DNA from: an uncultured Caldilineaceae bacterium
GTDB lineage: Bacteria; Chloroflexota; Anaerolineae; Caldilineales; Caldilineaceae
NCBI GenBank assembly: GCA_951812725.1
Contig: OX638330.1
Span: 2,914,001-2,978,000 of the forward strand
Direction of reading: 5' to 3'
DNA length: 64,000 nucleotides
Made by a program: the position numbers and the translations under genes. Shown piece after piece: positions 1 to 64,000 of the stretch. The notes beneath the pieces are model-generated. The model did no database searches and was not told the DNA's origin. It saw only the letters and a list, made by a program, of their open reading frames with translations. Each line of letters begins with the position of its first letter. Position 1 is the stretch's first letter.

Positions 1-383
1 ACGCGCAGGTGCTGAGCGACACTCTGCAGCGAGAAGGCCTTCGAAGTGTGTCAGGGGGCACAGATAATCACCTACTGTTGATCGATTTGAACAGTCTTGG
101 AGAGGAAGAAATCAACGGCAAGTTGGTGGAGCTGGCCCTGGACAATGCTTCCATCCACAGTAACAAGAACATGATTCCTTTTGACAAGCGCAAGGCAATG
201 GTGACCAGCGGCATCCGGCTGGGCACTCCGGCGGCTACAACCAGGGGGATGAAGCAACCTGAGTTTGAGCAGATTGGCCGTTGGATTGCGTCGATTGCGC
301 ACAGTCCCAAAGATACTGCTCTGCAGGAAACGGTACGGGACGAAGTCTTAGAAATGGTGCAGTCTTTTCCGGCACCTGCTTAG
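1..383 (+). CDS. glyA: serine hydroxymethyltransferase, C-terminal part
   Basis: The 5' part of the gene lies left of the window; the reading frame is open from base 3. SHMT is a PLP enzyme that interconverts serine and glycine and charges tetrahydrofolate with a one-carbon unit in the cytoplasm. The visible C-terminal domain has the family signatures GGTDNHLLLIDL and TSGIRLGTPAATTRG, where the Arg binds the substrate carboxylate. The stop is followed after 21 bp by radA on the same strand, so the two are probably co-transcribed. The identification is secure, but the Lys that binds PLP is outside the window. Confidence 0.95.
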   Translation, partial: AQVLSDTLQREGLRSVSGGTDNHLLLIDLNSLGEEEINGKLVELALDNASIHSNKNMIPFDKRKAMVTSGIRLGTPAATTRGMKQPEFEQIGRWIASIAHSPKDTALQETVRDEVLEMVQSFPAPA

Positions 384-404
384 TACAGCAAGGGGAAGGC
401 GTCC

Positions 405-1835
405 GTGGCGACAAGGGTGAGAACCCATTTCATTTGCGGTGAGTGCGGCAGCGCGCAGATGAAATGGATGGGAAGATGCCCGGAGTGCGGCGAGTGGAAC
501 ACTCTTGAAGAACGGAGGGTCCAGGAGGGCGCTGCCAGTTTGGGCGCTGGCAACGCGGCGGCCGAGACCGTGCCGGAGCCTGTCGCTCTGCCAGAAATCC
601 CCGATGAGCCCTCGCGGCGCATCGTTCTTGAAAATCCTGAATTTAATCGCGTCCTTGGGGGCGGGATCGTGCCCGGGTCCGGCATACTGGTGGGCGGCGA
701 TCCAGGCATCGGCAAGAGTACACTTCTCATTCAGACGGCTGCGGAAGTGGCGCGCAACGTTGGAGAGGTGCTGTACATCAGCGGTGAGGAGAGTGCCTAT
801 CAGATTGGACGGCGGGCTACGCGTCTGGGGTTGGACGAAGAACGTCTGCTCATTCTTGCCGATACTATTCTGGAACAGATCCTCGAACAGATCGGCAAGG
901 TGAAACCCTCGCTGGTTATTGTCGATTCGGTGCAGGCGATTCATAGCAATGCCAGCGCGAGTGCGGCGGGATCGGTATCCCAAGTGAGAGATTGCGCGGC
1001 CCATCTGCTGCGGTTGGCCCGGCAACTGAACATTCCCGTGTTTCTGGTTGGGCATGTGACCAAAGAGGGTGCAATTGCAGGACCGCGCGTGCTTGAGCAT
1101 ATGGTGGATGCCGTGCTGCAGCTGGAAGGGGAGCGGTTCCACGCCTACCGTTTGTTGCACTCTGTCAAGAACCGCTTCGGCAGCACAAATGAAGTGGGTG
1201 TCTTTGAAATGACGGAACGCGGCATGGCGCCAGTTGCCAACCCCTCCGAGTTGTTTTTGGCGGAACGGCTCCCTAACGCGGCCGGCAGCGCGATAGCGGT
1301 GCCGATGGAAGGCAGCCGGCCTCTATTGGTCGAGGTTCAGGCCCTGGCCAGCCCGACTTCTTTCAGCCAGCCCCGGCGCACAGGCAATGGCGTGGACTTC
1401 AACCGTCTGCTGCTGGTGACGGCTGTATTGAGCAAAAGACTGGGCCTCAATCTGAGCGCCCAGGACATTTTTGTCAATGTGATTGGCGGGTTGCGTATCG
1501 GTGAACCGGCTGCAGACCTGGCGATCGCAGCGGCCGTCACAAGCAGCTACCGCAGCGTGCCGATTGCTGCGGAGGCAGCGCTCATGGGGGAAGTCGGCTT
1601 GAGCGGAGAGCTGCGCAGCGTCAGTCATTTGACTCTGAGGCTGCGTGAAGCCGCCAAACTGGGCTTCACACGCGCGATTGTGCCGCGTCATGCGCTGCGA
1701 CGCAGACAGTCTCAGCAGGGCCAGATTTCGAGGGCAGACGGCGCCGGAGCAGGCCCATCCGACTTTCCCTCGGAAATGGAAATAATCGGCGCGCGCACTG
1801 TAGCCGAAGCCTTGGACGCGGCGCTGGTAAAGTAA
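405..1835 (+). CDS. radA: DNA repair protein RadA (Sms)
   Basis: RadA is a RecA-like ATPase that helps branch migration during recombinational repair. All family parts are visible in 476 residues. A C4 zinc finger lies at C11, C14, C25 and C28; the Walker A motif GGDPGIGKST is near residues 97-106; the RadA-specific KNRFGSTNE motif is near 248-256; and a C-terminal Lon-like domain follows (HxLNLSAQDIFVNVIGG and GEPAADLAI regions). The start is GTG at 405, chosen because the zinc finger must begin within the first residues. A poorly conserved, Arg/Gln/Gly-rich stretch lies near residues 430-455. It follows glyA and precedes an O-methyltransferase by 24 bp. Confidence 0.97.
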   Translation: MATRVRTHFICGECGSAQMKWMGRCPECGEWNTLEERRVQEGAASLGAGNAAAETVPEPVALPEIPDEPSRRIVLENPEFNRVLGGGIVPGSGILVGGDPGIGKSTLLIQTAAEVARNVGEVLYISGEESAYQIGRRATRLGLDEERLLILADTILEQILEQIGKVKPSLVIVDSVQAIHSNASASAAGSVSQVRDCAAHLLRLARQLNIPVFLVGHVTKEGAIAGPRVLEHMVDAVLQLEGERFHAYRLLHSVKNRFGSTNEVGVFEMTERGMAPVANPSELFLAERLPNAAGSAIAVPMEGSRPLLVEVQALASPTSFSQPRRTGNGVDFNRLLLVTAVLSKRLGLNLSAQDIFVNVIGGLRIGEPAADLAIAAAVTSSYRSVPIAAEAALMGEVGLSGELRSVSHLTLRLREAAKLGFTRAIVPRHALRRRQSQQGQISRADGAGAGPSDFPSEMEIIGARTVAEALDAALVK

Positions 1836-1859
1836 AACGCCATCTAATGGAGTAATCTG

Positions 1860-2510
1860 ATGTCCAAATTGACGGAAGTTGATCCCTATCAGGAGTTTTT
1901 ACGGGAGTTGTTTCACAGCGACGACGAAGAGCTGTCGCGATTGCAAGCCGAGGCGAAATCTGAGGGACTGCCAAGCATAAGCATTGGTCCTGAGCAGGGA
2001 AAATTTCTGCAGCTACTGGTTCAACTGACCGGAGCGAGGAAGGCCCTGGAAATTGGTGTATTGGGCGGCTATAGCGGGGCATGGATCGCACGGGCGTTGC
2101 CGGAAGGCGGCAAGCTGATCGGACTGGAACTGGAGCAGAAGCACGCAGACTTTGCCTGCAAGCAGTGGCAGCGGATGGGATTGGCCGACAAGATTGAGGT
2201 GCGGGTCGGTCCGGCGCTGGACACTTTACCTGATTTGGCGGATGAGGCACCGTTCGACCTGGTCTTCATCGATGCCGATAAAAACAACTACCCAGCGTAC
2301 CTCGATTATTCGCTCCTATACAGCCGGCCCGGCACGGTCATTGTGGGCGACAATGTAAGTATGGGTGGGAGCCTGGTGGATCCTGACAGGCAGGATTCGG
2401 ACTGGGTGCAAGGTATGCGTAAATTTGCAAGTGCTCTCAGCCAGAACGGGCGACTGGCCAGCACGGTGGTTCCCTACTCTGACGGGTTGGCGATGGCGGT
2501 AGTGAAGTAG
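1860..2510 (+). CDS. class I SAM-dependent O-methyltransferase (family 3)
   Basis: This 216-aa protein has the layout of the caffeoyl-CoA/catechol O-methyltransferase-like family 3. The SAM-binding motif I is LEIGVLGGYSG near residues 61-71, an acidic residue follows strand 2 (GLELEQ), and the metal-binding loop is VFIDADKNNYPAY, followed by DNV near residue 162. Such enzymes methylate hydroxyls on small aromatic substrates using a divalent cation; the substrate cannot be told from sequence. It is the last gene of the glyA-radA run, 24 bp after radA, and is followed by a repeat element and a bidirectional terminator. Confidence 0.9.
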   Translation: MSKLTEVDPYQEFLRELFHSDDEELSRLQAEAKSEGLPSISIGPEQGKFLQLLVQLTGARKALEIGVLGGYSGAWIARALPEGGKLIGLELEQKHADFACKQWQRMGLADKIEVRVGPALDTLPDLADEAPFDLVFIDADKNNYPAYLDYSLLYSRPGTVIVGDNVSMGGSLVDPDRQDSDWVQGMRKFASALSQNGRLASTVVPYSDGLAMAVVK

Positions 2511-2595
2511 CAGCGCGGCATCTGGAAGCGGCGGTTCCAAATACCCCGTACCTGCAGAAACCATTTTGTTCGAAGGCGCCCGAATACGTCGAATC

Positions 2596-2880
2596 GTAAC
2601 TACTAAGCCACAGTAGTTGACCAGCCAGTCATCCTTGGAACCATTCAGGCTCTTGGTGACGCAACTGGTGTACAGCCGCCGCCATGCTCGCCAGCCGATA
2701 CGTTGCGAAGAAGGCACACGGTCGGTGAGGCATGTTTTTGTAGGGGGGCGTTGCGGGGGCGCAGCCCCTGCACAAGGGAGGGCCGAAGGCCCGACCGCCC
2801 AAAATACAACATTGAGGGGAGAAATAACACCTTTGCTCGCCTCGTTCAGGGTTGCGAATCAGTTGCGGCTGAGTAGTTAC
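2596..2880. repeat. MITE-like element, copy 1 (complete, with 8-bp target duplication)
   Basis: This 285-bp non-coding unit begins GTAACTACTAAGCCACA and ends TGCGGCTGAGTAGTTAC. The ends are imperfect inverted repeats matching at about 15 of 17 positions. It is flanked by GTCGAATC on both sides (2588-2595 and 2881-2888), an apparent 8-bp target site duplication. The 62-bp core at 2739-2800 is shared with three other loci here and holds two short palindromes (GGGGCGCAGCCCC and GGGCCGAAGGCCC). There is no transposase, so any movement needs one supplied in trans. Confidence 0.8.
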
Positions 2881-2891
2881 GTCGAATCTAG

Positions 2892-2934
2892 AAAAAGCTG
2901 AAGCGCGGCGTATTCCGTCGTGCTTCAGCTTTTT
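2892..2934. terminator. bidirectional rho-independent terminator
   Basis: A 13-bp perfect inverted repeat (AAAAAGCTGAAGC at 2892-2904 with GCTTCAGCTTTTT at 2922-2934) gives a U-tract on either strand. It sits between the plus-strand methyltransferase (ends 2510) and the minus-strand HIT gene (ends 2956). It would therefore end both converging transcripts. Confidence 0.85.
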
Positions 2935-2955
2935 TGTTGCAGAGATTCGTTCTGT

Positions 2956-3306
2956 TCAGCGCGTCAGGAGCGGACCGAGCGGACGCCCTCCCAGAAGGTG
3001 AAAATGGGTGTGGAAGACTTCCTGGCCGCCGTTTCTGCCGACGTTGGTGACGAGGCGCCACCCTTCGGAAGCCGCTCCTTGCTGCACAGCCAGTTGTGAA
3101 GCGACTTGCATAATCCGCCCAAGGATTTCCGCCTGGGCGTCACCCATTTCTCCGACATCATTGAAGTGCTGATTCGGAACAATCAGGATATGGACCGGCG
3201 CTTGTTCCGAGATGTCCTGGAATGCAGTAACCAGTTCGTCTTGATAGAACTGATGGGAGGGGATTTCCGCCGCCACGATTTTGCAGAAAATGCAGTCATC
3301 GCTCAT
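2956..3306 (-). CDS. HIT family (histidine triad) nucleotide hydrolase
   Basis: This 116-aa protein has the full HINT layout. CIFCKIV lies at the N-terminus, with Cys5 and Cys8 as in zinc-binding HIT proteins. The phosphate-binding region is APVHILIVPNQHF, and the triad HTHFH at residues 99-103 is followed by LLGGRPLG. HINT proteins hydrolyse phosphoramidate or acyl bonds on adenosine nucleotides, including aminoacyl-adenylates formed by tRNA synthetases. That fits its place at the end of a leuS transcript. Its ATG overlaps the stop of the preceding thiamine-binding gene by 4 bp, implying translational coupling. Confidence 0.94.
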   Translation of the reverse strand: MSDDCIFCKIVAAEIPSHQFYQDELVTAFQDISEQAPVHILIVPNQHFNDVGEMGDAQAEILGRIMQVASQLAVQQGAASEGWRLVTNVGRNGGQEVFHTHFHLLGGRPLGPLLTR

Positions 3307-3614
3307 GTGGCACCTCGCTCTAACTTTTTATTGACGCTGTCGATCTTGTCCTGCATGCTTTGTTTGCGGTCGCTGCGCGTGCCAATCTTCAGGCTGGTTG
3401 AGATGCGGGGCGCGCCCATTTGATGCACGACTTCATGGCAACGCTTCACGGCAGCGAAAACTTCGTCCCACTCCCCTTCGACGTTTGTGCCGTATGCATG
3501 CATCTGGTGGCACAGTCCTTCTTCGTCGAGAATTCGCTCACAGGCGGCAATGTATTCGGACACTGAGACGCCTACGCCGATAGGGACCACGCACAGATCT
3601 ATCATTACTCTCAT
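3303..3614 (-). CDS. MTH1187/YkoF-type thiamine-binding protein
   Basis: This small 103-aa protein matches the MTH1187 (DUF77, thiamine-binding) family. It starts MRVMIDLCVVPIGVGVSVSEY and contains the conserved HAYGTNVEGEWDEVFAAVKRCHE region, followed by RISTSLKIGTRSDR. Members form ferredoxin-like oligomers that bind thiamine or related pyrimidines; the cellular role is uncertain. The gene starts 4 bp after the leuS stop and overlaps the HIT gene by 4 bp, so the three form one operon. Confidence 0.87.
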   Translation of the reverse strand: MRVMIDLCVVPIGVGVSVSEYIAACERILDEEGLCHQMHAYGTNVEGEWDEVFAAVKRCHEVVHQMGAPRISTSLKIGTRSDRKQSMQDKIDSVNKKLERGAT

Positions 3615-3618
3615 TGTG

Positions 3619-6156
3619 TCAACCTATCACGATGTTTACCAGTTTATCGGCAACTACAACGACCTTGCGTATTTGCTTGCCGTTCATCCACTTCTGCACG
3701 TTGTCTGAAGCGAGCGCCATCTGCTCCAGCTTCTCTTTGGCAGTATTGGGTGCGACGTTAAGTTTGTCGCGCACGCGGCCGTTTACCTGGACGACGACGG
3801 TGATTTCGTCCTCTTTGGCCTTCTGCGGATCGGCCTGGGGCCAGCTCTGCAGGTGAATGCTCTTGGCCTCGCTGCCGTCCGCTAACCTCTGCCACAGTTC
3901 CTCGCTGACATGGGGGAATACCGGCGCCATCATCAACAGCAGGGCTCGAACAGACTCCTGCCAAATGCCATGCTCTGCGCCGACGCTCTGAGAACTGGCA
4001 AAGGTCTGCTTGACTCTGATCAGATAGTTGTTTAACTCCATCAGCGCGGCAATGGCCGTATTGAAGCGGAAGCTACCGAAGTCTTCCGACACTTTCAGGA
4101 TCGTCTGGTGCAGCTTGCGCTCCAAGCCCCGAACGTCTTCTTCGGTGGCCTGGCCCCCAGCGCCATTCGAACCTGGTTCGTCCAGAATGACGCTCCACAC
4201 GCGGTAGAGAAACCGGCTCACTCCTTCAATTGCACTTGGATCCCACGGCCCCCCATACTCCCACGGGCCGATAAACATCAGATAGCCCCGAACTGTGTCG
4301 GCGCCGTACTTGTCGACATATTCGTCCGGGTTGACAACGTTGCCGCGGCTCTTGGACATGCGCTCGCCGTCAGGACCGAGGATGATTCCCTGGTTGAACA
4401 GGCGCAGCATCGGCTCGTCGAAGTCGACTACGCCCATATCTCGCAGCGCTTTGGTGAAGAAGCGCGTATAGAGCAGATGCATGGTGGCGTGTTCAATGCC
4501 GCCGGTGTACTGGTCGACGGGCAGCCAGTAGCTGCCGCGTTCGCTGTCCCAGGGCATGTCTTCAACTGCCAACGGCGCGCCCGCCTTGTGGTAGGGATCG
4601 ACGTAGGCGTACTGGTACCAGCTGGAGCACATAAATGTGTCCATCGTGTCGGTTTCGCGCTCGGCATTGCCCTGACATTGCGGACATTTCACGTAGCGGA
4701 AGCCTTCGTGATAGTTGAGCGGGCTTTCGCCGGTAGGCTTGAACTGGGCGTCGTCGGGCAGACGAACTGGCAGGTCTGCGTAGGGGACTGGAACGGTGCC
4801 GCAACTGGCACAGAAGATCATGGGGATGGGCGTGCCCCACATGCGCTGGCGGCTGATCAGCCAATCGCGCAGGCGGTAGTTGACGGCGCCGACGCCCTTT
4901 TCGTTTTCCTCCAGCCAGGCGATCGCGGCCTTTACGCTCTCACCTTCTTCTTTGCCGACGGGCGTGCCGTTTATCGGCCCGGAGTTTATCATCACGCCTT
5001 CGCCGGGCCAGGCAGATTCCAGGTCGTCGGCAGTGCGAACGCTGCCGGCATCGCTGTCCGGGGGCGGTTGGACAACCAGCTGAATTGGCAGGTCGAACTT
5101 CTTGGCGAACTCGAAATCGCGTTCGTCATGGCCCGGTACGGCCATGATGGCGCCGGTGCCATAGCCCATCAGTACATAGTCGGCGATCCAGACTGGAATT
5201 CGTTCGCCGTTGACGGGATTGATGGCGTAGCCGCCTGTGAACACGCCTGTCTTCTCTTTGTCTTCGGCGGTGCGGGCGATCTCGTCCAGGCGGCTCGCCT
5301 GTTCCACGCATTCCTCGACCGCGCCGCGCTGCTCGTCGCTGGTGATCTTGTCTACCAGGGGATGCTCCGGCGCGAGCACCATGAAAGTCGCGCCCCACAG
5401 GGTATCGGGGCGGGTCGTGAAGATTTCGATCGGGTCGCCTGCTTCGGTGACAAAGGTCACCTGCGCGCCGTCACTGCGCCCGATCCAGTTTGTCTGCATC
5501 ACCTTGATTGGATCTGGCCAGTCGATGTTGTCGAGGTCGTCCAGCAGTTCCTCGCTGTAGTTGGTGATGCGGAACTTCCACTGGTTCAGATCTTTCTTGA
5601 TAACCGGTGTGTCGCAGCGTTCACAGTGGCGGTCTTCGCCCCAGACCTGCTCGCGCGCCAAGGTGGTGTTGCATTTCGGGCACCAGTCGACCGGCGCGTA
5701 TTCTCTGTAGGCCAGGCCCATTTCGAATAGCTTGAGGAAGAACCACTGGGACCACTTGTAGTATTCAGGGTCACAGCTGATGGCTTCCCTATCCCAGGCC
5801 CACATCGCGCCCATGCGACGCAACTGGCCTTGCATGCGCTCGACATTGTTGTACGTCCACTTTTGAGGGTGAACGTTGTTCTGGATGGCGGCGTTCTCTG
5901 CCGGCAGGCCGAATGCGTCAAAGCCGATCGGGAAGAAGACGTTATAGCCGTTCATGCGGCGAAAGCGGGCGGCGGCGTCGCTGGGCGTCATCGCATACCA
6001 GTGACCGGTATGCAGATCGCCTGATGTGTAGGGCAGCATGGTCAGTGCATACCATTTCGGTCGACCGGGCTTTTCGACCGTGTCATAGAGGCCCTGTTGT
6101 TCCCAGGTTTCGTGCCATTTGGCCTCGATATCTTTATGTATGTACCTGTCAGACAT
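3619..6156 (-). CDS. leuS: leucyl-tRNA synthetase
   Basis: This class Ia synthetase charges tRNA-Leu in the cytoplasm. The 845-aa length is typical of the bacterial type. The HIGH-type motif is DLHTGHWYAM near residue 50, and two CxxC pairs (CPKCNTTLAREQV and CERCDTPV) form the zinc knuckle. The editing domain (TTRPDTLWGATFMVLAPEHPL and GYGTGAIMAVPGHDERD) holds the T-rich and hydrolytic Asp motifs. The KMSKS loop is GERMSKSRGNVV, and a C-terminal anticodon-binding domain ends in VQVNGRVRDKL. The ATG at 6156 has AGGAG about 9 nt upstream. The leader is long and structured and carries a Leu-ending peptide (see 6341-6427), which suggests attenuation control. Confidence 0.98.
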   Translation of the reverse strand: MSDRYIHKDIEAKWHETWEQQGLYDTVEKPGRPKWYALTMLPYTSGDLHTGHWYAMTPSDAAARFRRMNGYNVFFPIGFDAFGLPAENAAIQNNVHPQKWTYNNVERMQGQLRRMGAMWAWDREAISCDPEYYKWSQWFFLKLFEMGLAYREYAPVDWCPKCNTTLAREQVWGEDRHCERCDTPVIKKDLNQWKFRITNYSEELLDDLDNIDWPDPIKVMQTNWIGRSDGAQVTFVTEAGDPIEIFTTRPDTLWGATFMVLAPEHPLVDKITSDEQRGAVEECVEQASRLDEIARTAEDKEKTGVFTGGYAINPVNGERIPVWIADYVLMGYGTGAIMAVPGHDERDFEFAKKFDLPIQLVVQPPPDSDAGSVRTADDLESAWPGEGVMINSGPINGTPVGKEEGESVKAAIAWLEENEKGVGAVNYRLRDWLISRQRMWGTPIPMIFCASCGTVPVPYADLPVRLPDDAQFKPTGESPLNYHEGFRYVKCPQCQGNAERETDTMDTFMCSSWYQYAYVDPYHKAGAPLAVEDMPWDSERGSYWLPVDQYTGGIEHATMHLLYTRFFTKALRDMGVVDFDEPMLRLFNQGIILGPDGERMSKSRGNVVNPDEYVDKYGADTVRGYLMFIGPWEYGGPWDPSAIEGVSRFLYRVWSVILDEPGSNGAGGQATEEDVRGLERKLHQTILKVSEDFGSFRFNTAIAALMELNNYLIRVKQTFASSQSVGAEHGIWQESVRALLLMMAPVFPHVSEELWQRLADGSEAKSIHLQSWPQADPQKAKEDEITVVVQVNGRVRDKLNVAPNTAKEKLEQMALASDNVQKWMNGKQIRKVVVVADKLVNIVIG

Positions 6157-6294
6157 TGTAAGAGTCTCCTGTCGCGGAGGATTAATTCATTTTGTTTTCC
6201 GGAGGTCGACTTGATGGTAACAAGAGACGCGACACAAGGCTAACATGCGCGCGTCGATGCGAATCATGTTCCGCTAGTCTCAAAAATTGGATGC

Positions 6295-6341
6295 GCCCGC
6301 TAAGGCAACGGGAACTCAATTCGCAGTTCCCTTGCGCGGGC
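6295..6341 (-). terminator. leuS leader hairpin, putative attenuator
   Basis: Read on the minus strand, the arms are GCCCGC + GCAA + GGGAACT, an 8-nt loop, then AGTTCCC + (G) + TTGC + (CTTA) + GCGGGC. That gives 17 paired positions with one single-base and one 4-nt bulge. The 5' arm starts at the last base of the leader-peptide stop codon. A run of five T lies 9 nt after the stem, further away than in a textbook intrinsic terminator. The function as terminator or anti-terminator is inferred; the structure is seen directly. Confidence 0.5.
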
Positions 6342-6427
6342 TAGCTAAGAGCGAGGAGGCCGCCGACGGAGATGCCGTCGGTGGTGAAAAAGATGGGGAT
6401 GCGAGGCTTTATCACTGCGTTACTCAT
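6341..6427 (-). CDS. leuS leader peptide (28 codons, ends Leu-Leu-Ala-Leu-Ser)
   Basis: This short frame reads ATG at 6427 to TAG at 6343-6341 and ends VGGLLALS. Three of its last five codons are Leu (CTC CTC GCT CTT AGC), and the stop touches the base of the large hairpin 6295-6341. A second perfect 7-bp hairpin (6363-6369 with 6375-6381) lies inside the frame upstream of the Leu codons. The predicted transcription start (about 6431) is only 4 nt before the ATG, so translation would be near-leaderless. A ribosome stalled for lack of charged tRNA-Leu would cover the 5' arm of the hairpin and favour read-through into leuS. Codons and spacing are seen directly; the mechanism is inferred from known amino-acid attenuators. 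Confidence 0.55.
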   Translation of the reverse strand: MSNAVIKPRIPIFFTTDGISVGGLLALS

Positions 6428-6437
6428 AATGGGGGCC

Positions 6438-6467
6438 AGTATACCACGTCATTTCCTAGACAGTCAA
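6438..6467 (-). promoter_or_regulatory. sigma-70-type promoter for leuS
   Basis: On the minus strand TTGACT (6467-6462) and TATACT (6443-6438) are separated by 18 bp. The expected start site is near 6431. It lies between the toxin-antitoxin pair and the leuS leader, so leuS is transcribed separately from the pair. Confidence 0.6.
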
Positions 6468-6573
6468 AGGGCGAGGCGCTTACATTTCTCCATGTGTTGC
6501 GAGTGCATCCTTGCGTTTACACTTGGAAGCATTCTCTTAAGAGTGAGGAGGGCGGGAAATTCTCTATGCCAAC

Positions 6574-6951
6574 TTAACGCCCGATAGGCAGAAGCCTGAC
6601 CCGGCTCCTGCTCTCGTCTACGACAACCAAAGCACCGGATGAGAGATCGGCCTCATGTTGTCGAAGTGCAGCGAGAACAGCGTCACCGAGACGATCCGGC
6701 TTTACGTCGACAGCCCGAACCTGAATTACACTTGGTCCCGTTGCACGGGATAATGCCAGTAATGCGCCAAAATCAAGATCGTTTGTAAATACAACACTTT
6801 CGTGGGTTACGACGGCCCATTCCATAATCGTAGCGTCACTGGCCCGCAGGTCGCCGATCCTGGACCAATGAACTGCCGACCATCCATGGCTCTCCAGCAG
6901 AGAAATCCAATCAGGCGACAGGTTCATGTCGACCACAAGTTTCACGGTCAT
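6574..6951 (-). CDS. DUF5615 PIN-like toxin
   Basis: This 125-aa protein begins MTVKLVVDMNLSPDW. That matches the DUF5615 PIN-like fold, whose N-terminal strand places an Asp (here D8) for metal binding. HWSRIGDLRASDATIMEWA and VFTNDLDFGALLALS supply the other acidic residues. Proteins of this family are predicted RNase-type toxins encoded with DUF433 antitoxins. I chose the ATG at 6951, which overlaps the upstream DUF433 stop in an ATGA arrangement; a longer frame to 6990 has no matching start signal. The pairing with DUF433 is strong context evidence. Confidence 0.85.
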   Translation of the reverse strand: MTVKLVVDMNLSPDWISLLESHGWSAVHWSRIGDLRASDATIMEWAVVTHESVVFTNDLDFGALLALSRATGPSVIQVRAVDVKPDRLGDAVLAALRQHEADLSSGALVVVDESRSRVRLLPIGR

Positions 6952-7178
6952 GGAATGGAAAGCGGAACTTCGCGCTCTTCCAGCCTCCATGCCGCATAAG
7001 CAAGAGATTGGTCGATATCTTCCCGCTCAAGATACGGGTAGGCTGCCAAAATCTCCTCGGCAGACTTCCCGGCTGCCAAGAGGCCGACGAGGGTTCCAGC
7101 CGTCACACGCAGCCCCCGAATGCATGCTTTGCCTCCCATCACGGATGGGTCAAAAGTGATTCTTGGAAACGCTTCCAT
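6948..7178 (-). CDS. DUF433 family antitoxin
   Basis: This 76-aa protein carries the DUF433 hallmark MGGKACIRGLRVTAGTLV followed by a short helical domain (GKSAEEILAAYPYLEREDIDQSLAYAAW). The domain is thought to bind DNA and to neutralise the partner toxin. It is the first gene of a two-gene unit with the DUF5615 protein, overlapping by 4 bp. A GAAAGGTAG stretch just before the ATG is the likely ribosome-binding site. Autoregulation is typical of such pairs, but no operator could be picked out. Confidence 0.88.
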   Translation of the reverse strand: MEAFPRITFDPSVMGGKACIRGLRVTAGTLVGLLAAGKSAEEILAAYPYLEREDIDQSLAYAAWRLEEREVPLSIP

Positions 7179-7669
7179 TTTCTACCTTTCAGAGAGTGCG
7201 CCAAACGAGCGAACGCTTTATGAAAAGTCGTCGATTTAACGGCGCACAGTCGGCATGTATTGGCGCAGCACTTTCAGAAGTCTCTCGCATGTCCTTCCCT
7301 TGTCTCCTGTCTTGATTGTAGCTACGATTCCAGGGGGTTGCAACTCCAACGGAAGGATTGCCACCTCATACAGGCGTGCTGCACAGAAGGAAATAGCTAG
7401 AAAAAACGCTGGATTGACCCAACCTTTACAAGAAATGAAGGTCGTTGTTGAAAAAGTTGGTTGCATAGCCATCGACGGTGGGAAGGGGGATGCACGACAC
7501 ACAGGAGTAGGGAATTATGCCCTTTAGATGGCAGCGCGCCAAGTTCAATTGATGGTTCACCAGATTGTTGGAGAGACGGAAGGAGACACAGGTCTCCTAA
7601 TCACTTCAGTCATTGAGAAGGTTGCATCTGCGCACCTTTCTGTTCTCAGTTGCTTTTGAAAGGATACGA
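7179..7669. other. intergenic region without a supported gene
   Basis: About 490 bp lie between the divergent antitoxin and HAD genes. Two overlapping short frames (7236-7502 minus and 7255-7527 plus) have no recognisable domain or start signal and are treated as chance. A perfect 7-bp stem with a 4-nt loop is present at 7581-7598 (AGGAGAC/GTCTCCT), about 70 bp before the HAD start. No clear promoter was found. Confidence 0.5.
7581..7598. promoter_or_regulatory. short perfect inverted repeat upstream of the HAD gene
   Basis: AGGAGAC at 7581-7587 pairs with GTCTCCT at 7592-7598 around the loop ACAG. It has no T-tract, so it is not a normal terminator. It could be an operator or an mRNA hairpin; only the symmetry is certain. 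Confidence 0.35.
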
Positions 7670-8527
7670 TTGAACTTGAACTACCCCATTCGACTCATCT
7701 CGGTCGATCTTGATGGCACACTGTTTCGCAGTGATAGCACGCCCTCGCCTGAAGGCGTGCGGCTGTTGCAGAGCGCTAACGGAATGGGTGTGAGGATTGT
7801 CATAAATACAACCCGCAACATCGGCGGCGTGCGCAAACTTTGCAAGACTTGGGGCTTTAGCGACCCGGTTATCTGTACAAACGGCGCGCAGATATTTGCG
7901 TCGCCAGAAGGGCCAGTGTGGGCGTCATTCACGATTCCAATGGAGGCCGCACGTTCGGTTGCCCGGCTCGCGGATGAGCATGGCTGGGAGGTGAGCACAA
8001 GTGTCGGCAAACTAAGTTACTTGAGGCAGCGGCCCGGGCAGCCCCTCGGGCCAATTGAGCACTGGTCAGATGTAGGCATGGAAGGGAAGCCGGATCTGCC
8101 CAGACTGGTAGTTGTGTCGACAAATGAAGAGGCATTGGTTGGCGACCCGATGCGAATGCTACTTCACGAACCGGAGGCTATTGCGGCGGTGCAAGGGCTG
8201 ACGGAACAGTTTCGGGAGGAGTGCCGGACGGAGACGTATTACGAGCCTGACGGTCGTGTGCACTCGCTGTGCGTATTGCCGCGAGAGGCTGACAAGGGCT
8301 CGGCGCTGGAATTCGTTGCAAGAAAACTGGAGATTCCTCTCGCCCAGACGCTCGCGATTGGCGACAACACCAACGACATGCCGATGTTCTCAGCGGCCGG
8401 GGTTAGCACGGCGATGGGTAACGCGACGCCCGAGGTGAAAGCTGCAGCCACTGTCGTCGGCCCGTCAAATGATGATGAGGGCGTGGCATGGGCCGTCCGA
8501 CGGTTCGTGCTGCGGCGTCCCAATTGA
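7670..8527 (+). CDS. HAD superfamily Cof-type (IIB) phosphatase
   Basis: This 285-aa protein has HAD motif I ISVDLDGTLFRSD at the N-terminus, motif II Thr in IVINTTRN, a C2B-type cap of about 130 residues, and motif IV GDNTNDMPMFSAAGVSTAMGNATPEVK. The Cof-like family hydrolyses phosphate from sugar phosphates, nucleotides or cofactors in the cytoplasm; the substrate is not predictable. I chose TTG at 7670 because GAAAGGA lies 5 nt upstream and motif I then starts about 10 residues in. A longer frame from TTG at 7613 would add 19 unsupported residues. It converges with the next operon after 71 bp. Confidence 0.85.
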   Translation: MNLNYPIRLISVDLDGTLFRSDSTPSPEGVRLLQSANGMGVRIVINTTRNIGGVRKLCKTWGFSDPVICTNGAQIFASPEGPVWASFTIPMEAARSVARLADEHGWEVSTSVGKLSYLRQRPGQPLGPIEHWSDVGMEGKPDLPRLVVVSTNEEALVGDPMRMLLHEPEAIAAVQGLTEQFREECRTETYYEPDGRVHSLCVLPREADKGSALEFVARKLEIPLAQTLAIGDNTNDMPMFSAAGVSTAMGNATPEVKAAATVVGPSNDDEGVAWAVRRFVLRRPN

Positions 8528-8598
8528 CATTGTGCGGTTGTGTCAGATAGCAGGAAGCCTAAAGGGACTACCAGCTTATGGGCGGAATTGGGCGGTCC

Positions 8599-9738
8599 TT
8601 ACTGGTCCACTACTGAACCGTCGGCATGGAGACGCGTCTGCACCGCTCGTGGGACGTAGGGATGACGCTCGGCTGCGTCCGAGACCAGTTCGATGCCGAT
8701 TCCGGGCGCGTCGGGGATGATGAGGAAGCCGTTCTCCTGGGTCAGAGCGCTCTTGACGATCTCGCTCTTCGGCGGTTCGTCCTCACCTGTGGGGTATTCC
8801 TGCAAGGCAAAATTTGGAATACAGGCGGCCAGTTGAATGCAGGCGGCGGTGCTGACCGGGCTGAGCGGATTGTGCGGCACTACTTGTACATGAAACGCCT
8901 CGGCCAGGGCTGCAATCTTCTTGGCGTGGCTCAAGCCGCCGACCATGCAGACGTCCGGTCGGACAAATTGTACGGCGCCGCGTTGCAAGAGTGCCTGGAA
9001 CTCCCAGATGCTATGCAGGCGTTCGCCGGTTGCGATAGGAATACCAATCTTTGATGCTACCAGCGCCATCTCATCCAGATTGTCCGGCGTGACCGGGTCC
9101 TCGTAGAAGAATGGATGATAGGGTTCGATGCCCCGTCCCAAGACAATAGCCTCGCTGGGGGTCAGGCGGCGGTGGATCTCGATGCACAGGTCGACGTCGC
9201 GGCCGACCGCCTGTCGGTAGGCGGCCACGGTCTCGATGGCGTCCTCGATCATGTCGACGTGGGTCTTGAAGTAGGGCAGATCGCGGCTGTCGTCGAGGAA
9301 GGGCGTCAGGTGTCCGACGGCGGTGAAGCCGCGCTCTTTAGCGTCAACGCATCCGGCGATCAGCTCTTCCTTAGTCTGGCCAAAAACGTGATAGTAGACG
9401 CGGGCTTTGTCACGAACTTTCCCGCCGAGAAGCTGGTAGGCCGGCACGCCGAAGTGCTTGCCGGCGATGTCCCAGAGGGCGATGTCGACTGCGCTGAGCG
9501 CGCCCATAACCGCGGCGCCGCGAAAGTGGCTCCAGCGGTACAGGTACTGCCAGTGGTGTTCGATCCGCAATGGGTCCTGACCGATCAGGTAGCGTTTGAA
9601 GGTCTCCACTGCGCCCGCCGACGCCTCCAGAAAGCCCCAGGCGCCGGACTCGCCCAGACCGGTGATACCGGCGTCGGTGTCCACCTCTACGAACAGATAG
9701 CGGTCTACAAAAATGGTGCGGACATCGGTGATCTGCAT
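8599..9738 (-). CDS. mandelate racemase/enolase-superfamily sugar acid dehydratase (galactonate-dehydratase-like)
   Basis: This 379-aa protein has the enolase-superfamily capping domain (residues about 1-120) and a TIM barrel. Metal ligands are expected at the ends of barrel strands: LCIEIHRR, FFYEDPV and ATGERLH. A His in VVPHNPLSP matches the base of the D-galactonate/mannonate dehydratase subgroup. Such enzymes remove water from sugar acids to give 2-keto-3-deoxy acids. GGGAGAC lies before the ATG. It is the last gene of a minus-strand operon with a sulfatase and a uronate-isomerase-like protein, which supports a role in acidic sugar breakdown. The exact substrate is unknown. Confidence 0.88.
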   Translation of the reverse strand: MQITDVRTIFVDRYLFVEVDTDAGITGLGESGAWGFLEASAGAVETFKRYLIGQDPLRIEHHWQYLYRWSHFRGAAVMGALSAVDIALWDIAGKHFGVPAYQLLGGKVRDKARVYYHVFGQTKEELIAGCVDAKERGFTAVGHLTPFLDDSRDLPYFKTHVDMIEDAIETVAAYRQAVGRDVDLCIEIHRRLTPSEAIVLGRGIEPYHPFFYEDPVTPDNLDEMALVASKIGIPIATGERLHSIWEFQALLQRGAVQFVRPDVCMVGGLSHAKKIAALAEAFHVQVVPHNPLSPVSTAACIQLAACIPNFALQEYPTGEDEPPKSEIVKSALTQENGFLIIPDAPGIGIELVSDAAERHPYVPRAVQTRLHADGSVVDQ

Positions 9739-9750
9739 GGTTGTCTCCCA

Positions 9751-11181
9751 CTAACGACTGTTCAGCGCCCAGTCCTTCGTCGTCAATCCGCTGCGGATGC
9801 GCCAGGCGAGAAGCGCCTGCAGTAACTCATCTTTTTTTTCAGCATGGGCAGGGGCATCCCACAGGTTATGAATCTCGGCGGGATCATTGACCAGGTCAAA
9901 GAGTTGACCGTAAGGCTCGTCGACGAAATGGACAAGCTTCCACTCGTTGGTGCGCGCCATGGTCATGTAATCAGCGGGCAGAGTTCCGTCGCGGCAATGC
10001 TCGGCGAAGACGATGTCTCGCCCAGCCCAGTCCTCGCCTGTCAGGGCGGGCAGCAAGGAATCGGCTTCGAAGTCCTCCGGCACATTTACCCCGGCTAACT
10101 CGAGTATTGTTGGGCCCAGATCGAAGAGCGAACAGAGCTGGTCCAACGAGCGTCCGCCGGTGAAGCGTCCCGGCGCCCATACGATCGTTGGCACGCGGGT
10201 GATGATATCGTACATGGTCCACTTCTGGCTATGGCCGTGATCGCCCAGGCAGTCACCGTGGTCCGAAGTGAAGATGACGACGGCGTTCTCCAGATAGCCT
10301 TGGTCTTCCAACGCAGCCAGCAGCTCGCCCACTTTTTCGTCGATCATCGACACGTTCGCCATGTAGTAGGCGCGCTGGCGGTGGCGTTGTTCCGGGGTCG
10401 GGTCGAGGAGATGCACGACCGAATCGTGATCCACTTCGGAGTTGTGGACGCGCATTTCATGGAAGGGGGTAGGCTGGCCGGCGAGCTCCTCCTCCGATAC
10501 GGCCTGGATGGGCAGATCCTTGTCCAAGTAGTCCTGGCTGAATCGGGGCGTGGGGTCGTAAGGGGGGTGAGGCCCGGGAAAGCCCACCTGAAGGAAAAGC
10601 GGTCCATCCGGTTTGGGCTTGTTGCGAACCCACCAGGTCGCGAAATCGCCCACGAACATATCGGAGTGCAGATCCTCGGGCATTTCCCAATCGAACGCGC
10701 CGAGGCTCTCGCCATAGTCGGCGCGCTGGCGGTAGAGGACGCGCTGCTGTTTGACTAGACCGCGGGCACGGAGGGCTTTGTCCCATTCGTCGTAGTAGTA
10801 GCGGCCTTCCAGGAAGCGGTCCTTGTTCTCGACGACGTATCGCTCGTCGAAACCCAGAGGCGTTTCGAAAGGGGAAGTGTGCATCTTGCCGATGTTGACA
10901 CAGTGGTAGCCGCCGTCGTTCAGATCCTCTACCCAGGAGGAGGTCCAGCGGTCGCCGTTCTTGAGGATGCCGGTGGTGTGGGGATAGTAGCCGGTGAAGA
11001 GACTGGCCCGCGCGGGCGCGCACGAGGGCGCGGTGATATGACAGTTTGTGAAACTGACGCCTTCCCGCACCATCCGATCGAGGTTGGGGGTCTCCATGTA
11101 TTCGAAACCCAGAGCTGCGATGGTGTCGAAGCGCTGCTGGTCGGTGATGATAAGAATGATGTTTGGACGACTGTCGGCCAT
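9751..11181 (-). CDS. formylglycine-dependent sulfatase
   Basis: This 476-aa type I sulfatase has N-terminal PNIILIITDQQRFD, which holds the paired metal-binding Asp residues (usual sulfatase DDQ/DQQ site). The maturation signature CAPAR is at residues 54-58, where Cys54 should become formylglycine. TSDHGDCLGDHG is the second metal site. No signal peptide is present, so a cytoplasmic enzyme acting on imported sulfated sugars is likely; many characterised sulfatases are exported instead. No formylglycine-generating enzyme or radical SAM maturase is encoded in the window. AGGAG lies 8 nt before the ATG, and the gene is 12 bp upstream of the dehydratase. Confidence 0.93.
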   Translation of the reverse strand: MADSRPNIILIITDQQRFDTIAALGFEYMETPNLDRMVREGVSFTNCHITAPSCAPARASLFTGYYPHTTGILKNGDRWTSSWVEDLNDGGYHCVNIGKMHTSPFETPLGFDERYVVENKDRFLEGRYYYDEWDKALRARGLVKQQRVLYRQRADYGESLGAFDWEMPEDLHSDMFVGDFATWWVRNKPKPDGPLFLQVGFPGPHPPYDPTPRFSQDYLDKDLPIQAVSEEELAGQPTPFHEMRVHNSEVDHDSVVHLLDPTPEQRHRQRAYYMANVSMIDEKVGELLAALEDQGYLENAVVIFTSDHGDCLGDHGHSQKWTMYDIITRVPTIVWAPGRFTGGRSLDQLCSLFDLGPTILELAGVNVPEDFEADSLLPALTGEDWAGRDIVFAEHCRDGTLPADYMTMARTNEWKLVHFVDEPYGQLFDLVNDPAEIHNLWDAPAHAEKKDELLQALLAWRIRSGLTTKDWALNSR

Positions 11182-11207
11182 CCGGTTCGACTCCTATGTT
11201 CTTGTCA

Positions 11208-12506
11208 CTACGTTACGGCGGCGCGCAGAACTTCCTTCTTTTTCTCTACGCGAAAACATTCATACTGGTTGTCATGCATATAGCGACGAGCCAGGTCAAT
11301 GGCCTGCTTTTCAGTTAGCAGGCCCTCGGAGATTTCTGCCTGCATTGCCCTGGTGAACCAGGTTCGGGCCTGCTTGGCGTAGGCGAGGGCCGCGCCAGGG
11401 TAACCGGTATCGCCGCCGAAGAGGAACAGCTTGTTGGCGGGCGCTGCATGGATGAAACGGCGGACAAACTCCATCGAGCTATAGGGGTTGATGCTCCAAG
11501 CCCAACAGAGGTCAGCGTATACGTTGGGGTAGTGCTTGGCCAATGCGACCAGCTCCTCGGTATAGGGGTAGGCAATGTGCATGAGGACGAACCGCGCATC
11601 GGGATACTTTGCCAGCAAAGGGCAGAGGTTGCCGCTGCGGATGTAATCCACGGGCATGCGGCTGTGGCCGGCGTAGTAGCCGGTGTGCAGCTTCATGGGT
11701 AGATCGTGCTCGATGCACAGCTCCACACCCCTGGCCCAGCACCAGTCTCCCAGGGTTAGCCTTGCTGTCTCGTCGATCTCTTCGCCGTCACGCAGATAGA
11801 TATCGAGGGCTTTGGCGGCCTCGGCGTCGCTGCGCTCTTGCCAGCGTAAGGTCCGATTGTAGGCGTGCTGCGATTTGACGGCGATCGCCGGCGTGGAAAA
11901 TTCTTGAAAAATCGTTTCCATCACCCTTCGCAGAGAAGTGAGGTCGGACACTTCCAGACCGGTATGTTTGGCGATTTCCTCGTGATTTGGCTTCCCCGAA
12001 CACATTTCGGCCCAGGAGATATCATAGAAGAAAAAGTCGGGCCCTGAGCGATCCGGGGTGACTTGGATTGTAAAGGCGTCAGTCTGGATGTGGTCCAAAT
12101 TTGCCTCATCCCTGAGCAGACGCAGGCGCTCGCCCGGTTGGATGAAGCCTGCGTTCTTTTCCTGGGCGGCGGCGATGGAATCTGGCGTCAGCTCTTCAAT
12201 TCCGTACAGATCGCTGGCAATAATGCTGACGGCTTCACCATAGCCGGTATGTTGTACTCTGGCCCATGCTTCCTGTACTGGCGCAAAGCGGGCGGCCACG
12301 TCAGGGTCTGACGAGTCTAGCAACTTGTCGAGGGCCTCTCCAGAGGCTCCGGCTACGAACAGGTCGGCTGGGACGTAGTTCTGGAAAAGCTGGCCCAGAA
12401 TGTCAGGTCGCTCGTCCAGATAGGACTCTTCTCCCCGCATATGCTCGTGGGTATCCACGAGAGGGGTCTGCTGGATGACAGCGGCGATATCGGTTTGTGA
12501 AGTCAT
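11208..12506 (-). CDS. amidohydrolase-superfamily protein, uronate-isomerase-like
   Basis: This 432-aa TIM-barrel protein has the metal-binding HxH in PLVDTHEHM near the N-terminus. Further ligands appear in MKLHTGYY, VLMHIAYPY and the strand-8 Asp in FGGDTG. The fold and long helical insert after strand 1 recall uronate isomerase relatives within amidohydrolase family 2. Its setting with a sulfatase and sugar-acid dehydratases supports a uronate-type substrate. I chose the ATG at 12506, 8 bp after the msrA stop; a start at 12542 would overlap msrA by 28 bp. The reaction (isomerase, lactonase or decarboxylase) is open. Confidence 0.8.
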   Translation of the reverse strand: MTSQTDIAAVIQQTPLVDTHEHMRGEESYLDERPDILGQLFQNYVPADLFVAGASGEALDKLLDSSDPDVAARFAPVQEAWARVQHTGYGEAVSIIASDLYGIEELTPDSIAAAQEKNAGFIQPGERLRLLRDEANLDHIQTDAFTIQVTPDRSGPDFFFYDISWAEMCSGKPNHEEIAKHTGLEVSDLTSLRRVMETIFQEFSTPAIAVKSQHAYNRTLRWQERSDAEAAKALDIYLRDGEEIDETARLTLGDWCWARGVELCIEHDLPMKLHTGYYAGHSRMPVDYIRSGNLCPLLAKYPDARFVLMHIAYPYTEELVALAKHYPNVYADLCWAWSINPYSSMEFVRRFIHAAPANKLFLFGGDTGYPGAALAYAKQARTWFTRAMQAEISEGLLTEKQAIDLARRYMHDNQYECFRVEKKKEVLRAAVT

Positions 12507-12514
12507 GGAAACTC

Positions 12515-13066
12515 TTAACTCGCTTTCAGCTTGGCCTGCCATTGCTTGCGAAACTTGCCGACTTTCGGGCGAATCACGAACAGGCAGTAGGGCTGGAATC
12601 CGTTGTCGCGATAGTAGTTCTGGTGGTAGTCCTCGGCGACGTAGAAGGTGTCGAGAGGGGTCAGCTCGGTGACGATTGGCGCGCCCCAGATTTGCGGTGC
12701 GTAGTCGCGAATCATCTCTTCGGCCACTTCTTTCTGTTCTTCGTCGTGGTAGAGGATGACCGAGCGGTATTGGGGTCCGACGTCGTTGCCCTGGCGGTTG
12801 GGTGTTGTGGGGTCGTGGGAAGTAAAGAAGACTTCCAGGATCTCACGAAAAGAGATTACAGACGGGTCGAAGGAGACCTGAATGACTTCGGCGTGGCCGG
12901 TTGTCTTTGAGCAGATCTGCTCGTAAGTGGGGTAAGCTACATGGCCGCCGGCGTAGCCCGAAACGACCTGGCTCACGCCTTGCAACTCCTCATAGAGGGG
13001 CTCCAAGCACCAGAAACAGCCCCCACCCAGAGTAGCAACTTCCAAGGGATTCGTATCATTGGACAT
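12515..13066 (-). CDS. msrA: peptide-methionine (S)-S-oxide reductase MsrA
   Basis: This 183-aa MsrA repairs oxidised methionine with the catalytic GCFWC at residues 16-20 (Cys17 nucleophile). Other conserved parts are VVSGYAGG, HAEVIQVSFDP, DVGPQYRSVI and AEDYHQNY. No C-terminal resolving Cys pair is obvious, so it may recycle through thioredoxin directly or use Cys20. It is the first gene of the minus-strand sulfatase operon, 8 bp before the amidohydrolase, an unusual companion for glycan catabolism. GGGAG lies upstream of the ATG. Confidence 0.96.
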   Translation of the reverse strand: MSNDTNPLEVATLGGGCFWCLEPLYEELQGVSQVVSGYAGGHVAYPTYEQICSKTTGHAEVIQVSFDPSVISFREILEVFFTSHDPTTPNRQGNDVGPQYRSVILYHDEEQKEVAEEMIRDYAPQIWGAPIVTELTPLDTFYVAEDYHQNYYRDNGFQPYCLFVIRPKVGKFRKQWQAKLKAS

Positions 13067-13084
13067 AGCGTTCTCTCCCTATCA

Positions 13085-13113
13085 AATATCTTTGCAGTGA
13101 AACCATCTGCCAA
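13085..13113 (-). promoter_or_regulatory. possible promoter of the msrA-sulfatase operon
   Basis: On the minus strand TTGGCA (13113-13108) and GATATT (13090-13085) are 17 bp apart. They match the -35 and -10 consensus at 5/6 and 4/6. The predicted start would lie close to the Shine-Dalgarno sequence of msrA, which weakens the call. Confidence 0.3.
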
Positions 13114-13324
13114 TCACACTCGCGTTGCCTCGTAAACCTGGGTGTCAGTCAGTTTCCATGTTATGAGATCAGGGTAGAGTCTTACTGGCGGCTAATGGCT
13201 CTTGGCGCAGGCAGATTGTATCAATGTCGATGGCTTTGCCAGACGAACGTATCTTACCCCAGAAGGAGACGGAGTCCAACAGGGTCTGACAAAAACAGTC
13301 TGGCCCTTCCAGTATTGCAACGAC

Positions 13325-13352
13325 TTGCGAAGTGGAAAATCTGTGATATGTT
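13325..13352 (+). promoter_or_regulatory. possible promoter of the mannonate dehydratase gene
   Basis: TTGCGA (13325-13330) and TATGTT (13347-13352) are 16 bp apart and about 90 bp before the ATG at 13442. The 375-bp divergent region 13067-13441 holds this, the opposing candidate at 13085-13113, and nothing else recognised. Confidence 0.3.
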
Positions 13353-13441
13353 TCTGACGCAAACGTACTGTGGCTGGCGTTGAATATCGGCCACAGGTCA
13401 TTGACCTCAATACCAGATACCATTACAGAAGGAACGCCACC

Positions 13442-14422
13442 ATGATTCGAATTGCAGAGATGTTGCCGGCGCAGCCATCGCCCTTGTGGACGCTGGTCAA
13501 ACAGTGCGGCGTAAACAAGGCCGTAGGCCAGATGGATATGTCAACCATCGACCATCCTGATCCGGACATGAAACCGTGGGGATTCATGAGCCTAGCCAGG
13601 GTGAAGAGCGCCTACGAGAACGCCGGTTTTCGCCTCGAGGTGTTGGAGAGCCGCCCACCGCTGGAAAAGGCCAAGTTGGGATTGCCGGGACGCGATGAGG
13701 AGATCGAGACCGCGTGCGAGTTGATCCGCAACATGGGCCGTTTGGGCATTCCGGTCTGGTGCAGCGAATGGATGCCCATATTCGGCTGGATGCGCACGGC
13801 GACGACGATACCGGAGCGTGGCGGTGCGTTGGTGACCGGTTTTGACTATGATGTGATGCGTAATGCTCCGCTGACTGAACACGGCGAGGTCAGCGAAGAG
13901 CGACTATGGGACAACCTGAAATACTTCCTGGAAGCTGTGGTGCCGGTGGCCGAAGAGGCCGGCGTGAAGCTGGCGATGCACCCAGACGACCCGCCGCTGT
14001 CGCCGATCCGGGGACTGGGCCGTATCATGCGCAGTGTCGAAAACTTCCAGCGGTTGATCGATCTGGTTCCCAGCCCGGCAAACGGAATATGCCTGTGCCA
14101 GGGGAACTTTACGCTAATGACTGATGACCTGCCTGGGGCGATCCGTCACTTCGGCGCCCAGGACAAGATATTTTTTGTCCATTTCCGCGATGTGCGGGGG
14201 GCGCCGGAAAAGTTTAACGAGACCTTCCACGACAACGGCAAGACTGATATGCTCGCCTGTATGAAAGCCTACCGGGATATTGGCTTTAGCGGCGTGCTGC
14301 GGCCTGATCATGTGCCGACGATGGAAGGCGACAGCAATGAGGACGCCGGGTATTCATCGATCGGCAGGTTGTATGCCATTGGCTACATACGCGGCCTGCG
14401 GCAAGCTGTTTATGAGGATTAG
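13442..14422 (+). CDS. mannonate dehydratase (UxuA-like)
   Basis: This 326-aa TIM-barrel protein resembles UxuA, which dehydrates D-mannonate to 2-keto-3-deoxygluconate in glucuronate catabolism. Visible family features are KLAMHPDDPPLSPIRGLGRI (metal His), LCQGNFTLM, FFVHFRDVRG (metal-binding His), ETFHDNGKTDM and the C-terminal RPDHVPTMEGD. I chose the ATG at 13442 because AGGAA lies upstream and homologues start near MIRIAEML; the longer frame from 13370 is not supported. It runs opposite to the sulfatase operon and converges with a deacetylase gene 11 bp away. Confidence 0.87.
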   Translation: MIRIAEMLPAQPSPLWTLVKQCGVNKAVGQMDMSTIDHPDPDMKPWGFMSLARVKSAYENAGFRLEVLESRPPLEKAKLGLPGRDEEIETACELIRNMGRLGIPVWCSEWMPIFGWMRTATTIPERGGALVTGFDYDVMRNAPLTEHGEVSEERLWDNLKYFLEAVVPVAEEAGVKLAMHPDDPPLSPIRGLGRIMRSVENFQRLIDLVPSPANGICLCQGNFTLMTDDLPGAIRHFGAQDKIFFVHFRDVRGAPEKFNETFHDNGKTDMLACMKAYRDIGFSGVLRPDHVPTMEGDSNEDAGYSSIGRLYAIGYIRGLRQAVYED

Positions 14423-14433
14423 AACTCACCCTC

Positions 14434-15399
14434 TTACATTTCCAGCATCCACTGGAAGATCATATCTTCGAAATCGGGCAGCTTTTCGTGGCCGTAGTCG
14501 GGATAGATGACCGTCCGCTTGGAGGAAGTGATCTTATTGAAGGCCGCGTATTGTGTGGAAGGCGGACAGACCTGGTCCATAAGACCGACGCCCATCAGGA
14601 CCTCGCCGCGAATGCGGGGCGTCAGATTCTGGACATCGATATAGCCCAGTCGGGTGAAAACCGCTTCCTCACGCTCGTGGCGGGGGTCGAAGTTGCGGAA
14701 CCATTCGCGCAGTTCGGCGTAGGCGTTCTGGTCCAGGTCGAGATCCCATACCCGTTTGTAGTCGCACAGGAAGGGATATATGGGCGCGGCCCGATTCACG
14801 CGCGGCTCGAGGGAAGCACAGGCAAGCGTGAGCCCGCCGCCCTGGCTGCCGCCGGTTGCTCCTACGCGGGTGGCGTCGACGTCGTCCATTTCCATCACGA
14901 TCTGTGCCAGGCGGGCAGTGTCGAGGAAGGTGTGCCGATAGAGCAGGTCATCGGGCTCGCCGGCAAGCCCGCGCACGATGTGTCCTCGCAGAGTCCAGCC
15001 GGGAACGCCGCCTACATCTTCGGAGCGCCCGCCGCCCTGACCGCGGCAGTCTAACGCGGCGACCGTAAAGCCGGCGGCGGCGTAGCCCAGTTTGCTCTGC
15101 CAGTCGCCGGCGTTACCGCTATAGCCGTGGAACATTAGCACTGCCGGATGTGGCTCTTGCGCGTCGCGAGGGCGCAGCAGTTTGGCATGCACGCGTGCGC
15201 CGCGCGTTCCCGTGAAATAGAGATGGAAACATTCTGCATAGGGCGCCTGGAATTCAGCCGGGACAAGCTCTACTTCAGGGTCGACCGACGCGAGTTCAGT
15301 GAGGGCTGCGTCCCAATATTCGTCGAAGTCTTCTGGGCGTGGGTTGGTGCCCTGGTAAGAAGTCAGTTCAGCCAATTTCATGTCAAAAAGCAGAGGCAT
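14434..15399 (-). CDS. acetyl xylan esterase / cephalosporin-C deacetylase family hydrolase
   Basis: This 321-aa alpha/beta hydrolase matches the AXE1 family (CE7), which removes acetyl groups from oligosaccharides. PAVLMFHGYSG carries the oxyanion region, DCRGQGGGRSED is the CE7 RGQ motif, and GATGGSQGGGL holds the Ser nucleophile. MDQVCPPS supplies the Asp, and DYGHEKLP the His. The start at 15399 has AAGGAAT just upstream; a longer frame to 15609 adds a low-quality 70-residue extension and is rejected. No signal peptide is visible, so it likely acts on imported oligomers. It lies at the edge of the uronate/sulfatase island. Confidence 0.9.
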   Translation of the reverse strand: MPLLFDMKLAELTSYQGTNPRPEDFDEYWDAALTELASVDPEVELVPAEFQAPYAECFHLYFTGTRGARVHAKLLRPRDAQEPHPAVLMFHGYSGNAGDWQSKLGYAAAGFTVAALDCRGQGGGRSEDVGGVPGWTLRGHIVRGLAGEPDDLLYRHTFLDTARLAQIVMEMDDVDATRVGATGGSQGGGLTLACASLEPRVNRAAPIYPFLCDYKRVWDLDLDQNAYAELREWFRNFDPRHEREEAVFTRLGYIDVQNLTPRIRGEVLMGVGLMDQVCPPSTQYAAFNKITSSKRTVIYPDYGHEKLPDFEDMIFQWMLEM

Positions 15400-15800
15400 G
15401 GCATATTCCTTGGTGTGGATTCTGGGGACAGTTAGGCAAAGCAGACTCGAGCTTTCTTTACTCGCCACTCCTATTGTCGCGTCAGAGGGACGTTGGCTGC
15501 AAACACGGCACACGGTGAAGGGCAGCCCCGGGAAGAGGCGGCATCCTGTTGTTGGCCGTGAGACTGCTGAGACGGCAACTGCGCGCCCACCAGTTTTCTG
15601 ATGGGTCAAACTGGCATTTGTGTACTGAAAAGTCTTGACCTGTAAGCCCTAATCGGGTAGGATATGCACGTTCTTTGCCACTCACCAATCAGGCACAGGT
15701 TCCTCTTCTCGGCTCCCGGACGCCCAGCCAGTACATACGGCCTCGATGGGTAAGAAATTCAGAATCAGATGGGCAGGTTCTAGGTCTACATATTTTGTTT
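15400..15800. other. intergenic region without a supported gene
   Basis: This 400-bp stretch between the esterase start and MITE copy 2 has no convincing frame. A plus-strand TTGACC (15635-15640) and TAGGAT (15658-15663) pair with 17-bp spacing is present, but there is no gene shortly downstream, so it is probably chance. Confidence 0.4.
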
Positions 15801-16267
15801 GTAACTACTAAGCCATATGCAGTGTCTGTCTTGACCAGCCCGTTATCCTTGCCGCCATTCAGGCAATCTGATTGCGTATTCGGTTTGCGGCAGCCACGTT
15901 GATGGAGCGGCACGGCTGAAATGCGCACACACGGCCGGAACTGCAGTTTTTGGTTTTCAGTTTTCAGTTTTTTGTGGAACACCAGTCGTCAGTGGAACAC
16001 CGGAGATTAGCGGTCGATGGTCGGTGGGTTGAGGCGGCAAGCGGGGGAGGAGACTCCGTTCGCCAGACACGACGCTGGGGAAGAGTAAACACGGTCGATG
16101 AGCGATGGTTTTGTAGGGGGGCGTTGCGGGGGCGCAGCCCCTGCACAAGGGAGGGCCGAAGGCCCGACCGCCCAAATGCAAAGAAAGAGTATAGAGGAGT
16201 GAGGAGAGGGCAAGCAGCTCCGCTCGCCTCATTCAGGATCGCAAAATAGTTGTGGCTGCGTAGTTTC
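15801..16267. repeat. MITE-like element, copy 2 (with nested insertion)
   Basis: This copy starts GTAACTACTAAGCCATA and ends TGTGGCTGCGTAGTTTC (inverted repeats). The flanks are TTTTGTTT (15793-15800) and TTTGGTTT (16268-16275), a 7/8 target duplication. The 62-bp core at 16112-16173 is identical to copy 1. It is 467 bp long because about 154 bp (15935-16088) is inserted between direct repeats of ACACGG (15929-15934 and 16089-16094). Copy 3 shows the uninterrupted form at the same place. Confidence 0.78.
15935..16088. repeat. nested insertion inside MITE copy 2
   Basis: About 154 bp interrupts the repeat unit and is bounded by a 6-bp direct repeat ACACGG. It contains a run of TTTTCAG-like units near 15945-15970. 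Its ends (AACTGCAG near 15939 and GGCGGCAAG near 16036) recur just after the core of copy 3 (44939-44972), so this is a second, shorter mobile or recombining module. Its nature is unknown. Confidence 0.5.
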
Positions 16268-16656
16268 TTTGGTTTTATCAAGGGCTTGCGTTCATAGACG
16301 CTGCCTAGACGACCAATTTCGGCACGCATTTGCCCAAGAAGAGGGACCGGAACATGGTTGTTTCGACCAATCTTCTATCATATCGAATTGCAGTTCACTT
16401 CCCCTTCAGCCAGCTGGCAGCGCGTCCATCTGGCTAAACAACAGCGGATGACACTCTGTCGGCGGGCATTTCCGCCCGTTCCCCTTTCAATCGCATACAT
16501 TTGGCCAGCGCCGCGCCCTGGAGGAACGCAGGCACGGAATGCAGTGCAAACTTGATACTGGTTGGCCATAAATGCAGTATCGCCGCTGTCTTCTGAGTGC
16601 ACACGAAAAGACCGATATCGGACGAATTCAAACAGTCAAAAAGAGAGATTTGGGAC
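16268..16656. other. intergenic region upstream of the Asp-box protein
   Basis: No gene is supported in this 389-bp stretch. A weak promoter-like pair, TTGATA (16552-16557) and CAGTAT (16575-16580) with a 17-bp spacer, lies about 80 bp before the next start. Confidence 0.35.
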
Positions 16657-19600
16657 ATGAAATCAGAATCATCGGCGTGGGATGCTTTGAAGTTTCGTTG
16701 TATCGGACCGCCGCGCGGGGGACGCGTAGTCGCAGTCGCAGGGCACCCGACGCAGAAGCACGTATTCTATTTTGGAGGGGTGGCGGGTGGCGTATGGAAG
16801 ACTGTTGATGGCGGCCACTACTGGGAAAACATTACGGACGGACAGTTCGACGTTTCATCGGTCGGCGCACTTGCTGTCTCCGAGTCCGACCCGAACGTCA
16901 TATACGCGGGGACCGGCGAGTCGACGATCCGGCTGGACGTTAGCTGGGGCGATGGGGTCTACAAGTCGACCGACGGGGGCGAGACCTGGAACAACGTTGG
17001 TCTGCGGGATAGCCATCATATAGGGGAGATCCGGATTCACCCACAGAATCCCGACATTGTTTACGTTGCCGCGCTGGGCCACGCGTTTGGGCCCAATGAC
17101 GAGCGGGGCGTCTACCGCTCTAATGACGGGGGCGGGACGTGGGAAAGGGTCCTTCATGTCAGTGACAAGGCGGGTGCGGTCGACCTCACTCTGGATGTCA
17201 CCAATCCCCGCATAATGTATGCTTCTGTCTGGCAGGTGTACCGCAACTTCTGGGAGTTGGCCAGCGGCGGTCCGGACAGCGGGCTTTGGAAATCGACGGA
17301 CGGCGGTGACAGCTGGACCGATATCAGCCGCAATCCCGGCCTGCCAGAAGAAGGGATTCTGGGGAAGATTGGCATCTCGGTCTCTCCAGCCCAGCCCAAC
17401 CGAATCTGGGCAATTGTCGAGGCGGAGGGCGAAAAGTCCGGGATTTACCGGTCGGAGAACCGCGGTGCGAGCTGGGAGCATCTGACCAGAAACCAGGACC
17501 TGCTGAACCGGCCCTGGTATTACCTGCACATCTTCGCCGATCCACAGGATCCGGACACGGTTTACGTCAATAACCTGAAGATGTGGAAGAGTGTGGACGG
17601 CGGCAGGAATTGGAGCGAGATCACAACGCCGCACGGGGACAACCACGACCTGTGGATTGATCCTGCCGACCCGCAACGGATGATAAACGGCAACGACGGC
17701 GGGGCCTGTGTCAGCTTTAATGGCGGTGAGACCTGGAGCACGATTTACAATCAGATGACAAGTCAGTTCTATCATCTTGATGTGGACAATCAGTTGCCCT
17801 ATCACGTCTACGGCACGCAGCAGGATAATTCCAGCATTGCTGTGCCCAGCGCCACTGAGAAGGGAGCGATCCCGTGGGGTGACTGCTACCCGGCCGGTAC
17901 TGGCGAGAGCGGATACATTGCGGTCAAGCCCGACGATCCCAATATCGTATACGTGGGCGCGGTCGGCTCTTCGCCCGGCGGCGGCGGTGCACTGCAGCGC
18001 TACGACCACCGCACCAAGCAGATCCGGCTTGTAACGGTCTGGCCGGAACCCTTCAACGGCTTCGGTCCTAAAGAGATGAAGTACCGCTTCCCTTGGACTT
18101 TTCCGATTACCTTCAGCCCCCATGACACTAACGTACTCTATACGTGCGGCAACAACGTCTTCCGCACGACAAATGAGGGCAGTTCCTGGGAAATTCTGAG
18201 CCCGGATCTGACCCGCAACGACGAGAGCAAGTTGGAGGCTTCAGGCGGGCCGCTTACCTTGGATACGAGCGGCGCGGAGCACTACTGCACGATTTCAGTG
18301 TTCTTCGAATCTGCCCACAGAGAGGGTCTGTTCTGGGCCGGCAGCGATGACGGGCTTATTCATATCAGCGAGGACGGCGGCGACAGTTGGCGCAACGTCA
18401 CGCCACCGGACCTGCCTGAATGGAGCTTGATAACGGTCATCGAGCCGAGCGCACACGATCCTGAGACGGTCTATGTGGCAGCCACGCGGTATAAGCTGGA
18501 TGACTACAGGCCCATTCTTTTCAAGACTACCGATATGGGTGAGAGCTGGCAACGGATCGACGCTGGCTTCCCCCAACATGAGATCACGCGCATGTTGCGT
18601 GCGGATCCGGTGAAGGCTGGTCTGCTCTATGTTGGGACGGAGTCGGGTGTTTTCGTCTCTTTCAACGACGGCTCTTCCTGGCAAAGAATGCCGGGTAATC
18701 TGCCGGTTGCGCCGGTCTACGATATGCAGGTCAAGGAGGATGACCTGGTGGTGGCCACGCATGGGCGCTCCTTCTGGATTCTCGATGATCTCACCCCTCT
18801 GCGCCAGGTCGATGCGCTTGACGGCGCGGATGAAGCCGCGGCCCGACTGTTTCCGCCGCGCAGGACACTGCGGCGCTGGCTGCCCTGGAGTGTAGAAGGA
18901 AAACGGGGCGATGCCCGCAACTATGCCCTGGCCTTCGGCCAGTTAATAACCTTCCGCGATGAGGACGACGATAACGGCGGCGACGTCCGACGTATTCTCG
19001 ACGGTGGTCAGAATCCGCCTCAGGGCGCGATTATCTACTACACGCTGCCGCAGGACGCGCAGGATGTCTGCCTGACATTTCTTGATGGGGCAGGCAACGA
19101 AATCCGCTCTTTCGGTCCCAAACCGGCAAAAAAAGAAATGGAAAAAGAGCAGGAGGCGATTCCCTCTGTCCAGTACGTTTCGACCAAGGCCGGCCTCAAT
19201 CGCTTTGTCTGGTACATGCGTTATGCCGATGCTGAACAGCTGCCGGGTGACGCTTTCACCGAGAAGAGCGTGACCGGAGCCTTGGCGCCGCCTGGGACTT
19301 ACCAGGTGCGTTTGACGGTGGACGGTGAGAGCCAGACTGAGCAGTTTGAGGTTTACATCGACCCCAAGGTGAGCACCAGCCAGGAGGCGATGCAGGCCCA
19401 GTTCGACCTGTGGCAAGAGGTGAATGCGAAGCTGTCCGAGACCCATAGGGCGGTCAAACGTTTGCGGCGGGCAAGGGAACGCGTGAAGACGATGGCCGAA
19501 ATGGTTGCGGACAGCGGTGCGGATGAGCAGACGAAGAACGCGGTCAGTGAGAGGGCGGATCAGATTGCCGAGCAGCTTGGAGAGGTGGAAAGGCAGCTGG

Positions 19601-19851
19601 TTCAGCCGGACGCCAAGGTAAACTTTGACAAACTGCGGCTGCGCACGATGCTGAATGCCAAGCTGCACAATCTTGTCAGCGTAGTCTCTGCGGCAGACGC
19701 TGCGCCTCCGCAGCAGGCATATGACGTGTTCGACGCAGTTGGCACTCAAGTCGATGCCCAATTAGACACACTGGATTCGATCCTGGGCGAAAGTGTAGCC
19801 GACTTCAACGCTGCGGTGCAGGCGGCAAACGTGCCGCCGGTGGTGGTCTAG
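16657..19851 (+). CDS. large Asp-box (BNR/VPS10-like) beta-propeller protein
   Basis: This 1064-aa protein has at least eleven Asp-box motifs of the S/T-x-D-x-G-x-T/S-W type (examples KSTDGGETW, RSNDGGGTW, KSTDGGDSW, ISEDGGDSW, KTTDMGESW) across residues 40-690. This is the arrangement of two stacked sortilin/sialidase-like propellers. A beta-sandwich-like part follows (residues about 840-900), then a coiled-coil-rich C-terminus (about 910-1050). No signal peptide is present, although most relatives are exported. The start at 16657 was chosen from homologue-like onset (DALKFRCIGPPRGGRVVAV); the frame extends to 16597. An MFS gene begins 10 bp later, implying one transcript. Enzymatic activity is not evident. 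Confidence 0.82.
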   Translation: MKSESSAWDALKFRCIGPPRGGRVVAVAGHPTQKHVFYFGGVAGGVWKTVDGGHYWENITDGQFDVSSVGALAVSESDPNVIYAGTGESTIRLDVSWGDGVYKSTDGGETWNNVGLRDSHHIGEIRIHPQNPDIVYVAALGHAFGPNDERGVYRSNDGGGTWERVLHVSDKAGAVDLTLDVTNPRIMYASVWQVYRNFWELASGGPDSGLWKSTDGGDSWTDISRNPGLPEEGILGKIGISVSPAQPNRIWAIVEAEGEKSGIYRSENRGASWEHLTRNQDLLNRPWYYLHIFADPQDPDTVYVNNLKMWKSVDGGRNWSEITTPHGDNHDLWIDPADPQRMINGNDGGACVSFNGGETWSTIYNQMTSQFYHLDVDNQLPYHVYGTQQDNSSIAVPSATEKGAIPWGDCYPAGTGESGYIAVKPDDPNIVYVGAVGSSPGGGGALQRYDHRTKQIRLVTVWPEPFNGFGPKEMKYRFPWTFPITFSPHDTNVLYTCGNNVFRTTNEGSSWEILSPDLTRNDESKLEASGGPLTLDTSGAEHYCTISVFFESAHREGLFWAGSDDGLIHISEDGGDSWRNVTPPDLPEWSLITVIEPSAHDPETVYVAATRYKLDDYRPILFKTTDMGESWQRIDAGFPQHEITRMLRADPVKAGLLYVGTESGVFVSFNDGSSWQRMPGNLPVAPVYDMQVKEDDLVVATHGRSFWILDDLTPLRQVDALDGADEAAARLFPPRRTLRRWLPWSVEGKRGDARNYALAFGQLITFRDEDDDNGGDVRRILDGGQNPPQGAIIYYTLPQDAQDVCLTFLDGAGNEIRSFGPKPAKKEMEKEQEAIPSVQYVSTKAGLNRFVWYMRYADAEQLPGDAFTEKSVTGALAPPGTYQVRLTVDGESQTEQFEVYIDPKVSTSQEAMQAQFDLWQEVNAKLSETHRAVKRLRRARERVKTMAEMVADSGADEQTKNAVSERADQIAEQLGEVERQLVQPDAKVNFDKLRLRTMLNAKLHNLVSVVSAADAAPPQQAYDVFDAVGTQVDAQLDTLDSILGESVADFNAAVQAANVPPVVV

Positions 19852-19861
19852 AGAACAGGAA

Positions 19862-21139
19862 ATGCGCGTACCTTTCGCGATCCGGAAGAGCGCAGGCGCG
19901 CCTGCGCTCTTTCAGATCACGCTGGCCGACTTCATTGTTCGCAGCGCCTATCAGATGGGCAAGACGCCCTTGCTGCCGATCTTCGCGGCTTCACTGGGGG
20001 CGTCAGATGCATTGCTGGGGCTGATCGTCTCTGTCTCGACGCTCACTGGCATGGCGACGAAGCCGCTCTTTGGGTTGCTTTCGGATCGAATGGGCCGACG
20101 GTTGTGGCTTATTATCGGCACGCTGATTTTCGCGGGCGTGCCTTTTCTATACGCGCTAATAGAGACACCAGGCCAGCTGATCGCCATTCGCCTGCTGCAC
20201 GGAACTGCCACAGCGATCTACGGGCCCGTGACCGTGGCCTATGTGGCTGAACGCGGTGGCAAGCGGAAGGCAGAGCGACTGGGCTGGTTTGGAATGGCTC
20301 GCAGCGGCGGTTACCTGATTGGACCGGTGGTGGCAGGCTGGTTGCTGCTGTCGCTGGATCCGGTAACGGTATTCACGCTCATCGGCGCGCTGAGCATGGC
20401 GGCGTTCATACCGGTGCTGGCGATGGGAGGCGACGGGCCGGTCCCGCAGAAGGCGGCCCTTCCCCGCACTAATCACTCCATTGATAAACAGAGGACTGGA
20501 CTAATCTCAGTACAGGCCGTTCGGGAGCTCTTGAAACGGCAGAAGGGTTTGTTGGGCGCGCCTGCCGTGTGGCTTTCCGGTGCATTGGAGGCAGCCGTCT
20601 TCGTTGTAACCTATGTCATAAAGGCTTTCTTGCCGATCTACGCTTTGACTGCGGGATACTCGACGGTTGAGATTGGCCTGTTTTTTGGCGTCCAGGAAGG
20701 CGCACTTATTCTGATTAAACCTTGGGGCGGCCGGCTGGGAGACCGGTTGGGCCATGTGCGCGCAGTGTCGCTGGGCATGATTTGCCTTGCTCTCTCGCTC
20801 CCGTTTCTGCCGACGGCCGCGAGTACCATAGGCCTGCTGGCGGTTGCTGTGGCGATGGGCGCGGCCCAAGCTCTGATCTTCCCGGCAACTGTAGCTCTGA
20901 TCGCGGAGCAGGTGCCGGCAGATAAGGTTGGGGCTGGGATGGGACTGGCGGGATCGCTAAAGAATGCGGGCAAGGTTGCCGGTCCTCTGCTCGGAGGAAT
21001 ACTGATCGTAAGCTTGGGCTATGTCGGTATGTTCTGGATGCTGGCGGGAGTCTTGCTGGCCGGCGCGCTGGCCCTTTTCATTCGCATTCATGTTGCCGAA
21101 TTCTCGTTGCCTGCGAAGGCACAGAGAGTTAAGTCATGA
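19862..21139 (+). CDS. MFS transporter
   Basis: This 425-aa carrier has about 12 hydrophobic segments in two halves of six. The cytoplasmic loop 2-3 signature is GLLSDRMGRRLW, with a degenerate counterpart GGRLGDRLG in the second half. A hydrophilic central loop (near residues 190-230) separates the halves. The substrate cannot be predicted. AGGA lies 4 nt before the ATG, and the gene follows the Asp-box protein by 10 bp, so it may export or import a compound linked to that protein. It converges with another MFS gene 8 bp downstream. Confidence 0.85.
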   Translation: MRVPFAIRKSAGAPALFQITLADFIVRSAYQMGKTPLLPIFAASLGASDALLGLIVSVSTLTGMATKPLFGLLSDRMGRRLWLIIGTLIFAGVPFLYALIETPGQLIAIRLLHGTATAIYGPVTVAYVAERGGKRKAERLGWFGMARSGGYLIGPVVAGWLLLSLDPVTVFTLIGALSMAAFIPVLAMGGDGPVPQKAALPRTNHSIDKQRTGLISVQAVRELLKRQKGLLGAPAVWLSGALEAAVFVVTYVIKAFLPIYALTAGYSTVEIGLFFGVQEGALILIKPWGGRLGDRLGHVRAVSLGMICLALSLPFLPTAASTIGLLAVAVAMGAAQALIFPATVALIAEQVPADKVGAGMGLAGSLKNAGKVAGPLLGGILIVSLGYVGMFWMLAGVLLAGALALFIRIHVAEFSLPAKAQRVKS

Positions 21140-21147
21140 ATACGTTT

Positions 21148-22419
21148 CTATTCGATTCTCGCTTGCCGGACGGTTGACGCCAGTAGCATTGCGAGTTCCA
21201 GTGTGAGTGCGGCCGAGCCGACCAGCAGGGTTGCCCGCAGCCCGATAGTCTCGCCCAGAAGGCCGCCGATAAATGCCCCGATCGTCGCCACCCCGAACAG
21301 TACGAAGCGCCTGGCTGCGGTCACGCGCCCCAACAGGCGAATGGACGTAATTGTCTGGCGCAGGCTAATCTGATTGACGAAGTATATGGTGCTGCCCAAG
21401 CCGACCAACGCCAGCGAAGTGCCTACGGTGACGACCTCGGCTCCGATCAGGTCGGCACTCGCGAGCAGCAGGCTTCCCGCGATCCACAACAGCTTGCCCA
21501 CAAGGAGCGCCCTTCCAACCTGCAAAAACCGAGCCGCGTTTCCGGCCAGCATGGCGCCCACCAGAGAGCCGACGCCTCCGCAGGCCGCGACAATACCAAT
21601 GACAGAAGGGGCAAAATTCAGTTGATTGACCAGAAAGAGCATCTGTACTGCAGCTGAGAGCCCACCGGCCAGCATACCAAGGCTGGAGGTGATAGTAAGC
21701 GCTCTCAACAGTGGTGTTCGGAGGAGCTCGTACACACCTTCGCCAACTTCGCGGCCGATGGAGATTATGGCCGAACGGATCAGCTCTTTAGGCCCTTTGG
21801 TATCATCGGCGTCGGGAGGCGCCTCTTCAGGCGGCTCTTCTTCGGAGACTCCGCTTAATGCCAGCGCAGAGATGAGATAGGAAACAGCGTCGACCAGAAT
21901 GGCTTTGGGCGCGCTGAAGAGCTGCACCAGGCCGCCGGCGGCAGCCGGCCCGGCGATAGCGACAACTGCATCACTGGTCGAGAGTCTGCTATTGGCCTCA
22001 ACCAGTTCACTTTTTTCCACCAGTGCGGGAAGGACCGAGATGGCGGCAATCTGGAAGAAGACGGTCAGTGTGCCGGCCGCGAAGGTTACAATCCAGATCT
22101 GAAGAAAAGAGAGGTTTCCCAGCCAAGCGGCTACGGGAACGGATACCAATAGCAAGGCCCGACCGAGGTCGGCCCACACCAGGATTGGGCGGCGGCGGAC
22201 CCTATCCACCCAAACGCCGGCAAAGAGGCCGAACAGCAGGTTGGGTAGAGAACCGGCGGCTGCAAGCAGACCCATCTCTGAAGGTGTAGCCCCCAGCACG
22301 AGCACAGCTGTAAGAGGCAGTGCTACTGATGTGATGGCAGTACCGGCGCCGGACGTGACGTGCGCGACCCAGAGCTGCGTGAAGGAACGATTTTTCCAGA
22401 GGCCGCTGGACAGTTTCAT
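21148..22419 (-). CDS. MFS efflux-type transporter (EntS-like, MFS_3)
   Basis: This 423-aa membrane protein starts MKLSSGLWKNRSFTQLWVAHVTSGAG, a typical N-terminus of the MFS_3 efflux group (EntS, macrolide exporters). Other signatures are GLFAGVWVDRVRRRPILVWADLGRA and a central acidic loop (EEEPPEEAPPDADDTK). Such carriers export siderophores or antibiotics, but the substrate here is unknown. Its ATG overlaps the stop of the upstream zinc-ribbon kinase by 4 bp, so the two are translationally coupled. Confidence 0.85.
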   Translation of the reverse strand: MKLSSGLWKNRSFTQLWVAHVTSGAGTAITSVALPLTAVLVLGATPSEMGLLAAAGSLPNLLFGLFAGVWVDRVRRRPILVWADLGRALLLVSVPVAAWLGNLSFLQIWIVTFAAGTLTVFFQIAAISVLPALVEKSELVEANSRLSTSDAVVAIAGPAAAGGLVQLFSAPKAILVDAVSYLISALALSGVSEEEPPEEAPPDADDTKGPKELIRSAIISIGREVGEGVYELLRTPLLRALTITSSLGMLAGGLSAAVQMLFLVNQLNFAPSVIGIVAACGGVGSLVGAMLAGNAARFLQVGRALLVGKLLWIAGSLLLASADLIGAEVVTVGTSLALVGLGSTIYFVNQISLRQTITSIRLLGRVTAARRFVLFGVATIGAFIGGLLGETIGLRATLLVGSAALTLELAMLLASTVRQARIE

Positions 22420-23129
22420 TCGTCCGCCCGCAGCGGTTCCAGCGCCAGGGAGCGTTCGATCCAGTCTTTGACTGCGCGTGCCGAATCCTCAACAGTCGTG
22501 TCCGTGGTATCCAGAAGTGTTACTCCTGGAGTTTGCAGCGGGCCCTCACTTTGCAGCCAGCGGTTGAAGTCAAGCTGCTCCTGCAGCTGTTCCGGTTGGT
22601 CGCTCTTGCGCCAGGCGGGTCGCGCAAGGAGACGGTGTTGCAATTCATTTTCGTCACAGACCAGGGCCAAGTAGTGCGTGCCGCTGAAGTAACGCCGCTC
22701 CTCGCAGTGTTCGATATTTTCGGGAACCGCCAGGCCAGCACCGAATAGCGCCACGGGCCGCCTGTTCTGGCTGATGTTTTTGGCCAGCCGCAGCCAAGTC
22801 TCGAAGAAGCGTCGGTGGCCAGCGGGCGGTTTTTCAAACTCCTGTAGCCAGAGGAGATCGGCTTCCAGGAGCACGGCGGCGGACAAGCGCCCTGCCAGTT
22901 CCTGTAAGATGGCGCTTTTTCCGGACGCGCTGGCTCCGCCGATGAGCAATAGGGGCAGGCGAAGAAAGATGTGCTCATGGCCGCAGTGCTTACAGGTAGC
23001 AACGGCGGCCAGTTTTTCATCCTGCAGGTTGACATGGTCGCGGGACTCTGATGCAAGGGTATTGCGTGTTGGACGGGTAACCAATTTGTCCACACTGTAG
23101 AGGCCGCAGTGGGCACAGACATTGAACAT
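22416..23129 (-). CDS. P-loop kinase-like protein with N-terminal zinc ribbon
   Basis: This 237-aa protein has one CxxC near the N-terminus (CAHCGLYS) and a second (CKHCGHEH) near residue 47, suggesting a zinc ribbon. A P-loop follows in LLLIGGASASGKSAIL. The rest looks like an AAA_33 or adenylate-kinase-like domain: LEADLLW after strand 2, a lid region rich in Arg (LLARPAWRKSDQPEQLQEQLDFNRWLQ), and LLDTTDTTVEDSA near the C-terminus. The substrate is unknown. The start at 23129 was chosen so that the first CxxC lies in the N-terminus; a longer frame to 23186 exists. Overlap with an efflux carrier recalls drug kinase/efflux pairs, but that role is only inferred. Confidence 0.72.
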   Translation of the reverse strand: MFNVCAHCGLYSVDKLVTRPTRNTLASESRDHVNLQDEKLAAVATCKHCGHEHIFLRLPLLLIGGASASGKSAILQELAGRLSAAVLLEADLLWLQEFEKPPAGHRRFFETWLRLAKNISQNRRPVALFGAGLAVPENIEHCEERRYFSGTHYLALVCDENELQHRLLARPAWRKSDQPEQLQEQLDFNRWLQSEGPLQTPGVTLLDTTDTTVEDSARAVKDWIERSLALEPLRADE

Positions 23130-23424
23130 TGGGGAGTTTTCACTTTTTCCTGATTGGCAGTTCGAGAACGTTTCACGCAGATGCAAAGAATGGCTGCGAC
23201 AGTCGGCGCGAGTTGCCGCTTCCTAGTTTGCATATTATCATGGACGCGGCGGAGGGATGAAGACTCTTTGTCTTCAGTCCCTCTTTGTATATTGGTCTTC
23301 TTTTGTGAGGTGGGACAGGACAGTCTCCCAGGACACTTCGAACAATTAGTCAGATAAGACGACGTCTTTGGTTGTCGCCCCCATCTTGCCAGCTTGGCCG
23401 CGTTTCAGTCATCCAACTATTGCT

Positions 23425-24666
23425 ATGATCATTGATAGACGGGCACTTGCCGCTTCGCGAGCGGGATTCAAACGTGAATTACTGACCAATACGGTGTTCC
23501 TGGTGGCAGGTGGCCACTTTCTACTGGAGCTATTTCACCAGTATTTGCCGGTCTTTTTTCCGCTCTTCCGCGCCGAGTTTGGGCTGAGCTACGGGCAGAT
23601 TGGCATGGTGACCCTGGTCGGGACGACGACGATGTCACTGGGCCAGCCGCTGTTTGGGTACTTCATCGATCGCTGGGATGCCCGCCGCATCGCGTCGCTG
23701 AGCGTTGTCTGGCTGGGGCTGATTATGGCGGTGCTCGGTTTCAGCACCAACTATTGGACGCTGTTGGTGTGCGTGGCGCTGGCGGGATTTGGGTCAGCGG
23801 TATTCCACCCTGCGGGCGCTTCGGTGGTCACTAAGGCAACCGAGGCAGGCAAGAGGGGGCGAGCCGTCTCTTTCTTCGCGGTAGGCGGGAATATTGGATC
23901 AGCGGGCAGCCCATTGCTGCTGGCGGTCGGGTTCGGACTGTTGGGGCTGAAGGGAACGATGGTCCTGCTTCCTGTCGTCATCCTGGCCGCCATTTGGCTG
24001 GTCGGCGGGCTGGGGCGGGAGAGCAGCGGTGACAGGGAAGCGCATCGGCAGCGCCAGTCGCGGGCCGGGCAAGGCTTCCTGTTGGGGCTGGTCCTGATCA
24101 CGATGGTGGCGATGACCCGCGCCTGGTTCCAGCTCAGCCTGACGACCTATCTGCCTACATTGCTGGGGGATCGCGGTTTTTCAGTTGTCTATGGCGGGCA
24201 GATGCTCTTTGCTCTGTCGCTCTTAATCGGCGTGGGCAGCCTTTTTGGCGGCATCCTGTCCGATCGATTCGGCCGCTGGCAGGTCTTGCTGGCCTGCTTC
24301 GCCTTGCTGGGGCCGGCATACTGGCTTTTCTTACACGCGGGGGGCGGCCTGCAGTTCATTTATGCAGGCGCAATCGGTTTTCTGTTGGGATGCACCTATC
24401 CGACGACTGTTGTCGTCGCCCAGGAGGTCTGGCCGCGTGGTATGGCGATGGCGTCGGGACTGGTCATGGGATTGGGCTGGTGGCCTGGCGGCCTGGGCGC
24501 GACGCTCACGGGTTGGCTGGCGGACCAGATGACTCTGGATACGGCACTTGAGGGCCTCGTCCTGGCGCCAGTTCTGGGAGCGCTACTGATGGCGGTCTTT
24601 GCAGTGGCACTGTACAGGCGCAACAGGTCATCGATAGTTAAGACAGAACCAACCTCCGCAGGATAG
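23425..24666 (+). CDS. MFS transporter, fosmidomycin-resistance (Fsr)-like
   Basis: This 413-aa carrier with about 12 membrane segments has Fsr-family features: NTVFLVAGGHFLLELFHQYLPVFFPLF in segment 1, GQPLFGYFIDRWDARRI in the first loop, GFGSAVFHPAGASVVTKA, and RGRAVSFFAVGGNIGSAGSPLL. Fsr members export fosmidomycin or related compounds; the true substrate here is unknown. The ATG at 23425 was preferred to an upstream TTG at 23368, though neither has a strong ribosome-binding site. The nucleoside hydrolase gene begins 10 bp downstream, so they may be co-transcribed. The 295 bp before it hold nothing recognised. Confidence 0.83.
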   Translation: MIIDRRALAASRAGFKRELLTNTVFLVAGGHFLLELFHQYLPVFFPLFRAEFGLSYGQIGMVTLVGTTTMSLGQPLFGYFIDRWDARRIASLSVVWLGLIMAVLGFSTNYWTLLVCVALAGFGSAVFHPAGASVVTKATEAGKRGRAVSFFAVGGNIGSAGSPLLLAVGFGLLGLKGTMVLLPVVILAAIWLVGGLGRESSGDREAHRQRQSRAGQGFLLGLVLITMVAMTRAWFQLSLTTYLPTLLGDRGFSVVYGGQMLFALSLLIGVGSLFGGILSDRFGRWQVLLACFALLGPAYWLFLHAGGGLQFIYAGAIGFLLGCTYPTTVVVAQEVWPRGMAMASGLVMGLGWWPGGLGATLTGWLADQMTLDTALEGLVLAPVLGALLMAVFAVALYRRNRSSIVKTEPTSAG

Positions 24667-24676
24667 GAGTTTCCCG

Positions 24677-25636
24677 ATGTCATCAGCTCTCCCTGTATTA
24701 CTAGACGTAGACACCGGCGGCGACGACGCGCTGGCGCTGTTGCTGGCGATGGCGTCGCCGGCACTGGATGTACGCGGCATCACCTGCGTGGAAGGCAACT
24801 GCCCGCTGGGGCAGGTTGTCATCAATACGCTTACGCTTCTGGATGCCATAGAGGCTCCTCCGGTTCCAGTCGCCGTTGGGATGAACAGGTCGATCATTGA
24901 TGACGGCCTGCCTCCTCCAGCTCTGCACGGCAGTGACGGCATGGGCGATCTCGGTCTGCCGAAGCCGCGGCGCAGTGCGGTCGATATACACGCGGTCGAA
25001 TTCCTGCGGCGATCTCTGGCCGACGCGACTGAACCGCTAACGTTGATCTGCCTGGCTCCCCTTTCCAATATCGCGATGCTGCTGCGGATGTATCCACAGA
25101 TTACGGCCAAGATCGCGCAGATTTATGTGATGGGTGGAACGTACGCTTCACCGGGAAATGCTACGCCGGCGGCGGAATTCAACATTCGCTGCGACCCGGA
25201 GGCGGCCGCCATCGTGCTTCACAGCGGGCTGCCCGTTACTCTGTATCCCCTGGATCCTTTCATGCAGGTGTGGTTCACTGAGAGTGAGGCGAGAGCCTTG
25301 GCGGAATCGACGAGTGCGAGTGCACGTATAGCCGGCGGAATCGGGCTACACTATTGTCGTTTTTTCGGGGCGGAGTATTCTCTCATCGGCGACGCCGGAA
25401 CGGTTGCCGCGGTGATCGACCCGGAGGGTGCAACAGTGGAACGCTGGCCTATGCGGGTGGAGTTGTCGGGCAGCGAAACGAGGGGAGCGACCGTTTTCGA
25501 CCGGCGCAGCGCAAGGCAACGCGATTATGACGACGAATTGTGGAAAGGTTTGGACGTTGTCACAGAAGTAGACGCGCCCCGCTATCGACGTTTGATGGCA
25601 ACTGCCTTGGGCGCAGAACATGTATTGGCGGAATAG
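24677..25636 (+). CDS. nucleoside hydrolase (IunH family)
   Basis: This 319-aa protein starts with the calcium-binding motif PVLLDVDTGGDDALALLLA, the hallmark of inosine-uridine nucleoside hydrolases that split ribonucleosides into base and ribose. Further conserved parts are GITCVEGNCPLGQV, LICLAPLSNIAMLL, IYVMGGTYASPGN, AEFNIRCDPEAAAIVL and a Pro-Leu-Asp segment (TLYPLDPF). The usual C-terminal Asp/His site is probably represented by the segment ending VAAVIDPEG. AGGAGT lies 6 nt before the ATG. It follows the Fsr-like carrier, hinting at uptake or export of a nucleoside-like compound. Confidence 0.92.
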   Translation: MSSALPVLLDVDTGGDDALALLLAMASPALDVRGITCVEGNCPLGQVVINTLTLLDAIEAPPVPVAVGMNRSIIDDGLPPPALHGSDGMGDLGLPKPRRSAVDIHAVEFLRRSLADATEPLTLICLAPLSNIAMLLRMYPQITAKIAQIYVMGGTYASPGNATPAAEFNIRCDPEAAAIVLHSGLPVTLYPLDPFMQVWFTESEARALAESTSASARIAGGIGLHYCRFFGAEYSLIGDAGTVAAVIDPEGATVERWPMRVELSGSETRGATVFDRRSARQRDYDDELWKGLDVVTEVDAPRYRRLMATALGAEHVLAE

Positions 25637-25746
25637 ATTAAAGCTTGCAGGTCGGCATAATCCAAGGTCTCCTGCATCTCCTTGTTCTCCGGCTGGACGC
25701 ATGTAAACCCAACTACAAATTGAACGTCTCGTCAACTGGCCGGCTG

Positions 25747-26652
25747 CTATTCCAGCAGTGACTCGGCATTGGCACAGAAGATTTTGTGGCGCACGTTTTC
25801 GGGCAGAGCCAGTGTGTTGAGCAGTTTCTGCATACGGTCGTCAAAGTGATCGCGACCGAAGAGCAGGCGGTCCTGGAATTCGAGCAGGAATGGCTCTGAC
25901 GACGCCCCGCTGTCTGGAGAGAAGGGCTCGCTTTCGAGCTGGCTGAAGTCCCGCGTTAGCGCGGTGTAAGCGGAGCCGGCTGAGAGATCGGCGTAGAGGT
26001 TGGGATAGGTGCGGAAAAGGTTGAACAGTCTGCCGCCTGGTAGCACCGGGCCTTTGGGATATCCGACCTTTTCGAATTGATCGTCGCCGGAGATGTGCGC
26101 CCAGAAGCCGGGCGCGTGGCCGATGAATGCGGTATCTGGGCAGGCCTGCAGAGCGCGTTCGAAAGCGTCTATGGTGCCGCCGTACCACCAGTCGGTGCGG
26201 GGATAGCGGCTGCCGGTAGGGATGGGGTAGTCGATGTGGAAGGTGACAGGCAGCCCCTTCTCGCCACAGAAGCGGAACAGCCGCAGAGCGTCGGGATTGT
26301 CGTAGAGCATCCGCAGTTTGATTTCGCCGCAGACCTGCACGCCGTGAATTTCGATGGCGGCGTGCAGCTGGTCGATGGCTTCGGGACGGCGGGGGTCGGG
26401 GGCGTAGCCCAGGATGAAGCGATCAGGGGCGGCCTGCTTGTAGCGAAGGCAGGCGGCAAAAGGGACTGGAAAGGCGCGGCCGTCGCCAAAGTGCATCGCC
26501 TGGTAATAGCTGGCCGGATTGTACTCGTCTGGCGGGCACTCCCAGGTGAGGAGCCAGGTCTTGTCGATGCCGTGGCGGTCCATGTTGGCGAGGAACTTCG
26601 GCAGGTCATGGCCGAGCCAGTCGGGGTGGTTGTGCGCGTCGATGATGGTCAT
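25747..26652 (-). CDS. amidohydrolase family 2 (ACMSD-like) metal-dependent hydrolase
   Basis: This 301-aa TIM-barrel protein opens with the metal motif TIIDAHNHPDW (HxH). Further ligands appear as VTFHIDYP, AFIGHAPGFW and the strand-8 Asp in LLFGRDHFDD. This is the pattern of amidohydrolase-2 proteins related to ACMSD and other decarboxylases or lactonases. The substrate is unknown. It follows a YIP1 membrane protein gene on the same strand with only 6 bp between them in the direction of transcription. Confidence 0.83.
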   Translation of the reverse strand: MTIIDAHNHPDWLGHDLPKFLANMDRHGIDKTWLLTWECPPDEYNPASYYQAMHFGDGRAFPVPFAACLRYKQAAPDRFILGYAPDPRRPEAIDQLHAAIEIHGVQVCGEIKLRMLYDNPDALRLFRFCGEKGLPVTFHIDYPIPTGSRYPRTDWWYGGTIDAFERALQACPDTAFIGHAPGFWAHISGDDQFEKVGYPKGPVLPGGRLFNLFRTYPNLYADLSAGSAYTALTRDFSQLESEPFSPDSGASSEPFLLEFQDRLLFGRDHFDDRMQKLLNTLALPENVRHKIFCANAESLLE

Positions 26653-26658
26653 ATTTTC

Positions 26659-27306
26659 TTACTGCATTACGGAGGCCACCATGCCTACAACGGCAATAGC
26701 CAAACACGCTGCCAGGGCCAATCCGACCAGGAGCGGAGCGACGACAACAACTACAGCTCTGCCTTGTGAAAGCTGATATTCTACTTTAAGGGCAAAGTAA
26801 TTTAGCACAATCTGGTAAATCCCAAGAATGGCGCCTAAGCAGCCTCCGACGGCCGGCAAGAAACCGAGTATGGATCCGACTATGACTATCGGCGCGCCGA
26901 AAGTGGCATAGAGATAGGCATAGCGACCGAATTGCCCGCGCCCACCAAGTACAGAGGCGACAACATGGTAGATGCCCACGCCAATAAGGAAAGTGATTGG
27001 TCCAAAAATGATGATGGAGAGGCTGAAAAAAGAACCACCTGGCGTATCGGTTTCAGAGATAGGCCCGAGTTCTCCTTGGAGTTCTGTCGGTAACATCTCC
27101 ATGATCTGCCCGACTCCACCTAATGGAGACGAAAAAATCTGGGCTTGCAGGGTTCCGAGCAGGGCTGAGATGACCGAGGCCAAGATCATCCAGATGAGCG
27201 CGGTCTTCAGCGTAGCCGAGGATTTCTCTCTTTCGGCGGTGAAAACTTCTTCGCCGGGCTTGGTCAATACATTCACCCAGGTTTGGAAGATCGAGTTGAA
27301 GTCCAT
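26659..27306 (-). CDS. YIP1-family membrane protein (paralogue 1)
   Basis: This 215-aa integral membrane protein has about five hydrophobic segments and an N-terminal amphipathic start (FQTWVNVLTKPGEEVFTAER) as in bacterial YIP1-domain proteins. The function of bacterial members is not known; yeast Yip1 acts in membrane traffic. AAGGAG lies 7 nt before the ATG. It is adjacent to a paralogue at 27471-28142, with which it shares the N-terminal T-W-V-x-V-L-T-K-P-G motif, the segment TALIWM and the FGRYAYL.ATFGAP segment. This is evidence of tandem duplication. Confidence 0.83.
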   Translation of the reverse strand: MDFNSIFQTWVNVLTKPGEEVFTAEREKSSATLKTALIWMILASVISALLGTLQAQIFSSPLGGVGQIMEMLPTELQGELGPISETDTPGGSFFSLSIIIFGPITFLIGVGIYHVVASVLGGRGQFGRYAYLYATFGAPIVIVGSILGFLPAVGGCLGAILGIYQIVLNYFALKVEYQLSQGRAVVVVVAPLLVGLALAACLAIAVVGMVASVMQ

Positions 27307-27470
27307 AGGTATCTCCTTAAGACAGATGTGCCCGTTTGGCTCTGTACAGTCTCGATTTCAGGTGCCCCGAGTGTGCAGGGCAGCAATTGGGGATCCCGTG
27401 CACAGTATGTGGGAAATAAGCAGCGAGAGCAAGGGGCGGGGAAACCAACTTCAGAATCTAGCAGCCTTGA

Positions 27471-28142
27471 TCAACCAAGGAAGCCAAAGTTGTACATCGT
27501 TCCCCCGACCAGCGCGGTTCCCCCACCTACGATCAGCGGCCCTATGAGAATAACGAAAATCGCCCGACCGCGAGGCAATCCGTATTCAACTCTTGTGGCA
27601 AAGTAGGCAAGTACTAACTGGTAGATTGACAGAATGAAGACAGCCAGGCAAATGAGGAAAGGTACGAGGCTTACCAGTGCCATGGCAATTGCGAAAGGGG
27701 CGCCGAAAGTAGCATTGAGATAGGCGTAACGCCCAAACTTACCTGAGCGAGTCTCCCCTGACGGCTCCAGACGGATACGATCTGATCCGAGTAGGGATGC
27801 GACCAGATGCTGAATCCCAACCGAAATAATAAATGATACAGGTGTTGTCACTATGCCAGTCAGAATTTGCGGGGTTGACCTCTGCGGAATCGAGTTCAAG
27901 ATAGCGAGAAACTCTGAAGGCGACCGGACTTCAGACGGCAACATGCTCTCCGGTGGGGAAGGATAGAGTTGCGCTTGCAGCAGTTCAAGTAGAACGACGA
28001 CTGCGCCAGCCAGAACCATCCAGATGAGCGCGGTCGACAGGGTCGCGGATTGTTTGAGGCGTTCGGCCTCGAAGAACTGTTGTCCGGGCTTGGTCAAGAC
28101 CGTTACCCAGGTGTGGAAAATCGAGCGGAGATCGAGCGTCAT
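27471..28142 (-). CDS. YIP1-family membrane protein (paralogue 2)
   Basis: This 223-aa protein has the same layout as the neighbour at 26659-27306: N-terminal FHTWVTVLTKPGQQFFEAER, segment SATLSTALIWMVLAG, then KFGRYAYLNATFGAPFAIA and three further membrane segments. The two differ most in the soluble loop after the second segment (residues about 60-120). The 164-bp gap between them contains no other gene. A ribosome-binding site is weak here compared with the AAGGAG of paralogue 1. Confidence 0.8.
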   Translation of the reverse strand: MTLDLRSIFHTWVTVLTKPGQQFFEAERLKQSATLSTALIWMVLAGAVVVLLELLQAQLYPSPPESMLPSEVRSPSEFLAILNSIPQRSTPQILTGIVTTPVSFIISVGIQHLVASLLGSDRIRLEPSGETRSGKFGRYAYLNATFGAPFAIAMALVSLVPFLICLAVFILSIYQLVLAYFATRVEYGLPRGRAIFVILIGPLIVGGGTALVGGTMYNFGFLG

Positions 28143-28256
28143 TATGAGCCAGAAGTATCGTACTCAAACCGGCGCCAACGAGAAGGCCACCAAGTGGAAG
28201 GGATGTACTACTCCTTCAACAGTATATCATGCGTTGACGAGAGTATGCCTGCTGCA

Positions 28257-28583
28257 TCAAGTGCTAAAGAACGCGCGACGCAGTTTATCGTTCACTACTT
28301 CTTCCCATTCGGGACCGAGGTCGCGGATGTACTGCGCGAGATCAGCGTCCAAAGGAATGGAAAGCATAATCTTGGTGCCTTCCAGTTCTCGTTCTTGCAG
28401 TCGCAGATAACTTTCGACAATGTCAGGGACGACTTCACTTGCGGGCCGCGCCTTCTTGAACCACTCCTCATCCAGTTCAATCGTTTCAGGGTCTGCTTCG
28501 ATTCCGGCGTTGATGGCGGCCTCTTCCCCATACTCAACTGAAATCTCTTCAAAGGACTTACCTTTGAATTTATCGCTTTTCAT
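28257..28583 (-). CDS. brnA: BrnA-type antitoxin
   Basis: This 108-aa protein ends with TKIMLSIPLDADLAQYIRDLGPEWEEVVNDKLRRAF, which matches the ribbon-helix-helix DNA-binding end of BrnA (single strand with Ile-Leu-Asp, then two helices). The acidic N-terminal part (about residues 25-60) would wrap the toxin. BrnA normally neutralises BrnT and represses the shared promoter. It overlaps brnT by 14 bp in toxin-first order, the usual one for this system. Confidence 0.82.
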   Translation of the reverse strand: MKSDKFKGKSFEEISVEYGEEAAINAGIEADPETIELDEEWFKKARPASEVVPDIVESYLRLQERELEGTKIMLSIPLDADLAQYIRDLGPEWEEVVNDKLRRAFFST

Positions 28584-28830
28584 AGTCCGTTACCTCTCGA
28601 GAATTGGCCTTACGCAGGCTGATAATACGAATATCTTCCCCGCGCCTGGTGAATACTACCACATGAAGACGCGTGCCAATGCGTCTTTTGGCGATATAGC
28701 GCTGTTCCTGATGTCGACTGTCACGTATAGTTACTGCCGTAGCCCAGTCGAAACCTTCAATTGCCGAAAAGTCGTTGCCGTGTTTCCCCTGGCAAATGCG
28801 TCGTTTCTCCTCGTCCCACTCATAGCCCAT
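28570..28830 (-). CDS. brnT: BrnT-type ribonuclease toxin
   Basis: This 86-aa protein begins YEWDEEKRRICQGKHGNDFSAIEGFDW, the BrnT opening in which a strand-helix leads into the catalytic barrel. It continues RYIAKRRIGTRLHVVVFTRRGEDIRIISLRKANSREVTDYEK with the expected basic residues. BrnT toxins cut RNA and arrest growth. AAGGAACGC directly upstream of the ATG is a fair ribosome-binding site. The gene is followed by brnA. Confidence 0.9.
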   Translation of the reverse strand: MGYEWDEEKRRICQGKHGNDFSAIEGFDWATAVTIRDSRHQEQRYIAKRRIGTRLHVVVFTRRGEDIRIISLRKANSREVTDYEKR

Positions 28831-29001
28831 GCGTTCCTTGTAGCTACAACATGAGAGTACGGCAACCTTATCGATGAGCGTGCTCTCTCGAAGGGCTGCA
28901 TTGCTGGGAAAGAAACTGTGGTGTTGGCGTTTGGGGCGAAACGCAGCAATGGCTTAATCCAATTTGTTGGCCTGGATTGTCCACTGTAAACTGGAGATAT
29001 T

Positions 29002-29808
29002 ATGAGCACTAAAGTAGACCCTAACGGGCGCAGATGGGTACGGGTGGAAGTTGAGACGCCAGGCTCGGTCGAAGAGTTGTGGCAAGCGATCAGCACCGAC
29101 GCAGGGCTTTCGGCGTGGTTTACGCGGTCTATCTTTGAAGTAGGCGCAGACGGGCAACCCGAACGGCTAATTGTTCACTTTGGTCCCGGTATTTCCTCGG
29201 CTGCGACATTGACGGCATGGGACCCGCCGCGAGGTTTTTCGGTTACAAGCGATGAATTCATTCCGGGCGGCCCGGAGGTGGCAACGGACTGGAAAATTGA
29301 GGAAGAGGCGGGCAATACGTGCCTCTTGAGCGTAGAACACAGTTTGTTCGTTGAGAGCGACGAATACGACAGCCATATCGAGGGGACGGAGGCGGGCTGG
29401 CCGGCTTTTTTCCGTATTCTGCAAATTTACATGACCCACCATCGGGGACAGCCGTGCACCCTGCTCGAGCTGATGGGGGCGACGTCTGAAGGATCACAGG
29501 CGTGGGAGAAAACGGCTGCCTCACTAGGCTTCGCCGCGGCGGAGCCGGGAGAACGCTTCTCCGCGCCGGCTGGCGGGTTGAACTTCGCAGGCGTTGTCGA
29601 TACATTGCCTGACGCGACTGAGATAATACTGCATATCGACAAGCCGACTTCAGGCGTGGCCCACCTGTTTGTGTGGCCTCTTGACGAGAGGATCCTGTTG
29701 TCGCTCAGGTTTTATCTGTACGGCGAGGATGCCGCTGAGGTTGTCGCCGGCGAAGAACCGAAGTGGCGTTCGTGGATGGAGGAGCACTTCCCCTATCCCC
29801 AAGATTGA
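29002..29808 (+). CDS. SRPBCC/AHSA1-domain protein
   Basis: This 268-aa protein has an N-terminal START-like AHSA1 domain: VRVEVETPGSVEELWQAISTDAGLSAWFT, then ISSAATLTAWDPPRGF, TDWKIEEEAGNTCLLSVEH and GWPAFFRILQIYMTHHRGQP. Such domains bind hydrophobic ligands or assist Hsp90-like proteins; the bacterial role is usually unknown. The C-terminal half (about residues 150-268) looks like a second, more divergent copy (FAGVVDTLPDATEIILHIDKP). GGAG lies 6 nt before the ATG. A TTGTTG-17-TAAACT pair (28964-28992) is a weak promoter candidate. It is divergent from brnTA. Confidence 0.83.
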   Translation: MSTKVDPNGRRWVRVEVETPGSVEELWQAISTDAGLSAWFTRSIFEVGADGQPERLIVHFGPGISSAATLTAWDPPRGFSVTSDEFIPGGPEVATDWKIEEEAGNTCLLSVEHSLFVESDEYDSHIEGTEAGWPAFFRILQIYMTHHRGQPCTLLELMGATSEGSQAWEKTAASLGFAAAEPGERFSAPAGGLNFAGVVDTLPDATEIILHIDKPTSGVAHLFVWPLDERILLSLRFYLYGEDAAEVVAGEEPKWRSWMEEHFPYPQD

Positions 29809-29892
29809 GCGCCAGAATACTCCGCATTTCTCTTAGTCGTAGCAAAGTCCGCACATTGGAACGCCGTCTCGTTCCAACCTGTGTCCAATGCA

Positions 29893-30357
29893 TCAGTCTC
29901 CCACCGACCCTTCATTATCAGTCGCAGGGGGAATCGTCTCTTCGGGGATCCCCCACAGCAAGGGCGAGGCAATTTCCAGGCTGTTGTGCGACGGGTCTCG
30001 GAAGTAGATAGATCGACTGTCTCCCCAGTTGATTTCCCTCTCGATTTCTACGCCGTGATAGGCGAGGTGCTCCTTCCATCGATCGATTTCATCTTCGCGC
30101 GCGGCAAAGGCAAGGTGACCTGCACCTTTGGCGCCATGTACGGGTACAACTGTTGAGCCTCCCGCAGAGACTGACGTTGCTTCGGCATTAAAGAGCAGCA
30201 CCATGCGCTGGCCGCAGCGAAGAAAGAGATGGCGCCCCTCTACCTTCGAGTAAAAAGCGAGACCGAGCACCTTGGTGTAAAACTGTTCAGCGGCCGCGAG
30301 GTCTTCGACGTAGAGTGCTGACTCAAGTACCTCAGTGACGCTCATGGATTGGTTCAT
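29893..30357 (-). CDS. VOC family (glyoxalase-like) metalloprotein
   Basis: This 154-aa single-domain vicinal oxygen chelate protein has the repeated beta-alpha-beta-beta-beta fold. The N-terminal half is VLESALYVEDLAAAEQFYTKVLGLAF, and the second half holds HGAKGAGHLAFAARE and SIYFRDPSHNSLEI. His and Glu positions match the metal site (GAGHLAF, HNSLEI). VOC enzymes include dioxygenases, lyases and resistance proteins, so no function is assigned. AAGGAC precedes the ATG. Confidence 0.87.
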   Translation of the reverse strand: MNQSMSVTEVLESALYVEDLAAAEQFYTKVLGLAFYSKVEGRHLFLRCGQRMVLLFNAEATSVSAGGSTVVPVHGAKGAGHLAFAAREDEIDRWKEHLAYHGVEIEREINWGDSRSIYFRDPSHNSLEIASPLLWGIPEETIPPATDNEGSVGD

Positions 30358-30468
30358 GGCGAAGTCCTTTGACTCTCTCGGGGGCAGCGGCGCTCGAGTG
30401 GCTGCAGTGACAGTACAGGGACAGTAGGAGCGAAGTGACGCAGGCGCGGTTGGGGCCTACGATCGGAC

Positions 30469-31305
30469 TCACACAATGTCTTGCAGTTTCTGCTGCAGGA
30501 ATCGCACACAGTCCGAGACTTGTGCAGGGGTCAGACTGTGGAGCACGACCGCGCCGCGGTAGCCGCTCTGGTTTAACAGATGCAGGTAATGATCGTAGTC
30601 GAGCAGCCCGGTGCCGGCGGCTTCGTGGCCGGCTTCGCCGTCGCGGCTCAGGTCTTTTGCGTGCGCCAGCGAGATGCGATCCCCCAGCAGGTCGAATGCT
30701 TCGTCCAGGATCTGATGCTGTCGCTGAATTGTTCCTTTTGGAAAGACGTTGGCACCGTCCATGACAATTGTCAACCTGTCGGAACCCATTGTGTCCAACA
30801 GTTTGCGTGCCTTTTGGGGCGAATTGACTACGTTTGCAACCTCCGGCTCGATACCGAGCCGCACATCGTGCATTTCGGCAAGGGTGAGAGCCTGCTCCAT
30901 TGCGTCAAGCAGATCTGCCCAAGCTTCAGGGGCGTTGTTTTCGGGGTGATGTTGCCACATGTTGGTTGGGTTGCGGGTGCCGGTGCAGAGGGTGAGCAGG
31001 TCGGTGCCCAATTCAGCTGCGTGGGACGCCAGAACTCCAAGACGGCTCATGCCCTGTGCGCGTGCAGCCGGGTCCGGGTGGATCATGTTGTAGGTAGCCG
31101 AGAGGGAGGCCACTTCGATGTTGCGAGCGTCTATCTCGCGGCGGGCCTGCGCACAGGCGGCGGAGTCGAGGCCGTCCGGCATGTCTGAAAGTCCCATGCA
31201 ACTGGTGTTGAGCTGGATATGGCGGATGCCATGGGAGGCGACCGCGTTTAATACACCAGCAAGGGAAGGGGCTTCAAAGGTACGTGCAAAGATTCCGATT
31301 TTCAT
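30469..31305 (-). CDS. sugar phosphate isomerase/epimerase-like TIM-barrel protein
   Basis: This 278-aa protein of the xylose-isomerase-like (AP-endonuclease 2) superfamily shows metal-site residues in LGIEPEVANV, IVMDGANVF and ISLAHAKDL. The last usual Glu is replaced in the segment VVLHSLTP, so catalysis is uncertain. It is the terminal gene of a minus-strand run; its ATG abuts the stop of the Gfo/Idh/MocA gene. Such pairs often interconvert inositols or unusual sugars. Confidence 0.84.
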   Translation of the reverse strand: MKIGIFARTFEAPSLAGVLNAVASHGIRHIQLNTSCMGLSDMPDGLDSAACAQARREIDARNIEVASLSATYNMIHPDPAARAQGMSRLGVLASHAAELGTDLLTLCTGTRNPTNMWQHHPENNAPEAWADLLDAMEQALTLAEMHDVRLGIEPEVANVVNSPQKARKLLDTMGSDRLTIVMDGANVFPKGTIQRQHQILDEAFDLLGDRISLAHAKDLSRDGEAGHEAAGTGLLDYDHYLHLLNQSGYRGAVVLHSLTPAQVSDCVRFLQQKLQDIV

Positions 31306-32391
31306 TCAGACGCCTCCTGTAATTTTGTCGAGAGCGACCCAATCGCCGCCGTTGGATGCGGAGCTTGCAATAGCGGCCATTGCCCGCATGGAGGCGAGGC
31401 CATCATCGACATTGGCGCCCCACTGCGGTTTGCCGTGCAGGATGGTTTCGGCCCAGCCTTCGAGCTGTTGCCGGTAACCATGGCCGTCCTGGCCCAAAGG
31501 GCGGGTGTACAGGTCATCGTTTGTAGAGAAGCACTCCACGCTGCCGGCTTTGTGGTACCAGGAAAGGGGCAGGCGGCCGCGGACGCTGCCGTGTTCGCCC
31601 TGGATGCGAAAACCCTCTTCGAAGTCCCCGGCAACTGTGATGGTCAACTCGAGGTTTCCCAGGCTTCCGTCGGCGAAGGCGATATCTACGAACCAGCAGT
31701 GCCGACCGAAGCGCTCCAGATAGCGGGAACGCACCTGCACGATTTCGCTCTGAGATAGGAAACGGGTGGTGTCGGTCAGGTGGCTGCCGTGGCCCAACAT
31801 GAGATAGCGGCGGCGGTCGGCTTTGGGATTGCCAGCGGGGCGAAGCGCCTGCGAGCTGGATTCGATCAGGGGTTGGAGGGCGTCGGTCATCGTATAGCGG
31901 TGGACTGAATCGTAGTACCAGAACTGGGCTGACAGCAGTCCGCCGATCTCTTCCTGAATGAAGCGGCGGGCGTGGATGACGCCGGGGTCGAAGCGGCGGT
32001 TGTGGCCTACTTGCAGGGTAAGGCCGGAGGCGACAACTTCGTCGCGAAGCGCTTCACATTCCTCAACGTTTACCCCCATCGGTTTTTCGACCAGCACATG
32101 TTTGCCGGCCCGCAACGCTTGCAGAGCCAACTCTACATGGAATTGGTCGGCAACCGCCACGATCACCGCATCGACCTGGGTATCGGCCAGCATATTGGCG
32201 TAGCGGGTGAAACTGCGCTGGGGGCGGTGTATTCCAGCCACACGCGCCAACAGGTCGGGCGCTGTCTCACAAAGGCCGTATAGTTCGGTATTGCGCCCCT
32301 TGCGGCAGGCTTCCAGATGCGCGATCTGAGCGATAGGTCCTGCGCCGACTACGCCGATGCGGAGCAGACGCGACTCTTTCTGGATAGGCAT
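31306..32391 (-). CDS. Gfo/Idh/MocA family oxidoreductase
   Basis: This 361-aa NAD(P)-dependent dehydrogenase has the Rossmann motif RIGVVGAGPIAQIAHLEAC at the N-terminus. The catalytic EKP motif lies in KHVLVEKPMGVN, followed by VGHNRRFDP and a C-terminal beta-sheet domain. These enzymes oxidise or epimerise sugars and cyclitols. GGAGAAG lies before the ATG. It is placed between three serine hydrolases and the sugar isomerase in one direction with gaps of 25 bp or less, so it belongs to that operon. Confidence 0.92.
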   Translation of the reverse strand: MPIQKESRLLRIGVVGAGPIAQIAHLEACRKGRNTELYGLCETAPDLLARVAGIHRPQRSFTRYANMLADTQVDAVIVAVADQFHVELALQALRAGKHVLVEKPMGVNVEECEALRDEVVASGLTLQVGHNRRFDPGVIHARRFIQEEIGGLLSAQFWYYDSVHRYTMTDALQPLIESSSQALRPAGNPKADRRRYLMLGHGSHLTDTTRFLSQSEIVQVRSRYLERFGRHCWFVDIAFADGSLGNLELTITVAGDFEEGFRIQGEHGSVRGRLPLSWYHKAGSVECFSTNDDLYTRPLGQDGHGYRQQLEGWAETILHGKPQWGANVDDGLASMRAMAAIASSASNGGDWVALDKITGGV

Positions 32392-32416
32392 GGTCTTCTC
32401 CGGAGGCTGGCCTTGT

Positions 32417-33685
32417 TCAGTCGATCAGCGCCTGATATGCCGCCACCCTGAATTCGCGAGCGACCGGGTAGTAACCGGCGGGCATGAACTGGGTCATGAA
32501 TATGCCGAGCATCTCCTCCTTGGGGTCGATCCAGAATTGGGTTGATGCGGCGCCGCCCCAGCCGTAGATGCCCACACTGCCCGGTGTGCTCGTGGCCGGC
32601 AAATCCACCAACACGCTCACCCCCAGGCCAAAACCATATCCAGCGCGGACTTCGGCTCCGAGCCCAATTGGGACCAGTTCGGCCGGCAGATGGTTGGCGC
32701 GCATTAGCTCAGCGGTCTTGCGTCCGAGCAAGCGGTTGCCGTCGAGTGTGCCGCCGTTGAGCAACATCTGGGAAAAGCGCAAGTAGTCTCCGAGAGTTGA
32801 AACGAGGCCCCCGCCACCGGAGAGGAAAACAGGAGGTTTGGTGAATCGGCCTTCCTGGGAAGGTTCATGCAGTTGTATCTTCGGTTCACTGACCTGCTGG
32901 TTATCATCATTTTGGCCGGCGTGCGTTCTCATATTGCGTCCGAGATCGCTGCCGAGACTGAATCCATCGGGAGGGCAATAACAGGCGGAGAAGCGTTCGA
33001 CCGAATCATGTGGCACGTGGAACCCTGTATCCACCATTGCCAGCGGCTTGAATATTTCTTGACGGAAGAAATCATCGAGTGTTTTTCCGGAAAGTACTTC
33101 AACCAGCCGGCCGAGCACATCGGTCGCGAGGCTGTACAGCCAGCGTGTGCCGGGATGATAGAGTAGTGGCAGAGTCGCCAGTTCTTGAACAAACGTCTCC
33201 AGCAGAAGATGTTCGCGGTTACCTACACGCGGACGATATAGTCGGTCGACAGGGGAATTCTGGTCCCATCCATAGCTCAAACCGGCAGTGTGCATGAAGA
33301 GGTCTTTAATCGTGGGTTGCCGGTCCGGCGGCGCGAGGTTTTCGAGGTCGCCGGTGAAGACCTGGACGTCGGCAAACTCCGGCAGAAACAGTGCGACGGG
33401 GTCATCAAGGAGAAAGTGGCCGTCTTCGTACAACATCAGAGCAGCCACGGAAGTGATCGGCTTTGTCATGGAGTAGATGCGGAATATTGTATCCTCGGTC
33501 ATTGGGGCACCTGTTTCGAGCTCCCGCTGGCCAAAGGCGTTGCAGTAGGCAGTTTCGCCTTTGCGATGAAGCAGGCCGAGGGCCCCAGCCAAATGACCCC
33601 CTTGTACGTAGCGTTCCAACAGGTTGTCCAAGCGGGCGAGGCGCTGACGTGAGAACCCGGCTTGTTGCGGTTGAACAGTTGTCAT
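32417..33685 (-). CDS. family VIII serine hydrolase (beta-lactamase class C fold), paralogue 1
   Basis: This 422-aa protein has the SxxK motif YSMTKPIT (nucleophile Ser with Lys). The class C Tyr motif is represented by YSLATDVLGRLVEV, and the third motif region is YGWGGAASTQFW where class C enzymes have KTG. This is the layout of family VIII esterases (EstB-like). The ester or amide substrate is unknown. No signal peptide is present. AAGGATT precedes the ATG. It is one of three tandem paralogues of identical length, the most divergent of the three. Confidence 0.88.
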   Translation of the reverse strand: MTTVQPQQAGFSRQRLARLDNLLERYVQGGHLAGALGLLHRKGETAYCNAFGQRELETGAPMTEDTIFRIYSMTKPITSVAALMLYEDGHFLLDDPVALFLPEFADVQVFTGDLENLAPPDRQPTIKDLFMHTAGLSYGWDQNSPVDRLYRPRVGNREHLLLETFVQELATLPLLYHPGTRWLYSLATDVLGRLVEVLSGKTLDDFFRQEIFKPLAMVDTGFHVPHDSVERFSACYCPPDGFSLGSDLGRNMRTHAGQNDDNQQVSEPKIQLHEPSQEGRFTKPPVFLSGGGGLVSTLGDYLRFSQMLLNGGTLDGNRLLGRKTAELMRANHLPAELVPIGLGAEVRAGYGFGLGVSVLVDLPATSTPGSVGIYGWGGAASTQFWIDPKEEMLGIFMTQFMPAGYYPVAREFRVAAYQALID

Positions 33686-33771
33686 TGGGAATCCTTATTT
33701 CAGATTGAGGTTTGAATGTAAGAGCGTCGTGCCTACCCGTCGCGGTCCGATCGGATGCAAATTGCACCTGT

Positions 33772-35040
33772 TCAGTCGACGAGGGCCTGGTAGGCCGCCA
33801 GACGAAACTCGCGTTCGACCGGGTAGTAATCGGCGGGTACAAACTGCGTCATGAACAGGCCCACCATGTCTTCCTCAGGATCGATCCAGAAGTGAGTCGT
33901 GGCCAAGCCGCCCCAACCGTAGGCGCCGACACTACCTGGTGCGCTGGAAGCCGGCGGGTCCACCAGGACACTCACTCCCAAACCAAATCCATTCCCTGCG
34001 AGGCCGTCATTTCCGATTGCAATTGGGACCAGTTCGGCCGGTAGATGGTTGGCGCGCATCAGCTCCACAGTCTTGCGCCCGAGCAACCGTTTGCCGTCCA
34101 GAATGCCGTCGTTGAGTAACATCTGGGTGAAACTAAGGTAGTCGCCAAGCGTTGAGACGAGACCGCCGCCGCCGGAGAGGAATACAGGAGGCTTGGTGTA
34201 GTTACTGTTATGTGGAGCATCATATAACTCGATTGGCGGCTGGACGGACGTCTTTTCGTCATCACCATGGCCTGGTCTCCTGTTGGCTCTACTGGCAAGG
34301 TCATTGCCGAAGTTGAAGCCTCCGGGGGGACTGTAACAGGCGGCGAAACGATCAAGCGAATCGGCAGGAACGTGGAACCCGGTATCATTCATTGCCAACG
34401 GCTTGAATATTTCCTGTTGGAAGAACTCGCCGAGCGTCTTTCCGGCGATTACTTCAACCAGCCGTCCGAGGACATCTGTTGCGTAGCTATAGCGCCAGCG
34501 TTCACCAGGATGATAGAGCAAAGGCAGAGCTGCCAACTTCTTGACAAATACATCAAGATCAACTGGCTCTCGGTTGCTGAATGTCTGTCGATAGAGATTC
34601 TCGACAGGAGAATCTTCGCCCCAGCCGTAGCTGAGGCCAGCAGTGTGCATGAAGGTGTCTTTGATCGTGATTGGACGGTTAGGCGGCACGAGGTTTTCGA
34701 GGTCGCCAGTGCAGACGTTTGCATCCTCAAACTCCGGCAGATATGTTGCCAGCGGGTCATCCAGAAGGAAATGGCCATCTTCGAACAACATAAGGGCGGC
34801 CACCGCTGTGATGGGCTTGGTCATGGAGTAGATGCGGAAGATGGTATCCTCGGTCATGGGCTGACCGGTCTCGAGATCCCGCTGGCCGATGGCGCTGCTA
34901 TAGGCGACTTCGCCATTGCGATAGATGAGACCCAGGGCCCCTGCCAGGTGACCGCCTTCCACGTAGCGCTGCAGCAGCTTGTCGACGCGGGAGAGGCGCT
35001 GAACCGAGAGCCCGGCTCGTTGCGGTCGCACGATTGTCAT
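33772..35040 (-). CDS. family VIII serine hydrolase, paralogue 2
   Basis: This is a 422-aa tandem copy of the neighbour at 32417-33685, closer to the third copy at 35127. It has the same motifs: YSMTKPITAVAALMLFEDGHFLLDDPL, YSYATDVLGRLVEV and YGWGGLATTHFW. Copies 2 and 3 share long stretches such as SVQPPIELYDAPHN and KPPVFLSGGGGLVSTLGDYL. AAGGACC precedes the ATG. It is 86 bp from each neighbour, and those gaps are non-coding. Confidence 0.88.
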   Translation of the reverse strand: MTIVRPQRAGLSVQRLSRVDKLLQRYVEGGHLAGALGLIYRNGEVAYSSAIGQRDLETGQPMTEDTIFRIYSMTKPITAVAALMLFEDGHFLLDDPLATYLPEFEDANVCTGDLENLVPPNRPITIKDTFMHTAGLSYGWGEDSPVENLYRQTFSNREPVDLDVFVKKLAALPLLYHPGERWRYSYATDVLGRLVEVIAGKTLGEFFQQEIFKPLAMNDTGFHVPADSLDRFAACYSPPGGFNFGNDLASRANRRPGHGDDEKTSVQPPIELYDAPHNSNYTKPPVFLSGGGGLVSTLGDYLSFTQMLLNDGILDGKRLLGRKTVELMRANHLPAELVPIAIGNDGLAGNGFGLGVSVLVDPPASSAPGSVGAYGWGGLATTHFWIDPEEDMVGLFMTQFVPADYYPVEREFRLAAYQALVD

Positions 35041-35126
35041 AAGAGGTCCTTGTTTCGTTATGCGTACTGGGTGGGCGAACTTTGCACGTCCTGTTCGCGG
35101 TTGGATGTGTTGTGATTTGTCTTGGT

Positions 35127-36395
35127 TCAGTCGACGAGGGCCTGATAGGCAGCTAATTGAAACTCGCGCTCGATCGGGTAGTAGTCGGAGGGGATAAACT
35201 GCGTCATGAACAGGCCCACCATTTCTTCCGCCGGGTCAATCCAGAATCGAGTCGTGGCCAGGCCGCCCCAACCGTAGGTACCAACACTGCCTGGGGCGCT
35301 GGAAGCCGGCGGATCGACCAGGGCGCTCATTCCCAGCCCAAAACCATGTCCAGCGCGGGCGTCCGGTCCGAATGCGATTGGAATCAGATCGGTGGGTAGA
35401 TGGTTAGCGCGCATCAGCTCAACCGTCTTGCGTCCGAGCAAACGGTATCCGTCAAGAATGCCATCGTTCAGCAGCATCTGGGTGAAACGCAAGTAGTCGC
35501 CAAGAGTTGAGACGAGTCCGCCGCCGCCGGAGAGGAAAACAGGCGGCTTGGTATAGCGACTGTTATGTGGAGCATCATACAACTCGATTGGCGGCTGGAC
35601 TGACTTCTTTGGGTTTTCACCATGGCCTGGTCTCGTATTCGCTCTGTTGGCAAGGTCGCTGCCGAAGTTGAAGCCCCCGGGTGGACAGTAGCAGGCGGCG
35701 AAACGATCAAGCGAATCGGCGTGAACGTGGAACGCTGTATCATTCATTGCCAGCGGTTTGAATATCTCCTGCTGGAAGAAAACATCGAGCGTCTTTCCGG
35801 AGAGCACTTCGACCACGCGACCAAGTACATCGGTTGCAAGACTGTAGAGCCAGCGTGTGCCTGGGTGATAGAGTAGAGGCAGAGCTGCCAGCTTCGGGAC
35901 AAAGGTCTCAAGAGTTGAGCGTTCGCGGTTGCCAACGTTCTGGCGATACAGTTTTTCGACAGGAGAATCCTCGCCCCAGCCATAGCTCAACCCGGCGGTG
36001 TGCATGAAGAGGTCTTTGACCGTAGGGGGGCGATCGGGCGGCACGAGGTTTTCGAGGTCGCCGGTGCAGACTTGTACGTCCTCAAACTCTGGCAGATATG
36101 TTGCCAGCGGGTCATCCAGGAGGAAATGGCCATCTTCGAACAACATGAGGGCGGCCACAGCAGTGATCGGCTTGGTCATGGAGTAAACGCGGAAGATGGT
36201 ATCTTCGGTCATGGGCTGACCGGTCTCGAGGTCCCGCTGGCCAATAGCGCTGTTATAGGCGACTTCGCCTTTGCGATAGATTAGACCCAGGGCCCCGGCC
36301 AGGTGACCGCCTTCCACGTAGCGCTCCAGCAGCCTGTCGACGCGGGAGAGACGCTGAACCGAGAGCCCGGCTCGTTGCGGTTGCACGGTTGTCAT
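35127..36395 (-). CDS. family VIII serine hydrolase, paralogue 3
   Basis: This is the third 422-aa tandem serine hydrolase, with YSMTKPITAVAAL (SxxK), YSLATDVLGRVVEV and YGWGGLATTRFW. The start at 36395 was chosen because AGGAATT lies just before it and because it makes all three copies the same length. A longer frame to 36608 would add 71 low-quality residues. It lies 85 bp downstream of an MFS carrier gene on the same strand. Confidence 0.88.
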   Translation of the reverse strand: MTTVQPQRAGLSVQRLSRVDRLLERYVEGGHLAGALGLIYRKGEVAYNSAIGQRDLETGQPMTEDTIFRVYSMTKPITAVAALMLFEDGHFLLDDPLATYLPEFEDVQVCTGDLENLVPPDRPPTVKDLFMHTAGLSYGWGEDSPVEKLYRQNVGNRERSTLETFVPKLAALPLLYHPGTRWLYSLATDVLGRVVEVLSGKTLDVFFQQEIFKPLAMNDTAFHVHADSLDRFAACYCPPGGFNFGSDLANRANTRPGHGENPKKSVQPPIELYDAPHNSRYTKPPVFLSGGGGLVSTLGDYLRFTQMLLNDGILDGYRLLGRKTVELMRANHLPTDLIPIAFGPDARAGHGFGLGMSALVDPPASSAPGSVGTYGWGGLATTRFWIDPAEEMVGLFMTQFIPSDYYPIEREFQLAAYQALVD

Positions 36396-36480
36396 TTGAA
36401 TTCCTAATCTCCGGTTAAGAACTGAATGAGCGAGCGTATCGGCGCCGGCTCTGATGGAAACAGCGGCGCGCCGCGGTGAA

Positions 36481-37701
36481 TCAATCTGCGGCCGCGGCGG
36501 CGCCTGACAGTTCAGTGCGTTCATGAATTGGCAGGTGGACGAGCGCGGCAAAGACGCCCAGTGCAATGCCGGCAATCCAGACGGGCGTGTATGTGCCGGT
36601 GGTATCATAGAAGCGTCCTCCCAGCCATACCCCTAAGAATGCTCCGATTTGATGGCTGAAGAAGACGATTCCATAGAGCGTAGACAGATAGCGCGTTCCA
36701 AAGATTTTTGCGACGATTCCGCTGGTGAGCGGTACGGTGGCCAGCCAGAGTAAGCCGATCGATCCACCGAAGATCAGGGCGGATGTACGGGTGACGGGCG
36801 CCAGCAGAAAGAGCAGGATAACCAGCGCCCGGCCCAGATAGATAATGCTCAACATGTATTTGCGGGAGAACCTATCACCGAGCCAGCCAAAGGTGACCGA
36901 ACCAAGAATGTTGAAGGCGCCGATCAGGGCCAATGCGCCAGCGGCAACAAAGTCGGGCAGTCCATTGTCGCCCAGAAAAGCGGGAAGATGCGTGCCTATA
37001 AAGGCGACATGAAACCCGCACACGAAAAAACCGGTAGTCAGAAGCAGATAGCCCCGATGGCGCGCGGCCCTTTCTAGCACGGCACGAAAGGGCTCGTCCA
37101 GGTGCGGCTGTTGCACACCATGCACCTGTGTACCCGGCCGAGAGGGCAGACCGAATGCCATCAGCGCCACCACTGCGGCGACTGCGGCCAGGGCGTAGAG
37201 TGCGCCCTGCCAGCCCAGATTGGATACGAGGAGTTGAGCAAGCGGGGGGACCACGAACATACCGGCAGAGCTCATTGCCGTGATGATGCCGAAGACACGG
37301 CTGCGCTGATCCTCCGAGACCAACTGCGCGACCGCCCCCAATACGATGACGAAGTGGGTGGCGCTCAAGGCGATTCCCACGAGGAGGCCGAGTGACAACA
37401 TCAGCCCAAGTGTCGTTTTCACAAGGGCAACCATAACGAGGCCAGCCGCGTAGAAAATTGCACCTGCGATCATTACTCGCCGCGGCCCAAAGCGGTCTGA
37501 GAGGAGGCCTATCAGGGGCAGGCCAAAAACAATATTGTTGATGGCGATAGCAATGCTCAGGTTTTCGCGGCCGGTTCCAAGCGTTTCTGTAATGGGCGCA
37601 AGAAACAGGCCGAAACTGGACCGGATGCCCGAGCTGAGCATCACAGCCAGCGAAGCGGAAATAATGGCGGCGGCGACAAGTCTGCGGTTGCTGGTCACCA
37701 A
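36481..37701 (-). CDS. MFS transporter (monocarboxylate-porter-like)
   Basis: This 406-aa protein has about 12 membrane segments with GLLSDRFGPRRVMIAGAIFYAAG in loop 2-3 and FGWLGDRFSRKYML in the second half. An N-terminal part (SSGIRSSFGLFLAPITETLGTGRE) resembles oxalate/formate- and monocarboxylate-type MFS carriers. The start codon is TTG at 37701 (or GTG at 37698) and has no strong ribosome-binding site, so the exact start is uncertain. It is the first gene of a run with three esterase-like hydrolases, an oxidoreductase and an isomerase, suggesting uptake of an ester or sugar acid. Confidence 0.85.
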   Translation of the reverse strand: MVTSNRRLVAAAIISASLAVMLSSGIRSSFGLFLAPITETLGTGRENLSIAIAINNIVFGLPLIGLLSDRFGPRRVMIAGAIFYAAGLVMVALVKTTLGLMLSLGLLVGIALSATHFVIVLGAVAQLVSEDQRSRVFGIITAMSSAGMFVVPPLAQLLVSNLGWQGALYALAAVAAVVALMAFGLPSRPGTQVHGVQQPHLDEPFRAVLERAARHRGYLLLTTGFFVCGFHVAFIGTHLPAFLGDNGLPDFVAAGALALIGAFNILGSVTFGWLGDRFSRKYMLSIIYLGRALVILLFLLAPVTRTSALIFGGSIGLLWLATVPLTSGIVAKIFGTRYLSTLYGIVFFSHQIGAFLGVWLGGRFYDTTGTYTPVWIAGIALGVFAALVHLPIHERTELSGAAAAAD

Positions 37702-37831
37702 ACACCGTCCGGTTTTATTGGGATGAAAGTTCGGGAATCAGCAAGGACATGCATGGGACTCTCCTGAAATTGCCAGCTTTTCTGTCTTCGCGGGTTCCGT
37801 CGTGTCCACGCGGGGTTGAATGTCACAGCCT

Positions 37832-38710
37832 CTACTGGGGCCGGTTTTCTGGACGGCGGGCGACAGAGATATAGACGACGGCGGCGGTGATGGCGAAACC
37901 GAACCACTGGAGCGCGTAACTGAAGTGATTGCCTTCATCAAGAGTTACATCCTGCTCCAGGCGAAGGGGCAGGCCTGACGAGTAGGATTGCCCTTGGGAG
38001 CGGCGCGAGTTCAGGGCGTTGTCGTTTGCTGGCCCCAACTGCAAGACAACAGGCATCAGTTGATAGGGCAGCGTTTGACCGATGGCTTCAATGTCGAGAC
38101 GGTACCAGCCGGTAACGGTATCCTGCGGAATCTCGGACACGGTTCCGTCCGGCCGGCGGCGCGTCGGTTGCAGGATACCCGTTTGGGGCCCGCTTCCATG
38201 CTCGTCTAAATTGCGCCAGGTGGACGGATTGGCTTCGGCCACGGGAATCCAACCCCGATTTACCAGCACCGCCATTTCAGACCCGGAGATGCGGAGCGGC
38301 GTTACAAGATGGAAGCCGGGCTGGCCCTGGTGGTTTTGATTTCGGATCGCGACCTGACGGGCGTAATCAAACTCGCCATTCGCCAGTGCATGACGGTCTC
38401 GGATGTCTCCGTGGGGCAAGGGCGCGCCCGTCAGTTCCAAGGGGGGCGCGGCGAGGGCGACGCTGCGCTGTTGATTGAACGCCCTTCTTTGTTCCAGGCG
38501 GTCCAGTTGCCAGAAACCGAGCGCGGCCATAATGGACATGGCCAGCAGCAAAATGAGTGTCTTCCACCACCAGCGGCGGCTGAACAGGAGCGCCAGTGTC
38601 GACCCGACCTCCCTGGCTGAAAGGGCTCTTCGGTTCTCGTTCTTGGCGGGTTGTTGAAATTTCTGGTGGATGCGGCGTTGCTCCAACCTTGTCTGGGGCG
38701 AACCGGCCAT
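37832..38710 (-). CDS. SURF1 family cytochrome oxidase assembly protein
   Basis: This 292-aa protein has the SURF1 layout: an N-terminal membrane segment (WWWKTLILLLAMSIMAALGFWQLDRLEQR), a periplasmic domain with HLVTPLRISGSEMAVLVNRGWIP, and a second membrane segment near the C-terminus (FSYALQWFGFAITAAVVYISV). SURF1 helps insert heme a into subunit I. The ATG at 38710 shares one base with the stop of the upstream gene (TGATG), a sign of coupling; a longer frame to 38857 is not needed. It is the last gene of the cta operon. Confidence 0.9.
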   Translation of the reverse strand: MAGSPQTRLEQRRIHQKFQQPAKNENRRALSAREVGSTLALLFSRRWWWKTLILLLAMSIMAALGFWQLDRLEQRRAFNQQRSVALAAPPLELTGAPLPHGDIRDRHALANGEFDYARQVAIRNQNHQGQPGFHLVTPLRISGSEMAVLVNRGWIPVAEANPSTWRNLDEHGSGPQTGILQPTRRRPDGTVSEIPQDTVTGWYRLDIEAIGQTLPYQLMPVVLQLGPANDNALNSRRSQGQSYSSGLPLRLEQDVTLDEGNHFSYALQWFGFAITAAVVYISVARRPENRPQ

Positions 38711-39384
38711 CAGGAGCGGCCTCCGGCCGGCGCGGGGTCTTGTTTCTTGGTGTGAGCAGGCTCGTTGCGCGCGGCGGCCGGCTGGGTAAACCAATATAGC
38801 AGGGCCGCGCCTATCAAGAGCAAGACCGACAAGAGACCGCCGAGAACTGCACGCCATGGGAAGGCTTTGGGCAGTATTTCATCTTCAAAGCCCACAACCT
38901 GAGCGGGGTCGCAGGCTAAGGCCGAGGCGCCGCTCTGCTGGTTCCCGCTGACTTCTCCTGTTTCACAGCCGGGTGGGGCAATTCGCACTTGCACGGACCA
39001 GTTTCCCTGTTTGCCCGGTTCAAAGGAGGCCTCGTAAAAGAGCTTATTGAGGGCGTCATCGTGTGTTGCCTGGGCGCTATAGGTCGAACCGCTCTCGAGA
39101 TGTGTCAGCTCGACGATCACGTAGGCATCCAGGACAGGGCCGCCTGCAAGACCGGTGGTGTCACCTTCGACGTTTTCGGTCAGAGCGATTGTCACGTGGT
39201 ATTCGCCGACCAAGGGGGGCTCGGGGTCTGACCAGACGTATACACGGTAGGGGCCGGCCGGAACGTTGTTCAGATGCTGGTTGCCTACACCACCGTGAGC
39301 CTGCAGCGGCGCCGGCAACAGCGCGATTGTAAGCAGGAGCAGCAGATTTAATATCGTGAAAAGTATTACTTGGGACTTGCGCAT
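38710..39384 (-). CDS. cta-operon periplasmic protein with possible N-terminal His copper site
   Basis: This 224-aa protein has a strong signal peptide (MRKSQ, then a hydrophobic run ending LLPAPLQA). A beta-sandwich follows: PAGPYRVYVWSDPEPPLVGEYHVTIAL and DAYVIVELTHLESG. A C-terminal membrane anchor (WRAVLGGLLSVLLLIGAALLYWF) precedes a short tail. If cleaved after LQA, the mature protein starts with His (HGGVGNQH), as in copper-binding His-brace proteins such as CopC. Its place between ctaG and surf1 fits copper delivery to the oxidase. FixH/YtkA-like relatives are the alternative. Copper binding is inference. The start at 39384 was chosen for the signal peptide; the frame extends to 39846. 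Confidence 0.65.
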   Translation of the reverse strand: MRKSQVILFTILNLLLLLTIALLPAPLQAHGGVGNQHLNNVPAGPYRVYVWSDPEPPLVGEYHVTIALTENVEGDTTGLAGGPVLDAYVIVELTHLESGSTYSAQATHDDALNKLFYEASFEPGKQGNWSVQVRIAPPGCETGEVSGNQQSGASALACDPAQVVGFEDEILPKAFPWRAVLGGLLSVLLLIGAALLYWFTQPAAARNEPAHTKKQDPAPAGGRS

Positions 39385-39470
39385 TTCTAATTCCTGGAAT
39401 CGCAGGCTTCTGTCCTGCGATCGAGATCTGCAGAAAGTAACCGCTGCGGTGCGAGGTAGGTTACCGGGCG

Positions 39471-40406
39471 CTAGCCACAGGCAACGGCTGTCGGACCGGC
39501 GCGGTTGGCCGGCTGCGCCATCCCCAATACAGGAGGATGCGGCTTCCTTACGCGGGCCTTGTGCTCGGCGGTCACCAGCAGACGGGCCAGCAGGGCCAGC
39601 GCGGCGATGACGTACATCATGCTTCCGGGTATCCACATGATGAGTCCGCCCCAGACCTGATCGTCCATGACACTGAGTCCGTAAAGACGGGGCACGGACT
39701 GGTAATATGGATAGATCGGCGTTTCGGCGAAGGAGAGAGTCACGCCCAGCAGCAGGTTTGGCGGAATCATGGCCAGCACATACCCGACCCGCATCCATTG
39801 GGCCGGTTTTGGGTGGATGCGCGGGGCAGCGCCGGTTACATGCCACCAGAAAAGCATGGCCGCGCCGACGAAGGTGAAGTGCTCCAGCCCATGCACGGAT
39901 GGGAAGCGCAAGGCGAGGCTGTAGGCGTTGCCGTCATGCCAAGCGAAGAATATCAGCACGTAGAGAGCCCAGGCGCTGGCCGGCGAGGTTGCCTTGCGCA
40001 CGGCCTGGCTGATAATGTTCTGACCTGCCAACCAGGCAGTCAGGCGGCGAAAGGCGGCGGCGACAGCTATGCGCTGGTTGGTGGGCAGGACCCATATGAA
40101 GGTCGGGAACGGGTTTGCCAGGAGCAGGAGCGGCGGCGCGGCCATCATGAGCAGCAGGTGCTGGACCATGTGGATGGAGAAAAGCTGTCCGCTCAGGACG
40201 TCTATCGGAGAGAGGAGCGCAAGCGCAAGAATCAGGAGGCCTCCCGTGTAGGAGGCGAGACGCCAGCGGTTGGCAAACCGACCATCGCTGCGGCGCCGCA
40301 GCCTAAGCCAACCGAAAAAGTGGAGCGCTCCCAGCAGTATTAGCGGCACCAGGACCTCCGGTCGGAGATCCCAGGAAAGCAGGAGCGCTCTTGTTAGCGG
40401 ATTCAT
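39471..40406 (-). CDS. ctaG: cytochrome c oxidase assembly factor CtaG (caa3 type)
   Basis: This 311-aa membrane protein of the Caa3_CtaG family has about seven segments and the family residues HMVQHLLLMMAAPPLLLLANP, FFAWHDG and HGLEHFTFVGAAMLFWWHV. The conserved His residues are thought to bind copper destined for CuB. It is co-directional with and 52 bp downstream of ctaE. It is unrelated in sequence to the CtaG/Cox11 copper chaperone of proteobacteria. Confidence 0.9.
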   Translation of the reverse strand: MNPLTRALLLSWDLRPEVLVPLILLGALHFFGWLRLRRRSDGRFANRWRLASYTGGLLILALALLSPIDVLSGQLFSIHMVQHLLLMMAAPPLLLLANPFPTFIWVLPTNQRIAVAAAFRRLTAWLAGQNIISQAVRKATSPASAWALYVLIFFAWHDGNAYSLALRFPSVHGLEHFTFVGAAMLFWWHVTGAAPRIHPKPAQWMRVGYVLAMIPPNLLLGVTLSFAETPIYPYYQSVPRLYGLSVMDDQVWGGLIMWIPGSMMYVIAALALLARLLVTAEHKARVRKPHPPVLGMAQPANRAGPTAVACG

Positions 40407-40458
40407 CTGCGACTGCGATGGACCATTCTATGCAAATGTCGCGGCGGCATGCCCTCTT

Positions 40459-41133
40459 CTAGTGAGGTATGTCGATTGTTGTACCAATCAGGTAGATGGC
40501 GGGATAGAAGAAGATCCACACCAGGTCTACATAGTGCCAGTAGATGGCGCAGGCTTCAACGCCCCAGTGTCTTTCGGCAGAGAAGTGGCCTTTGCGCCCC
40601 AGCCACCAGACGTTGAGAATCAGGATAACGCCGGAGAGGACGTGCAGTGCGTGCATGCCGGTCATGCCGAAAACGACGGCGCCGAATACGCCGTCAGTGG
40701 GTTTGAGATGCCCTTTGACCAGACTGGGGAACATTCCCCACTCCCAGACGACGACGCCGATGAGGAACGCAGTGCCAAGGAAGGCGGTTAAGAGAAGACT
40801 GATTTGGAAGTCGGTGCGTTTGCCGTTGGCGATCGAGACTTCGGCGCGGTTCATGAAATAGCTGCTCAGCAGCAGAACGGCGGTGACTACCAGGCCGGCG
40901 AACTGGTCCAACTCCGGGCGGACGATTTCGCCGTGGGGGCCGCGCCAGAGATAGAAGCGGGTGACCAACAGGCCGAGGAAGAGGAAGGCTTCCGAGGCGA
41001 AAAACAGCCACATTCCCAGCCGGTTACGGCGCGTGTTTTCCAGGTAGGTTGGGAGATCTGTTTCGCCAGAGTCGTGATTGTCAACTGCGGCGTGGTCGGG
41101 CTCGTGCCCATGTTCAACTGCGGTAACAGTCAT
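40459..41133 (-). CDS. ctaE: cytochrome c oxidase subunit III
   Basis: This 224-aa subunit III has five to six membrane segments and the family motifs RRNRLGMWLFFASEAFLFLGLL, MTGMHALHVLSGVILI and the C-terminal WHYVDLVWIFFYPAIYL. It stabilises the oxidase core. A hydrophilic His-rich N-terminus (EHGHEPDHAAVDNHD) is visible. Its ATG shares one base with the ctaF stop (TGATG). Confidence 0.95.
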   Translation of the reverse strand: MTVTAVEHGHEPDHAAVDNHDSGETDLPTYLENTRRNRLGMWLFFASEAFLFLGLLVTRFYLWRGPHGEIVRPELDQFAGLVVTAVLLLSSYFMNRAEVSIANGKRTDFQISLLLTAFLGTAFLIGVVVWEWGMFPSLVKGHLKPTDGVFGAVVFGMTGMHALHVLSGVILILNVWWLGRKGHFSAERHWGVEACAIYWHYVDLVWIFFYPAIYLIGTTIDIPH

Positions 41134-41354
41134 CAGTGATCACCCTCCGACCAGACGCTGCGAATGTGCATGAAATAGTTGACGACAAGAATGGCCTTCA
41201 ATAGGGCAAGTATCATCAAGACAGCGAAGGAGTCGAATGGAGGCGTGATTGCGGCGTAATATTCCACCAGGGTCAGAATTGCCAGTGTGACGCCGACGAT
41301 GATTCCTTCGCGGTATATGGCTGTTTTGCGTTTAGTGTGACTTTGTTCACTCAT
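41133..41354 (-). CDS. ctaF: cytochrome c oxidase subunit IV (CtaF)
   Basis: This 73-aa protein with two membrane segments (IIVGVTLAILTLVEYYAAI and FAVLMILALLKAILVVNYFMHI) matches the prokaryotic COX4 pattern. AAGAGAG lies before the ATG. It sits between ctaD and ctaE as in most caa3/aa3 operons. Confidence 0.88.
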   Translation of the reverse strand: MSEQSHTKRKTAIYREGIIVGVTLAILTLVEYYAAITPPFDSFAVLMILALLKAILVVNYFMHIRSVWSEGDH

Positions 41355-41418
41355 TTGAACTCTCTTCTCGATGCTGAATCGCCAAGGTATGCCCTATGCA
41401 GATTTGATTTCCTTGCGG

Positions 41419-43302
41419 CTAGTCGTCGCCCGGCGAGGCGGTTGTCACGTAGCCGGAGTCAGCGAGGCCGTAGTCGTAGGGTTCGCCTACGACGTGCAGA
41501 GGCGCCGGGAAGCTGTGTTCCGGAATTGGCGAAGGAATCTGCCACTCGGGCGAGCGGGAGCGCCAAGGGTTGTCGCCGGCTGCTACGCCCACTTCTGCGT
41601 TCTGGAAGAAGTTCCACAGCATCAGCATTACGCCGAAAGCGATGGCGAAGCCGGCAATGGTAACAGCCAGTTGCCAGTTCTCGATCTGACCCTGGCCCAG
41701 GGTTGGGTCATAGTCGGCGATGCGACGGCGCATGCCCATCACGCCCACGCCCATCTGTCCCAATGTCTGCACCCAGAAAGCGGGTGTCATTATATAGAAG
41801 TGGATCTTGCCGAGCGTTTCGTTGTACATGCGCCCGGTGACTTTGGGGAACCAGTAGTAGAGGGCGGCGAAGAACGGGAAGACAAAGCCGCCGAACATGG
41901 TGGCGTGAAAATGGCCGACCACAAAGTAGGAGTCGTGCAACGGGAGGTCGGTGGGCACGGTTGCCAGAATTGGTCCGGTCAGACCGCCGATCAGGAAGAC
42001 ACTGATGGCTCCGAGGACGAAGAGCATCGGCGTATCGAAATGGATTTTCCCGCCCCACATGGTTCCGAGCCAGCTGAAGAATTTGACACCGGTTGGAATC
42101 GCTACAAGCAAAGTCGCATACATGAAGGGTATGCGAAGAATGTCGTTGTAGCCGGACACGAACATGTGGTGGCCCCAGACGATAAAGCCGACAATGGCAA
42201 TCGCCATACTGGAGAGGGCGATCCACTTGTATCCGAACAGTGGCTTGCGGGAGAAGACCGGCAGCAGTTCACTGACGATGCCCAGACCCGGCAGGACGAA
42301 GATATAGACGGCCGGGTGACTGTAGAACCAGAACAGGTGCTGGAAGAGGACTGGGTCGCCGCCGCCGACCATGGGGCTGACTTCGCCCAAAATGCCGCGA
42401 GGGTCAAAGAAGCCCATTCCCAGGGCCCGCTGGACGGAAACCATAAGGAAGCTTGTGCCGATGAGCTGGGTGGCGGTGAGCTGAATCAGGCTGGTGGCAA
42501 AGACCGCCCAACAAAAGATTGGCATGCGGAAGAGGCTCATGCCGGCCGGCCGCATGCGCAGGAGCGTTACCAGCAGGTTGAGGGAGCCGACGATGGAAGA
42601 AAGGCCGATGGCAAAGACGCCCAGGAAAAAGAGTTGGTAGCCGATAGGGCCGCGTGCGCTAAGCGGGGGATAGGCGGTCCAGCCGGCATCCCATCCGCCT
42701 ATGAAGATGCTCACCAACAACAAAACACTACCCGGCACGTTGAACCAAAATCCGAGCGCGTTGAGGCGGGGGAAGGCCATATCCTCGGCGCCGATCATTA
42801 GCGGGACCAGGTAGTTGGCCATGCCGCCAACGCCGAGGAGGATCGCGAAGATCATGATCATCCCGTGCATGCCGATGAAACTGTTGTATAGATCGAGGCC
42901 GAGGAACTGCAGGCCGCTGCGCGCCAACTCGGTGCGGAAGATCATGGCGACGGTGCCGCCTACCATCAGGAGCAGGATGCCCCAGACGGTATATTGCACA
43001 CCGATGACTTTGTGGTTGTAGTCAACACTGAAATAGCGGGTCCAGGCCGGCTTGTCCACTGGCGGGCCATGGTGGATAGGCGTGGCCACGCCTTTAGTCC
43101 ACTTCAGCCAGTCATCCAGCGCGCCGACGGCGAGGAGGAAGCCGATGATACTGCAGACGGAGCCGACAGTCCAGGCTGGTTCGGCGGCCCAGGCTTCCCA
43201 GCCCAGCAGTATGCGCACGCCGCAGGTCAACAACATGCCGGTGACCATGCCCAGAACCTGGCCAAAGAGGCCGCGTGCGAGTCCTAGAGTGAAAAGCGTC
43301 AT
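41419..43302 (-). CDS. ctaD: cytochrome c oxidase subunit I (A2-type)
   Basis: This 627-aa heme-copper oxidase core reduces oxygen to water and pumps protons. The low-spin heme His lies in FIGMHGMIMIF. The CuB His and the cross-linking Tyr region is FWFYSHPAVYIFVLP, the double His is VWGHHMF, and HDSYFVVGHFHATMFGG holds heme ligands. YSHPA instead of the A1-type HPE indicates the A2 class, which uses a Tyr-Ser pair in place of the D-channel Glu. About 90 residues precede the usual start of helix 1 (VDYNHKVIGVQYT), including two extra hydrophobic segments. AGGAGATTC lies before the ATG at 43302. Confidence 0.97.
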   Translation of the reverse strand: MTLFTLGLARGLFGQVLGMVTGMLLTCGVRILLGWEAWAAEPAWTVGSVCSIIGFLLAVGALDDWLKWTKGVATPIHHGPPVDKPAWTRYFSVDYNHKVIGVQYTVWGILLLMVGGTVAMIFRTELARSGLQFLGLDLYNSFIGMHGMIMIFAILLGVGGMANYLVPLMIGAEDMAFPRLNALGFWFNVPGSVLLLVSIFIGGWDAGWTAYPPLSARGPIGYQLFFLGVFAIGLSSIVGSLNLLVTLLRMRPAGMSLFRMPIFCWAVFATSLIQLTATQLIGTSFLMVSVQRALGMGFFDPRGILGEVSPMVGGGDPVLFQHLFWFYSHPAVYIFVLPGLGIVSELLPVFSRKPLFGYKWIALSSMAIAIVGFIVWGHHMFVSGYNDILRIPFMYATLLVAIPTGVKFFSWLGTMWGGKIHFDTPMLFVLGAISVFLIGGLTGPILATVPTDLPLHDSYFVVGHFHATMFGGFVFPFFAALYYWFPKVTGRMYNETLGKIHFYIMTPAFWVQTLGQMGVGVMGMRRRIADYDPTLGQGQIENWQLAVTIAGFAIAFGVMLMLWNFFQNAEVGVAAGDNPWRSRSPEWQIPSPIPEHSFPAPLHVVGEPYDYGLADSGYVTTASPGDD

Positions 43303-43387
43303 AGAGAATCTCCTGCCAAGAAAATCAGGCCTGACAAGTGCAAACAAGCGGGAAAAGCATTACCGAGACTCTTCTCCTGGAGGCAGC

Positions 43388-44107
43388 TCACTGCTGGAGT
43401 TGAGCAAGTTGCTCGGATTGCCAGAGCTTGAATTCTTCGGCGGATACAACCCGCACGGTGGCCAGCATACCGCTGTGGTTTGTACCGCAAAGCTCGGCGC
43501 AGCGCAGCACATATTCCCCTATTACATTAGGGGTGAAGCGCACGTTTGTGATCTTACCGGGAACGGTATCCTGCTTGACCCGAAACTCCGGCACCCAGAA
43601 GTTATGCAAGACATCATCCGAGGTGAGGTCCACGCGCACTGGCGTGTCAACAGGCAGGACCAGCTCAGGCGTGACGGCGCCGGATTCGGGATAGGTGAAG
43701 AGCCAACTCCATTGCCGTCCTTCTGCGACGACAACGTATTCGTTGGGGTTCGGCCTGGTCAGGTCGATCAACATGGTGGTGGCGTACCAGGCGAAATAGA
43801 CGACGACGAAGCAGGGCACGACTGTCCATACGATTTCGAGGGTTCCATTGCCGTGAATGTGCTCGCCGTCTCCTTCATCGCCGCGGGCGCGGAAGACAAT
43901 CAGGGCATAACACATAAAGACGGCAACGAGGGCGAAGAGAAATGCGATCAGCCAGATGTGTTGGTCGAACATTTCGTCGATAGGACCGGCCTCGACGACT
44001 GCCGCTGCTGGTTTGAGAAGGACGCTGTCCAGTATCCAGTAAACGAGCACGGTACTGATCACTATCAACACGGATGCAATGACAAAGTGTCGACGGTTGT
44101 TCGCCAT
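43388..44107 (-). CDS. ctaC: cytochrome c oxidase subunit II
   Basis: This 239-aa subunit II has two N-terminal membrane segments and a periplasmic cupredoxin domain. The CuA site comprises the His of VLHNFWVPEF and CAELCGTNHSGM (Cys, Cys, His and Met ligands). There is no fused cytochrome c domain, so electrons must come from a separate carrier. The start at 44107 has GAGGAAAT upstream; a frame from TTG at 44236 is not supported. It is the first gene of the operon, about 105 nt behind a near-consensus promoter. Confidence 0.96.
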   Translation of the reverse strand: MANNRRHFVIASVLIVISTVLVYWILDSVLLKPAAAVVEAGPIDEMFDQHIWLIAFLFALVAVFMCYALIVFRARGDEGDGEHIHGNGTLEIVWTVVPCFVVVYFAWYATTMLIDLTRPNPNEYVVVAEGRQWSWLFTYPESGAVTPELVLPVDTPVRVDLTSDDVLHNFWVPEFRVKQDTVPGKITNVRFTPNVIGEYVLRCAELCGTNHSGMLATVRVVSAEEFKLWQSEQLAQLQQ

Positions 44108-44217
44108 ACAGATTTCCTCAAGAGTCCTCTGACTGAATCTTCCCACTGACAGACCTGCGAACGCGGTAGGCACAGGCGGGGCAGGCCAAGCGAGAGTGGG
44201 TGTGTCACCCGAACGAC

Positions 44218-44246
44218 ATTGTACAAAAAGGCACAAAACATGTCAA
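44218..44246 (-). promoter_or_regulatory. near-consensus sigma-70 promoter of the cta operon
   Basis: On the minus strand a perfect TTGACA (44246-44241) and TACAAT (44223-44218) are separated by 17 bp. The predicted start is near 44211, giving a leader of about 105 nt before ctaC. It is the best promoter match in the window and implies strong constitutive expression. Confidence 0.75.
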
Positions 44247-44723
44247 AGAAGTGCGGGCGCAATTGCAAAGGTTGTTCGCCGCATGTGGATGGGGAATGCG
44301 GCTCGAAAGATGTGGGCTGCAGTGAGGTACGGTCAAATGTTTTTTGCTGTACTGCCAAGCCATATCAGAGGTGCGTTATGGGAAGTGCAATTGCTGACCA
44401 TCCACGTGAAAGATTTCGTTTCCTATGACATAGCCTTGGCCTGGAGTGGGAGTAAGCATTCAGACTGGATCAGCAATATTCGGAGGAATTTGAAGCAGGA
44501 TTCAGGAGAAAATCGGGGCGACTCTTGGTAATGTTGAGTGTGCGTTAGGTGCTACTACCTTTTGGCTAGTGCGTTCCATTTGCGGCAGACGCGGGCGCAT
44601 TTTAGCGAGGATGGACTTTAGAATCGGGAAGACGCATCCTGGTCCAGAATCACGAGTAGCCAGCGGAGGACCCCCACACGGGTTGCCGTCAGGTCGGTCA
44701 TGCGTTCACTTCCTTTTCCAGAG
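44247..44723. other. intergenic region without a supported gene
   Basis: This stretch of about 480 bp lies between the cta promoter and MITE copy 3. Only short frames without recognisable domains, start signals or repeats were found. Confidence 0.4.
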
Positions 44724-44936
44724 GTAACTACTAAGCCATATACAGTGCCTGTTTTGATCAGCCCTCTGTCCCTGCCGCCACTCAGGCAATTTGATTAAGT
44801 ATTGGGTTGGCGGCGGACACGTTGGTGGAGCGGCACTGCTGGAATGAGCACACACGGTTGGTGAGCGATGGTTTTGTAGGGGGGCGTTGCGGGGGCGCAG
44901 CCCCTGCACAAGGGAGGGCCGAAGGCCCGACCGCCC
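44724..44936. repeat. MITE-like element, copy 3 (3'-truncated)
   Basis: This copy starts GTAACTACTAAGCCATA and runs to the end of the 62-bp core (44875-44936), which is identical to copies 1 and 2. The 3' inverted repeat found in copies 1, 2 and 4 is absent. Beyond the core comes a segment related to the nested insertion of copy 2 (AACTGCAG, GTCAGTGG and GGCGGCAAAG near 44939-44974). No target duplication is visible. Confidence 0.7.
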
Positions 44937-45075
44937 AGAACTGCAGTGGTCAGTGGTCGGTTTGGGGCGGCAAAGACGGCGCCGAAAGTTGAGGATAAAC
45001 ATCTTACGCATCGCTGGTTGCCATATCGGGAGGGGGAGGATATATTTGAGTATGGCTATACGCAAGGCAATATGA

Positions 45076-45107
45076 GAATTGGAATTGGAATTGGAATTGG
45101 AATTGGA
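45076..45107. repeat. hexanucleotide microsatellite (GAATTG) x5
   Basis: Five perfect consecutive GAATTG units lie about 30 bp before the recombinase-like start codon. Being a multiple of three, length changes would not shift a frame. They could change spacing of upstream signals. Confidence 0.85.
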
Positions 45108-45135
45108 AGCGGGATAGAAGCGGGAGGTATGCGAT

Positions 45136-46080
45136 ATGAGCGAGGAACTGAAACAAGAGGAGGCCGAGGTAGAGGTCGATCCCGGCGGAAGCCTTGCGCC
45201 TACATTGCGAGCCAACAGCGCACTTGGCGACGCTATTGACGAATACGAAGAACAGATGGTTCGCAAGGGCTTTAGCGAGAACACGATCAAGGCCTTTGCC
45301 AATGATTTGAAGATACTGCGAACGTTTATGGATAGTTCGGCAGTTCTGAGGGAGATACAGACGCAGCATCTTGAGGAGTTTCTGGAATGGATGCAGAGTG
45401 AACGGGGACGGCCTTGCAACCCCAAGACTCTTTCGCGGCGAATCACTACGTTGAAGGTGTTTTTCTCGTGGCTGCATGGCGCCGGAGCGATCGGTACGGA
45501 CCCTGCTGAACCAATCGTCCAGCAGTCGGTCAGGACGCCACTGCCGGTAATCTTGAGTCCCGGTGAAGCGAGCAATCTGTTGCGGGTCTGTCAGGACTGG
45601 TTGTGGGACCTGCAGAAGCCGGATTCCAGGCCGTATGTGCTTGTGAGCCTACTCCTGCAGACCGGCATAAAGAAGAGCGAAGCGGTCAAGATACTGCTGG
45701 AAGATATCGAGCGCGCCGATACGCAACAGCCGGCGGTATTCATTCGTTACGAGGAGGAGCGCTACGCACACAAGAATCGGCGGATACCCCTAAACTCTTA
45801 CATTCTAGGACCGCTTGACCAGTACCTGGAGCAGTACGGGCCCGATAACTTTTTGTTCGAGTGTACGCCTCGCAATCTGGAGTATGTGCTGGAGGAAGCG
45901 GGCAAGCGCGCGGGCATACGGCATGTTCAAGTTGGTTTTGAGACTTTGCGTTGGACCAGCGCAGTTCGGGACTTCAGGCAGGGGAAGAAGGATGAGGAAC
46001 TACGGCTGAAAATGGGGCTGAGCAAAGTCTCGTGGCGGGAAACGAGCACGAAGATCCAACGGCTGGCCGGGCAGACTTAG
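45136..46080 (+). CDS. tyrosine recombinase-like protein with lost catalytic residues
   Basis: This 314-aa intact frame has an N-terminal SAM-like core-binding domain (residues about 25-120: DEYEEQMVRKGFSENTIKAF and RRITTLKVFFSWL) and a XerC/D-type C-terminal domain. Aligned by eye with XerD, the catalytic Arg is Lys179 (TGIKKSE), the hairpin Lys is kept (Lys213), the first His is Glu269, the second Arg is kept (Arg272), the last His is Leu295 and the nucleophilic Tyr is Ser304. Recombination is therefore unlikely, and a DNA-binding role is possible. It lies just after MITE copy 3 and the microsatellite. Confidence 0.8.
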   Translation: MSEELKQEEAEVEVDPGGSLAPTLRANSALGDAIDEYEEQMVRKGFSENTIKAFANDLKILRTFMDSSAVLREIQTQHLEEFLEWMQSERGRPCNPKTLSRRITTLKVFFSWLHGAGAIGTDPAEPIVQQSVRTPLPVILSPGEASNLLRVCQDWLWDLQKPDSRPYVLVSLLLQTGIKKSEAVKILLEDIERADTQQPAVFIRYEEERYAHKNRRIPLNSYILGPLDQYLEQYGPDNFLFECTPRNLEYVLEEAGKRAGIRHVQVGFETLRWTSAVRDFRQGKKDEELRLKMGLSKVSWRETSTKIQRLAGQT

Positions 46081-46084
46081 TTGA

Positions 46085-46102
46085 GCCGGGGCCTGGCCCG
46101 GC
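46085..46102. terminator. weak hairpin between convergent genes
   Basis: GCCGGG (46085-46090) pairs with CCCGGC (46097-46102). It has no T-tract, so it can only be a rho-dependent or structural stop for the converging recombinase-like and APH-like genes. Confidence 0.25.
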
Positions 46103-46118
46103 AAGTTGGCGTCGGCGT

Positions 46119-47219
46119 TTACGGAAGGGCACTCCGACTGAATAGTGCGGCTTCTGCCAACTGTTGATAGTGCATTTGCAGCGACCGGCGCTCTTCCAGC
46201 CAGGACTGCGAAAATGTTACGAGCCGCTTATCGCGACCGGATCGCGCCTCGGGCAGGATGCGCCCCAGCCGCAACGTCCACCAGACCAGCATGAGAGTTT
46301 CGTAGACGGCGATCCGTTGCTTGATGGTGGGATCGCTGCTGCTTGCACTGTAGAAGTCTACCAGGCGCCGGGTTTGCTGGCGCGGCCATTCGATGTGGGC
46401 GGCGTGGACGAGGAAATCTGCGATTTCGAAGGCAGGGTCGCCCCATCCGCTGTACTCCCAATCGACCGAGGCCCAGGCGTTGGGGCGACGAATGAAGTTG
46501 CGGATGTTGGGGTCGCCGCGACAGAAACGGAGAGGAGGCTGGCGCCAGTGCGGCCAAGGCGCTGAGTGGGTCTGGGAAACCAGGTCGTTAACGCCCGGCG
46601 CCCACTCCTCCGGAGAAAGGCGGCTATGCTGGGAGCGTATGGCCTGCAGCGCGTCGGCCGGCGATGTCACGCACAGGACCACTGAGCGTATGGCAGGATG
46701 GTCTGGCGACGCCGGCAGGGAATGGATTTTCAAGAGATGCTGACACAAGGCGTGCCAGGCAGGGTCATTGGCGGGGAGTGAGGCTGATACGTCACCTGCC
46801 AGCCAGGACTGCACGATGACTTGGTGGGCATAGCTGTCACGATCGAGCAGGAGGGGATGCGGCGCAAGATCTGGTGCGTGTTCGGCCAGGAATTTCAGGG
46901 CGGCCCATTCGCGGCCGGCCCGGTCGCGCGCGTCGCGCATGGTGAATTTTATGGCAACGTCGGCGGCCGGCGCGGTGGCACGGAAAAGGCGGTTGTTCAT
47001 TCCGCCGGTAACAGGAACAATCGACCATTCTTGCCATTGCCAATTGCCAGTGGAAGCAGAGGATGTGACTTGCCCAGGGGGCTCTGATTGGATGGCCGAC
47101 GCTTGTGGTGCAGGCAGATTCCCCACTTGCCGGCCACTGCCTGCCTGACTTTGTTCCGCTTGCAGAGTTTGCGCCAAGTAGCTCACCAGCTCGCGCAGTT
47201 CTGGACTATCCTGCTTCAT
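46119..47219 (-). CDS. aminoglycoside phosphotransferase/choline kinase-like protein
   Basis: This 366-aa protein has the APH fold. IKFTMRDARDRAGREWAALKFLAEHAPDLAP contains the ATP-binding Lys and Glu. LRFCRGDPNIRNF is the catalytic loop, with the usual His of HGD replaced by Arg. VDWEYSGWGDPAFEIADFL is the metal-binding region. The first 90 residues contain a low-complexity linker rich in Gln, Ser and Pro. The substrate is unknown, and many chromosomal members phosphorylate sugars or choline rather than drugs. The ATG at 47219 overlaps the ksgA stop by 4 bp, so it is coupled to ksgA. Confidence 0.82.
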   Translation of the reverse strand: MKQDSPELRELVSYLAQTLQAEQSQAGSGRQVGNLPAPQASAIQSEPPGQVTSSASTGNWQWQEWSIVPVTGGMNNRLFRATAPAADVAIKFTMRDARDRAGREWAALKFLAEHAPDLAPHPLLLDRDSYAHQVIVQSWLAGDVSASLPANDPAWHALCQHLLKIHSLPASPDHPAIRSVVLCVTSPADALQAIRSQHSRLSPEEWAPGVNDLVSQTHSAPWPHWRQPPLRFCRGDPNIRNFIRRPNAWASVDWEYSGWGDPAFEIADFLVHAAHIEWPRQQTRRLVDFYSASSSDPTIKQRIAVYETLMLVWWTLRLGRILPEARSGRDKRLVTFSQSWLEERRSLQMHYQQLAEAALFSRSALP

Positions 47220-48091
47220 TTTTGCCCGTACACTTGCCTTGTCAGTTCTCCCCACTCCGATATCGAGAGAGTTTGCGGGCGGCGGCTGGGCTCGACGCCG
47301 GCGGCGTTGAGCCAGATGTCGGCGTCCTCTTTTTTGCATGACAGGCCGGCGCTTAGGCTGTTGCGCAGCTGTTTGCGCCGCTGCCCAAAACCGGCGCGTA
47401 CGATGCGAAAAAATTGGGTTGGGTCCACATTGGGGACTGCGGGTTGCTGGTGCAGATCCAGTCGCACAACGCTGCTGTCGACTTTCGGCGCGGGAAGAAA
47501 GGCGCCAGCGGGTACAGTGTGAAGGGCGCGCGGGCGGGCGTAGAATTGGACGCTCACCGCCAGCAGAGACATGTCGCCGGGCTGAGCGACCATGCGCTGG
47601 GCCACCTCGCGTTGCACTAATAGCACTGCGAGGGTGGGCCGGCTGTCGGCGCGCTCCAGGATGTGGCGTATAACCGCGCTGGTGATGTAGTAAGGGAGAT
47701 TGGCGACAATTTTGTATTCGGTAGCGTCGGAGGCGGCACCGGTTTTTTGGGGCAGCTGCGGCTGAATGAGGGCGGCGGGACTCAGTTCCAGGATGTCGCC
47801 GTGAACAAAGGAAACGTGGGGTTGGTCGGCGAACTGCTCACGAAGGACTGGAACCAGTCTCTGGTCGAGTTCGACGGCGACGACGCGGCCGGCCCGTTCA
47901 GCCAGCTGATGGGTCAAAGCGCCGAGGCCGGGGCCGATTTCCAGCACTGTGTCTTCTTTTGTAAGTTCGGCGGCAGCGGCGATGCGGGCCAGGTGGGTCG
48001 TATCGATGAGAAGGTTCTGGCCGAGGGACTTTTTCAGATTGAGGTTGTGGCGACGGATCAGCTCGAGGGGGGAGGGGTAGTTCTTACTCAT
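47216..48091 (-). CDS. ksgA: 16S rRNA dimethyladenosine transferase KsgA (RsmA)
   Basis: This 291-aa enzyme dimethylates two adjacent adenosines near the 3' end of 16S rRNA during 30S maturation. Visible motifs are KKSLGQNLLIDTTHLARI, the SAM-binding VLEIGPGLGALTHQLAERA, VAVELDQRLV and the catalytic NLPYYITSAVIRHIL. The C-terminal domain includes VPAGAFLPAPKVDSSVVRL. It overlaps lepA by 8 bp and the kinase by 4 bp, so lepA-ksgA-kinase form one unit. Confidence 0.97.
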   Translation of the reverse strand: MSKNYPSPLELIRRHNLNLKKSLGQNLLIDTTHLARIAAAAELTKEDTVLEIGPGLGALTHQLAERAGRVVAVELDQRLVPVLREQFADQPHVSFVHGDILELSPAALIQPQLPQKTGAASDATEYKIVANLPYYITSAVIRHILERADSRPTLAVLLVQREVAQRMVAQPGDMSLLAVSVQFYARPRALHTVPAGAFLPAPKVDSSVVRLDLHQQPAVPNVDPTQFFRIVRAGFGQRRKQLRNSLSAGLSCKKEDADIWLNAAGVEPSRRPQTLSISEWGELTRQVYGQK

Positions 48092-49898
48092 CCTCCAGAC
48101 TCAGGACTGTCATGAAGGCCTCCTGCGGGATCTCGACGGCACCGACCATTTTCATGCGCTTCTTGCCCGCTTTCTGGTTTTCGAGCAGTTTGCGTTTGCG
48201 GGTCACGTCGCCGCCGTAGCATTTGGAGAGTACGTCTTTGCGGACGGCTTTCACGTTCGCGCGGCTGATCACTTTATTGCCAATTGCGGCCTGAATCGGG
48301 ACCACGAATTGCTGGCGAGGGATGATGTCTTTCATCTTACTTACCATGCGCTGCCCTTTGAAGAAGGCGTTGTCGCGATGGGTGATGATGCTGAGGGCGT
48401 CAACCGACTGGCCGTTGACCAATACATCAAGTTTGACCATGTCGGAGGCCTGATAGTCGTCCAGGCTGTAATCCATGGAGGCGTAGCCGCGCGTGCGTGC
48501 TTTTAGCTCGTTGTAGAAGTCGACAATGATTTCGGAGAGCGGGATCTGGAAGCTCAGCTCTACTCTCTTGGTATCCAACCAAAGCTGATTCTTGACTTGG
48601 CCGCGCCGCTTTGTCACCATTTCCAGGATTGGACCGATGTAGGTGGAGGGTGTATAGATTTGCAGGCCGCACCAGGGCTCTTCTATCCGATCAATTTCGC
48701 TGGCGTCGGGCAGGTCGGCAGGGCTTTCTAGCAGAAACTCGCTGCCATCGGTTGTGACGACGCGGTAGGCCACAGAGGGCGCGGTGAAGATGATATCCAG
48801 ATCGTATTCCCGCTCCAGCCGTTCCTGCACGATTTCCATGTGGAAAAGGCCGAGAAAGCCGAGGCGGAATCCGAAGCCAAGGGCCTGGCTGGTCTCCGGT
48901 TCGTAGGTGAGGGCGCCGTCGTTGAGATGCAGTTTTTCGAGGGCGTCACGGAGGTCGTGGTAGTCATCGGAGTCGGTGGGAAAGAGGCCGGCGAAAACCA
49001 TCGGCAGCATCGGCTCGTAGCCGGGCAGCGGTTGCGAGGCCGGGTCGGAGGCGAGCGTGATGGTGTCGCCTACATCCAAGTCCTGTACGCTTTTGAGGCC
49101 GGTAGCGATATAGCCGACTTCGCCGGCGGTCAGTTTTGAGGCCTTGACAGGCGCGGGGGTAAGGACACCAATCTCGATGGGGTCGATGCGCTTGTTGCCT
49201 GAGATGGCCAGCAGGCTAGCCGGGGCGGTAATGGCGCCGTTGACGACACGCACGTAGGCCACGACACCTTTGTAAGGGTCATAGTGGCAGTCGAAAATCA
49301 ATGCTTGCAATTTTTCGCCGGCGTCCCCCTGCGGCGGCGGCACTTGCTTGACGATCTCTTCGAGCACCTCTTCGATGTTGAGACTGTCTTTGGCGCTGAT
49401 GCGCAGCACATCTTCGGCGGGAATTGCCAGGAGATCTTCAATGTCCTGAGCGACCTCGTCGGGCACGGCCGACTGCAGATCGATCTTGTTGAGCACGGGG
49501 ACGATGGTCAGGTCGAGTTCCATGGCGGCGAGGAGATGGGCGACGGTTTGGGCTTGAATGCCCTGGGAGGCGTCAACAACCAGGACGGCGCCTTCACATG
49601 CCTGCAAAGCGCGCTTGACCTCGTAAGTGAAGTCAACGTGACCGGGGGTATCGATCAGGTTCATTTCAAAGTCTTGGGGCGACTCGCCATTTGGTTGGCG
49701 GCGATAGATCATGCGTACTGCGCTGGCCTTGATCGTGACGCCCTTTTCCCGTTCCAGGTCCATCGAGTCGAGCAGTTGCTCCTTCATTTCTCGATCGGTG
49801 ACGGTCCCGGTATGTTGAATCAGGCGATCGGCCAGCGTGCTTTTGCCGTGATCGATGTGCGCAATTATGCAGAAGTTACGGATGTGATCCAGATTCAT
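48084..49898 (-). CDS. lepA: elongation factor 4 (LepA)
   Basis: This 604-aa translational GTPase acts on stalled or mistranslocated ribosomes. It has IIAHIDHGKSTLADRLI (G1), DTPGHVDFTYEV (G3), NKIDLQSAVPDEV (G4), the EF-G-like domains II, III and V, and the LepA-specific C-terminal domain ending NQKAGKKRMKMVGAVEIPQEAFM. The start at 49898 gives the family length; a frame to 49973 adds 25 residues without support. It is the first gene of the lepA-ksgA-kinase operon. Confidence 0.97.
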   Translation of the reverse strand: MNLDHIRNFCIIAHIDHGKSTLADRLIQHTGTVTDREMKEQLLDSMDLEREKGVTIKASAVRMIYRRQPNGESPQDFEMNLIDTPGHVDFTYEVKRALQACEGAVLVVDASQGIQAQTVAHLLAAMELDLTIVPVLNKIDLQSAVPDEVAQDIEDLLAIPAEDVLRISAKDSLNIEEVLEEIVKQVPPPQGDAGEKLQALIFDCHYDPYKGVVAYVRVVNGAITAPASLLAISGNKRIDPIEIGVLTPAPVKASKLTAGEVGYIATGLKSVQDLDVGDTITLASDPASQPLPGYEPMLPMVFAGLFPTDSDDYHDLRDALEKLHLNDGALTYEPETSQALGFGFRLGFLGLFHMEIVQERLEREYDLDIIFTAPSVAYRVVTTDGSEFLLESPADLPDASEIDRIEEPWCGLQIYTPSTYIGPILEMVTKRRGQVKNQLWLDTKRVELSFQIPLSEIIVDFYNELKARTRGYASMDYSLDDYQASDMVKLDVLVNGQSVDALSIITHRDNAFFKGQRMVSKMKDIIPRQQFVVPIQAAIGNKVISRANVKAVRKDVLSKCYGGDVTRKRKLLENQKAGKKRMKMVGAVEIPQEAFMTVLSLEDE

Positions 49899-49926
49899 AG
49901 TAATAGCGGCATCGGATGCCGGGAAT

Positions 49927-49956
49927 TGTTTGAAGTGTTCGCGGAAATAGTATACT
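49927..49956 (+). promoter_or_regulatory. possible promoter of the Lgt-like gene
   Basis: TTGTTT (49927-49932) and TATACT (49951-49956) are 18 bp apart in the divergent lepA/Lgt-like gap. The -10 overlaps the palindrome AGTATACT, so it could also serve lepA on the other strand. Confidence 0.25.
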
Positions 49957-50023
49957 ACTGCAGCAGTCGGCACCTGCAGTTACATTCTGTCGTCATTTCG
50001 CCGGTCCAGATAGAGAGGAAACC

Positions 50024-50842
50024 GTGTATCCATCGCTACCCTTAGGGCCGCTGTCGCTACCGACGGCCCAGATACTGGCCATCGTCGCGGCCTGGTTTGG
50101 CTTGTCGGTGATGGTACAGGCAGGCAAGCGTTTGAAATTGGACCCGGATATGCTCTGGAATATGGGAACGATTGCGCTGGCCGCGGCTGTCATTGTAGCC
50201 CGGCTGGCCCATGCAGTCCAGTTCTGGAGTGTCTATCGCGCGGAGCCGCTGCTGCTGGTAAGTATTCGCCCGGGCGGGCTGATGCTGTGGCCGGGGGTAA
50301 TTGGCGGGTTGGTTGCGGCCTATTGGTACCTGATCCGCAGAGAAGTCGATCCAAGGCCGGTCGGGGTTGCGGCGGTGTTTGGCGTGCTGGCAGGCGGCGC
50401 GGTGCTGGAGCTGTCGAGTTTTCTGACCGGCGCGGTGGTAGGCACTGTGGGTGTGCCGCCAGCCGGGCTATATTCGGCGCTGTCCTGGTTTGGCGGCGCT
50501 GCCGATACGCAGTTGGTCGAGAGTGGGGCGCTTCGTCATCCTGTCGCACTATACCGGGCGACGGGGATGATGCTGATAGTTGGCGGTTTCTTGTTGCTGG
50601 GCAAGTGGCACAGACCGGGTCGACTGGCGGGCCTAGCAGTTTTAGCGCTTGCGCTGCTGCGGCTGTTTGCCGACGGGTTTGCGGCGGACACGAGGCTGCT
50701 GGGTTCGTTGCGACTTTCCCAATTGGCGGCGCTTGTTGCGGCGCTGGGGCTGGCGGTATGGCTGGCGCAGACAACGAACGGCGCCGGCCAAATGCAACTG
50801 GCTGGCGAACAGGCGGACAGCAAGACTTCGTCGGAAGAATAG
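50024..50842 (+). CDS. Lgt-like membrane protein, probably not a lipoprotein transferase
   Basis: This 272-aa protein has about seven membrane segments with the Lgt layout: ARLAHAVQFWSVYRAEPLLLVSIRPGG before the third segment and RHPVALYRATGM, matching the HPTQLYE box. The usual H of FHGG is Trp in LMLWPGVIGG, and the GRIGNFxNGE region is replaced by LELSSFLTGAVV, so the catalytic residues of prolipoprotein diacylglyceryl transferase are missing. The start is GTG at 50024 with AGAGAGG upstream. A true lgt would be expected elsewhere in the genome. Its role is unknown. Confidence 0.7.
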   Translation: MYPSLPLGPLSLPTAQILAIVAAWFGLSVMVQAGKRLKLDPDMLWNMGTIALAAAVIVARLAHAVQFWSVYRAEPLLLVSIRPGGLMLWPGVIGGLVAAYWYLIRREVDPRPVGVAAVFGVLAGGAVLELSSFLTGAVVGTVGVPPAGLYSALSWFGGAADTQLVESGALRHPVALYRATGMMLIVGGFLLLGKWHRPGRLAGLAVLALALLRLFADGFAADTRLLGSLRLSQLAALVAALGLAVWLAQTTNGAGQMQLAGEQADSKTSSEE

Positions 50843-50939
50843 GCGATGCAGCGGATTGTCGCGGCGCGATTGCGCAGGCGCCCTGAAGAAGGGGAAAGTG
50901 ACAGATATAGATTCGGCGGCGTATGAAGCAGGCTAATTG

Positions 50940-51578
50940 CTACGAAATTTGCTGGATTACAAGCAGGATTCCGGATTCGATCGATACCTGCGCAGGAGAT
51001 GACACCATGGTGTTGCTAACGCCGCGGGTGCTGCCAAGGCGCAGGGTAGCGTTTTCCAGCGGGTATTCCAAGCCCCGATAGGTAACCCCAGTTACTTCTT
51101 CGCTAAGCGCAACCGCGCTGACGTAACCACCGGTCGGTCCTGAAAGAGTTACTGACTGACGTCCCCGCAAGACGCGCGCCAACTGATCCCCCTCGGCGAT
51201 GGTGAGAGGAACAGCCCAATTTTTTTGAGCCAGTATCAAGAGGTTAGCGATGGTCTGGTCGAGACGGCCGCCGACCGCGCCGAGCAGGAGGATTTCGGTG
51301 GCGCCGTCACGTACGGCACGGGCGATCGCGAGTTCCAGGTCGGTGGCGTCCTTGGCGGCGGGATGTTGTTCAACTTCGGCCCCCTCTTCCTGCATACGTA
51401 GAAAAAGGGCAGAGTTGATGCTGTCGAGGTCGCCGACGATCACTGCGGGAGACAGCCCAAGGATTTCCATATGGCGCGCACCGCCGTCGGCGGCGATGAG
51501 ATAGTCATCTTTACGCAGCCAGCGCGCCAAGGCGGCGTAGTCGATGATATCTCCATTGACGAAAACGACAGCTCGCAC
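50940..51578 (-). CDS. thiN: thiamine pyrophosphokinase
   Basis: This 212-aa ThiN transfers pyrophosphate from ATP to thiamine to give TPP. Family motifs are IAADGGARHMEILGLSPAVIVGDLDSI, HPAAKDATDLELAIARA and LLGAVGGRLDQTIANLLIL, followed by the TPK beta domain ending NTMVSSPAQVSIESGILLVI. The start is GTG at 51578 with AGGTGG upstream. It is 12 bp after a DUF456 gene on the same strand. Confidence 0.93.
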   Translation of the reverse strand: MRAVVFVNGDIIDYAALARWLRKDDYLIAADGGARHMEILGLSPAVIVGDLDSINSALFLRMQEEGAEVEQHPAAKDATDLELAIARAVRDGATEILLLGAVGGRLDQTIANLLILAQKNWAVPLTIAEGDQLARVLRGRQSVTLSGPTGGYVSAVALSEEVTGVTYRGLEYPLENATLRLGSTRGVSNTMVSSPAQVSIESGILLVIQQIS

Positions 51579-51590
51579 GTTTCCACCTCT

Positions 51591-52172
51591 CTACAGGAAG
51601 GCCTGCCACGCGAAGATCGACAGCATTACAATGCTAATGACAAACTCGACGGCCATAGCCATCAGAAAGCCGCCTACGTATCCTTTGACGGCTCGAGTGG
51701 CGGCGGCTTTGTTCGCCTGCGTATTTGAGCCGGACTGACCTGTGACGGCAGTGCTTTGGGCAACAGACTGTTGGGAAGAAACCTGTGCGCGGCGGTATTC
51801 CATCAGCCACAGCGCGGATATTGAGCCAACGACCGCGCCGATAAAGGTCCCAACGACAGGTACGCTTGAGAGCAGGATGGCGCCGACCAAACCCCCGACG
51901 ATCGAGAGGGCGACCGAACGCCAGGCCGCGCCGGACCGGCGGCTACTCAAGAAACTCAGTCCCAGATCTGCGGCCCAGGAGACGATGGTCAGAACTGCCA
52001 GAATCAGTAGCGTCGGCCAACCAATGCGGAAGAAGTTATCGGCCCAGGCCCAGACAAATACACCCAGCCAGATCAGAAGCGGGCCAGGCAGTACCGGTAC
52101 CAGGGCGCCGACAATCCCCAAGAACATGAGAAGGTAGGCGGCCAAAAAGAGTAGGGTCGAGAGTTCAAACAC
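51591..52172 (-). CDS. DUF456 family membrane protein
   Basis: This 193-aa protein has about five membrane segments with the DUF456 pattern: GALVPVLPGPLLIWLGVFVWAW near residues 21-42 and the Gly-rich GGLVGAILLSSVPVVGTFIGAVVGS. The function is unknown. The start is GTG at 52172, 6 bp after the nnrE stop. The nnrE-DUF456-thiN order is co-directional with tiny gaps, so an operon is likely. Confidence 0.82.
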   Translation of the reverse strand: MFELSTLLFLAAYLLMFLGIVGALVPVLPGPLLIWLGVFVWAWADNFFRIGWPTLLILAVLTIVSWAADLGLSFLSSRRSGAAWRSVALSIVGGLVGAILLSSVPVVGTFIGAVVGSISALWLMEYRRAQVSSQQSVAQSTAVTGQSGSNTQANKAAATRAVKGYVGGFLMAMAVEFVISIVMLSIFAWQAFL

Positions 52173-52178
52173 GCCTAT

Positions 52179-52937
52179 CTACTCCTCGACGAAAGCGCTG
52201 CCATTCTCAACCCGGAATGGCAAGACTGTATCTGTGGCAAAGAGGGGCGGCACATCCAGGTTCAATGATTCGTAGAGAACCGGCGGCACGCCAATGTCGG
52301 CGAGGAAAAGTTGTCCGCAGGCTGCCCGAGCTGGCGGCTGCAAAAGGCCCCGCTTGGGAAGGGCCAGAGTCAGGGTGGCGGTTGCGGCAATACAGTGGTC
52401 GGAAGGTTGGCCGCTGTTAGCATCGAGGCCGCTGGGCGCGTCCAAGCTCAGGATTGGCGCGACGCTGCTGTTTGCCAGCTGGATCAGGTCGGTAGTGCGA
52501 CCGCGAGGGGAGCCCGATAGACCGTAGCCGATAAGCGCGTCGATTACCAGGTCAGCTGGGGGGAGTTCCCAGCCCTCTTCTGCCCAGGCGAGAGGGGCGT
52601 CCATCTTCTGCAGAATCGACAGTTGATCTTTCATGGCGCCAGACGGCAGGTCACTGGTCGAATGGGTCAGCACGATCTGCACCCACGCGCCCCAGTTGAG
52701 GAGATGACGTGCGGCAGCCAGCCCGCCGCCACCGTTGTTGCCGCGTCCGGCCAGCACGACGATGGGCCGATCTTGCAACGGCTCCTCGTCGTCGTCGAAA
52801 GAGAGGATACGTTTGGCCAGCAGGGCCAGATTGTGCCCGGCATTTTCCATCATCTGGAGCAGTTGGATGCCGTATTGCTCGACCATCAGTCGGTCGACTT
52901 CCCGCATCTGTTGGGTGGAAAGCGAAGGCAGGATCAC
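52179..52937 (-). CDS. nnrE: NAD(P)H-hydrate epimerase (YjeF N-terminal domain)
   Basis: This 252-aa enzyme epimerises damaged NAD(P)H hydrates so that a dehydratase can repair them. It has [28 protein letters not shown], the nucleotide-binding [39 protein letters not shown], and [12 protein letters not shown] with the catalytic Asp. The C-terminal ADP-dependent dehydratase domain is absent, so NnrD must be encoded elsewhere. GTG at 52937 lies 2 bp after the upstream stop with GGAG before it. The frame to 53039 would overlap the upstream gene by about 100 bp. Confidence 0.88.
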
Positions 52938-52939
52938 AA

Positions 52940-54016
52940 CTATGACTCCGGCATCGCGGGCGGCGCGATCAGGAAACTGAGAAGCCAGCAGGTCACTGCC
53001 GGAATGACGATGGTGCTGGTCCACATGTGGACTGACCATGATGTCCCTGCGGTTGGCAGAAGGACGGCGTAGTAGCCGCCGTACAGGAGAAATGGGACAC
53101 TTGGGGCGAGCCAGCGCAGCGCGTTCGGGTTTGTGCTCGGTTGTGCTCTCCAGGCCAGATAGTCCAGAGCCAGGGCGGAGACGGCCATGCCCAGCGCCGT
53201 CCAGATCATCAATGGCCGCTCGTAGTCCACAATCGCGGCACCCAGAATCGCCAGACCGAGAACGGCGGAGACGGCACCGAAGGGCAGTCGCCAGCGGCGC
53301 AACCCCAACAGGATAGGGCCGGTAAGCGCGGCGGCGGTGAGTGTGGCTCCGAACATGCCGGCCACCTTGCCTACATCATCGTTGAAGTAGCTCTTCCCCG
53401 TCCCGTTGGCAGCGAGCTGTACCGTTACTGGGAACGAGAACATCATGAAGAAGGTGAGGGCGGCCAGCAGTATGCCAAGGGAAGCAATCGCCGGCGCCAG
53501 CTCGCGCCAACTGTTGTTTTCGTCTTGTCTGCGCCATGCCGCGCGCAGGGGGCCAGTAACGATGAGGCCGATGCCGAGTCCCAGCAGGATGTGGGTCGGG
53601 CTGAAGAGGGCCTCGATGCCTCTTTCGACACCGAAGATGACGTGCCAAACCATGTCGCCAACGCCGCCGGCGGCGAAGACGAAGAGGCCGACGCCGGTAA
53701 GGCGATAGCCAGCGGGAATGGCAAGGGCAAGTGGGTAACCTCGCGTCCGGTTAATTGCCGCTGCACCGACAAATGCGATGGCGGCAAGCAGAAAACCGCT
53801 GTAGAAGAAGGCGTGCCAGGGGGTGAAAAAGGACTGATCCACCCTCCCATGGTTGTGTGCCCAGCCGTCGAGATAGAGCCCGCCGACAAAAATCGCACAT
53901 AGCAGGTTGAACAGCCAGTCAAAACGCAGTCCGGAAACCGGTTTCGCCTGATGCTTCCCTACTTGCGGCTCGGTCGCTGCATTGGCAACAGTTCCCGACA
54001 GGATTGAGTCATTCAT
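52940..54016 (-). CDS. multi-pass membrane protein of unknown function
   Basis: This 358-aa protein has a hydrophilic N-terminus of about 30 residues and roughly nine hydrophobic segments. Distinctive stretches are [62 protein letters not shown] and [15 protein letters not shown]. Conserved His, Trp and Asp in the membrane ([32 protein letters not shown]) suggest metal or proton handling. I know no family function. The start at 54016 was chosen over 54025 because the upstream GGA is better placed. It precedes nnrE by 2 bp. Confidence 0.68.
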
Positions 54017-54118
54017 AATTGTCATTCCGATATTCAATACGGTTGGATCTACTATCAGTTTCAGTGTAACCGAACTACAGAGACGATCAAAGCTTGCCCC
54101 TGTTATCTTGAATTTTGG

Positions 54119-54425
54119 GTAGCTACTAAGCCACATACCTTGGCAGTCTGGAACGGCCCTTTATCCCGGCAGCCATTCTGGCTGACTGGCTGCGTGTGCG
54201 GATGGCGGCCGCGACGGTGGTTGAGACGCACAGGTAGAACGGGGACGACCGGTCGGTGAGGCGTGGTTTTGGAGGGGGGCGTTGCGGGGGCGCAGCCCCT
54301 GCACAAGGGAGGGCCGAAGGCCCGACCGCCATGATGCAGATGGAGGGGAGGGTGCAACGAGGAAGGAGTATACATGAAGGGTGGATCCGTTGAAGGCTGC
54401 GAATCAGCTGCGGCTGGGTCGTTGC
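54119..54425. repeat. MITE-like element, copy 4 (degenerate)
   Basis: This copy starts GTAGCTACTAAGCCACA and ends TGCGGCTGGGTCGTTGC. The ends still pair imperfectly. The core at 54270-54330 has a single substitution and lacks the last base. No target duplication is visible, so it is the oldest copy by appearance. The 307-bp length is near that of copy 1. Confidence 0.68.
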
Positions 54426-54576
54426 GTCACTGGTTAGCTTCACGGTGGGCCGCCGGCTTGCTGGGACGCTAAGGAATCTTCTTCTCTGCCGTAACAGATT
54501 CGACCCGGAAAAGTCGGCCCAGCCATGCGCGTTTGGAGCCGTTTGGGTGAGGCGCGACTGGTGCTGGGAGGGCTTT

Positions 54577-54606
54577 TTGACGGATCGAACACGGCGGTGA
54601 TATTCT
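54577..54606 (+). promoter_or_regulatory. promoter of the nadC-nadA operon
   Basis: TTGACG (54577-54582) and TATTCT (54601-54606) are 18 bp apart, placing the start near 54613 and about 58 nt before nadC. The rest of the 245-bp gap after MITE copy 4 shows nothing else recognised. Confidence 0.5.
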
Positions 54607-54670
54607 ACACGGCGAAGTCCCTTTCGGGAGACAGAAGCGGCAATTTTTGCCACTCGCAGAGGCTGCGCGC

Positions 54671-55600
54671 ATGGACGAATTCCTGGAACGAGCCAGGCCG
54701 ATTGTTCTGATGGCACTGGAGGAGGATATAGGCGGCGGCGACGTAACGACTCTTGCGACGATTCCCGCGGAAACGCAGGCCCGAGGACGGTTTTTTGCGA
54801 AGTCTTCAGGGATCATTGCAGGGTTGGACATAGTTGGACTAACTTACGATTTAGTTGAGAAAGAACTTCAGACACCTGATCGGGATAGACCTTCTGCTAA
54901 GGATGGCGCAAGTGGAGCGAGGCCATCCGAAACGGAAGGAGTGTGCGGTCATATCCCGTTATGCAGGTGCGTAGAAGAAGGGACATGGGTGGAGGCGGGA
55001 ACGGTAGTTGCCCATGCTGTGGGGCCTGCGCAGGTTCTGTTGACGGCTGAGAGGGTAGCACTGAATTTCGTGCAGCGGATGTCGGGCATCGCCACTTTGA
55101 CCCGGCGCTTTGTTGAGGCGGCGCAGGGCACTGGAGCCGTCATTTTGGACACGCGCAAGACGGCGCCGGGGCTGCGCCTGTTTGACAAGAGGGCGGTGGC
55201 GCTAGGTGGTGGGAGTAATCACCGCTTTGGGCTGTTCGACATGGCGCTCGTCAAGGACAATCACATTGCGGCGGCGGGGGGCATTTCGGCGGCTGTGCAA
55301 GGGATACGCGACGAATACCCAGGGGTGGAAATTGAAGTTGAGGTCGCGGATTTGACACAGTTGGAAGAGGCGCTCTCGCTCGGCGTAGACCGCATTTTGC
55401 TTGACAACATGACGCCGGAACAGATCAGTGAGTCGGTTAAGGTTACCGCAGGCCGGGCTTCTCTTGAAGCCTCCGGCGGCGTAAATCTGGAAAATGTCGC
55501 GGCTATTGCTGCGAGCGGCGTAGATTTTATTTCGGTTGGCGCGCTGACCCACTCGGTTTCGGCGTTGGATATCAGTTTCGATTTGGAGATGGGTGGGTAG
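54671..55600 (+). CDS. nadC: quinolinate phosphoribosyltransferase (NadC)
   Basis: This 309-aa enzyme converts quinolinate and PRPP to nicotinate mononucleotide in NAD synthesis. It has EEDIGGGDVTTLATIP, ALNFVQRMSGIATLTRRFVEAA, ILDTRKTAPGLRLFDKRAVALGGG, HRFGLFDMALVKDNHI, and the C-terminal EVEVADLTQLEEAL, LDNMTPEQI and SGGVNLENV. About 30 residues near 67-97 (Ser/Asp/Gly/Pro-rich, with two extra Cys nearby) are absent from most family members. The start at 54671 was taken over an upstream frame from 54647. nadA follows after 60 bp. Confidence 0.95.
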   Translation: MDEFLERARPIVLMALEEDIGGGDVTTLATIPAETQARGRFFAKSSGIIAGLDIVGLTYDLVEKELQTPDRDRPSAKDGASGARPSETEGVCGHIPLCRCVEEGTWVEAGTVVAHAVGPAQVLLTAERVALNFVQRMSGIATLTRRFVEAAQGTGAVILDTRKTAPGLRLFDKRAVALGGGSNHRFGLFDMALVKDNHIAAAGGISAAVQGIRDEYPGVEIEVEVADLTQLEEALSLGVDRILLDNMTPEQISESVKVTAGRASLEASGGVNLENVAAIAASGVDFISVGALTHSVSALDISFDLEMGG

Positions 55601-55660
55601 TGGTCCGATTTGGAGGACAGTTGCCATCTGCAGGACTTAGTTCTGAAGCACGAGGATGAA

Positions 55661-56827
55661 ATGATGACAGAATCAACTCTGACGACACCTTTGGCAGAAG
55701 TCACGGATGCCAAGCTGATGTATGAAGCACTTGCGCGCAAGCTTCGCAATGTGGTTCTGGATGTGGAATTGCGCATCAAGGCGGAACTGGCCGCGCAGAT
55801 TAACAGCCTGAAGAAGGAGCGCAATGCGGTTATTCTCGGTCACAATTACATGGAGGCGGCTCTTTTCCATTCGATCCCGGACTTTGTCGGCGACTCGCTC
55901 TATCTCAGCCGGATGGCGGCGCAGACCGATAGGGACGTGATCGTCTTCTGCGGTGTGGAGTTCATGGCGGAGACGGCCAAGATTCTCAGTCCGGACAAGA
56001 CCGTTCTGCTTCCTGCTGAGAAGGCTGGTTGCTCATTGGCCGCCAGCATCACTGCCGAGGATGTACGCGGCCTGAAGGAGCAGTTCCCTGGGGTGCCGGT
56101 GGTTACGTACGTGAATACCTATGCCGATGTGAAGGCGGAGACGGATATATGCTGCACGAGCGGAAACGCGGTGGCGGTGGTCAACTCCCTGGACTCAGAC
56201 CAGGTTATTTTTCTGCCCGACGAATTCCTGGCAAAGAACGTCGCCGAGGAGACGGGCAAACAGATAATCATTCCGTCGGCAGTCGGAGCCGGGTCGGGGC
56301 GGGCGCACGCGGGCAAGTCTGCGAATGTCTCAGTGGATCTGCGGGCATCGGGCCAACTCGACGTGGAGACTGGTCTTCCGGTCATCCCACTGCAGACTGA
56401 GGCGTTCGACCTGATCGGTTGGCATGGCCGATGCGAGGTACACGACAAGTTCACCGTCGACGACATCCGGCGTGTGCGCGCGGAGTTCCCGGATGTTGCA
56501 GTTCTGTCGCACCCGGAGTGCAGTCCGGAAGTGGTTGCGGAATCAGACTTCACGGGAAGCACGTCAGCGATGATTCGTCATGTCGAACAGTCTGACGCGC
56601 CCCGCTATCTGCTATTGACAGAATGCTCCATGGGGGACAATATCATCGGCGCCAACCCCGACAAGGAGATGCTGCGCCTTTGTTCTGTGCGCTGCCCCCA
56701 CATGGGCCAGATTACGATGGAAGATACTTTGGCGGCGCTGGAGAAGATGCAGTACGAGATAAAGGTTCCTGAAGAGATCCTGGTCAAGGCGGCGCGATCG
56801 GTGCAGCGGATGGTCGAGATTGGATAG
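55661..56827 (+). CDS. nadA: quinolinate synthase (NadA)
   Basis: This 388-aa 4Fe-4S enzyme condenses iminoaspartate with dihydroxyacetone phosphate to quinolinate. It has AVILGHNYM, FCGVEFMAETAKILSPDKTVLLPAEKAGCSL (first cluster Cys), VVTYVNTYADVKAETDICCTSGNA, SHPECSPEV (second Cys) and RCPHMGQITMEDTLAAL (third Cys). GAGGAT precedes the ATG at 55661. No aspartate oxidase (nadB) is adjacent, so iminoaspartate must come from another locus. Confidence 0.96.
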   Translation: MMTESTLTTPLAEVTDAKLMYEALARKLRNVVLDVELRIKAELAAQINSLKKERNAVILGHNYMEAALFHSIPDFVGDSLYLSRMAAQTDRDVIVFCGVEFMAETAKILSPDKTVLLPAEKAGCSLAASITAEDVRGLKEQFPGVPVVTYVNTYADVKAETDICCTSGNAVAVVNSLDSDQVIFLPDEFLAKNVAEETGKQIIIPSAVGAGSGRAHAGKSANVSVDLRASGQLDVETGLPVIPLQTEAFDLIGWHGRCEVHDKFTVDDIRRVRAEFPDVAVLSHPECSPEVVAESDFTGSTSAMIRHVEQSDAPRYLLLTECSMGDNIIGANPDKEMLRLCSVRCPHMGQITMEDTLAALEKMQYEIKVPEEILVKAARSVQRMVEIG

Positions 56828-57147
56828 CTTTGAGGGGATTCCTTCTGGAGACTCCAAGAGGCGGCATTCCGGATCTGGCCATCTAGTTCTGGGCCGCGAC
56901 GTATATGACCGGTGTGCACCATACAGTTAGAGCCAGTCCAGGATGACCTGGTGCGTGGGGCCGTCATGATCATCGGCCACTGGGTCGCAGGGGCGACCAG
57001 CGCGCTGGAGTTGGCAGCCGCCGGAGTGCCAGCAACAATCGGCAGAGCGCTGGATGTAACCTCCGTCAGTAGTCAGAGACAACCTCCTCGAAAGTTGCCG
57101 CTATTGACCTCATGCAAAGGATCCAAGACACCGGCCAATTACGCAGT
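56828..57147. other. intergenic region between convergent nadA and cobA
   Basis: No gene, terminator with a T-tract or repeat was found in these 320 bp. Short frames here have no domain and no start signal. Confidence 0.45.
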
Positions 57148-57939
57148 TCACGGTCCAGGCTGATCAAGGGATAGGAAACCGCTGCCACCGTCTTCAGGCA
57201 TGAACCAACCGAGCTGGTCTTGGAGATTGACAACGTCGCCGAACACGAGCACGGCGGGGGCATGAATTTCAGCTAACGCCATAGCCTGCGGCAGGCCAGC
57301 CACGGTTGAGCTTGCAACCTTTTGATGGATAGTGGCGGCGCTTGCAATGGCGGCGGCGGGAGAGTGTGGATCGCGCCCGTGCTCGGTCAGAGCCTCGCAA
57401 ATCCTAGCGGCAGAACGAACGCCCATCAAGACTATCAAGGTAGGGGTCCCTGCCAGTAGTGCCCAGTCGACATTGGACCCTTCTTTGGCTGGATCTTCAT
57501 AGCCGGCAACAACGGTAAATGCGCTCGCCAGACCGCGGTGTGTGACCGGAATGCCGGCGTAGGCGGGCGCGGCGACGGCCGCGCTGACGCCGGGGACAAT
57601 TTCAAAGGCCAGCCCCTCTGAGGCAAGGGCCAGACACTCCTCGCCGCCGCGGCCGAAGACGAAGCTGTCGCCCCCTTTCAAGCGAACGACTTGAAGTCCG
57701 TTTCTAACGCGGTCTACCAGGAGCGCGTTTATGTCAGACTGCGGCATGGTTCGGGGCCGGTGGCCCTGTTTGCCGACGAAAATGCGCTCTGCTTGCGGGC
57801 GGATCTCTTGCAGAAGCTCCTGGGCGACAAGACGGTCGTAGATCACGACGTTGGCGGTTCGCAGCAGCGCCAGACCCCTAACTGTGATAAGGTCGGCTCG
57901 CCCTGGCCCCGCGCCCACCAGATATGCTTTCCCAGTCAT
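57148..57939 (-). CDS. cobA: uroporphyrinogen-III C-methyltransferase (SUMT)
   Basis: This 263-aa enzyme methylates uroporphyrinogen III twice, making precorrin-2 for siroheme or cobalamin. It has the family start AYLVGAGPGRADLITVRGLALL, then VIYDRLV, RIFVGKQGH, VVRLKGGDSFVFGRGGEE, VPGVSAAVAAPAYAGIPVTHRGLASAFTVVAGY and TLIVLMG. It follows the precorrin-2 dehydrogenase-like gene on the same strand after 67 bp. Confidence 0.95.
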   Translation of the reverse strand: MTGKAYLVGAGPGRADLITVRGLALLRTANVVIYDRLVAQELLQEIRPQAERIFVGKQGHRPRTMPQSDINALLVDRVRNGLQVVRLKGGDSFVFGRGGEECLALASEGLAFEIVPGVSAAVAAPAYAGIPVTHRGLASAFTVVAGYEDPAKEGSNVDWALLAGTPTLIVLMGVRSAARICEALTEHGRDPHSPAAAIASAATIHQKVASSTVAGLPQAMALAEIHAPAVLVFGDVVNLQDQLGWFMPEDGGSGFLSLDQPGP

Positions 57940-58006
57940 GGATTCCGGCCCTTGAGTGAAGGAGGGCAGCCCCTTGGGCAGTCGCGCCGTTCACGCGAAT
58001 TTGACA

Positions 58007-58462
58007 TTATTCTTCCGTCTCCAGCAGTGCGGCGATACGATCGCGGGCGGCGGTGGCGCGGCGGGGGCGGCCTGAATTCGTGCTCACGGAGACGATGAGA
58101 TCGTCCCGGCGCATGACCGCGGGCGAATGAAAGTTTCCTTCGGTTGGCGCGTCGGCTACGTTTACCAGAAGTCCCTGTTTGTGGGCGGCCGCTGCGATTT
58201 CATGGTTAACGGCGCGGACGTTTGTTGCAGCGAAGACGAGTCCGGCGTCGGCCAGATCGCCGTCCTGGTATGGCCTTTGCGTCCACTCGAGCTCGCCGCC
58301 TTCGGCCCAAGCTGTCAGTTGTTCGGTTGCGGATGGGCTGATCAGGCGCACTTGCACGTCGGCTGCGAGCAGGCTTCGCACTTTGCGCTCGCCGACGATG
58401 CCGCCGCCGAAGACGACGGCGATACGGCGGCCGAGGTTTGTCAAGGTCAGAGGATATCGCAT
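58007..58462 (-). CDS. precorrin-2 dehydrogenase (siroheme synthase N-terminal domain)
   Basis: This 151-aa protein contains only the NAD-binding part of CysG/Met8: YPLTLTNLGRRIAVVFGGGIVGERKVRSLLAADVQVRLISP and GLVFAATNVRAVNHEIAAAA, then VNVADAPTEGNFHSPAVMRRDDLIVSVSTNSGRP. It would oxidise precorrin-2 to sirohydrochlorin, and some members also insert iron. It is short compared with the usual 200 residues and lacks the C-terminal dimerisation part. Order on this strand is folKP, this gene, cobA. Confidence 0.85.
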   Translation of the reverse strand: MRYPLTLTNLGRRIAVVFGGGIVGERKVRSLLAADVQVRLISPSATEQLTAWAEGGELEWTQRPYQDGDLADAGLVFAATNVRAVNHEIAAAAHKQGLLVNVADAPTEGNFHSPAVMRRDDLIVSVSTNSGRPRRATAARDRIAALLETEE

Positions 58463-58496
58463 TGCTTTGCAACTCCTGAGCTTACTTGGATGGAGG

Positions 58497-59873
58497 TCAA
58501 TCGCTTTCTGTGAACCCGCTCAAAATCGCGTTGACGACCCGGATAGCCTGGACGTTTTCGCGCACGTCGTGGACGCGCACGATTTGCGCACCGCGTTCCA
58601 CTGCCATCGTGTTGGCGGCAATCGTGGCTGACAGGCGGTCATTTACTGCGGCGCCGCCGCCCATTTTGCCCAGAAAGCCTTTGCGCGAGCTGCCGAATAA
58701 TAGTGGATAGCCAAGGGCCTGCAGTTCATTGAGGCGGGCGATGAGAGCGGCGTGCTGTGCGGGCGTCTTGCCGAAACCGATGCCCGGATCGATGATCCGA
58801 TGCCAGCGTGGAACGCGGTCGCGTCGGGCTATTTCCAGCGCTGCGGATAGATCCCGGCTCACCTCCGCCACCACGTCGTGGGGCGCCTTGCCTGGCATAG
58901 ACGGGGGGCTGCTATGCTCACCGTCAACCGGCCGGACGGTAAGCAGCGGCGCGCGGTTATGCATGAGAACCAAGGGGACCCGACCGCGGGCCGCCAGGGC
59001 AGCCATCGAGTTGCCGTCCTGCTTGGCCGCGCGCAAACCCGATACATCATTCAGCCAGGTGGCGCCGGCGTCGAGGGCGGCCTCAGCGACTTCGACGCGG
59101 AAGGTATCGATGGACAGTGGGACGTCGACAACGTCGCGCAACGCGTTGAAGACCGGCACGACACGCATGATCTCCTCGTCGACAGAAAGATTGGTATGCC
59201 CGGGTCGAGTGGAATAGCCGCCTATATCAAGAATATCGGCACCAGCGGCAATGAACTCCTGCGCCAGCGTCAGTGCGGCCGCAACCGGGTCCTGCGCAGC
59301 TTCAAGCCCGTCACCGGAAAAGGAATCGGGCGTGATATTGAGTATGCCCATAACACGGGCACCGCGGCCCCAGTGCCACATCCTCTTACCGATCGGCATC
59401 ACCCGCGGCGGGGTCCGCTTGTTCAGTTTTTTCCAGAGATCCTGTACGCTCAGGTCCAAGCGAGGATGATGCAGGCCGCCGTCCAGATCCAAGAGGGGAG
59501 CCAGCACGAAGTCACGTTCCGGGACACCCACGTGGGGAACCGTTAGATCAGGTGTGTCGATGATGGCGTCGTCATAGAAGAGTATGTCAAGATCGATGAC
59601 GCGCGGACCATAGCGGATCGATTTCGTCCTGCCGAGAGAGTCTTCCGTCTGTTTGACTGCCCGCAGAAGTTCAGAAGGGGTAAGTTGTGTGGAGACTTTG
59701 CAGACGGCGTTCAGGAAGAGGGGCTGATCTGTCACCAGCATCGGGTCTGTTTCGTAGAGATGGGATGTTTCCAGTACGGTAGAATAAGAAGACAATGCAT
59801 TCAAGGCTGTATGCAGATAGGCGACGCGGTCGCCGATGTTGCTGCCTAGCGCAATGTAAGCGGTGTGATTCAT
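58497..59873 (-). CDS. folKP: bifunctional HPPK-DHPS (FolK-FolP fusion)
   Basis: This 458-aa fusion combines two consecutive folate steps. Residues about 1-165 form HPPK (IALGSNIGDRVAYLHTAL, FLNAVCKVST, and GPRVIDLDILFYDD with the Mg-binding Asp pair). Residues about 180-458 form dihydropteroate synthase (VMGILNITPDSFSGDG, DIGGYSTRPG, PLSIDTFR, NDVSGL, DPGIGFGKT, LFGSSRKGFLG, VRVHDVRENVQAI). AAGGGGAAT precedes the ATG at 59873. Separate genes are the common bacterial arrangement; fused HPPK-DHPS is best known from plants and some protists. Confidence 0.95.
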   Translation of the reverse strand: MNHTAYIALGSNIGDRVAYLHTALNALSSYSTVLETSHLYETDPMLVTDQPLFLNAVCKVSTQLTPSELLRAVKQTEDSLGRTKSIRYGPRVIDLDILFYDDAIIDTPDLTVPHVGVPERDFVLAPLLDLDGGLHHPRLDLSVQDLWKKLNKRTPPRVMPIGKRMWHWGRGARVMGILNITPDSFSGDGLEAAQDPVAAALTLAQEFIAAGADILDIGGYSTRPGHTNLSVDEEIMRVVPVFNALRDVVDVPLSIDTFRVEVAEAALDAGATWLNDVSGLRAAKQDGNSMAALAARGRVPLVLMHNRAPLLTVRPVDGEHSSPPSMPGKAPHDVVAEVSRDLSAALEIARRDRVPRWHRIIDPGIGFGKTPAQHAALIARLNELQALGYPLLFGSSRKGFLGKMGGGAAVNDRLSATIAANTMAVERGAQIVRVHDVRENVQAIRVVNAILSGFTESD

Positions 59874-60255
59874 GAGATTCCCCTTGGGCCAGGAGGCAAA
59901 AGGAACGAAACCTTCCGAGTGAGGGCAGTCTTGGTTAGCGCCAGCCCGAAATCGACTCAAAGGGCTGCAAAAGCGCTAAGCACAGTCCAGCCGGGCCAAA
60001 ACAGACGTTGCCCACCTTTAGCCAATACCGATTGGCCTACAAGCGATTATATACGCTTTGCAACTCGACCGCAGCTTTTTTTCAGAGTGGATGCTTTTTG
60101 TCCCAGTTTCAGTTATAATCGAAAGGGGCAACTGCGTTATCTTGTGGGACCAAGAAATATGTCTGCGCAGGGATACGAGATCGCCCAGCGCAGTCCTCTC
60201 CGCCCAGCGCAGCGCGACCATTCAAAGCCAACGGGTATTGCGAAGGAATTGCGAC
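59874..60255. other. divergent regulatory region between folKP and the PhyH gene
   Basis: The region contains a perfect TATAAT at 60114-60119 on the plus strand without a convincing -35, and a 12-bp direct repeat CGCCCAGCGCAG at 60182-60193 and 60201-60212 (19-bp period). No gene is supported. A longer frame for PhyH runs through it but lacks a start signal. Confidence 0.4.
60182..60212. repeat. 12-bp direct repeat upstream of the PhyH gene
   Basis: CGCCCAGCGCAG occurs twice with a 19-bp period, ending 43 bp before the PhyH start. It could be a regulator binding site; only the repeat is certain. Confidence 0.45.
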
Positions 60256-61059
60256 ATGGACGAGCTGAATGTCGACTATCCTCTGACAGACGAACAGATC
60301 GGCGCCTATCGTCGCGACGGCTTCGCAAAACTGCCGAATGTTCTTTCGCAGGAGGTGCTTGCCGACTACGGTTCTGAATTCACACGGATGGTCTATGCGT
60401 TAAACCGCCAGACACTAGCGCTGGCTGAGCGGAACACCTATGGCAAAGCGTTCCTGCAAGTTCCGAACTTGTGGGAGCACAGCGAAAAGGTGAAGAAGTT
60501 TGTGCTGTGCCGGCGCCTGGGGAAGATTGCGGCCGAGTTGATGGGCGTTAATGGTGTACGCATGTATCACGATCAAGCACTATACAAGGAGCCGGGCGGC
60601 GGTTTCACGCCGTGGCACGTGGACCAGTTCTACTGGCCATTGGCGAACGACAACACAGTCACCGCGTGGATTCCTTTGCAGGATGTCCCGGTGGAGATGG
60701 GACCGCTTTCGTTTTGCATCGGCAGCCATAAGCTGCTGCAGAACCGGGGCCTTTCTATCAGCGATGAAAGTGAACAGAAGATTGGCCGCACTTTGAATGA
60801 CTATCCGAAATGTGTGTCTCCATTTGCGTTGGGGGAGGTCAGTTTTCATTCCGGATGGACATTCCATCGGGCGGGGCCCAACCGGAGCGATCAGATGAGA
60901 GCGGTGATGACGATCATCTATATGGAAGACGGGATGAAGGTTGCGCCGCCAAAGAGCGAAAATCAGCAGAGAGACTGGGATCGCTGGCTGCCGGGCGCGC
61001 AAGTAGGCGAACCAATCGACACGCCGCTGAACCCTGTCATCTACTCTGCTCTCGAATAA
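60256..61059 (+). CDS. phytanoyl-CoA dioxygenase (PhyH) family protein
   Basis: This 267-aa Fe(II)/2-oxoglutarate-type oxygenase shows the HxD pair in TPWHVDQFYWPL. SFHSGWTFHRAGPNRSDQMR supplies the distal His and the Arg that binds 2-oxoglutarate. Substrates in the family range from phytanoyl-CoA to natural-product scaffolds, so none is assigned. The start at 60256 has AAGGAAT 7 nt upstream; the frame extends to 60058 without support. An alcohol dehydrogenase gene follows after 120 bp on the same strand. Confidence 0.88.
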   Translation: MDELNVDYPLTDEQIGAYRRDGFAKLPNVLSQEVLADYGSEFTRMVYALNRQTLALAERNTYGKAFLQVPNLWEHSEKVKKFVLCRRLGKIAAELMGVNGVRMYHDQALYKEPGGGFTPWHVDQFYWPLANDNTVTAWIPLQDVPVEMGPLSFCIGSHKLLQNRGLSISDESEQKIGRTLNDYPKCVSPFALGEVSFHSGWTFHRAGPNRSDQMRAVMTIIYMEDGMKVAPPKSENQQRDWDRWLPGAQVGEPIDTPLNPVIYSALE

Positions 61060-61179
61060 CAGCGCTTCCGTGCACGCAGGTCTGGGCGCGGATAAAGCGT
61101 ATTCCTGACCGGTTCAACTCAGATTTGGCAAGTCTCAGGTTGCAGGGCGATGCGACCTATTACACAGGAGCAAATCTGG

Positions 61180-62205
61180 ATGAAAGGTGTAGCTAAATTA
61201 CGTCCGGGCGTTGGCCAAGTGGGCCTGCTCGAGGCGCCCGAACCAAGTGCCATTCCGGGGCATCTTATAGTTGAGGTGACGGCGGCCGGGCTGTGCGGCA
61301 CTGATGTCCATATATACCATGACGAGTATCCTTGCCGGCCGCCTGTTATTATGGGGCACGAGGTCGCAGGGAAAGTTGTGGACGCGGCAAGTGATGTTAC
61401 GCGCTGTGCCACCGGCGATTCAGTCACTTGTGAACCCAATTTCAGCCTCTGCGGTTTCTGCCCGTATTGCCGGGCAGGAATGCCGTATCACTGCTCCCAG
61501 CGGTCGTCGATAGGCAGCGGCGTAAATGGAGCCTTTGCCCGCTACGTGCTTGTGCCTGAACGTTCGGTCCACCTGTTGCCCGAAGGCGTTGACGAGTGGG
61601 CGGGCTCGCTGACGGAGCCGCTGGCCTGCTGTGTCCATGCGCTGGAGAATTCCAAGGTCGAGCCTAGTGACGTGGCAGTAATAACCGGCCCAGGAGCGAT
61701 TGGCCTGATGATGCTGCAGGTGGTAAAGGCCGCAGGGGCGCAGGCGCTGGCAGTTGGTACAGATACAGATGAGGCGCGCCTGGACCTGGCGAGGCAACTA
61801 GGCGCGGACGAGGTCCTGGTTGTGGGCAGGGATGATCTTCAGAATTCAGTCGCGGAGCGCACGGACGGCCAGGGCGCGGATATTGCCTTTGAGTGTTCCG
61901 GTGCAGGGCCGGGGGCACAGACGGCTTTGGATTTGGTGCGGCACAGAGGACGCTATGTACAGGTTGGCCTTTTCGGTAAGCCGGTGCTCTGGGATCTTGA
62001 GCAGGTCTGCATCAAGGAGTTACAGGTACAGGGGACATTCGCCACAGTCGCCAGTTCCTGGCGAAAGACTCTGTCGCTTCTGCAGTCTGGCCAGCTCCAG
62101 ACGGCTCCGTTGATCAGCCACCGACTCCCGCTTGAGGAATGGCAAGAGGCGTTCGATCTGTTTGAACGCCGCGAAGGAGTGAAGATCGTTTTCTCACCGT
62201 CGTAA
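61180..62205 (+). CDS. zinc-dependent medium-chain alcohol dehydrogenase
   Basis: This 341-aa MDR enzyme resembles threonine and polyol dehydrogenases. The catalytic zinc site lies in GLCGTDVHIY and MGHEVAGKVV. The structural zinc Cys cluster is CGFCPYCRAGMPYHC, LTEPLACCVHAL carries a conserved Glu, and the NAD-binding motif is ITGPGAIGLMMLQVVKAAGA. AGGAG lies 9 nt before the ATG at 61180. It may oxidise a sugar alcohol or amino alcohol; the substrate is unknown. Confidence 0.92.
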   Translation: MKGVAKLRPGVGQVGLLEAPEPSAIPGHLIVEVTAAGLCGTDVHIYHDEYPCRPPVIMGHEVAGKVVDAASDVTRCATGDSVTCEPNFSLCGFCPYCRAGMPYHCSQRSSIGSGVNGAFARYVLVPERSVHLLPEGVDEWAGSLTEPLACCVHALENSKVEPSDVAVITGPGAIGLMMLQVVKAAGAQALAVGTDTDEARLDLARQLGADEVLVVGRDDLQNSVAERTDGQGADIAFECSGAGPGAQTALDLVRHRGRYVQVGLFGKPVLWDLEQVCIKELQVQGTFATVASSWRKTLSLLQSGQLQTAPLISHRLPLEEWQEAFDLFERREGVKIVFSPS

Positions 62206-62618
62206 GTCTTTTTGCGACCATGGACCGCCGGACGTCACTAGATTTCGTTGACATTTTGGGAAGGCTGCTCAGATGTCAACAAGAACTGAAAGCCTGCAAT
62301 CCTGTTAGGGATGTTTCTCGCTTGAATGTTGAAATTGACAAAACCATTTGATCCGCGAAGTCACGCGAAGGGTCGCGAAGAACACCTTTTTGTCCGCGGA
62401 GGACGCGGAGAACACCAGAGGCGTATCGAATTTTCTTTGCGCAGCTGCGCCGCCCTTCGAAGATCAGGCGTCATTTGCACCCGGAAGTCGTTGTTCAGAC
62501 AAGCGTCAACGAGCCCTAACAGTTGGCGCTAGCGGAAACGGGATGTTCCGGCAGTCTTGGGACACGTGCTATACTGCGCTCTTCGTACAAAACGGAAGTA
62601 CTTACCTTTTCTTCTTCT
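62206..62618. other. intergenic region with short tandem repeats
   Basis: These 413 bp lack a supported gene. They contain the direct-repeat block described at 62354-62416 and a possible -10 (TATACT near 62570) upstream of the LysM gene without a clear -35. Confidence 0.4.
62354..62416. repeat. short tandem repeats CGCGAAG x3 and CGCGGAG x2
   Basis: CGCGAAG occurs at 62354, 62364 and 62374 with a 10-bp period. CGCGGAG follows at 62395 and 62404 with a 9-bp period. Each block ends in AACACC. Spacing near one helical turn would place the units on one face of the DNA. The function is unknown. Confidence 0.65.
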
Positions 62619-63707
62619 ATGACACAGGGTGCGCGTTCATTCATACCAACAGGCCGCCGCTGTTCGAATTGCGGTTCGCGCGTCGCCCAAAACGCTGAAA
62701 CCTGTTATTTCTGCGGTCATGAGTTGACCGAAAGTTCCAGGTCTAGGCCGGCGCGTCTCAATCTACGGGATGCGGTGCTGGCGCTTGCGCTGCTGGCGGT
62801 CGTGGTTGGCTGGTGGCAGTTCGGCAGCCTTGGCGTTAATATTCCCTTCCCCAGCGATTCACAAGTCGCTACTCGTGTAACCCCGCTTCAGACCGCGGGC
62901 GCTCAGCCGACAACAGGTACTGATGGGCAGCAGCCAGGTACCTCTGTTGGACGCCACACTGTACAGAGTGGAGAAACTCTGCTCGGAATTGCCGGCAGGT
63001 ATGGAGTGACGGTCGAGGATATCCAGGCGGCCAACAATCTGACGGGCACGCTGATCCGCGCAGGCGATGTTCTGCTTATCCCCATTCCTGCATCGATCTC
63101 TGAGAATGGGAGCAGTGGCAGCGCGCCGACTATCTCCACTGTATTCAGTTATATTGTCAGACCTGGCGATACTGTCATTTCGATTGCCATACGCTTCGGC
63201 ACAACTGTTGCAGCGATTCAGGAGGCAAATGGCATTGGGCCGAACGATATCATCCGACCCGACCAGGAATTGCAATTGCCTGTTTCCGGCGTGCCATCCA
63301 CGATTCTGGCAACCAGCCAATCCACTCCTGCGCGGCAAAACCAGAATTCTGGCGAGATGTACCTGCCTCTCCAGCTGCTTGGTCCGGATGATAGCGATAG
63401 TATTCCCCATTCTGAAGATGTGCTGTTCCGCTGGTTGAGCGGTGGCCTGCTGGAAGAAAATGAATGGTACGTCCTCTACATCTGGCCATTGGAAGGGTTA
63501 TTTGAATTGCCGCCCCCTGTTTGGACAAAGGCGACCAGCTATCGCCTACTGAGTCAGTGGGCACCGCCACCTGATCGGGACGTCACCTACAGATGGCAGA
63601 CTTCAGTCGTGCGTGTGCTGACGGGCCCGGAAGGAGAGCGCAGCATCGAAGGAGCCAGCTCTCCTGGCGAAGTACGTAGCTTCATCTGGTCCGGCGGCGA
63701 CGGTTAA
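62619..63707 (+). CDS. zinc-ribbon / transmembrane / LysM cell-wall-binding protein
   Basis: This 362-aa protein has a cytoplasmic zinc ribbon (CSNCGSRVAQNAETCYFCGHEL), one membrane segment (LNLRDAVLALALLAVVVGWWQFGSL), a Thr/Gln-rich linker and two LysM domains. The first starts HTVQSGETLLGIAGRYG and the second YIVRPGDTVISIAIRFG; both bind peptidoglycan-like glycans. A C-terminal beta-rich domain (VLFRWLSGGLLEENEWYVLYIWP) follows. The start at 62619 places the zinc ribbon at the N-terminus; no good ribosome-binding site is visible. It probably links the membrane or a cytoplasmic partner to the cell envelope. Confidence 0.82.
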   Translation: MTQGARSFIPTGRRCSNCGSRVAQNAETCYFCGHELTESSRSRPARLNLRDAVLALALLAVVVGWWQFGSLGVNIPFPSDSQVATRVTPLQTAGAQPTTGTDGQQPGTSVGRHTVQSGETLLGIAGRYGVTVEDIQAANNLTGTLIRAGDVLLIPIPASISENGSSGSAPTISTVFSYIVRPGDTVISIAIRFGTTVAAIQEANGIGPNDIIRPDQELQLPVSGVPSTILATSQSTPARQNQNSGEMYLPLQLLGPDDSDSIPHSEDVLFRWLSGGLLEENEWYVLYIWPLEGLFELPPPVWTKATSYRLLSQWAPPPDRDVTYRWQTSVVRVLTGPEGERSIEGASSPGEVRSFIWSGGDG

Positions 63708-63865
63708 ATTTGCACGGGCTTTTCGTTAGCCATTGTCACCCCACGGTCTTTCAAGAAACAGCAGGGCCCCGCGATAGCTAAATGGTTTGATCTGCCCTGC
63801 CCAGCCCTTTCTGATGTGCATTCGGGTTGTACCCTTGGCAAACTTTGTGGATGGTCATGCGGCAA
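63708..63865. other. gap after the LysM gene
   Basis: No gene or repeat is supported. GCAGGG and CCCTGC arms near 63762 and 63795 could form a long hairpin, but without a T-tract it is not called a terminator. Confidence 0.3.
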
Positions 63866-64000
63866 CTAGACCCGCCTTTCATCCTTGGCCCTGTCGTTCA
63901 GCATGACTGGATTTTCCAGGATCTGGCGACAGATCACTTCCAGAAAAATTGGGTGCTTTGAGGGCCCGGTCTGGATTGCCATTTCAGAACGATGGTTGTA
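63866..64000 (-). CDS. possible C-terminal end of an unidentified gene
   Basis: The minus strand is open from the window edge for 44 codons to TAG at 63868-63866. It includes KHPIFLEVICRQILENPVM with codon use like that of neighbouring genes. No family is recognised, and the rest lies beyond the window. Chance openness cannot be excluded. Confidence 0.3.
   Translation of the reverse strand, partial: YNHRSEMAIQTGPSKHPIFLEVICRQILENPVMLNDRAKDERRV

Follow-up and report, generated by a model that had tools for sequence, protein, structure and literature searches.

The window analysed here is a stretch of 64,000 nucleotides from the genome of a member of the Caldilineaceae (Chloroflexota). On its minus strand we observed an oxidase operon with the gene order COX2-COX1-COX3-CtaG-X-SURF1, where X encodes the precursor described in Table 1 (protein X). 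An AGGA is found 9 bases upstream of the X ATG, and the X stop overlaps a SURF1 ATG by one base (TGATG), which suggests that the translation of the two genes is coupled. An earlier note on this DNA had placed X between ctaG and SURF1, and the profile matches of both flanking genes bear this out. The nearest named record for protein X (96% identity) comes from a Caldilineaceae MAG. The C-terminal end of COX2 carries CAELCGTNHSGM, which we take to fit the CuA ligands. COX1 reads YSHPAVY, where many oxidases read HPEVY; this is reminiscent of A2-type oxidases. The minus strand also holds, at 32417-36608, a tandem array of three paralogues from the beta-lactamase/serine hydrolase family (PF00144).

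Table 1. Features of the oxidase operon and of protein X, in window coordinates.
Feature	Position	Strand	Evidence
SURF1	37832..38710	-	PF02104, 1.9e-38; start taken as the ATG sharing one base with the X stop; longest ORF to 38857
Protein X precursor, 224 aa: signal peptide, YtkA/CrdA-like Ig ectodomain, C-terminal helix, Pro/Lys tail	38710..39384	-	ORF, model, profile comparison
Predicted C-terminal membrane helix, mature 148-170	38788..38856	-	model secondary structure
Codon of mature His79 (precursor His108), which is kept less strictly and may be an accessory ligand	39061..39063	-	46/71 main-clade rows; 13 tree changes, exceeding those of His1 and of His63
Codon of mature His34 (precursor His63), candidate for the second ligand of the brace	39196..39198	-	67/71 main-clade rows; phi 0.76 with His1; start of model strand 33-41
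Codon of mature Trp22 (precursor Trp51), best His1-tracking column	39232..39234	-	69/71 main-clade rows; phi 0.82
Codon of mature His1 (precursor His30)	39295..39297	-	rank 1/192 columns; 70/71 main-clade rows
Predicted signal peptide, residues 1-29, ending LQA	39298..39384	-	sequence; -1 Ala/Gly in 77/77 His1 homologues
Caa3_CtaG	39471..40406	-	PF09678, 2.4e-56
Cytochrome oxidase subunit III	40459..41133	-	PF00510, 1.7e-21
Cytochrome oxidase subunit I	41419..43347	-	PF00115, 5.9e-145
Cytochrome oxidase subunit II	43388..44236	-	PF00116, 1.8e-20

Other copper genes were found in the same genome. SCO1 lies just outside the window (2912009-2912407) and is nearer than a second Caa3_CtaG (G000:C1:2894029-2894757), which is about 20 kb past the window edge. 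One YtkA lipoprotein is encoded elsewhere, and the CopC profile matches twice elsewhere. A search of this genome for PCuAC gave no match, so that it has the acceptor, SCO, and appears to lack the usual PCuAC donor. A NapH-like query, run without a positive control, also found no match there.

Around the predicted cut the precursor reads LLPAPLQA/HGGVGNQHLNN, and His1 and His8 of the mature protein are both present. His1 is present in 77 of the 103 tree rows. At -1, immediately before it, 75 of these homologues have Ala and 2 have Gly; at -3 they have Ala (27), Leu (21), Val (20), Thr (5), Ser (2), Met (1) or Ile (1). The LQA/HGG break presumably follows the usual -3/-1 rule and would fit a signal peptidase I site. 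We infer that protein X is cut after LQA and begins with His1, as the earlier note had predicted. In the SignalP training set His makes up 2.6% of mature first residues, according to the accessible text of PMC12537917, as compared to 70 of 71 rows in the main clade; its occurrence at this position is therefore above chance.

The 103 tree rows were obtained from 113 aligned rows by leaving out nine below 45 bits and L187, whose N-terminus is cut. Since the homologue profile derives from His1 proteins, it favours the recovery of such proteins. In the 71-row main clade His1 is at the top of all columns by weighted conservation, and His34, which belongs to the strand motif GEYHVT, ranks 9 of 192. 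Trp22 and then His34 are the best predictors of His1 among the 159 columns tested; Glu89, kept in 58 of the 71 main-clade rows, has a phi of 0.58 with His1. Both His1 and His63 (mature His34) are present in 70 of the 103 rows; 23 rows lack both, 7 carry His1 alone and 3 His63 alone. The trees imply 5-6 changes of His1 and 7-8 of His63. When the His1 labels were shuffled at least 19 changes were needed, which indicates that the His1 trait follows the tree. Independent-pair tests of His1 and His63 were non-significant, the two well-supported independent pairs being too few for such a test to reach significance; as the rows are related, no formal significance is claimed for this covariation.

The second histidine that the earlier note had pointed out, seven residues past His1, is present in the protein of the window but is not conserved: it occurs in 13 of the 113 aligned rows, all from the window's own genus, in a column with consensus Gln that ranks 72 of 192. 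His8 was therefore rejected as second ligand, and the candidate partner of His1 is His34. This position is Asn in three CtaG-adjacent members (L131, L148 and L169) and Asp in one (L212); Asn34 together with His1 and Trp22 is seen in 3 of the 71 main-clade rows. One main-clade member, L188, has lost both histidines (Gln1, Tyr63) and kept Trp22, and CtaG was not detected in its genome. Remote homologues with the same fold in other contexts are without His1 and have Asn, Pro, Ile, Ser or other residues instead. In L204-L210 and L213 the mature start reads ANGG (Asn1), with Asp in the His63 column, and two of these (L205 and L208) lie beside CtaG; the alignment puts Glu first in L205, yet the motif there reads EA/NGG.

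The genomic neighbourhood of the homologues was then compared. CtaG is found within 2.2 kb at 64 of the 112 loci examined, 12 of the 64 being from the same genus as the window, and SURF1 directly follows in 40 of them. His1 is present in 62 of these 64 members and both histidines in 58; the members with neither are L205 and L208, both from outside the class. The earlier note had made its reading depend on the conservation of His1 next to ctaG, and there His1 holds; across all homologues it does not, since remote ones lack it, L205 and L208 beside CtaG included. Among 346 genomes of the class, the X family occurs in at least 94, CtaG in 117 and both in at least 79 (Fisher p = 2.8e-33, relatedness ignored). 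The class and phylum searches scored the first 9 and 8 candidates per genome, respectively, so that these tallies are lower bounds. For 67 class members, the numbers in genomes with and without CtaG were 47 and 2 (both histidines), 3 and 10 (neither), 4 and 0 (only His1), 0 and 1 (only His63); that is, 10 of the 13 members in genomes without detected CtaG lack both. A family match was found in 44 of the 46 genomes of the window's own family. These computed results show that protein X is associated with CtaG and that His1 and His34 are conserved.

Homologues were also observed in a second context. At 24 of the 112 loci a polyferredoxin-like membrane protein is encoded within 2.5 kb, with no CtaG alongside, and at 17 of these 24 a canonical YtkA lipoprotein is also encoded, no more than 4 kb away. 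Both histidines are kept in 5 of the 24 (L175, L176, L177, L180 and one more), and most lack them. The match of polyferredoxins P0001-P0003 to NCBIfam NapH/MauN stays below the cut-off of that family, and the neighbouring YtkA matches PF13115. CtaG, YtkA and polyferredoxin are all present at L140, L147, L151, L205 and L208. The conserved trio, as seen at L177, L182, L204 and other loci, consists of a YtkA-like lipoprotein with MxHxGM, a NapH-like polyferredoxin membrane protein of about 483 aa and the X homologue; it is often near oxidase genes, mostly with an X homologue that lacks His1/His63. The polyferredoxin CcoG is discussed as a cupric reductase (PMC13344008, accessible part), and by analogy the NapH-like proteins may be compared to it. 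As the same fold thus occurs elsewhere in the phylum with YtkA and polyferredoxin, mostly without the brace residues, copper reduction and a brace may be alternative routes. In addition, Caldilineaceae loci L142, L200 and L201 encode second X-like paralogues with His1 and His63 and no oxidase, YtkA or polyferredoxin genes nearby; the neighbours of L142 include an MR_MLE-type enolase and an aminotransferase.

A model of mature protein X was obtained from 13 sequences (pLDDT 75.5, pTM 0.62). It shows an Ig-type sandwich followed by a helix at residues 148-170, in agreement with the beta-sandwich and the C-terminal anchor of the earlier note. Residues 1-3 have a pLDDT below 50, and for this reason no preformed brace is visible. 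In the model, strand 17-23 is followed directly by strand 33-41, and residues 22 and 34 may therefore face each other. By VIA-align the best match is CrdA of Helicobacter pylori (Z 12.3, rmsd 2.3 over 104), together with FetP, P19, FtrA, Tp34 and HftA (Z 10.6-12.2); a nanobody follows at Z 8.9. DUF4426 (3uc2) also matches, with Z 10.8, which is a counterpoint to reading the fold as that of a copper protein. Foldseek TM-scores were modest (0.40-0.50 by query length, for rows with E < 0.001).

Profile searches with protein X of the window reached no Pfam family, YtkA-like PF13115 included; among 29 relatives searched at E up to 1, 12 match PF13115 (best 4.3e-6). HHalign of the X family against 23 canonical YtkA rows gave a probability of 97.6 (reversed control 0.2), and a 58-row X profile recovers 22 of the 23. 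Judged by these comparisons, protein X is a divergent relative of YtkA/CtaK. Its residue +1 is His, not Cys, and it would therefore lack the lipid anchor of the canonical YtkA neighbours; the MxHxGM motif is absent from all 103 family rows. The two sequence features of a histidine brace, a mature N-terminal His and a second conserved His, are present at His1 and His34. The Met-rich copper motif of CrdA was not found: the ectodomain in the window has no Met, and neither have 35 of the 77 His1 rows. No profile match to CopC (PF04234), YcnI (DUF1775) or LPMO was obtained for any of the 29 members, with E values allowed up to 1, and membership of these families was rejected; the three are also absent from the fold matches listed, an absence which excludes nothing. 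An identity with FixH was likewise discarded, 2 of the 29 members giving weak matches. His63 was also considered as the His of the FtrA motif DVHLEADI, on an A1 profile match (E 0.1) that was lost with the 58-row profile, and this mapping was set aside.

The His1 protein probably provides a copper-handling site used in the building of cytochrome c oxidase. Protein X would be exported and cut after LQA, and its C-terminal helix would tether it to the outer side of the membrane. In the brace, on a YtkA/CrdA-type Ig fold, His1 would supply its free amine and its imidazole, and His34, from an adjacent strand, a second imidazole; Trp22 would act in packing or in the second sphere. Protein X would then hand its copper on to CtaG, SCO or both, for use in CuB or CuA. 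That protein X is such a membrane-tethered, copper-holding chaperone of oxidase assembly with a His1/His34 brace is the reading that we favour and consider probable. The His-brace copper protein of the earlier note stands as to the conserved His1 and a second conserved His, the nearest solved folds, which are copper proteins, and the place kept in the operon, but not as to the partner histidine; copper binding and the geometry of the site are at this stage predicted. More tentatively, and short of calling it probable, we suggest that the brace arose on a YtkA/CrdA scaffold, the MxHxGM loop being absent and His1, Trp22 and His34 being present and tied to Caa3_CtaG, and that protein X is the copper donor of CtaG.

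The site might instead be a mono-histidine brace as in YcnI, in which Trp22 and either Asn or a carboxylate group accompany the amine and the imidazole of His1, with His34 in a structural or accessory role. The higher conservation of His1 with respect to His34, the rows with Asn34, the tracking of His1 by Glu89, and YcnI itself, which has an N-terminal His, a Glu, a critical Trp and a C-terminal helix anchor (PMC12362106, accessible text), all point in this direction; the retention of His34 in nearly all main-clade rows and its tracking of His1 argue against it, and we regard it as unlikely. It is more doubtful that the oxidase, or CtaG, has in protein X an accessory subunit or scaffold, like CcoH for cbb3, with His1 serving assembly rather than copper transfer. 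Its fixed place in a structural operon, the anchor helix and the weak FixH matches are consistent with such a role, and CcoH remains bound to its oxidase (PMC8267372, accessible part), but a free N-terminal His together with His34 and Trp22 is more than a scaffold requires, and the nearest folds are copper proteins.

A site for a different metal (Ni, Zn), or one for metal sensing, appears very improbable: a DUF4198 protein with an N-terminal His prefers nickel, as reported in the accessible text of PMC12537917, but here the operon context is that of copper, and the scan of the neighbours showed no nickel gene. It is hardly credible that His1 is incidental and protein X an Ig-fold spacer, given that His1 is the most conserved column across 71 diverse rows, even if remote homologues live without it.

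With respect to known systems, neither the mechanism of Caa3_CtaG nor its target, CuA or CuB, is settled according to the accessible text of PMC13344008, and protein X, encoded beside CtaG and carrying a candidate copper site, offers a direct handle on the copper source of CtaG. Apart from the B. subtilis proteins, no YtkA domain had been studied by experiment, as stated in the accessible part of one paper (PMC12362106). Our literature search, with most subscription papers outside its reach, found no description of a YtkA-type protein with an N-terminal His in an oxidase operon. CtaK (YtkA) of Bacillus subtilis, implicated in CuA assembly (PMC13344008, accessible text), is like protein X extracytoplasmic and membrane-tethered, with a homologous domain and, in protein X by proposal, a role in oxidase assembly; it is, however, a lipoprotein, whereas protein X has an N-terminal His and a C-terminal helix, and canonical YtkA neighbours carry the MxHxGM motif that the X family lacks. 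YcnI (DUF1775) shares the N-terminal His, the conserved Trp and the C-terminal membrane helix, and is involved in copper trafficking (PMC12362106, accessible text), but has a cupredoxin-like fold and no second His, is not part of an oxidase operon and gives no profile match. CopC resembles protein X in its N-terminal His brace, which for protein X is proposed from sequence, in its extracytoplasmic location and in its link to a CtaG-type protein; in Corynebacterium a membrane-anchored CopC is proposed to work with CtiP (CtaG-CopD) (PMC9145763, accessible part for both). Unlike these proteins, the 29 X members searched do not match the CopC profile. FetP, P19 and FtrA have a similar fold but serve iron transport with a copper site, and to our knowledge no N-terminal brace is known in them. 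CrdA, a copper protein, is the best structural match and gives a profile E of 1.4e-4 over part of the domain, but has a Met-rich site without His and acts in copper resistance (PMC9182242, accessible text). CtaK/YtkA, YcnI, CopC and CrdA thus each share some traits with protein X, which, if our reading is true, would carry the histidine brace on another fold and represent a brace class for oxidase assembly, undescribed as far as searched, that donates to CtaG.
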